In this document: in pieces, positions 1-32,599 of the stretch
Layout of the letters: each line of letters starts with the position of its first letter
How positions within the stretch are numbered: position 1 is the first letter of the stretch
Source of the DNA: Desulfobacterales bacterium
GTDB lineage: Bacteria; Desulfobacterota; Desulfobulbia; Desulfobulbales; JAJRZW01
Assembly: GCA_026993265.1 (NCBI GenBank)
Contig: JALWTY010000005.1
Coordinates: 1-32,599 of the forward strand
Direction of reading: 5' to 3'
Length of the DNA: 32,599 bases
Program-made: the position numbers and the translations under genes
The notes under the pieces: model-generated
The model's database searches: none
Told to the model about the DNA's origin: nothing
What the model saw: the letters and a program-made list of their open reading frames with translations, nothing else

Positions 1-1
1 C

Positions 2-502
2 GAGATGGAGCTGCCGCTCACCCTGGAAGAGATCTCGGGTGGCTGCGAAAAGACCATATCCCTGCGCCGCGGCCAGGGGGTCGACCGGGTGACGGTGAAG
101 ATTCCGGCCGGCATCGGGGACGGCAAAAAGCTGCGCGTCCGCGGCAAGGGCAATCCTTCGCCATACGGCGGCCCGCCCGGCGACCTGTACCTGGTCATCA
201 GCACCAGGCCCCATCCCCGCTTTGAGCGCGACGGCGCCGACCTGACCACCACGGCAGAGGTGCCCTTTTCCACCGCCGCCCTCGGCGGCGAGACCGAGGT
301 GACCGACATCGAGGGCAAGGTGCTCAAGCTCAGGGTTCCGGCCGGATGCAAGAACGGCGCGAGGCTGCGGATCAAGGGCCGGGGGATGAAAAAGACCGGC
401 GGCCGCGGCGATCTCTACGTCCGCATCGTCCCGGCCGTACCCGCGAGCCTGACCGCAGAGCAGAAAGACCTGCTCCGCAAACTGGCCGCAACCGGCATGT
501 GA
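2..502 (+). CDS. DnaJ/CbpA-type co-chaperone, C-terminal substrate-binding part (5' end outside window)
   Basis: Reading frame open to the window edge; DnaJ C-terminal motifs (PLTLEEISGGCEKTISLRRG, VKIPAGIGDGKKLRVRGKG, GDLYLVISTRPHPRFERDGADL, LGGETEV, LRIKGRGM); no Zn-finger visible, so CbpA-like. Confidence 0.9.
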   Translation, partial: EMELPLTLEEISGGCEKTISLRRGQGVDRVTVKIPAGIGDGKKLRVRGKGNPSPYGGPPGDLYLVISTRPHPRFERDGADLTTTAEVPFSTAALGGETEVTDIEGKVLKLRVPAGCKNGARLRIKGRGMKKTGGRGDLYVRIVPAVPASLTAEQKDLLRKLAATGM

Positions 503-545
503 CCGGGGCGGCGACTACCTCCATCACCCGCACCATCCACCACCG

Positions 546-577
546 GGACCGGCCCGAATCCGGGCCGGCCTTTTTTT
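546..577 (+). terminator. Rho-independent terminator downstream of the DnaJ-family gene
   Basis: CCGGCCCG-aatc-CGGGCCGG(CC) followed by TTTTTTT. Confidence 0.85.
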
Positions 578-808
578 GATGGACCCGTAACAACGGGTCC
601 ATCATCCGCCGCAGGACGCGGCGACGAAATTGTGCTGTTTGAAAAACTGCGTAATTTCGAGAGGAAAGCCGAAGCTACGCTTTGGCTTTCCGTTGAGTAA
701 AAACGGCAGGAAGCCGTTGTTACGATTTCATCTTTTTTGCTGCGCCCCCAAAAACTTCCGTAACAACCGCATCGTTTTTTCCTGTCAAACGGATAACCTT
801 CCGGTTAT
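577..808 (+). other. Dense run of inverted repeats; candidate structured RNA or patatin-gene leader
   Basis: Stems 577-588/593-604, 607-612/618-623, 625-631/653-659, 663-675/679-691, 702-707/713-718, alternative 713-724/759-770, 734-739/749-754, 793-798/803-808. Confidence 0.5.
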
Positions 809-866
809 ATAGGCCCATAGCGGCCACAAACCAGTCTTTACCACCAGACAGGAAGGAGGGAGAGCC

Positions 867-2969
867 ATGGAGCAACGGGAACTGTTAGAAAGGGAGCGGG
901 AATACATCAGAAACCTGCGTGGCGGCGACTTTGATCCGCAAGACAGCGCCGGACTCGCCATCTCCGGGGGCGGCATCCGTTCCGCCTCGTTCGCCCTCGG
1001 CGTACTCCAGGCCCTTTGCCGTTTCGGTATTCTGGAAAGGCTTCATTATATGTCAACCGTTTCCGGCGGCGGCTACATCGGCTCCTGCCTGACCTGGATA
1101 ACCAACATGATGGCCCGGGAAGGGGACAACAAGGATCCGTGCAGCGGCCTGGGGCGCAAGGGGGAAGGGGCGCGTTCCGACGGCGATTCCAACCGCCTCA
1201 TCGACTTCCTCAGGCAGCACGGCAGGTACCTCACCCCGCCCGGACTCGACACCGCCTCCCTTGCCGGGGTGGTGCTGCGGAGCATGTTTCTCGGCCTTGT
1301 TGTCTATTTTCCGCCGGTGGCGGTCCTGTTCGGCGGTCTGCTCGCCCTGGGCGGGAAACTCGCCGCGGACGGGGCCCTGCCGTTTCTGCATATTGACAGC
1401 GCGGGCGGGGCCTTCTCCGCCCTGTTCCTCTTTCTGGCCGCGCTGACCGGGCTCGTTTTCGCGGCCATGTCCCTGGTCTACGCCCTGGCCACCGTCCTGG
1501 TCAAACGCTCCACCACCCTGGCCTACCGCATGCGGATCATCACCCAGAAGTACTTTGGCGCGGCCCTGAAGCTCGCGCTCTTCTGCCTCGCGGCCGCATC
1601 CATCCCCTGGGCGGTGAAAAGCGTAAGCGGCCTTGCCGCCGGGCTGTCGGTGTCGGCCGCCTCCCTGGCCAGCTCCATCACCGCCCTGTACGGCGCCCTG
1701 CGCAAGACCGGAACCAACCGCGGCAAAGGCGGAATATTCGACTCCGTCGCCGCCCCGGCTGCGGCCCTGATCCTGATATACGCCCTGCTCGCCGGGGCCT
1801 ATCTCTTTGCCGTCAACGCGGGCTCCCTGCTCGTTCCCGCGCTTCTGGCATCGCTTGTCACCGGCTTTGCGACCAACCTGAACTGCGTATCCCTGCACCG
1901 CATGTACCGTGACCGGCTGATGGAGATGTTCCTGCCCGACCCGGCAAGCGTGAAGGATAACAGATGGCGGCCAGCACGCCTGGCGGACACGGCTCCCCTG
2001 GTCTCGTTCCGGCTCGGGAAATATGCAGGAGTCAGGGCCCCGCTTCACCTGATAAACACCAACCTGATCATGGTGGACTCGGAAAAGGCCAAGTTCCGCG
2101 GCCGCGGCGGCGACAGCTTCATCCTCTCGCCGCTGTGCTGCGGCAGCGACGCCACCGGCTGGGTGGACACCGGCGACTTTGACGGCGGCGCGGTCACCCT
2201 GGCCACGGCCATGGCCATATCAGGCGCGGCGGTCAATCCGCACGCGGGCTGCTCGGGCCGAGGCGCGACCAGGAGCCGGCTGGTATCGTTTCTGATGTCG
2301 TTCTTCAACTTCAGGCTGGGATACTGGGCCACGAACCCGGCGAGGTCAAAAAAACGCATCCGGCCAAACTGTTTCATCCCCGGCCTGACCATGGGGCTGT
2401 TCGGACGAGGCTTCAACCGGAAAAGCAGGTTCATAGAGCTGTCCGACGGCGGCCACTTCGAGAACCTGGCGGTGTACGAGCTCATCCGCCGCCGGGTGCG
2501 GACCATCATCGTCACCGACGGCGGCGCCGACCCGGAGTTCAACTTCGCCGACCTCGCCAACCTGGTGGAAAAGGTGCGGGTGGACTTCGGGGTGGAGATC
2601 GAGTTTCCGACCTCCCCCGCCCCCATCGCCGATCTCGTGCCAGGCAGCGCTGACAAAAAAAGCCTGTACCTGGAAAAGTACCGCCTGGCGAAAAGGGGAT
2701 ACGCCGTCGGCCGGATAAAGTACCCGCATACCGAAAGCGAGGAGGCGGCCGAGGGCACGATATTCTACCTCAAGACCACCCTCACCGGCGGCCTGCCCGA
2801 GGATCTCTACGCCTACAAGAGCGCCAACCCGGAATTCCCGGACCAGTCCACCTCGGACCAGTTCTTCGACGAAACCCAGTTCGAGGCCTATCGGGAGCTC
2901 GGCTACCGCCTGGCCAAGAAGATGATCCGGGAAACCGGCGTGCTCACCGGTTCCGGCAAGGGTGGGTGA
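867..2969 (+). CDS. Patatin-like phospholipase family protein with internal multi-TM region
   Basis: LAISGGGIRSASFALGVLQAL, STVSGGGYIGS (nucleophile region), several hydrophobic helices, then SDGGHFENLAVYELIRRRVRTIIVTDGGADP; SD ggaagg aggg upstream of ATG. Confidence 0.88.
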   Translation: MEQRELLEREREYIRNLRGGDFDPQDSAGLAISGGGIRSASFALGVLQALCRFGILERLHYMSTVSGGGYIGSCLTWITNMMAREGDNKDPCSGLGRKGEGARSDGDSNRLIDFLRQHGRYLTPPGLDTASLAGVVLRSMFLGLVVYFPPVAVLFGGLLALGGKLAADGALPFLHIDSAGGAFSALFLFLAALTGLVFAAMSLVYALATVLVKRSTTLAYRMRIITQKYFGAALKLALFCLAAASIPWAVKSVSGLAAGLSVSAASLASSITALYGALRKTGTNRGKGGIFDSVAAPAAALILIYALLAGAYLFAVNAGSLLVPALLASLVTGFATNLNCVSLHRMYRDRLMEMFLPDPASVKDNRWRPARLADTAPLVSFRLGKYAGVRAPLHLINTNLIMVDSEKAKFRGRGGDSFILSPLCCGSDATGWVDTGDFDGGAVTLATAMAISGAAVNPHAGCSGRGATRSRLVSFLMSFFNFRLGYWATNPARSKKRIRPNCFIPGLTMGLFGRGFNRKSRFIELSDGGHFENLAVYELIRRRVRTIIVTDGGADPEFNFADLANLVEKVRVDFGVEIEFPTSPAPIADLVPGSADKKSLYLEKYRLAKRGYAVGRIKYPHTESEEAAEGTIFYLKTTLTGGLPEDLYAYKSANPEFPDQSTSDQFFDETQFEAYRELGYRLAKKMIRETGVLTGSGKGG

Positions 2970-2996
2970 TAAGGGAAATGGTGCCCACGGCGCACC

Positions 2997-3611
2997 CTAC
3001 TCGAACTGGCGCTTGAAGGCTGAAAACTCCTCTTCCAGGGCGGCGAGCCGGGCCCGGAGCTCGTCCAGTTCCTGCCTGAGCGGCGAGACCGGAGCGGCGG
3101 CTTGCGTTTCCGCCGGCTGTTCCGGTTCGCCGCAGAGGAGGTGGCACCAGCGGGACTCCTTCTTGCCCGGCTGGCGGGGCAGCTTTTTGGCGAGCCCCAT
3201 CCCGGCCAGGGTCTCGAGGCTTTCCCGCACCGCGGCCGGGGAATCGAAGGGATGCAGGCGGGAGGTGCGGCCGCGCAGCTCGCCCGCGGTCTGGGGGCCG
3301 CGGAGCAGGAGGAGACAGAGCAGGGCCGCCTCGGCCGCGGCGAGATCGAACCTGCCGGCCAGGTTGTGGCCGTAGCGATCGGCCCGGCCGCCCCGGCTGA
3401 CCACGGCGAGCTGTTTCTCCCGCAGCCCGGCCAGGGCCTCCTCGACCACATCCTCGCCGTAGTCCACCACCGGGTCGCGGTTGGAACGCTGGTTGCAGGC
3501 GTTGACCAGGGCGTTCAGGGTCAGGGGATAGTATTCCGGGGTGGCCATCTCCTTTTCCATGAGCGAGCCCAACACCCGGGCCTCTTCCACACTAAGGACC
3601 AGCTCATTCAT
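2997..3611 (-). CDS. yceH: YceH family protein (DUF480/UPF0502)
   Basis: [43 protein letters not shown] signature; start overlaps the purC stop by 8 bp. Confidence 0.92.
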
Positions 3612-4485
3612 CCCGGGTCAACCTCTCCAGGGCCTCGCGGTAACGGGCCGCGGTCTTTTCCACTATCTCCGGCGGCAGCGGCGGCGGGGGCGGGGTCTTG
3701 TCCCAGTCGAGGCCGCTTAAGTAGTCGCGGAGGAACTGTTTGTCGAAACTGGGCTGGGGGCCGCCGGGACGGTATTCGTCCAGGGGCCAGAAACGGGAGG
3801 AGTCCGGGGTGAGGACCTCGTCTATCAGAACAAGCTCGCCGTCGTGCCAGCCGAGCTCGAACTTGGTGTCGGCGATGATGATGCCCCGCTCGCGGGCGTA
3901 CTCCGCGGCCCGGCTGTAGAGGGAAACGCAGATCTCCCGGGCCCGCTCCGCGGTGTCGCGGCCGAGGATCTCCACCATGCGCTCGAAGGAGATGTTCTCG
4001 TCGTGGGCGCCCTGCTCCGCCTTGGTCGAGGGCGTGAAGATGGCCCCGGGCAGGCGGCCGGACTCCTCGAGCCCCTCGGGCAGCTCGAAACCGCAGACCG
4101 TGGTGGACTTCTGGTAGGCCTTCCAGAACGAGCCCGAGATGTAGCCGCGGACGATGCATTCCACCGGCAGGGGATCGGCCTTGACCACCAGCATGCTGCG
4201 TCCGGCCAACTGCTCCCGGTAGGGGGCGCAGGCGGCCGGGTAATCGGCCGGGTCCGCGCTTATCAGGTGGTTCTTCACCTGGTCCCTGAAGAAATCGAAC
4301 CAGAAGAGCGACATCCGGGTGAGCACCTCGCCCTTGCCGGGCACGGGCTCGTTCATCACCACGTCAAAGGCGCTCATCCGGTCGGTGGCGACCATGAGAA
4401 GCTTGCCGTCCACCTCATAGAGATCGCGGACCTTGCCGCGGTTGAGCAGTTTCAGATCTGGAAACTCGGTGCGCAATAGGGCCAT
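3604..4485 (-). CDS. purC: Phosphoribosylaminoimidazole-succinocarboxamide synthase
   Basis: [64 protein letters not shown] upstream. Confidence 0.97.
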
Positions 4486-4609
4486 TTTTTTACTATTCCT
4501 CCTGGGCTAGTAAGGTCTGTATAAGGACTGGGGTTTCCCCATTTTTTTCAATGAAACTCCGAAGCAAGATTTTAACGTTATCAGCCCCAATGAATGCCCG
4601 TTTCGCCTG

Positions 4610-4890
4610 CGGCGGGCCCTACTTTTCTTTGCGTGCCCAAAGAAAAGTAGGCAAAAGAAAGGGCAGCCCGGCTGCCTTGCCCCGCCTGGACGGCGGGGTT
4701 CCCTCCGCTCCTTGTCGCGGCCGGGCGCTGCGGAACTCGCCCCGCCTGCGGCGGGGCTCAGACAGTCCTCGCGCTTTCTCCGGCCGCGCCTGCGTCGCTC
4801 CGGCTGCGGCAGAAGGGCGAAAGGAAAAGCGGAAGGGGGCTATTACAGCGGCTTACGCCGCGGGGGCACAGTCATCTTCATAACACAAGA
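4610..4890. repeat. Non-coding repeat-like element with perfect 14-bp hairpin
   Basis: CCTACTTTTCTTTG (4618-4631) cgtgcc CAAAGAAAAGTAGG (4638-4651); purine-rich GGCAAAAGAAAGGGC follows; intergenic; outer limits approximate. Confidence 0.5.
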
Positions 4891-5002
4891 GCTCGATTCT
4901 CAGGCCTCTGGCCTTTTTTGCGCATGTCTTCAGATCGTTGAACACCAAGCGCCAGTTTTTTGGGAGCCCCCAGCTCTGTAAGGACCACGGATTAACACGG
5001 AT

Positions 5003-6034
5003 TCAGCTCACCCTGAACTCTTTGAGCCGGGTACACTCGACAAGCCGATCCAGGGTCTTGGCGGTAAAGACCTTTCCTCTTGTGGCAAGGATCATCTTTT
5101 TCATGTCCTCCCGGCGGACTCCGAAACCCCTGCCGCCGATACAGGCGATCACCTCGTATCTCGGATCGTCCGCGGAACGGCCGGCAAGGCTCAATTCCCC
5201 GAGATGCTGAATGCGCGTCACCTTGTCGCGGGCCGTGCCGTCATCCTCGGTTATCTTCGCTTCGATAACGACCTGCGGATTGAACTCGCTGGGAACGATG
5301 AAGTCCGACGCCTGATCGAAACCCTCGATCCGTTCGGCGCGTTTGGTCTTGCAGAAACTGATACCTGCCCTGGAGAGGACATCCTCGATTGCGGATTCAA
5401 GGCTGTCGCCGATGAGTTCGCTTACAGAGTCCCGGTGCCCGGCAAAAGGTCTTCCAAGAAATCGTTCATATAGCAGCATGGCGTAGGGAACCCCCATCGC
5501 CGCCAGATTCCTGATGCTGTCGATGCCGTTTCTGGTATCTGCCTTGTCCAGGCGATGCAGTTGATCCTCATCCCCATCGGGGACACCGGCGGCCAACAAC
5601 CGGCATGCGGTCATGACCATGGCCCTGAGCCGTTCCCCGGTGACGCCGTTGGGATCGAGGCCTGTTTCAGGATTCATCCTGACCTTGCGGTCCAGAGATC
5701 GCACAAAGCCTTGAGTAACCGAGACGCCGGTTCTCTGCGTCGTGACATAGGCCCATTCAGGGGGCGTGAAACCAAGCATCGAGCGCAGCACCACAATAGA
5801 GATCGGCTCGGAAACCGCCGTTTGAAACACCCTGTCCGGATCGAGCCGGGAAAAGCCCATGGTCGCCGCCTTCAATGCCTCATAGCCACGCTCGAAGACA
5901 GGATACTCGACGAAACCCTTCCCCTTGGGCATGACGAGGAATTCCGACTCGAGGCATGAGAACACCGCATCCACATAATCTTCAGGATGCCGGAGAATCT
6001 CTTCCAGGGGAACTTCAAAAGGAAACGTCGGCAT
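5003..6034 (-). CDS. Putative restriction endonuclease, PD-(D/E)XK-like
   Basis: ATG at 6034 (MPTFPFEVPLEEIL), overlapping the MTase stop by 20 bp; FDQASDFIVPSEFNPQVVIEAKITEDDG fits D-x(n)-ExK; the longer ORF to 6229 is a read-back through the MTase. Confidence 0.7.
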   Translation of the reverse strand: MPTFPFEVPLEEILRHPEDYVDAVFSCLESEFLVMPKGKGFVEYPVFERGYEALKAATMGFSRLDPDRVFQTAVSEPISIVVLRSMLGFTPPEWAYVTTQRTGVSVTQGFVRSLDRKVRMNPETGLDPNGVTGERLRAMVMTACRLLAAGVPDGDEDQLHRLDKADTRNGIDSIRNLAAMGVPYAMLLYERFLGRPFAGHRDSVSELIGDSLESAIEDVLSRAGISFCKTKRAERIEGFDQASDFIVPSEFNPQVVIEAKITEDDGTARDKVTRIQHLGELSLAGRSADDPRYEVIACIGGRGFGVRREDMKKMILATRGKVFTAKTLDRLVECTRLKEFRVS

Positions 6035-8222
6035 ATTCCGCTCCGTATTCCGCAACGTCTTCGTGGACGGCGAACAAAGGCATACTCCCCGTGGCGGCGG
6101 CGTCATTCTCCATGAACTCTTCCACCCTTCCCGCCCCACCGAACCTCCGGATCCAATCCGCGATACGGTCCAGGCGCGATGCGGTTGGCCTGTTCTTGTC
6201 CCATCCACATCTGAGCGACCATATGGCAAGACGGATCAAGTGGCCGTAAGTGATGCACCTGGTGTCGCCGGGAGTCGGCTCGACATTCCCCGCCCTGAGG
6301 AGGGCAAGGTCTTCCGCCACGATTCTTGCGACCTCCTCCGGGCAATCGGCCAGCCACTTCCATTGCATGACGCCCGTTGAACGGCAAACGAACACGGTGT
6401 CGATTATCGATGACCCGGTCCCATTTATATGGATGGACGCGCCCATTTCCGCAGGACAGGGAAACGACGCGGAACAGGTCAATCCCGCATCGAGGATTGC
6501 GACCGCAACGGGATAGTATGCCTCGATCCTGTTGTGATGATATGTGAATGCGAGGGGCGCTCCCGGTTTCAGGGCCTTTGCCATGCGTTGAAACACGGCG
6601 GAGAGTCCTTCCGTGAAATGGCCCAGGTCACGCCCCATGTCCGCGTTGCCCGTCAACTCGTCTGCGTTCCTGGTCGAAACGGCATTGAATGGCCGATAGG
6701 TGTTCCCGAGCAATCGCCTGAGCCAGACATAACAAAAGTCCATGAGTTCCGCATACTGGACATTGCCGAAATATGGGGGGTCGGTGAAGACGGCGTCCAG
6801 TGAGTCGTCGGGCAGGTCGGAAGAGGCAGCGTCCCGGCACGATATATCGACCTTGCGTATACGGGCCGGGGAGCCATCGTGGCGGTCTCCGATCCATTCT
6901 TTGTCGATCGGGACCACCTCTTTTCTACGGCCATGGTGCCGCACCTCGAACGGACTCAGGCAATAGGCCTTGGCCTTCTTGAACTTTTCGATGATGTTGG
7001 CCCAGCCTCCGCTTCCCACGCACATGTAACGGCCTGGCTCCATGATCCCCAGAAGATTGGACTCGCACTGCAAAAGCCCCACCGGGAAACCGTGCACGGA
7101 AAAGATATCGAGCGATTTCAGCGCCCTGGTATCATAGCGGCACAACATGTTCTGATAACGAAGCAGGTCAGACAGATTCGTCGCAAGCGCGTTGCGCACC
7201 CGTTCGTCCGGTATCTTGGCGATGATGCGGGCGGAAAGTTCCAACCCGACAAGCTGCCTGTGATTGAACATCTCCCGGTAACGCCGGTATCCCCAACGGT
7301 GAAGCCTGTTGGTCTCGTCCCCGCTTGGGATCTCGTCATCGGGAACATACCTCGGCCGCATCCTGCTCCACCGCTCTTCCGCCTCCCTGAGCCGTTCCAT
7401 GTCCCCCGCGTCAGGATTCTTGAAAAATCTCCCCTTGTGAACGGGCCTGCACCTTGGACAATGGTATTCGATGGCAAAGAGACGATGGCGCGGCGGACCA
7501 AGTCCGGCGTCGGGGAACGAGTTGACTACCCCGCATGCGGGGCATTTGCATCTGCCCCGTTTGGCCGGTCCGCCGAGGACCAGGGCGGCCCCGCAACGGC
7601 CGCAGTTTCCCGGCGCTTTCCTGTCGCCGGTTTCCATCAACTCGCCGCAAGCCGGACAGACAAAGACATTCCTGGGGTGCCTGGAATCGGCGGCAAGGAG
7701 GTATCCCGGAAACAGGTCCAGGTCTTTCCCGCACTCCCTGCACTCCTTGACCTTCACCCAGAGAAAATACTTTACGTGAGCATCGTCCGAACCACAGGAA
7801 AGACAGCGGGTGCGGTAGAGATGGCCGATCTTCCTCCCGAGCGCCGTCCGCAAGGAGGCGGCGGCCTCTTCATAATCGCCGAGATCGAGGTGTTCTATTT
7901 CCTGTTTGACGATCCACCAAGCCATTGGGTTGATGTCAAACCCCGAGACATCACACCCGATCCTGTTGGCCTCGATGATCGGCGTTCCGCCGCCCATGAA
8001 GGGGTCCGCGACATGGAGACCGGCGAAGTCGTTCGACCGGTAGAAAGTGTCGCACAGCGGCTCGTTCGAAAACTCGGACAGCAGCAAACCGCGAAACAAG
8101 GTGCCCGGCCGCCGGGCAAACCACTTGTGCACCCCGATGACCGGACGGTAGTTCTGCTGGATCTGCTTTTCCCGCAGCGCCAGGTCGGCGATGAGCGAGA
8201 TATCGAAATCCTTTTCTATCAT
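6015..8222 (-). CDS. DNA methyltransferase with Zn-ribbon insert (COG1743/DUF1156-like adenine-specific)
   Basis: DPFMGGGTPIIEANRIGCDVSGFDINPMAW (SAM-binding), six or more CxxC pairs in the middle, DAVFTDPPYFGNVQYAELMDFCYVWLRR (DPPY). Confidence 0.88.
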   Translation of the reverse strand: MIEKDFDISLIADLALREKQIQQNYRPVIGVHKWFARRPGTLFRGLLLSEFSNEPLCDTFYRSNDFAGLHVADPFMGGGTPIIEANRIGCDVSGFDINPMAWWIVKQEIEHLDLGDYEEAAASLRTALGRKIGHLYRTRCLSCGSDDAHVKYFLWVKVKECRECGKDLDLFPGYLLAADSRHPRNVFVCPACGELMETGDRKAPGNCGRCGAALVLGGPAKRGRCKCPACGVVNSFPDAGLGPPRHRLFAIEYHCPRCRPVHKGRFFKNPDAGDMERLREAEERWSRMRPRYVPDDEIPSGDETNRLHRWGYRRYREMFNHRQLVGLELSARIIAKIPDERVRNALATNLSDLLRYQNMLCRYDTRALKSLDIFSVHGFPVGLLQCESNLLGIMEPGRYMCVGSGGWANIIEKFKKAKAYCLSPFEVRHHGRRKEVVPIDKEWIGDRHDGSPARIRKVDISCRDAASSDLPDDSLDAVFTDPPYFGNVQYAELMDFCYVWLRRLLGNTYRPFNAVSTRNADELTGNADMGRDLGHFTEGLSAVFQRMAKALKPGAPLAFTYHHNRIEAYYPVAVAILDAGLTCSASFPCPAEMGASIHINGTGSSIIDTVFVCRSTGVMQWKWLADCPEEVARIVAEDLALLRAGNVEPTPGDTRCITYGHLIRLAIWSLRCGWDKNRPTASRLDRIADWIRRFGGAGRVEEFMENDAAATGSMPLFAVHEDVAEYGAEYADVSF

Positions 8223-8238
8223 GTAAGCGTGACACCCA

Positions 8239-8257
8239 TGACATCCCGTTGAAAAGC
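8239..8257. repeat. Degenerate end of the dispersed CAGCCCGTTGAAAAAC repeat
   Basis: TGACATCCCGTTGAAAAGC versus TAACAGCCCGTTGAAAAAC, 16/19 identical by eye. Confidence 0.35.
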
Positions 8258-8306
8258 CGCTGCTGATTATCTCCTCCCCGCCCGGTTGCCGGCCTTGCCG
8301 AGGCCC

Positions 8307-9173
8307 TCAGGCCCCGGGAGAGGGAAAAATCTCCTCCGGCACCGCGCCGGGCAGGGAGGCGACCAGGGCGCCGCGGCGGTTGGCGCGGTCGAGGCATTCC
8401 TGCCAGCCGCGGCCGCTGATGTGCGCCTCGATGAAGGCGGCGAAAAAGGCGTCGCCCGCGCCCACCGGGTCGGCGGATTCAACCTTGATGCCGGGGGTGG
8501 CAAACAGGCCGCCGGCAGACGCAAGCCAGGCCCCCTCCCGGTCGCAGGTCACGATCAGGGCCTCCAACTTATACCGGCTCAAAAGCTCGCTGGCAACATC
8601 TTCCGGTCCGCCGCCAAGACCGAACTCTTCCGCGAGAACGGCAAGTTCGGCCCGGTTCAGCTTGACTATGCCGGCAAGGGGCAGACATTCGCGCACGGTC
8701 CCGGCCGGCGTGAAGGGCGGCCGCAGATTGACGTCGTAGTAGGCGAACGAGGCCTCTTCCGCCAGGGCGCGTATGGTGGCGCGGCTCTCCGGGCTCCGCT
8801 GCGCCAGGGTGCCGAACACCAGCCTGAAATCCCCCCGGGCGGCCTGCCTTGCCGCATCGAGGCTGATGGCGTCCCAGGCCGCGGGCGCGACGATGTCGTA
8901 CTCCACGTCGTCGCCAAGGGTGACCACCACCCGGCCGGTGGGAAGGGAGCCGGTCTGAACCCCGCCGGTGGAAAGACCGAAACCGGACAGCCGGGCCAGG
9001 GTCTCGCGGCCGAGTTCGTCATCGCCCACCGCGGTCACTACCGCCGCCTCGACCCCGAGGGCGGCGAGATGGCAGGCCACGTTCACCGGCGCGCCGCCAA
9101 GCACCCGGCGTCCGTCCGGAAACTCGTCCCACACCACCTCGCCCACACATACGATCTTTTCAGGCATCTCCAC
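8307..9173 (-). CDS. PfkB-family sugar kinase, probable fructokinase
   Basis: GGAPVNVACHLAALG and DPVGAGDAFFAAF PfkB signatures; located next to sucrose synthase. Confidence 0.9.
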   Translation of the reverse strand: MEMPEKIVCVGEVVWDEFPDGRRVLGGAPVNVACHLAALGVEAAVVTAVGDDELGRETLARLSGFGLSTGGVQTGSLPTGRVVVTLGDDVEYDIVAPAAWDAISLDAARQAARGDFRLVFGTLAQRSPESRATIRALAEEASFAYYDVNLRPPFTPAGTVRECLPLAGIVKLNRAELAVLAEEFGLGGGPEDVASELLSRYKLEALIVTCDREGAWLASAGGLFATPGIKVESADPVGAGDAFFAAFIEAHISGRGWQECLDRANRRGALVASLPGAVPEEIFPSPGA

Positions 9174-9193
9174 CCCCTCCTGCGGCTGTAAAG

Positions 9194-9214
9194 ATAGGAC
9201 CTATAGGACTTATA
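9194..9214. repeat. Short 9-bp-period repeat (ATAGGACYT)n
   Basis: ATAGGACCT ATAGGACTT ATA. Confidence 0.45.
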
Positions 9215-9252
9215 CCAGGCCCGTTCCGGGCCCGGGGGCATCTCACACCCCC

Positions 9253-9294
9253 CTCTGACTTCTGGCTTCTGGCTTCTGGCTTCTGGTTTCTGAA
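9253..9294. repeat. Heptad tandem repeat (TTCTGNC)n, 6 units
   Basis: CTCTGAC TTCTGGC TTCTGGC TTCTGGC TTCTGGT TTCTGAA. Confidence 0.8.
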
Positions 9295-9295
9295 A

Positions 9296-11689
9296 TCATA
9301 TCCTGCTCGCCCTCTCCTGGAAGAAGAGCTGGTAGAGCAGATGGCAGTACTGGTTGAGCCGGGTCTTGGCCTCGTGGGAGATGGAGTAGCGCCAGAAACC
9401 GTACACCTTGGTGAGGCGGGTCAGGTCGCGGCAGTGCAGGTCCCAGGTGAAGCGGCTTTGCGCCCGGGCAAGGCCGTTTTCGGAGAACCTGTCCCAGTAG
9501 GACGGGTCTTCAAGGCATTTCTCAAAAAACTCCACGATCCTCGCGGCCATGCCTTCGTGGTCGGTGGGGTTTATCAGGAACCCGGACTTGCCGTGCTCGA
9601 TTATCTCCTGGGGGCCGCCGAACTGGGTGGCCATCACCGGCAGGCCGGAGTGCATGGCTTCGAGGATGGTCAGGCCAAAGGCCTCAAACAGCGCGGGCTG
9701 GACAAAGAGCCCCCGCCGGTCGGCCATCAGGCGGTAGGCCTCGCCCGCCTCCTCGTTGCCGAGGATGCGGCCGATCCAGCGTATGTGGCCGTCGAGGGAG
9801 TAACGGGAGATGAGTTCGTGCATTTTTTCTATTTCGGCCGCCTCTTCCGCGTCCCGCGACCTGGACGGATCGATGACGCTGGCAACAATCACCAGGTTGG
9901 CCAGTTCCCGCAGCCGCTCGCTTCTGCCGTAGGCCTCCACCAGACCGGTGAGGTTCTTGATCCGGTCGAGCCGGGCGATGGTGAAGATGGGCGGCATATC
10001 CGGGTTGTCCAGGCGGCCAAGCCGGTCCGGGCCGGGCTCCAGAAACAGGTCGCGGGCGAGATTTTTCCGGTGCAGTTTCGGCAGCCTGCGTTCATTCTCG
10101 GTGTAGGGGAAATAGACCTTGCCGTCCACGCCGGGCGGGATCACGTTGAAGCGGGGATGAAAGAGGTTGATGCCGCTTATCACGTGCATCAACCCCGGCA
10201 TGGTGAAAAACTGGTAGGACTCGTACTGGCCAATGGCGCTGTCGGTGCCGATGATCTCCTGGCCGGTGGACGAGATGATGAAGTTGGCCTGGTTCATGGC
10301 GATGAGGTCGGCAATGAACTGGACCGAGAAGTGGTACTCCTCCTCGAAGTTCTGCCAGTAAAGATCGCTGAACAGGTACTTGGACTTCTCGAGGGCGTGG
10401 GCGATGTTGCACTGGATCACGCCCATCATCCGGGAGAGCTGGGTGGCCACCAGGTTTCCGTCGGTATAGTTGCCGATTATCAGGTCCGGACAGCCGGAGA
10501 GCTCGGCCCGGATCTCCTTTTCCGCGTCGCGGGCGAACTGCTCGAGATAGGGCCAGACCGCGAACCTGCTTATCCAGTGGGGAATAACGTTGCCGTTTAT
10601 GTCCACGAACGGAACCCTGAGGATATGAACGTCGCGGCTGCCGCGCACCTTTTCCAGCCGCTGGTCCGATGTGGTGCCCTCGTTCTCCGGGATAAGCCGG
10701 GTGACGATGAGGATCTTGGGAGCGATGCGGAGGCCGGCCCGTTTCAGGTCCTGCTCCAGGAAACGCTCGAGCGCCAGGGCCTGGTTGAGGACGTAGACCA
10801 CCTGGCCGCCGGTGTCCGGACGGCCGAGGACGTTGTCCTGGCCGAACCAGCCGTGGGGCGAGACCATGACCACCTTCGAGACCATGGGGATCCTGGCGAG
10901 GAACTCCTCCAGGGTCTCTTCGTTGGGCTGCTCCAGGGTGTCCTGCAGGAGATGGAAGGTCTCCATGATCCGTTCCCGGGAATCGCCCCAGCCGTCGAGA
11001 AATCCGAAACTCTTGAGCTTCGCCCGGACCTCGTCGAGGGGATCGTCATCGTCCGCGGCCCGGTCGAGGTAGTCCATCGCCTCCTCGAGGGCGTTTTCGA
11101 GCTCGGCGGTGGAACGGATGAGATTGCCGTCCAGGAGAAGCTGCACCCCGTGGAGGTGGTGGAGCTTGAGGAACTCGTACAGGGCACTGGTCCAGCGCTC
11201 GGGCTGGCTCGCCAGGTTGGCCGACATGTAGCGGTTCAGGTGCTTGATCCCGTGGCCGATGGTGTGGGGATCGCGCAGGTTGGGGCCGTAGTCGTAGAAG
11301 GGGGCGAGGTTTATCTCCACCGGCCTCCTGCCCGGCGGCAGGTTCGGGCAGGCCACCCGGCTCTTTATCTCGAGGAAATCCTTGATCGCGAGCTGCTCGA
11401 GCCCGTCGTCGCCCGCGCTCATCGCGAATATCCGGCAGCTCGCCCGGCGGTGGCGGTAGACCATGACCAGCCGCTCGCCGTCCCTGACCACCTCCTGCAC
11501 CCGGCGGATGAAGCGCCAGGAACTGGACATACGGCAGGTGATCTCCTCGGATTCGATGAATTTCTGGAAAAGCTGGAGGATCCGGTTGCGCAGCAGGATC
11601 TTCTCTTCTTCCCGGCTGAGAGAGAAAAGAAACCTGCGCACGCAGCCGATCTCGCTTTCGTCTATGAAACTCGCAAGCGTTTTTCCCAT
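9296..11689 (-). CDS. Sucrose synthase
   Basis: 797 aa; SKVVMVSPHGWFGQDNVLGRPDTGGQVVYVLNQALALE, LIIGNYTDGNLVATQLSRMMGVIQCNIAHALEKSKYLFSDLYW, EAFGLTILEAMHSGLPVMATQFGGPQEII. Confidence 0.95.
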   Translation of the reverse strand: MGKTLASFIDESEIGCVRRFLFSLSREEEKILLRNRILQLFQKFIESEEITCRMSSSWRFIRRVQEVVRDGERLVMVYRHRRASCRIFAMSAGDDGLEQLAIKDFLEIKSRVACPNLPPGRRPVEINLAPFYDYGPNLRDPHTIGHGIKHLNRYMSANLASQPERWTSALYEFLKLHHLHGVQLLLDGNLIRSTAELENALEEAMDYLDRAADDDDPLDEVRAKLKSFGFLDGWGDSRERIMETFHLLQDTLEQPNEETLEEFLARIPMVSKVVMVSPHGWFGQDNVLGRPDTGGQVVYVLNQALALERFLEQDLKRAGLRIAPKILIVTRLIPENEGTTSDQRLEKVRGSRDVHILRVPFVDINGNVIPHWISRFAVWPYLEQFARDAEKEIRAELSGCPDLIIGNYTDGNLVATQLSRMMGVIQCNIAHALEKSKYLFSDLYWQNFEEEYHFSVQFIADLIAMNQANFIISSTGQEIIGTDSAIGQYESYQFFTMPGLMHVISGINLFHPRFNVIPPGVDGKVYFPYTENERRLPKLHRKNLARDLFLEPGPDRLGRLDNPDMPPIFTIARLDRIKNLTGLVEAYGRSERLRELANLVIVASVIDPSRSRDAEEAAEIEKMHELISRYSLDGHIRWIGRILGNEEAGEAYRLMADRRGLFVQPALFEAFGLTILEAMHSGLPVMATQFGGPQEIIEHGKSGFLINPTDHEGMAARIVEFFEKCLEDPSYWDRFSENGLARAQSRFTWDLHCRDLTRLTKVYGFWRYSISHEAKTRLNQYCHLLYQLFFQERASRI

Positions 11690-11709
11690 TTTTTTACTGC
11701 ACTCCTTTT

Positions 11710-11769
11710 ACCGGCTTAGCCGGACTTTCCTTGCCTCACCTGCGCTCGCGCTCGTTTTCAACGGGCTGT
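11710..11769. repeat. Partial copy of the ~140-bp dispersed repeat
   Basis: GCCGGACTTTCCTTGCCTCACCTGCGCTCGCGCTCGTTTTCAACGGGCTG matches the right half of 26866-27005. Confidence 0.7.
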
Positions 11770-11800
11770 TGATCTGTTGCCTTCCCCTGCCTCTCTCCTG

Positions 11801-13969
11801 TCACTCGACAAAACGGTAGAACTCGAGCCCGTCGATGATGCCGGCGGCGTACTTGCCTCGGCTGAAACGCAGCCGCCGCAGTCCCCGCAGGCCATCGAGC
11901 TCATGGGAGTAATTGCCCACCACCAGCCCGCAGGTGTCGCCGCGGAGCATCTCGGCGTCGTTGCCGGAATCGCCGCAGACCATGATCCTGGGCAGCGGGA
12001 TCTCCCACTTGTAGCTCAGGTAGCGCACCGCCTTGCCTTTTGAGGCCCGGAAGGGCAGGATGTCGAGGAACTGGCCGTTGGAAAAGACCAGATTGTAGCG
12101 CAGCTTCCTCTCCTGCAGGGCCTGGTGGACCCTGGCGATGAGCTCGGGATCGTCCTCCATCAGGTAGCTTATCTTGTAGCGGCTCTGGTCCTCGTCGTGT
12201 TGGGGATAGAGAAAATCGAGCCCGGAGAGCACCTCGCGCACCACATCCTCCTTCCAGTGGCGCTCCAGGTGGCGCTGCCAGCCGCGGTCGGGGATGAGGT
12301 CCGGGCCGTAATAGATCTCGGTGCCCACCGCGGCGATGATGAAATCGGGCAACGGCACCCCGTGCTCGGCCAGCACCCCCAGGGTGCGGTTGAGGTTGCG
12401 GCCGGTGGCAACCCCCCACGCGAGCCGGGCGCGGCCGGCCTCGAGGATCTCAAGGAGCCGGGCGAGCGAGGGCTCGTCACCCACCAGGGTGTTGTCCACG
12501 TCGGTTATCATCAGCCGGTCCACGCCGGTGAGCCTGCGGCCGACCGGCAGGGTTTCGTCGCCATCCCGGTCAACCCGGCTGGACGGCTCCTCCAGGACCT
12601 TTCTTATAACCTCCATGGTCCGGTTGCAGTGGGCGCTCCAGGAGTAATGGGCCCGGACGCCGTTGATGCCGTTGTGGGAGTAGCGCTCCCACAGTTCCTG
12701 GTCCACCAGGATGCGGCGGCAGGCGTCGGCGATCTCGGCGTCGCTGGTGGGATCGACAAGGATGCCGTTGTCGCAGTTGTTGACGATGTCCACCGGCCCG
12801 CCCTCCTTTGTGGCGACAATGGGCAGGCCGCAGGACGAGGCCTCGATGATGGTCAGGCCGAAGGGCTCCACCAGGGCCGGATTGACGAAAACCCCGCGCT
12901 TGTCGGCGCAGAGGCGGTAGAGTTCCGGCACCTCGGTGCTGAAGTCGTGTTTCTTGGGAATGGCCATCCGGCCGTAGAGGTCGTAGCGGTCCATGAGAAG
13001 CAGCATCTCGGTTAAGACCTGGCGCTCGTTGTCCTCCATGCTGCTTATGTCCTTGCGGATGCCGGCGAAGATGGCCAGGTTGGCGATGGCCTTGAGCTCC
13101 GGGCTCTCGCCGTAGGCCCGGATGAGCCCGGAGATGTTCTTGCGCTGGTCCGGCCGACAGAGAGCCAGTATGAAAGGCTTTTCCGGCGCGACCCAGAAAC
13201 GGGAAAGCTCGCGTAGAAGCAGAACCCTGGCCTGGCGGATGCTCTCGTCCTCGGCGTCGTGGTCGAGCTGGGCGTTGTAGTAGGGATAGAAGGTGTCGGT
13301 ATCGATGCCGGGCGGAATGACGTGGAAGCTGCCGGCGCTGAAGTTGTCGTAGAGGCCGTACTGCCGTTCGATCTCGTGGGTGGTGCTGGTGATGATGGCG
13401 TCGGCGTCGCGGATCACCCGCTCCTCAACCTCGATGCGGCGCTCGATGTGGTAGCGGCGGTCGATCTCCTCGCGGCTCATGCCTTCGGCCATGAGCTTTT
13501 CCAGCTTGTGGCGGCCCATGGAATGGCCGGTAAAGATGAACGGCACCCCGAAGATGGTGGCCAGTTCGCGGGCGACATAACCGGCGTCGGCGTAATGACC
13601 GTGGAACACGTCCGGAATCCGGCCCTGCTGCTTGATGAACTTGAGGGTCTTGTCCACGAACTCGTCCAGGTGCGGCCAGAGCAGCTCCTTGCGCATGTAC
13701 TTGCGGCCGCCGCACTGGATCCTGATGATGCGGGCCTTGTCGCTCAGTTCCTCGACCGGCTCGGCGTAGTCAGAGGAGAAGTTGCGGTCCTTGATCAATC
13801 TGGTGACCAGGTCCACCCGGCCGACGTCGTCGCGGGCCGCAAGGGCCCTGGCAAGCTCGAGCACATATTTCACCTGGCCGCCGGTGTCGGCGTCGCGCCC
13901 CAGTTCCGGAGAGTTGCCCCGGATGAGGCCGTGAACACTGAAAAGCTGGATGTAAAGCCCCTCTGCCAC
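11801..13969 (-). CDS. Sucrose-phosphate synthase / sucrose-phosphate phosphatase fusion
   Basis: GT-B/GT4 part (ELGRDADTGGQVKYVLELARAL, FTGHSMGRHKLEKL, EPFGLTIIEASSCGLPIVATKEGGPVDI) followed by HAD part (LMITDVDNTLVGDE, KGKAVRYLSYKW, VCGDSGNDAEML). Confidence 0.93.
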   Translation of the reverse strand: MAEGLYIQLFSVHGLIRGNSPELGRDADTGGQVKYVLELARALAARDDVGRVDLVTRLIKDRNFSSDYAEPVEELSDKARIIRIQCGGRKYMRKELLWPHLDEFVDKTLKFIKQQGRIPDVFHGHYADAGYVARELATIFGVPFIFTGHSMGRHKLEKLMAEGMSREEIDRRYHIERRIEVEERVIRDADAIITSTTHEIERQYGLYDNFSAGSFHVIPPGIDTDTFYPYYNAQLDHDAEDESIRQARVLLLRELSRFWVAPEKPFILALCRPDQRKNISGLIRAYGESPELKAIANLAIFAGIRKDISSMEDNERQVLTEMLLLMDRYDLYGRMAIPKKHDFSTEVPELYRLCADKRGVFVNPALVEPFGLTIIEASSCGLPIVATKEGGPVDIVNNCDNGILVDPTSDAEIADACRRILVDQELWERYSHNGINGVRAHYSWSAHCNRTMEVIRKVLEEPSSRVDRDGDETLPVGRRLTGVDRLMITDVDNTLVGDEPSLARLLEILEAGRARLAWGVATGRNLNRTLGVLAEHGVPLPDFIIAAVGTEIYYGPDLIPDRGWQRHLERHWKEDVVREVLSGLDFLYPQHDEDQSRYKISYLMEDDPELIARVHQALQERKLRYNLVFSNGQFLDILPFRASKGKAVRYLSYKWEIPLPRIMVCGDSGNDAEMLRGDTCGLVVGNYSHELDGLRGLRRLRFSRGKYAAGIIDGLEFYRFVE

Positions 13970-14093
13970 GTTAGCTCTCTACCGCTTTTTGAACCACGGA
14001 TGGACACGGATCCGCTTCCCATGCCCTGTCACTCCGTCCCCAACTCCCTATCCCCTAAGTACCCTAAGCCCCCAAGCCCCTGTTATCCGCTCT

Positions 14094-15884
14094 TCATCCC
14101 CGCCTGAACCACTCCTCCACCGCCCTCCTGCTGATCCTCTTCACCACCGGCCGGCCGTGGGGGCAATGGGAAAATATCCCGGCCGCGGCCATCTGCCGAA
14201 CCAACGCCTCCATCTCCGCCAAGCTCAGCCTGCGGCCGGCCATTATCGACGACCGGCATGCCATCCGGGCAAGCATGCCGTCGACAAGATCGCTGTCCGC
14301 GTCCGCTCCGGGCAGCCTGGCTATGACCTCCCTGACCACCTCGGCGGGATCGCTATCCTTCAGCATGGCCGGCACCGCCTTGACGACAAAGGTGCTGCCG
14401 CCGAATGGCTCGATCTCGAGCCCCAGACGGCCGGCGAACTCCATGTTCTCCTCGAGTGCCGCGATCCCGGCCGGAGAAAGCTCGATACTGGTGGGAAACA
14501 TCAGCCGCTGGGAAGCAACCCCGCCGCCGAGGTACTGCTTTTTCAGCTCCTCGAAACGCAGCCTTTCCTGGGCCGCGTGCTGGTCGATGACCACGAACTC
14601 GTCCCCGCTCTGGCCGAGAATATAGGTATCGAAGAGCTGCCCCACCACCTCGAAACCGCCGGGAACGGCATCTTCCGCAACAGGCGCGGCGGGCTCTGCC
14701 ACCTCTTCTCCGCTGCCGGCCGCAACCGGAGCAGAGGTTCTGCCGACCATCTTATCATAATCCCCCCCCGGACGGGCAAACGGAACCGGAGAAGAACGCG
14801 CCCCTGCCCCGCCGGCATCCCGGATGCCCTCAACTTCCGGCCGCGCATCCCCGCCGTACGGACCGGACGGCTCCGGTCTCAGCACCTGCCGGCTGCTCTC
14901 CTGGGCGGCAAGGGTGGCTCCGGCCACGGCCCGGCTGACCACGGCCATGACCGCGGCCGGAGAGCGGAACCTGACCTCGAGCTTGGCCGGATGAACGTTC
15001 ACGTCCACATCCACCGGCGCGATTTCAAGGCTTACGACGCCGCCCGGCCTGCCCCCGGCCGGAATGAAACCGCGCAGGGCCTCGGCCACGGCCCGGAAGA
15101 AGAGACGGTCGCGCACCGGCCGGCTGTTCACGAGCATCACCAGCCTTGCGCCGCTGTCGCAGAACTCCGGGGCGAGGATTCCGCCGCTCACCCGCACGGG
15201 TCCGTTCTCCCCTTCTTCGCGGAGGTCAAAGGGAATTAGCTCCGCAGTCCGGAAGATCCTGCGGTAACGGGTAACGACCGGCGCCGGAGACAACCTTAGC
15301 GCCTCGCGGCCGCCGCGCTCGTAGATCAAGGAAATATCCGGCCAGGCCAGGGCGAAATTGCGCACCACCTCGTCCACGTGGGCGGTCTCGGTCCGTTTCG
15401 TGCGCAGAAATTTCTTTCTTGCCGGAACATTGCCGAAGAGCTCGCGCACCTCCACCGTGGTGCCCACCTGGCAGCCGGCCTCGCCCACGGAGGACACCCG
15501 GCCGAAGCGGACCTCCACCCGGTTGCCAAGGGGCTCGCCCGCGCGGCGGGAGACGATGGTGGTGCGCGACACCGAGGCTATGCTGGGGATGGCCTCGCCC
15601 CGGAACCCCATGGTGGATACCCGCATGAGGTCGGATGCGTCGCTTATCTTGCTGGTGGCGTGGCGTTCGAGGCAGAGGAGCAGGTCGTCGGCGTCCATGC
15701 CGCAGCCGTCGTCCACCACCCGGATGGTTCCGGATGCGGGATCGTACCGGACGAGGACGTTTTCCGCGCCCGCGTCGGCCGCGTTCTCGAGAAGTTCCTT
15801 GACCACCGAGGCGGGCCGCTCGACCACCTCGCCCGCGGCTATCTGGTTGGCAAGATGTTCGGGCAGGATACGGATGTCTGACAC
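14094..15884 (-). CDS. mutL: DNA mismatch repair protein MutL, endonuclease-type
   Basis: IAAGEVVERPASVVKELLENAADAGA, GFRGEAIPSIASV; C-terminal DQHAAQERLRFEE fits DQHA(X)2E(X)4E, and CPHGRP is present. Confidence 0.97.
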   Translation of the reverse strand: MSDIRILPEHLANQIAAGEVVERPASVVKELLENAADAGAENVLVRYDPASGTIRVVDDGCGMDADDLLLCLERHATSKISDASDLMRVSTMGFRGEAIPSIASVSRTTIVSRRAGEPLGNRVEVRFGRVSSVGEAGCQVGTTVEVRELFGNVPARKKFLRTKRTETAHVDEVVRNFALAWPDISLIYERGGREALRLSPAPVVTRYRRIFRTAELIPFDLREEGENGPVRVSGGILAPEFCDSGARLVMLVNSRPVRDRLFFRAVAEALRGFIPAGGRPGGVVSLEIAPVDVDVNVHPAKLEVRFRSPAAVMAVVSRAVAGATLAAQESSRQVLRPEPSGPYGGDARPEVEGIRDAGGAGARSSPVPFARPGGDYDKMVGRTSAPVAAGSGEEVAEPAAPVAEDAVPGGFEVVGQLFDTYILGQSGDEFVVIDQHAAQERLRFEELKKQYLGGGVASQRLMFPTSIELSPAGIAALEENMEFAGRLGLEIEPFGGSTFVVKAVPAMLKDSDPAEVVREVIARLPGADADSDLVDGMLARMACRSSIMAGRRLSLAEMEALVRQMAAAGIFSHCPHGRPVVKRISRRAVEEWFRRG

Positions 15885-15900
15885 GGCGGCTGCGGGAATA

Positions 15901-17277
15901 TCAGCGCAGATATCCGCTGATGTTCAGGTTCAGCCAGTTCTCGTCCCACCATTCCAGGGGATTGACGAACACGCCGTGGACCAGGACCGAGAAATGGAGA
16001 TGATCGCCGCCGGCCATGCCGGTGGCGCCGGTCAGGGCGAGGAGATCGCCGCGGGCCACCTTCTGCCCTTCCCGGACCTCGATCTGGCTGAGGTGGGCGT
16101 AAAGGGAATATACGCCCGCGCCGTGATCGACGATGACCGTATTGCCGTAGATGCCGAGATACCCGGTGAAGACCACCACGCCGTCGTTGGCGGCCGGAAC
16201 CCTGGCATGACTCACCGAGGCGAGATCCATGCCGAGGTGAACCTGGGCGTCTATCTTTCTGCCGCGGTAGAAATAGGTGCGGTGTTCGGCGAAAGAGGCC
16301 CGGCGGCTGCTGCGGGGCAGGCGCAGGAAACGCCCCTTCCACATGATCTCCGGCGTCACCCGGCTGGTGAGTTCCCTTATCCTTGCGCCGTTTTCCTTCC
16401 TGATACGGTTGTTGATCTCGACAAAGGCGGCGATCCTGTCCTCTATCTCCTGGAGCTCGGGGTAATAGCTCCTGAACTCGGGGAGCTTGCGGTCGAGAAA
16501 GGAATCCGGGATCTCGATCCGGTCTGTCTTGACCCGGCTGTGGCGCAGGACGAGGGAAAGGGGCATCTCGCCGCGGTTGCCGGCAAGGTCGACCGCGACG
16601 ATGCGGGCCAGGGTTATCTCCTTGGTGTCATGGGGAACGGCGAAGATGACGCCGTAACCGCCGCGGCCCTGACGGGTCAGGGGTATGCCGGGGAAGAAGG
16701 TGTCGTTTATCTCCACCCCGTAGCTCCTGAGCGGCTCGTTGGCGCTGAAGGCGACCGCGCCGCTGCCGCCGGGGATGATATAGCGGGAACCGCCGTCGCG
16801 GCTGACCAGCGGCGGCCTGGTGTCGAGCATGACCTCGTAGCGGACCCGGGTGAGGTTGCCGGCCATCCAGTTGCAGAAGGAGTAGTCCCGCACCCTGATC
16901 TCGAGCACGGCCTTGCCGTCCCGGAACTTGAGGGGAAGCAGGTTTATCCCGAACCTTTCCGACGCCTTTCTCGGGCCGTAGCGGCGCAACAGGCCCTGGC
17001 GTGGGTATGTTTTCTCAAACAGCCGCTTCTCGCTCTTCCCCTGTGATATGAGAACCTCCACCGACTGCAGGCCGCTGCGGCGGTCGCCCAGGTGGATCTC
17101 GGCTGTGGCGTGAACGCCGATACGGGCAAGATCACTGACAATGCTCACCTGGGGCCGTTCCCGCTCGTACAGGCTGACCAGCACCAGGGCCACCCCGGCG
17201 AGCATGGCCAGAGGGATGAGAAAAAAGATCAGGGGTTTTCTCGGTTTGACCTTTTCAAATTCCTCAAGGGTGTCCAT
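15901..17277 (-). CDS. M23-family metallopeptidase with N-terminal TM helix
   Basis: HLGMDLASVSHARVPAANDGVVVFTGYLGIYGNTVIVDHGAGVYSLYAHLS...GGDHLHF; start placed at MDTLEEFEKVKPRKPL. Confidence 0.93.
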   Translation of the reverse strand: MDTLEEFEKVKPRKPLIFFLIPLAMLAGVALVLVSLYERERPQVSIVSDLARIGVHATAEIHLGDRRSGLQSVEVLISQGKSEKRLFEKTYPRQGLLRRYGPRKASERFGINLLPLKFRDGKAVLEIRVRDYSFCNWMAGNLTRVRYEVMLDTRPPLVSRDGGSRYIIPGGSGAVAFSANEPLRSYGVEINDTFFPGIPLTRQGRGGYGVIFAVPHDTKEITLARIVAVDLAGNRGEMPLSLVLRHSRVKTDRIEIPDSFLDRKLPEFRSYYPELQEIEDRIAAFVEINNRIRKENGARIRELTSRVTPEIMWKGRFLRLPRSSRRASFAEHRTYFYRGRKIDAQVHLGMDLASVSHARVPAANDGVVVFTGYLGIYGNTVIVDHGAGVYSLYAHLSQIEVREGQKVARGDLLALTGATGMAGGDHLHFSVLVHGVFVNPLEWWDENWLNLNISGYLR

Positions 17278-17447
17278 GGTGAACTCCGGCGGATGGTGAA
17301 GTTGATGAAAACAGCGGGAGAAAATAGTAACATGACACCCCTGCAGCGTCAAACAGGGCCGAAGGCACAAGATATTCGGACACACCGATTCAGGCCCAGG
17401 CCCGGAGGCTCCGGGACAGGTCTTGTCAGATCCTATAGGTCATATCA

Positions 17448-18458
17448 ATGAAACGATACGACGTGGTCATCGTCGGCGCCGGTCCGGCCGGGCTTGCCGC
17501 GGCCCGCGAGCTGGCGCGGGCGGGGGCGAAGGTCGCGGTGCTGGAACGGCGCAGACGCCCCGGCCCCAAGGTGTGCGCCGGCGGAGTGACCTGGTCCGGC
17601 ATGCTGCGGGACCTGCCCGCGGAACTCGTGGAACGGTCGTTCAGGGCGCAACGGATCTTCACCCCGCTGCAGCAGGCGATGATAGAGGAACCCCATCCCG
17701 TGGTGTCCACCGTGTCCCGCGAGCGGCTGGGGGAATGGATGACTGCCAGGGCCGAGGAGGCCGGGGCAACGGTGGTGACCGGCGCCAGGGTCACGGCTGT
17801 GGAAGAGGACGCTGTCCGCTGCGGCGGCATCGGCTTCCGCTTCGGGCACCTGATAGGCGCGGACGGCCAGGCATCCCTGATAAGGCGCCGGCTGGGGCTT
17901 GGAATCCGGGAGTACGGCATCGGCATCGACCTGCGGGTGCCCGGAGAGTTCAGCCACATGGAATGGCATCTCGACCCGCGCCTCTTCGGCAACGGCTACG
18001 CCTGGATATTTCCCCACCGCGGCCACGCCTCCATCGGCGCCTACTGCCACGGCCGGACCATGAGCGCCTCCCGGCTGATGGCCGCGCTCATCCGCTGGGC
18101 TGAAAAAAGGGGAATAAGGCTCGAGCCCGGCCGGGCCCGGGCCGCAAGAATAGGACTGGACTTCCGCGGCTTCCGTTTCGGCCGGATCTTTCTGGCCGGA
18201 GACGCGGCCGGGCTCGCATCCGCCCTCACCGGCGAGGGAATCTTGCCCGCGGTTGCGTCGGGCCGGGCCGCGGCCCTGGAGATAATCTCCCCGGGCAGCG
18301 GAGAGGAAGAGATGAAGAAACTCGTGCGCAAGTGGCGGCTGCATCGGCGGATAATCGCAATGAGCCGCCACCGGTTTGCGGCCGGGACGGTGCTCGAACC
18401 CCTGGTCGCGGCCCTGCGCTGCGGCATCATAAGTTTCCGGGCCCTGGAAATGGGGTGA
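17448..18458 (+). CDS. FAD-dependent geranylgeranyl reductase-family oxidoreductase
   Basis: YDVVIVGAGPAGLAAARELARAGAKVAVLERR (Rossmann), RIFLAGDAAGLASALTGEGI. Confidence 0.87.
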   Translation: MKRYDVVIVGAGPAGLAAARELARAGAKVAVLERRRRPGPKVCAGGVTWSGMLRDLPAELVERSFRAQRIFTPLQQAMIEEPHPVVSTVSRERLGEWMTARAEEAGATVVTGARVTAVEEDAVRCGGIGFRFGHLIGADGQASLIRRRLGLGIREYGIGIDLRVPGEFSHMEWHLDPRLFGNGYAWIFPHRGHASIGAYCHGRTMSASRLMAALIRWAEKRGIRLEPGRARAARIGLDFRGFRFGRIFLAGDAAGLASALTGEGILPAVASGRAAALEIISPGSGEEEMKKLVRKWRLHRRIIAMSRHRFAAGTVLEPLVAALRCGIISFRALEMG

Positions 18459-18459
18459 C

Positions 18460-18494
18460 GGCCTCGTAAGTCCGCCCCGCGGACTTACGAGGCC
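18460..18494. other. Perfect 16-bp inverted repeat with 3-nt loop
   Basis: GGCCTCGTAAGTCCGC-ccc-GCGGACTTACGAGGCC directly after the stop codon at 18458; no T-run. Confidence 0.85.
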
Positions 18495-18596
18495 CAAGGC
18501 AAAAGGCAAAAATCAAAAGGCAAAAATATCGGCAGGTTACTGATCATTTTGCCTTCGAAGCTGTTAAGAATTCCGACCACGACAAGGAGAACTTAC

Positions 18597-18884
18597 ATGA
18601 GCAACGCCGCCTCGAACCAGAGAGACAGCAAGAAGACCCTGTGGTACAACATCGCCTTCGTGGCCGTGGCCGCGGTCATCATCACTGTCCTCGCCCTCGC
18701 CCCGGAAGAGACCACCAAGAAACTGCCCAGGGACGACATACACCTGAAGTTCTACCCCATGGGCAAAAAGGCGGCGGAAAAGTTCTGCCCCGACTGCCAC
18801 CGCGACGGCGGCGAGGTGCCGTTTCCCGAAGGTCATCCCCCCAAGAACCGCTGCCTCTTCTGCCACAAGAAGATAACCGGATGA
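18597..18884 (+). CDS. Small membrane-anchored c-type cytochrome-like protein with two CxxCH motifs
   Basis: N-terminal TM helix (WYNIAFVAVAAVIITVLAL), CPDCH and CLFCH haem motifs; 95 aa. Confidence 0.8.
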   Translation: MSNAASNQRDSKKTLWYNIAFVAVAAVIITVLALAPEETTKKLPRDDIHLKFYPMGKKAAEKFCPDCHRDGGEVPFPEGHPPKNRCLFCHKKITG

Positions 18885-19381
18885 AGCGTCCCTTGGCCTA
18901 CGGACGGACGGCGGACATAACAATCCATCTCGCGGACGCAAACGCCACCGTCCGCCTGGGGGAGGAAATCGCCCGGCTCTGCCGCGGCGGCGACGTGATA
19001 CTGCTCGCAGGCGAGCTGGGCGGCGGCAAGACCACCATGGTCAGGGGGCTGGCCCGCGGCCTGGGGGTGCCGGAGGAGGTGCCGGTGACCAGCCCCACCT
19101 TCGGCATCGTCCACGAGTATCCCGGCCGCCTGCCCCTGTTTCATTTCGACCTCTACCGGATAAGCGGCGAGGACGAGCTGTATGAGACCGGCTTCGACGA
19201 CTACGCCGCGGCCGGGGGGGTGATGGCCGTCGAGTGGCCGGAACGGCTCGGCGGGATGCGGCCGGAGGCATACCTCCTGGTCACCCTCGTCTACACCCGC
19301 GACTTCACCGCCAGGGAGGCGCAGCTCACGGCCCGCGGCGGGGACTGGCAGTCGCGGCTGGACAGGATCGCGCCCCCGTGA
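18881..19381 (+). CDS. tsaE: tRNA t6A biosynthesis ATPase TsaE
   Basis: LAGELGGGKTTMVRGLARGLG (Walker A), SPTFGIVHEYPG, FHFDLYRI, EWPERL; ATGA overlap with upstream gene. Confidence 0.94.
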   Translation: MKRPLAYGRTADITIHLADANATVRLGEEIARLCRGGDVILLAGELGGGKTTMVRGLARGLGVPEEVPVTSPTFGIVHEYPGRLPLFHFDLYRISGEDELYETGFDDYAAAGGVMAVEWPERLGGMRPEAYLLVTLVYTRDFTAREAQLTARGGDWQSRLDRIAPP

Positions 19382-19390
19382 CCACCACGG

Positions 19391-21112
<1,722 letters not shown>

Positions 21113-21190
21113 GGTGACCTCGTTGACCGTATTTACCACCCAACTCCACGCACCCGCTGCGACGCGGAAGAACCAGACCTTGCAACGCCG

Positions 21191-22045
21191 TCAGGCATCA
21201 TCCTCGGAATTGTAGAGTTCGCTGGCCTTGGCGATCTCCTCGGGCAGATCGCGGACGATGACCTTGTAGTCGGCCATCTTCGACTTCACATGGCCGACAA
21301 GCTGCGGGGGCAAGGATTCCACCCGGCCGGGAATGGTGGAGTACTTCATCCGGCCGGCAAAGTATTCGGCGATCATCAGGATGCCGAGACAGCTATCCAC
21401 CTCGACACCGCGCTCGCGGTCGTGGTGGAAACGGATCGCCTTGAGCACCTCATCGGGGATGCCCCAGTCCCGGGCCAGGGCCGCGCCCACCCGACAATGG
21501 TCGGTCCCGATCCTTTCCCGCTCGAAAACGGGCAGGGTCCCCTTCTCCGGAGCATAGACCTCGCAGGTGGCCCGCAGCTCCACGGCCGCCACCTGATCCT
21601 CGGCGATGAGACCGATATCGTGGATTATGCCTGCCAGAAAATAATCCTCTCCCGGAATCCCGAAGATCCTCTTGGCGATCATCTCGCAGAGGATTGCCAC
21701 CGTGGCGCAGTGAAGCCAGAGGGCACGGCGGGAGAAGCCGCTGTCTTCCGCCTTGTCGCGGAACATGTCGCGCAGCGCCTCCACCGCCACCAGGTTGCGC
21801 AAGTGTTTCATGCCCACGAAGACCACGGCCTTGGCGATGGAATCCACCTCGTTGCTCATCCCGAAATAGGGGCTGTTAACCAGCCGCAGAAGCCTTGTCA
21901 CCAGGACGGGATCGAGCTTGATGACCTCTTCGAAGTCGTGCATGGTGGCGTTCTCCGAGCCTATGAGCTGGCCGACCCGGATGGCCACGTGGGGCAGCGT
22001 CTTGAGATCACTGAATTTTTTTACGATTTCATCGGTGTCGTACAT
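21191..22045 (-). CDS. HDOD domain protein
   Basis: LKTLPHVAIRVGQLI, LDPVLVTRLLRLVNSPYFG, AGIIHDIGLI, GAALARDWGIPDEVLKAIRFHHD. Confidence 0.9.
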   Translation of the reverse strand: MYDTDEIVKKFSDLKTLPHVAIRVGQLIGSENATMHDFEEVIKLDPVLVTRLLRLVNSPYFGMSNEVDSIAKAVVFVGMKHLRNLVAVEALRDMFRDKAEDSGFSRRALWLHCATVAILCEMIAKRIFGIPGEDYFLAGIIHDIGLIAEDQVAAVELRATCEVYAPEKGTLPVFERERIGTDHCRVGAALARDWGIPDEVLKAIRFHHDRERGVEVDSCLGILMIAEYFAGRMKYSTIPGRVESLPPQLVGHVKSKMADYKVIVRDLPEEIAKASELYNSEDDA

Positions 22046-22046
22046 T

Positions 22047-22081
22047 ACAGAAAACAGAAGTCAGAGGACAGAAGACAGAAA
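22047..22081. repeat. Heptad tandem repeat, 5 units
   Basis: ACAGAAA ACAGAAG TCAGAGG ACAGAAG ACAGAAA (complement TTCTGTY type). Confidence 0.75.
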
Positions 22082-22172
22082 TCGGCATATCACGGATCAG
22101 ATGTTTTCGTGCCTTACGGCTCGTTCAGGGCCATTCTTGGCCCGTGTCCATCCGCGGTTCCGGCTTCGTTCC

Positions 22173-22499
22173 TCAAGCGAGTTGCTGGAGCGCGGCCACC
22201 AGTTCGTCGAGCCGGGCCACCTCCCCTTCCACGTCGGTACGCCCCTCGCGGCCGGCGCACTCCAGCTCATAGGCCGCGACCCTGAGCTTCTCCACCCCCA
22301 TGCTGGCGGCCGCGCCCTTGAGGCTGTGGGCCGCATACATGATCCCGTCCGCATCGCCATTGCCGATGGCCTCGCGAATCCGGGAGAGATCCTCGCCCGC
22401 GGTTTCCCGCAGAAGACCGAGCATCTCGGCCAGCATGTCTTCGTCCCCGCCCGACTGTTCGAGGGCGAAGTCACGGTCCCACTCGAGATCGACACTCAT
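22173..22499 (-). CDS. Stand-alone HPt domain phosphotransfer protein
   Basis: MYAAHSLKGAAASMGVEKLRVAAYELE HPt signature; start at MSVDLEWD. Confidence 0.87.
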   Translation of the reverse strand: MSVDLEWDRDFALEQSGGDEDMLAEMLGLLRETAGEDLSRIREAIGNGDADGIMYAAHSLKGAAASMGVEKLRVAAYELECAGREGRTDVEGEVARLDELVAALQQLA

Positions 22500-22701
22500 A
22501 ATATTCCTCCCCGCATGATCATTGGATTCAACGCCCCATGAAAAAAATCTATAAATATAGCGGCGAAAAAGCAAAGAGTTAATTGGGCTATCAACGGTTG
22601 ACAAAACGGCGGAGAGACCGGCTGACGAGACCTGCGAGCGCGGGCAGCACAACCCTGTTTGCACCCCATCCGGACCGCAGCGCGACCGGACCTGCCGCGG
22701 C

Positions 22702-23301
22702 CTATATGAACGGTGCCAGCTCGTCCTTGCCTATCGCGCCACGGCGCACTATTACCGGAACGCCACCGCTTTCCGCGGCAATGGTGGAACAGCCTCCGGG
22801 GCATTCGATGTCCGAGAGGATGTGAACCCTGCCGGCAAATAGGCGCGCCACCTCCTCCGCGGTGAGGGCCGGGGCCTGTCCGGAGATGTTGGCGCTGGTG
22901 GCGGTGACCACCCCGCCCGCGGCCGCGGCGAGCATCCGGGCCACAGGCTCCGACGAGACCCGCAGGCCGACAAGGCCGCGGCCATCGGAAAGGCCGGCGG
23001 GCAGGCCGGAACGGGCCGGAAAGAGCAGGGTCAGGGGGCCGGGCCAGAAATGTTCGATAAGGGGGGGGAAAGAGTCCGGCGTCCGGGCGGCGAGCAGGAC
23101 GACGTCATCACTGCTGCCGAGGACGCACGGCACCGGTTTGTCCAGGGGACGGCCCTTGAGGGCGAAAAGAGCGGCCAGGGCCCTGCCGTCGAAAGGATTG
23201 ACCGCAAGGCCCCAGGTGGTCTCGGTGGGAAAGGCGACGACGCCGCCGCGGCCGATCACGGCCACGGCCTCGTCCAGACCGGGGAACGCCTGCCTGTCCA
23301 T
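22702..23301 (-). CDS. tsaC: L-threonylcarbamoyladenylate synthase (Sua5/YrdC/YwlC)
   Basis: GGVVAFPTETTWGLAVNPF, ALKGRPLDKPVPC, WPGPLTLLF, VTATSANISG. Confidence 0.94.
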   Translation of the reverse strand: MDRQAFPGLDEAVAVIGRGGVVAFPTETTWGLAVNPFDGRALAALFALKGRPLDKPVPCVLGSSDDVVLLAARTPDSFPPLIEHFWPGPLTLLFPARSGLPAGLSDGRGLVGLRVSSEPVARMLAAAAGGVVTATSANISGQAPALTAEEVARLFAGRVHILSDIECPGGCSTIAAESGGVPVIVRRGAIGKDELAPFI

Positions 23302-23308
23302 GCCCTTT

Positions 23309-25087
23309 TCAGGACATGACGCCCGACAGCTTCTCGGCCCTGGCAATGACCTTCCCCTCCATGTCGCGGCGGAAATCCTCAAGCCGGGCCGCAATCTCCG
23401 GATTGGACAGGGCGAGAATCCTCGCGGCCAGGACCGCGGCGTTCCTGGCCCCGGCGGAGCCGATGGCCACGGTGGCCACCGGGATGCCGGGCGGCATCTG
23501 CACGGTGGCGAGCAGGGCGTCCATACCGTTCAGGGGGGAAGCGTCCACCGGCACGCCGATCACCGGCAGCCGGGTATGGGATGCGAGCACCCCGGCAAGA
23601 TGGGCCGCCATCCCGGCCGCGGCGATTATCACCTTTATCCCCCTCTCCTCCGCTCCCCTGGCAAAGGCCACGGCCCGCTCCGGGGTACGGTGGGCCGAGG
23701 CCAGCACCACCTCATAGCGGATGCCGAGCTTGACCAGGTTGTCGAAACATCCCTGCAGCACCGGCAGATCGGAATCACTGCCCATGATCACCGCCACCTC
23801 GGCCCCGGCCCCGTGGATGCGCTTCAACGCCTTGCGGCCGATGTCGGTGCGGTAGTAGCATCCCTCCCAGCTTATCTTCCGCACCGCCTCGTAGGCATTG
23901 TCAATGGCCCTGGGCAGGTTCTCTCCCCTGGCGGTTATGCCGAGCACCCGGCCGCCGCTGTTGACCAGGCGGCCGTCCTTCAACCCGGTGCCGGCGTGAA
24001 AGACCTTGACGTCTTCCATTGCGGCGACATCGTCGAGCCCGTTGATGGCAAAACCCTTTTCATACGAGCCGGGATACCCGCCCGAGGCCATGACCACGCA
24101 GACCGTGGGCCGGGGATCGATCTTCAGGGATATCTCGTGGAGACGGCCGTCGATGACCGATTCCATTATCTCGACAAGATCGCTTTCAAGGCGCATCAGC
24201 AGGGGCTGGGCCTCGGGATCGCCGAAACGGCAGTTGAACTCGAGAACCTTGATGCTCTCGCCGTCTATCATCAGCCCGGCGTATAGCACGCCGCGGTAGG
24301 GGCAGCCCTCCGCCGCCATCGCCTCAACCGTTGGCCGCATCACCTTCTCCATGACCAGCTCATGGATACGGCCGGTGACCACCGGCGCCGGGGAATAGGC
24401 CCCCATCCCTCCGGTGTTGGGCCCCTTGTCGCCGTCGAACACCGCCTTGTGGTCCTGGGACGTGGGCAGTGGCAGGATGGTCTTGCCGTCGGTAAAGGCG
24501 ATGAAGGATGCCTCCTCGCCGGTGAGGAACTCCTCCACCACCAGCCGCTCGCCCGCCTCGCCGAAACACTTCTTTCCCATTATCCGGTCGATGGCGTCCA
24601 GGGCCTCGGCCTCGCTCGCGGCCACAATGACCCCCTTGCCTGCGGCGAGACCGTCGGCCTTGACCACCAGGGGCGCGCCCTTTTCCTGCACATAGGCGCG
24701 GGCGGCGTCCATGTCGGTGAAAACGCGGTACTCAGCCGAAGGGATATCGTACTTGCGCATCAGATCCTTGGTGAAGACCTTGCTGCCCTCGAGCCGGGCC
24801 GCGGCGGCAGTCGGGCCGAATATCCTCAAGCCCCGCTGCTCAAAGAAATCGACAACCCCAAGGGTGAGAGGCACCTCGGGCCCCACCACGGTAAAATCGA
24901 CGCCGTTCTCATTAACAAAACCCGCAAGGGCCTCGAAATCGTCCACCGCGATGTCGACGCACTCGGCGTCCACGGCTATGCCGGCGTTGCCGGGGGCACA
25001 ATATACCTTCTCAACCTTGGGGCTCTGACCTATCTTCCACGCCAGGGCATGCTCACGCCCGCCCGATCCCAGCACCAGAACCTTCAT
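23309..25087 (-). CDS. PurD-PurE fusion: phosphoribosylamine-glycine ligase plus N5-CAIR mutase
   Basis: N-terminal PurD ([44 protein letters not shown]); C-terminal PurE ([37 protein letters not shown]); one continuous ORF. Confidence 0.95.
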
Positions 25088-25168
25088 CTCTTCTCCTTGC
25101 TCGTTCTCGTTACGGATTGGCACCACGCGCCCGCCCGCCGCAGCCCGGGATCACGCGAAACCATCCTG

Positions 25169-25214
25169 TTGACAGGGAAAGCCGCTCAATTTATAAAATG
25201 AATGAACGTTCATT
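25169..25214 (+). promoter_or_regulatory. sigma70 promoter with palindromic operator, probable TetR autoregulation site
   Basis: TTGACA (25169-25174), 17-bp spacer, TATAAA (25192-25197), then perfect palindrome AATGAACGTTCATT (25201-25214). Confidence 0.75.
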
Positions 25215-25294
25215 TACTGACACAAAAGGCCGTCCGCCGGCATGAATCCCGCAGATGGTCAAAAATAACACATGCCACGAGTCTGGCCAAGCCC

Positions 25295-25888
25295 ATGCGT
25301 ATATCGGACAAACATCAGAAAATCATCGACGCCGCGGTGAACGTGTTCGCGGAAAAAGGGTTCTTCAACGCGAGGATCTCGGACATCGCAAGGCAGGCGG
25401 GCGTGGCCGACGGCACCATCTACCTCTACTTCAACAACAAGTACGACATCCTCATCTCCCTGTTCGAGGAGGAGATCGGCAAGATAATCCTCGAGGTAAA
25501 AAAACTGATCGAAAAGGAGGAAGACCCGCGGCGGATGCTCGAGATATTCATCGCCCAGCATCTCGGGCTCGTCCGCCGCAGGAAAAGCCTTGCCGAGGTG
25601 CTGCAGATGGAGCTGAGGCAAAGCAACAAGTTCATGCGCGAGTACCGCAACACCAAGTTCATCGAGTACATCGACATCATCAGCGCCATCATCAGGAAGG
25701 GACAGGAGATGGGGGTCTTCCGGCCCGAGGTGAAGCCCGGCATCGCCAAGCGCGCCATCTTCGGGGCCATCGACGAGTGCGCCCGCCTCTGGATCCTCAA
25801 CCCGGACACCACCTATGACATAAACGAAACCGCGGCCCAGGTGAGCCGCATTTTCCTCGCCGGCCTGGAACAGCCCTCCGTCCAATAA
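25295..25888 (+). CDS. TetR/AcrR-family regulator
   Basis: HQKIIDAAVNVFAEKGFFNARISDIARQAGVADGTIYLYFNNKYDIL HTH; start at MRISDKHQK preferred because 25202 lies inside the promoter/operator. Confidence 0.92.
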   Translation: MRISDKHQKIIDAAVNVFAEKGFFNARISDIARQAGVADGTIYLYFNNKYDILISLFEEEIGKIILEVKKLIEKEEDPRRMLEIFIAQHLGLVRRRKSLAEVLQMELRQSNKFMREYRNTKFIEYIDIISAIIRKGQEMGVFRPEVKPGIAKRAIFGAIDECARLWILNPDTTYDINETAAQVSRIFLAGLEQPSVQ

Positions 25889-25929
25889 GGCAGAGCAAAA
25901 GACTTGGTTTTCCGCCTGCCGCCCGCCCC

Positions 25930-26415
25930 TCAGGCAGATTCGGAAGGAGAGATGTCGATGATCTCGAACTCGCGGCGGCCGTTGGGAGTGCTCACCGCCA
26001 CCTCGTCGCCAACCTCCTTGCCGAGGAGCGCCTGGCCTATTGGAGAAGCCACCGAGATGCTGCCCTTGTCCACGTCCGCCTCCTCCGGCCCGAGAAGCTG
26101 GTAGGTCAGCTCCTCGTCGGTCTCGAGGTCGAGCAGGGTGACCACGGTTCCGAACACGACCCGGTCGCAGGAAACCCTGGTGCAGTCGATCACCTCGCAG
26201 CGGCCGAGCTTGTCCTTGAGCTCCATTATCCGTCCCTCGATGAAGCCCTGTTTCTCCTTGGCCGCGTGATACTCGGCGTTCTCCCTGAGATCGCCGTGCT
26301 CCCGGGCCGACTCGATGGCCCGGACCACCTCGATACGGTCCACCCGCTGCAGCCGCTCCAGTTCCTCCCGCAACCGTTCGTGACCGGTGCGGGACATGGG
26401 GATACGCTCAACCAT
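25930..26415 (-). CDS. greA: Transcription elongation factor GreA
   Basis: LREELERLQRVDRIEVVRAIESAREHGDLRENAEYHAAKEKQGFIEGRI, SPIGQALLGKEVGDEV; SD GGAGG. Confidence 0.96.
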   Translation of the reverse strand: MVERIPMSRTGHERLREELERLQRVDRIEVVRAIESAREHGDLRENAEYHAAKEKQGFIEGRIMELKDKLGRCEVIDCTRVSCDRVVFGTVVTLLDLETDEELTYQLLGPEEADVDKGSISVASPIGQALLGKEVGDEVAVSTPNGRREFEIIDISPSESA

Positions 26416-26453
26416 CGCTTACAACACCTCCGTGCGAACTCTTTGTCATTAAC

Positions 26454-26496
26454 GAAAAAGAAAAACTCCTGCCCGGCTGCGCGGTCGGGACAGGAG
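26454..26496 (-). terminator. Rho-independent terminator within the greA leader
   Basis: Minus strand: CTCCTG-t-CCCG ... CGGG-CAGGAG then TTTTTCTTTTTC. Confidence 0.75.
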
Positions 26497-26504
26497 GTCA
26501 TGTC

Positions 26505-26533
26505 ATTGTTTTATTTTTTCTCCGCCTTGTCAA
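26505..26533 (-). promoter_or_regulatory. Predicted sigma70 promoter of greA
   Basis: Minus strand TTGACA (26528-26533), 17-bp spacer, AACAAT (26505-26510). Confidence 0.55.
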
Positions 26534-26746
26534 CAGGTTTGGCCGCGGTCTGCCCCCGGGAACGAAGCGACAAGGCGTAAAACACAAGGCCGGCCAAAGG
26601 CGGGACGGGCGCCGCGCAACCGTCCCCTTGCGGGCTCTCGCTATTCAATTCTGCCTCTCGCCTTCCTCCGCCTTGCCGCCGTCATCGCCGCGCGGCCGCT
26701 CCCCGCGCATACCCGCAGACCCTCCGGGCCAGCCCTCGTCCTTCCT

Positions 26747-26848
26747 TCAGGAGAATCCTCCGCGGTCGCCGGGCACGAGGTACAGCACCGCAAGCAGCCA
26801 GACGGCGAGAAAAAATATTATTTCAAGAACCTCGAACCAGCCGGTCAT
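26747..26848 (-). CDS. 33-aa single-TM small protein
   Basis: MTGWFEVLEIIFFLAVWLLAVLYLVPGDRGGFS; AAGGAGG just upstream of ATG. Confidence 0.5.
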   Translation of the reverse strand: MTGWFEVLEIIFFLAVWLLAVLYLVPGDRGGFS

Positions 26849-26865
26849 ACGCCCTCCTTCTTTAG

Positions 26866-27005
26866 CAGCCCGTTGAAAAACTACTGCGTTTGATGATTCT
26901 GCGTCAAAATCCGGCTCAAAATGCTCATTTACCCTATGTAAACTGCGCTTTTTCGCCGGATTTTTCCTTGCCTCATCTGCGCTCGCTACGTTTTTCAACG
27001 GGCTG
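26866..27005. repeat. 140-bp dispersed repeat with 16-bp perfect terminal inverted repeats
   Basis: CAGCCCGTTGAAAAAC ... GTTTTTCAACGGGCTG; other copies at 11710, 32372 and 32501. Confidence 0.88.
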
Positions 27006-27012
27006 TTAGCCC

Positions 27013-29883
27013 TCAGCGGAACCTTGCGATACCCTCCATGATGCGCCCGCGCCAGTGGTAATCCGCATACCAGGGCGCGACCACCGCCGCAAGCCGGCCG
27101 CCGGAGAGGATCGAGGTGACGATCATGGCCGGGTCCATGGCCCGCTCGACCTCGGAGCGTTCCCGGGCGCGGCTGAAGGTGATGATATCCCAGATACTGC
27201 GGCGCGGCGCGGGAACATCGATGTGAATACCGGCCTGGTCAAGCGCCATGCCGACCCTGCGGTCGAGATCAGGGTCAAACACTTCGGCCATTGCTTCCAG
27301 GGCCGTGCTGCGCCCGGAGCTTGCGGCCCGGCCCATCAGATTGAGCATCTGCATGTCGCGCCGCTCCGGCCAGGAAAGCAGCACCATGGTCGCCTGGGCC
27401 GCGGCGGCTCGGTAGTCGTTCATGGCGGCGTACAGAAAGGCGGCCATCACCTGAAGGCTCTCCTCGCCGGAAAAAACCGGCGACCTCTTGAGGGCGGCAA
27501 GCGCCCCGCGCACATCTCCCGACGCCTCCAGGCTACGGGCCGCGAGCATGGTCATGGTGACCGATTCCGGCGCCACGGCAAGCACCTTGCCGGCGAGTTC
27601 CGCGGCCTCTACAGGCATGCCGCTGTCGGCAAAGGCCGTAGCCAGGGCCGCAACCGCGGCGGGATCACTGTTCTTCTTCAGATGGGACGCAAGAAGACGC
27701 CCGGCAGCCCGCCCCTCGCCAGCCAGCCGGTATATGCGGTACAGCAGGGCAACTACCCGGTAGTCGTCCTCGCGGCCCAGAAGGGTCAGGCAGACCCTCT
27801 CCGCCTCGGCCAGCATACCCTGCCTGACCAGGATATCAGCCGCGAGAAGATCGGCCTCGAGCCTGACTCCGGCCATATCCCGGCCGGAAGGGTCAAGGGC
27901 CATGACATCGAGGCAGAGCTTCCTGGCCCGGTCGAGTTCACCGCGAGCGGCCAGAAGCCTGGCCCGGTCGAGGACAAGGGCCGGATCCCCATCGGGCGCA
28001 AGCCTGTTCATGTACTCCAGCAGGGCGGCGGCAAGATCGAGGTCGCGCTCAAGATAGCGGGAAAAGAGCATGCCCGCGGCCGCCCTGCCCGCGCCGTGTC
28101 CCTCGCCTATTGCCTGGAAGAGCCGGGCCTCGGCCTCGAAATCAAGACCGGCCCGGAAGAGAGTCCCGGCCTGATCGATGAGAAGATCCGCCCTGACGCC
28201 GTCTCCTTCCCCGGCCTCGCCGAGAAGCTCGTCATAGATGGCAAGGGCCTCACGGTAACGCCCTGCCTCCGTCAGGGCCCGGGCCAGAAAGACGAGGTCG
28301 TCTTCGCCGCCCTGGCCGGCAACGCCGGCGGCGAGATCGCGCAGCACTCCGGCAAGCCCCATCCTGGCCGCGATATCCATGCCCTGCCGCCTCACGCCGT
28401 CGTCCCACGGCCGTATGTCAAGACAGGCCATGTAATCTTTCATGGCCGCATAGCCATGCCCCCTGGCCTGTTCGAGCCGTCCCCGCAGGCAGAGGAAATC
28501 GGCCGAGGCAGCCACCGGAGAAGCGGCAAGACGGCCGATGATGGCCGCCGCTCCGTCCGTATTGCCGGTATCCAGGTAAATGGAGGCCAACCTCAAGGCG
28601 ACCGAGCTGTCATCCGGATCGAGTTCAAAAAGCTCCTCAAGGGCCCGCACCAGCCTGTCCTGACGGCCCAGGCTCTCGAGCAGGGGAATCATGCGCCTTA
28701 TGGCTGCGGCCTTTTTCTCTCCCTTGGCGATGCGGACAAGATGCTCGTGGACAAAGAGCGCGCCCTCGCTGTCGCCTGCGGCGAGGAGATCGCCGGTCAG
28801 GCTCTCCACCAGGGCGGGGTCGTCGGGCCGGACCGACAGAATCCGGCGGTAGAAATCAACGGCGTCGGCGCCCAGAGCCACGTTGAGGTTGATGATGGAG
28901 CGCAGGGCCTCACGGTCGTCGGGCCGGAGAAGGACGTAACGCTCGAAATAGGGAAGCGCCTCGGCGAAGCGGTCCTGCTGTACGAGCAGACGGCATATGC
29001 GCTTGAGCAGGGAAGCGTTCTTGGCGTCGCTGTCGAGGAGTTTCTTCAGGTGAAACAGGGCCTTGCCGTACCTGCCGCTGTTTTCGTAATAAATGGCGAG
29101 GCGGCCGTGGGCCTCGCGGTCTCCGGGTTCGAGGGAGAGTATGCGCCGCCAGTAGACAGAAGCGGCGCGGTTGTGGCGCAGCCGCTCATGCACCCTGGCC
29201 GCCAGCCTGAGAACCCCGGCCGGCGCCTTGCGCTCCCTTGCCAGGGGAACGATGTGCCGCCGCGCAAGGGGGTAACGTTTCAGCTCAAAGGCGAGCGAGG
29301 CCAGGGCCATCTTGACCTCGCGGCGGCGGGAAGCGCGGCGCTCGAGCCGCTGCAGGAACGGCAGGGCCTCCTTCTTGCGGTTCAGGGCGATCAGGCTCAG
29401 GGCCCGGCCGGCCAGGGCGCGGAGATCGCCGGAGGAAAGAGCGGCTGCCTGTTCGAACAGGGCCAGTGCCCGGGAGAAACGGCCCCGCTCGAACATGACC
29501 AGCCCGAGCAGGGTCAGGTAATCCACCTCGGCCGGATTCTCTTCGACCAGCGGCTCGAGTATGACCGCGGCGTCCTGCCATTTTTTCATCCCGGCAAGCA
29601 CGCAGGCCCGCTCCCACTCAAGCTGTCTGCGCCGGCCCGCCATCCCCGCAGCGGCCGCGTATCTTGCCGCCGCGTCGGCAAGCCTTTCCCTGCGGGCGAG
29701 CCCGCGGGCCTCGTCCCAGAGCTGCTTCCAGGGAGGGGGGGAATCGTTTCTGAGCTCGGAAGCGGGCAGGAAGTCGGACAGGGGAAAGAAAGCGCCCAGC
29801 TCGAGCGCAGACCCAGGAGCGGCCCATGCCGCGAAAATGACCGCGGCCAGGACGAAAACGCCGGGCCGGCGCGCCGCCCGCAT
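27013..29883 (-). CDS. Large tetratricopeptide-repeat protein with signal peptide
   Basis: MRAARRPGVFVLAAVIFAAWAAPGSALE signal-like N-terminus; many TPR-like helices (e.g. NPAEVDYLTLLGLVMFERGRFSRALALFEQA). Confidence 0.85.
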   Translation of the reverse strand: MRAARRPGVFVLAAVIFAAWAAPGSALELGAFFPLSDFLPASELRNDSPPPWKQLWDEARGLARRERLADAAARYAAAAGMAGRRRQLEWERACVLAGMKKWQDAAVILEPLVEENPAEVDYLTLLGLVMFERGRFSRALALFEQAAALSSGDLRALAGRALSLIALNRKKEALPFLQRLERRASRRREVKMALASLAFELKRYPLARRHIVPLARERKAPAGVLRLAARVHERLRHNRAASVYWRRILSLEPGDREAHGRLAIYYENSGRYGKALFHLKKLLDSDAKNASLLKRICRLLVQQDRFAEALPYFERYVLLRPDDREALRSIINLNVALGADAVDFYRRILSVRPDDPALVESLTGDLLAAGDSEGALFVHEHLVRIAKGEKKAAAIRRMIPLLESLGRQDRLVRALEELFELDPDDSSVALRLASIYLDTGNTDGAAAIIGRLAASPVAASADFLCLRGRLEQARGHGYAAMKDYMACLDIRPWDDGVRRQGMDIAARMGLAGVLRDLAAGVAGQGGEDDLVFLARALTEAGRYREALAIYDELLGEAGEGDGVRADLLIDQAGTLFRAGLDFEAEARLFQAIGEGHGAGRAAAGMLFSRYLERDLDLAAALLEYMNRLAPDGDPALVLDRARLLAARGELDRARKLCLDVMALDPSGRDMAGVRLEADLLAADILVRQGMLAEAERVCLTLLGREDDYRVVALLYRIYRLAGEGRAAGRLLASHLKKNSDPAAVAALATAFADSGMPVEAAELAGKVLAVAPESVTMTMLAARSLEASGDVRGALAALKRSPVFSGEESLQVMAAFLYAAMNDYRAAAAQATMVLLSWPERRDMQMLNLMGRAASSGRSTALEAMAEVFDPDLDRRVGMALDQAGIHIDVPAPRRSIWDIITFSRARERSEVERAMDPAMIVTSILSGGRLAAVVAPWYADYHWRGRIMEGIARFR

Positions 29884-29884
29884 C

Positions 29885-31099
29885 TCAGAACAGACCGTTT
29901 TCCTTGTAAAAAGCGGCAACTTTCTCCACCACGAGCTGCTGAGCGGAATCAGGCAGTTCCGGATATATCGGCAGGGCGATGGTCTCGGCCGCGGCCCGTT
30001 CCGCCTCGGGGAACCGGATCTTCTCGTACCCCAGCCCGGCCACGCACTCCTGGCTGGGCAGGGTGACAGGATAGTATATGGCGCAGCCGATGCCGTTTTC
30101 CTGCAGGAAGCCGGCCAGCCGGTCGCGTTCGCGGACCCTGATCACGTACTGGTTGAAGATGTGATGGTCGGCCCCATCCTCTCCGGCTGCGGCCGCGGCC
30201 CCGGCGTACACCCGCGGCGGGATCTTCACGAGTTCCGCGCCGCAGAGTCCGCTTTCCTCGAAGAGACGGTCGTAGAGATCGGCGTTGGCCCGCCGCATGG
30301 CGTGCCACTTTTCAAGGCGGCCGAGCTTGATCCGCAGCACCACGGCCTGCACCGGATCGAGGCGGAAGTTGCCGCCGACAAAGGCGTGATGGTAGCGCTC
30401 GGTCTCCCCGTGCATCCGCAGGCTGCGCATGTACCTTGCCATCTCCCAGTCGCTGGTGACCACCATGCCGCCGTCGCCGATGCCGCCGAGGTTCTTGCTG
30501 GGGAAGAAGGAGAAACAGCCGGCATCGCCCATGGCTCCGGCCTTTTTCCATACGGTTTTTCCGCCCTCAGCCACCGGACAGGCCGCGCCTATGGCCTGGG
30601 CTGCGTCCTCGATCACCGCGATGCCGTAACGGTTGGCGGTGGACAGGATGGCGTCCATGTCGGCGCATTGGCCGAACAGATGCACCGGCATGATCACCTT
30701 GACCCGCTCCCGCAGTCTCCGGTCCTCCAGGGCGCTGGCGAGCAGGCTTGCGTCGATGTTGAAGCTCTCCGGCTCGATGTCTATGAAATAGGGCTTCGCC
30801 CCCACCCTCAGGATGCTGCCCATGGTGGCGAAAAAGCTGTAGGGCGTAGTGACGACCAGGTCTCCGCGGCCGACGCCGGCCGCCATCAAAGCGACTATGA
30901 GAGCGTCGGTGCCGCTCGAGACCCCGACGCCCCCGGCCGCGCCGCAGTAGGAGGCGACCTCTTTCTCAAAGGCCTCGACCTCGGGGCCGAGGATGTACCT
31001 GGTGGAGTCGATGACCCCGGTGACCGCGGCGACGATCTCGTCCCGCATGGGGGCAAGGTTTTCCCGCAGGTCGAGCAGGGGAACTTTCATCTCTGTCAT
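29885..31099 (-). CDS. DegT/DnrJ/EryC1/StrS-family PLP aminotransferase
   Basis: VPLLDLRENLAPMRDEI, GVSSGTDALIVALMAAGVGRGD, VIEDAAQAIGA, CFSFFPSKNLGGIGDGGMVVT. Confidence 0.94.
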   Translation of the reverse strand: MTEMKVPLLDLRENLAPMRDEIVAAVTGVIDSTRYILGPEVEAFEKEVASYCGAAGGVGVSSGTDALIVALMAAGVGRGDLVVTTPYSFFATMGSILRVGAKPYFIDIEPESFNIDASLLASALEDRRLRERVKVIMPVHLFGQCADMDAILSTANRYGIAVIEDAAQAIGAACPVAEGGKTVWKKAGAMGDAGCFSFFPSKNLGGIGDGGMVVTSDWEMARYMRSLRMHGETERYHHAFVGGNFRLDPVQAVVLRIKLGRLEKWHAMRRANADLYDRLFEESGLCGAELVKIPPRVYAGAAAAAGEDGADHHIFNQYVIRVRERDRLAGFLQENGIGCAIYYPVTLPSQECVAGLGYEKIRFPEAERAAAETIALPIYPELPDSAQQLVVEKVAAFYKENGLF

Positions 31100-31138
31100 G
31101 TCACGTCCTTAATAAAATAGCCGCCGCCGGCCCAGTGC

Positions 31139-32125
31139 CTATCCGCTCTTGCGCCAGCTGTCGATGATCTCGTCCAGGAAATCCCGGATGTCAGGGATTT
31201 CGTTTTCGAAAAAATTGCGCATCTTCTTGAGCAGCCCCACCTCTATCTGCCGCACCCTCTCCCTGGACACGCCGAAGCGGTCGGCTATCTGCTGCAGGGT
31301 CTGGGGGGAGTCGCTCAGAAGACGGTCGTCGAGGATGGCGAGCTCCTTTTCGTTCAGGCTCGCCCGCATCCGGTCGATGACCGCGTTTATCCGTTCATGG
31401 AACTCGCTTTCGGCCACGGTCTCCTCGATTCCGGGCCCCTGCCAGGGAAGAAAATCCTTGTGCTGGTCGTCGGAATCGTGCTTTATCGGGCTGTCAAGCG
31501 AGACATCGCCGCCGGAAAGGCGCTGGTCCATCTCGATTATCTCGTTCTCGCTCACGTGGAGCCTTTGCGCCAAAAGCTTGGTGTCCGGCTTGAATCCCTT
31601 GGCCTCGAGCAGCCTTTTCTCCTTGTTCAGGCTGAAAAAAAGCTTGCGTTGAGCCTGGGTGGTGCCGATCTTGACCAGGCGCCAATTGTCCATGATGTAC
31701 TTGAGGATGTAGGCCCGGATCCAGAAGGCGGCGTAATAGGAAAACTTCACCCCGCGGTAGGGATCGAACTTCTTCACCGCCTGCACCAGGCCGACGTTGC
31801 CCTCCTGGACCAGGTCGAGGAAATTCTGCATCCAGTACTTCTGGAAGTCCATGGCCACCTTGACCACCAGCCGCAGGTTGGAGGTGACCAGACGGTAGGC
31901 CGCCTCCCGGTCTCCGGTCTCCTGGTAGCGCCGGGCCAGCTCCTCGGTTTCCTCCCGGCTCAGGAGACGGTACTGGCTTATCTCCTTCAGGTAGCGGTGC
32001 AGCCCCGGCTGACCGACGACCGGCAGCCGCTCGCTGTCGTCGAGGCTGACCACCGGATGAAGGTCGTCCGGCTCGAGCGTCACCTCGATGACGTCATCCT
32101 GCTCTTTCTTGCTTCTGGCAACCAT
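31139..32125 (-). CDS. rpoH: RpoH-like sigma-70 family RNA polymerase sigma factor
   Basis: DLVQEGNVGLVQAVKKFDPYRGVKFSYYAAFWIRAYILKYIMDNWRLVKIGTTQAQRKLFF; LQQIADRFGVSRERVRQIE; start at MVARSKKEQDD preferred. Confidence 0.82.
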   Translation of the reverse strand: MVARSKKEQDDVIEVTLEPDDLHPVVSLDDSERLPVVGQPGLHRYLKEISQYRLLSREETEELARRYQETGDREAAYRLVTSNLRLVVKVAMDFQKYWMQNFLDLVQEGNVGLVQAVKKFDPYRGVKFSYYAAFWIRAYILKYIMDNWRLVKIGTTQAQRKLFFSLNKEKRLLEAKGFKPDTKLLAQRLHVSENEIIEMDQRLSGGDVSLDSPIKHDSDDQHKDFLPWQGPGIEETVAESEFHERINAVIDRMRASLNEKELAILDDRLLSDSPQTLQQIADRFGVSRERVRQIEVGLLKKMRNFFENEIPDIRDFLDEIIDSWRKSG

Positions 32126-32371
32126 ATGGAATAACGCCCATGCCCTGCGGCGCATGCGACCATGGAAGGTTTTCCGGCTCATCCGGAGCCGGGGCGGAAG
32201 GAGTGATTTTACCCCATCGGCCGCGCCGCCGCCATAATAAAACATCCCATACCTGGCCACCACTCGTTAAGTTGTCTTGACAAAAAAAACAACCTCCCTC
32301 ATCATTGGTGGCCCTGCAAAAAGTGTTTCCTGTCCGGCCCGATGACCAAGAAAAAATTTCGATACACTTGG

Positions 32372-32457
32372 CAGCCCGTTGAGAAAACGTAGCGGGCACA
32401 GATGAGGCAAGGAAGAATCCGGCGGAAAAACACAAGCAGGTTTTCAACTGGATGTTA
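32372..32457. repeat. Short, internally deleted copy of the dispersed repeat
   Basis: CAGCCCGTTGAGAAAACGTAGCGGGCACAGATGAGGCAAGGAAGAATCCGGCGG ... GGTTTTCAACTGGATGTTA. Confidence 0.75.
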
Positions 32458-32500
32458 GGGGTGGCACGATAGTCCGGGCGTACATTACCTTGGGCTTTAC

Positions 32501-32599
32501 CAGCCCGTTGAAAAACGTAGCGAGCGCAGACGAGGCAAGGAAAAATCCGGCGAAAAAGCGCAGTTTACATGGAGTAAATGAGCATTTTCCAGCCGGATT
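32501..32599. repeat. Dispersed repeat copy, inverted relative to 26866-27005, cut by window end
   Basis: CAGCCCGTTGAAAAACGTAGCGAGCGCAGACGAGGCAAGGAAAAATCCGGCGAAAAAGCGCAGTTTACATGGAGTAAATGAGCATTTTCCAGCCGGATT. Confidence 0.9.

What the first reader, a model, noticed from the sequence alone, without database searches (positions are those of the whole stretch)
549..808. Chain of consecutive hairpins with mutually exclusive stems: candidate structured RNA upstream of the patatin gene
After the dnaJ terminator the DNA packs inverted repeats almost end to end: 577-604 (12-bp stem), 607-623, 625-659, 663-691 (13 bp with one G.U that pairs only in + strand RNA), 702-718. CGTAACAACGG at 586-596 recurs as its exact reverse complement at 714-724 and again as CGTAACAAC at 759-767. 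The 713-724 segment can therefore pair with 702-707 (partly), 586-596, or 759-770. The 759-770 arm is followed by ATCGTTTTTT, which would fit a conditional terminator. A decayed repeat element is the main alternative.
Basis: partly seen in the sequence, partly recalled or inferred. Interest (0 to 1): 0.6.

Follow-up and report, generated by a model that had tools for sequence, protein, structure and literature searches.

The report
Mobile five-hairpin repeat with CsrA-like loops
The chain of hairpins is one copy of a small jumping DNA element found about 40 times in this genome; its core is a structure conserved as RNA across distant relatives, with two hairpin loops that look like docking sites for the global regulator CsrA, so a transposon may be spreading regulator-binding RNA around bacterial genomes.

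Summary
The hairpins are real and far beyond chance (z -9.4), but they are not a patatin-specific switch. Window 578-732 is one copy of a 155-bp MITE: at least about 40 copies in this genome, both orientations, terminal inverted repeats, and 6-7 bp target duplications (here TTTTTT, in the T-tract of the dnaJ terminator). A 1.9-kb IS1182-like insertion sequence with the same ends and the same kind of duplication occurs in relatives (e.g. Desulfobulbus alkaliphilus); no such transposase was found in this genome.

It is more than a plain MITE. A covariance model of hairpins 2-4 finds the same core in many copies in other genera and families of Desulfobacterota, invisible to blastn, inside at least two kinds of transposon ends. 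Stems are rewritten by compensatory changes (25 and 27 of 35 pairs; 0/500 shuffles). G-U exceeds A-C 149:37, so the + strand folds. The loops of hairpins 2 and 5 keep C-ANGGAN-G (here pentaloops C-AGGAN-G), the CsrA/RsmE recognition pattern; hairpin 5 was not in the model, yet has GGA in 60/66 and 22/24 copies.

Best explanation: a mobile RNA element that binds CsrA. Mobility and conserved structure are well supported; CsrA binding and transcription are inferred. The proposed conditional terminator is not supported.

The parts
549..577 (+). intrinsic terminator of dnaJ (8 G-C pairs, then CCTTTTTTT); the insertion site lies in its T-tract; not part of the element
   Evidence: DnaJ_C domain in the ORF ending at 502
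572..577 (.). left target site duplication TTTTTT
578..732 (+). complete MITE copy, 155 bp, GATGG...CATC
   Evidence: about 40 copies in the genome
578..596 (+). left terminal inverted repeat GATGGACCCGTAACAACGG
   Evidence: 84% complementary over 19 nt to 714-732; outer 16 nt match the IS end at 14 of 16
714..732 (-). right terminal inverted repeat GATGAAATCGTAACAACGG (read on -)
   Evidence: in older subfamily B the right end TTTTTACGAGTCCATC equals the IS end 16/16
577..604 (+). hairpin 1 (12 bp), made of the left end plus its own inverted copy
   Evidence: compensatory C-G to U-A and A-U to C-G changes among copies
607..623 (+). hairpin 2; loop 613-617 AGGAC closed by C612-G618; counterpart of the C-ANGGAN-G hairpin of relatives
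   Evidence: GGA 28 of 28 rows with a loop, closing C-G pair nearly invariant, rest of stem covaries
625..659 (+). hairpin 3 (long, GAA-type loop)
   Evidence: 15 of 16 pairs with changes on both sides across genomes
663..691 (+). hairpin 4, with a conserved G.U pair
   Evidence: 7 of 13 pairs with changes on both sides; the same G.U kept in 21/27 and 54/62 sequences
697..723 (+). hairpin 5; loop 708-712 AGGAA closed by C707-G713; overlaps the right end
   Evidence: GGA in every complete copy of this genome and in 60/66 and 22/24 copies of other genomes, where it was not part of the search model
733..738 (.). right target site duplication TTTTTT
759..773 (+). unique flank that could pair with 710-724; judged not part of the element
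   Evidence: no second copy in the genome; weak fold

Best explanation
Window 578-732 is a non-autonomous transposable element (MITE) that carries a conserved five-hairpin RNA. Step 1 (shown by sequence): it spread by transposition with 6-7 bp A...T target duplications, using ends that match a 1.9-kb IS1182-like insertion sequence of related Desulfobulbales; the transposase acted in trans and was not found in this genome. Step 2 (shown by comparison): hairpins 2-5 are kept as a + strand structure across genera and families of Desulfobacterota, although the sequence and even the transposon ends changed. Step 3 (inferred): the RNA works through its two GGA hairpins as a CsrA/RsmA-binding RNA. 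When a copy is transcribed, from a neighbouring gene or by read-through, it either titrates CsrA or places a CsrA site on the host transcript. Which of these applies, and whether this particular copy just past the dnaJ terminator is transcribed at all, is unknown.
For: Mobility: about 40 copies, mostly 95-98% identical, both orientations; 17 of the 24 A-type full-length copies have perfect 6-7 bp duplications with the element taken as GATG..CATC; IS with the same ends and duplications ATATGT, AATTTT, ATGATT, AAGTAT, ATGAAGT, AAAGATT, ACATAT, AAGACT, ACTCAT; an internally deleted IS derivative that keeps the transposase C-terminus. Structure: core in 8 of 116 genomes of the order and 16 of 395 of the phylum sample; 27/35 and 25/35 pairs with two-sided changes, 96% of cells paired against 74-77% in shuffles and 32-49% in slid controls; G.U 149 against A.C 37. 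CsrA-like loops: GGA 28/28 in hairpin 2, closing C-G nearly invariant, the N positions vary; GGA in hairpin 5 in 60/66 and 22/24 copies although it was not modelled. Two copies align full length to Rfam RsmW, an RsmA-binding sRNA, below its gathering score (38.4 and 37.1 against 52 bits; E 2e-5 and 3.7e-5). All 8 carriers of the order sample encode CsrA; this genome has two csrA-like genes.
Against: No expression or binding data. This genome has pentaloops C-AGGAN-G, one base shorter than the consensus hexaloop. The window copy follows a strong terminator and shows no sigma70-like promoter. Orientation to tandem genes is not significantly biased (26 sense, 16 antisense, p = 0.16). CsrA in 8/8 carriers is weak support (86 of 116 genomes have it, P = 0.08). 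The RsmW match is below threshold and absent for the window copy and for most copies tested. GGA in hairpin 2 is partly built into the search model. A few copies have lost or inverted the GGA loop.
Confidence: 0.6

Rival explanations
1. An ordinary structured MITE: the hairpins are a by-product of palindromic DNA ends and of palindrome correction by template switching, with no RNA function.
For: All MITE hallmarks are present; hairpin 1 is just the end plus its inverted copy; minimal palindromic derivatives exist (L078); template switching can make compensatory changes without selection (general knowledge).
Against: Palindrome correction does not explain loop conservation while stems change, the nearly invariant loop-closing C-G pair, the excess of G.U over A.C (149:37), or one core kept within different transposon ends.
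Confidence: 0.25
2. A conserved structured RNA (or single-stranded DNA) element whose GGA loops serve another partner, such as the ribosome, another RNA-binding protein, or the transposition machinery.
For: GGA and GAGG resemble Shine-Dalgarno sequence; the hairpin 3 loop is also conserved (GAA in 25 of 29 rows); the core travels with mobile ends.
Against: The exact pattern, conserved A, GGA and C-G closing pair with free N positions, is the one known for CsrA/RsmE (own knowledge). The parent IS encodes a DDE transposase acting on double-stranded ends and differs between the containers, so loop recognition by one transposase is unlikely.
Confidence: 0.13
3. A cis-regulatory switch of the patatin gene with mutually exclusive stems and a conditional terminator.
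For: 710-724 can pair with 759-773 and T-runs follow.
Against: The third arm is single-copy flank; the downstream gene differs at each copy; fold z is only -1.74; the same-genus genome G001 has no patatin match at this place.
Confidence: 0.02

Closest known systems
MITEs of IS1182-like/ISNCY-like insertion sequences (parent: 1,887-bp IS of Desulfobulbus alkaliphilus DSM 24258)
   Same: shared ends GATGGACTCGTAAAAA, 6-7 bp A...T target duplications, no coding capacity, mostly intergenic, many near-identical copies
   Different: its inside is not a remnant of the IS but a conserved RNA-like core that also occurs within other transposon ends
Csr/Rsm sRNAs, nearest Rfam model RsmW (RF02809)
   Same: several hairpins, GGA in apical loops of the first and last core hairpins; two copies align over the whole model; RsmW binds RsmA in vitro and derives from a 3' UTR (PMC4950607)
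   Different: below the gathering score; tens of dispersed mobile copies rather than one to five genes; no known Gac-type promoter; outside gammaproteobacteria
TwoAYGGAY motif (Weinberg et al. 2010, PMC2864571)
   Same: by name and by my own knowledge, two AYGGAY loops and a proposed CsrA link
   Different: no Rfam match of any copy tested; reported taxa there are human gut, gammaproteobacteria and Clostridiales
MITE-derived sRNAs (Coxiella QMITE1/QMITE2; reviewed in PMC10969869)
   Same: sRNAs arising from MITE copies, stable stem-loop transcripts
   Different: no reported protein-recognition loops conserved across species and across different transposon ends
Multicopy palindromic intergenic elements of Geobacter (PMC2700814, PMC2996986) and the Chunjie MITE
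   Same: same phylum in GTDB (own knowledge), dispersed palindromic elements, some proposed to be RNA elements
   Different: consensus given there (GRCGTAGCGCTGCTACGCC) is not this core; supplements with the alignments could not be read, so overlap with part of those sets cannot be excluded

Membership tests
MITE | short, non-coding, multicopy | tested here: met
   155 bp, about 40 copies in 2.57 Mb
MITE | terminal inverted repeats shared with an autonomous element | tested here: met
   ends match the 1.9-kb IS at 14/16 and 13/16; subfamily B right end 16/16
MITE | target site duplication | tested here: met
   6-7 bp, perfect in 17 of 24 A-type full-length copies
MITE | autonomous partner in the same genome | tested here: not met
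   no match to the transposase or to PF13751 in this assembly; many contigs end inside repeats, so a missed copy is possible. Not essential to the definition
IS1182 family (parent transposase) | NCBIfam NF033551 score above the cut-off 270 | tested here: not met
   172, 159 and 144 bits; related by DDE_Tnp_1_6 and DUF772 domains; called IS1182-like only
ISNCY/ISDol1 group (parent IS) | ISfinder group model | not testable with these tools
   6-7 bp duplications and about 1.9 kb fit what I remember of ISDol1; no ISfinder data held (only names the group)
Csr/Rsm-binding RNAs | ANGGA in apical loops of at least two hairpins | tested here: met
   hairpins 2 and 5 in relatives; in this genome AGGA pentaloops
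Csr/Rsm-binding RNAs | binds CsrA/RsmA | not testable with these tools
   needs an in vitro shift assay
Csr/Rsm-binding RNAs | csrA gene in the host | tested here: met
   8 of 8 carriers in the order sample, proteins read for five of six loci
RsmW (RF02809) | Rfam gathering score 52 | tested here: not met
   best 38.4 bits
REP/RAYT elements | hairpins mobilised by a Y1 transposase, no target duplication | tested here: not met
   clear target duplications and a DDE parent
cis-regulatory riboswitch upstream of patatin | conserved association with one type of downstream gene | tested here: not met
   unrelated neighbours: YchF, PurA, DHDPS, HAD, PabB-like, T2SSE, PHP

The most novel reading that the evidence does not exclude
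A mobile regulator-binding RNA: a transposon-borne RNA module with two CsrA-type hairpins, exchanged between at least two unrelated transposon ends and dispersed in tens of copies through genomes of Desulfobacterota, where it acts as a distributed CsrA sponge or plants CsrA sites in host transcripts.
Probability: 0.5. Interest if true: 0.88.

Novelty: new variant of a known kind. Interest (0 to 1): 0.72.

Why it matters
MITEs are usually treated as passive debris and Csr/Rsm RNAs as a few dedicated genes. If this element binds CsrA, transposition would be a direct way to rewire or buffer a global post-transcriptional network: each new copy adds a decoy or puts a gene under CsrA control. It would also give a reason why a structured MITE persists at tens of copies per genome in lineages that lack the matching transposase. 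The structure, with conserved loops across several families, is at least an RNA family for which no Rfam model reached threshold.

Tried and rejected
Conditional terminator: rejected. Known Rfam family: nothing above the gathering score for the window or for other copies (the only strong matches there were tRNAs next to the element). Preference for terminators: only two of the copies examined sit directly in a terminator T-tract (L001, L007), so no general rule. Empty site in the sister species: not usable, because the dnaJ-patatin stretch is rearranged in G001. Exact DNA pattern in genome contigs: no match outside the own genome. Plasmids: no match. An apparent IS in L110 was a chance pair of ends around a host gene. 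G010 copy L084 alone does not fold well; the intact G010 copies do. Orientation bias toward host genes: not significant. Literature: no paper found linking CsrA with MITEs or transposable elements. MAFFT alignment of the whole set misplaces hairpin 3; covariation was therefore counted on model-based alignments, which lean toward the structure, with slid and shuffled controls.

Full report
1. Observation. Window 577-732 as + strand RNA folds at -79.3 kcal/mol against -42.8 for dinucleotide shuffles (z -9.44, 0/200). The minus strand is also structured but weaker. The exact repeats CGTAACAACGG (586-596; reverse complement 714-724) and the near match at 759-769 are confirmed. The dnaJ terminator at 549-568 with its T-tract is confirmed.

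2. It is a repeat with sharp borders. Searching this 2.57-Mb, 300-contig assembly with 549-808 gives 41 matches, nearly all starting at query position about 28 and ending at about 184, that is window 577-732, at mostly 93-98% identity. Pattern searches with the right end give further contig-end pieces. In all there are 27 full-length copies and 31 partial ones, many of the latter cut by contig ends, so two pieces may belong to one copy; at least about 40 copies exist. The flank 733-866 is single-copy.

3. It is a MITE. With the element taken as GATGG...CATC (578-732), 17 of the 24 A-type full-length copies have perfect direct repeats of 6 or 7 bp on both sides, typically starting with A or T and ending with T. 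At the window copy the duplication is TTTTTT, in the T-tract of the dnaJ terminator. Terminal inverted repeats are GATGGACCCGTAACAACGG and GATGAAATCGTAACAACGG (84% complementary). Copies lie beside unrelated genes in both orientations. A second, older subfamily B (about 88% identical; L032, L034, L035, L039, L040, L077) has ends with AAAA instead of ACAA.

4. The parent insertion sequence. The outer motif GATGGACTCGTAAAAACGG (up to 2 mismatches) occurs in 66 of 258 genomes of the order, up to 139 times in one genome (G151), whereas the reversed control pattern gives at most 2 per genome. One locus had transposase C-terminus between two such ends. Searching with it found IS copies with an open frame of about 584 residues in several genomes, up to 18 copies in G096. 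The IS is about 1.89 kb, is flanked by the same ends, and has duplications ATGAAGT, AAGTAT, AATTTT, ATGATT, ATATGT and AAAGATT and ACATAT, AAGACT and ACTCAT. The named example is in Desulfobulbus alkaliphilus DSM 24258, contig NZ_JAFFQC010000001.1, which indicates that the window's order is Desulfobulbales. The transposase is IS1182-like: NF033551 172 bits, below its cut-off of 270; Pfam DDE_Tnp_1_6 and DUF772. No such transposase was found in the window's genome, so the family is probably stranded there now, although a copy in an assembly gap cannot be excluded.

5. It is also a conserved RNA. Within this genome, copies show compensatory changes: 7 pairs with two-sided changes and 23 cells, 0/500 shuffles as high. 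A divergent element in the same genome (L072) keeps hairpins 2-3 with different stem sequence and different ends. A covariance model of hairpins 2-4 (R1) then found the core in 8 of 116 genomes of the order: 36 matches here, 36 in the same-genus genome G001 and 35 in G010 (the search scored at most 36 candidates per genome, so these are lower bounds), 17 in G027, 6 in G221, and 1-2 in G013, G035 and G037. blastn had found none in G001 and one fragment in G010.

6. Covariation. On 27 distinct core copies, 27 of 35 pairs have changes on both sides, 190 such cells, 96.2% of cells paired against 73.8% in shuffles and 33-46% in slid controls. On 62 further copies: 25 of 35 pairs, 342 cells, 95.8% against 77.3% and 32-49%. 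The alignments are fitted to the model, so the absolute percentages lean toward the structure; the number of two-sided changes is the firmer figure. G.U cells outnumber A.C cells 52:12 and 149:37. A G.U on one strand is an A.C mismatch on the other, so the + strand is the one that folds.

7. Loops. In hairpin 2 the loop is C-ANGGAN-G: GGA 28/28 rows with a loop, A and the closing C-G almost invariant, the two N positions variable, while neighbouring stem pairs change freely. Hairpin 5 lies outside both search models, yet it has GGA in its loop in 60 of 66 copies from G001, G010, G027 and G271 and, by reading the listing, in 22 of 24 copies found at phylum level. In this genome both loops are pentaloops, C-AGGAC-G (37 of 38 complete copies) and C-AGGAN-G (all complete copies). 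From my own knowledge, (A/U)CANGGANG(U/A) is the RsmE/CsrA recognition element and RUACARGGAUGU the CsrA SELEX consensus; several copies contain ACANGGANGU exactly (e.g. L171, L181, L185).

8. Links to Csr/Rsm. Two copies (L179, L181) align to the entire Rfam RsmW model at 38.4 and 37.1 bits, below the gathering score of 52; the window copy and a dozen others do not. RsmW is an RsmA-binding sRNA with GGA motifs in outer loops, derived from a 3' UTR (PMC4950607). CsrA is encoded in all 8 carriers of the order sample, but also in 78 of 108 non-carriers (P = 0.08). This genome has two csrA-like genes (C177, C202).

9. Different containers. In G001, G010, G027 and G221 most copies have ends CAGYCCGTTGAAAAA...CAACGGRCTG flanked by 4-bp duplications NTAN (26 of 47 perfect, 15 with 3 of 4; shuffled partners give 5.3 on average, at most 13 in 1000 shuffles). 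In G027 a copy (L196) has GATGACTTCGCAA-type ends with ATATAT on both sides. Further genomes show other ends (L173, L175, L208, L211). At phylum level the core occurs in 16 of 395 genomes, 12 of them outside the order. One RNA core in unlike transposon ends argues that the core, not the ends, is what is preserved; how it moves between containers is unexplained.

10. Mechanism. Shown: transposition-type spread, the IS family that fits, and the conserved + strand fold with GGA loops. Inferred: the RNA binds CsrA; it acts when transcribed from neighbours. Not shown: transcription. The window copy follows a terminator and has no sigma70-like promoter, so it may be silent in sense. Orientation to tandem genes is 26 sense to 16 antisense (p = 0.16), no clear support for selection on transcribed orientation.

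11. Verdict. The riboswitch-like conditional terminator is not. No description of a transposon-borne CsrA-type RNA was found in the papers held; the supplementary files of the Geobacter repeat catalogues (PMC2700814, PMC2996986) could not be checked.

Noticed in passing
L161 (NZ_JAFFQC010000001.1), 2386-4272: 1,887-bp IS1182-like insertion sequence of Desulfobulbus alkaliphilus DSM 24258 with ends GATGGA[TC]TCGTAAAAA and duplication ACATAT; the probable parent type of the MITE.
   Followed up: yes
L089, 813-1519 (G072:C291): Internally deleted derivative of that IS: about 0.7 kb between the two ends, still with the transposase C-terminus; an intermediate between IS and MITE.
   Followed up: partly
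L162 (JAHDND010000174.1): A contig labelled Candidatus Thiosymbion (a gammaproteobacterium) carries a Desulfobulbales-type copy of the IS, 86% identical in protein with duplication AAGACT; either contamination of the MAG or a recent transfer.
   Followed up: no
L106, 1501-1662 (G155) and L104, 1392-1519 (G151): Other MITE families with the same GATGGACTCGTAAAAA ends but a different interior; G151 has 139 and G155 59 matches to the end motif.
   Followed up: no
L078, 1531-1576 (G000:C294): Minimal perfect palindrome GATGGACTCGTAAAAACGGCAGGATGCCGTTTTTACGAGTCCATC: both ends around a single AGGAT loop.
   Followed up: no
L054, 1450-1506 and L058, 1457-1544: Shorter derivatives with only the hairpin 5 module behind TTTAACAGCCCGTTGAG, a mosaic of the two kinds of ends.
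   Followed up: no
window 22018-22033: A second match to the IS end (GATGAAATCGTAAAAA, - strand, 2 mismatches) near the end of an ORF; possibly a solo end or chance.
   Followed up: no
L178 hairpin 5; L215 hairpin 5: Loop inverted (GTCC instead of GGAC) while the stem is kept, suggesting that loops can flip at the DNA level in a few copies.
   Followed up: no
G000:C202:11430-11627: A second, atypical csrA-like gene whose RNA-binding domain carries an insertion after IRLSDEVDPDTP (86-residue open frame).
   Followed up: no
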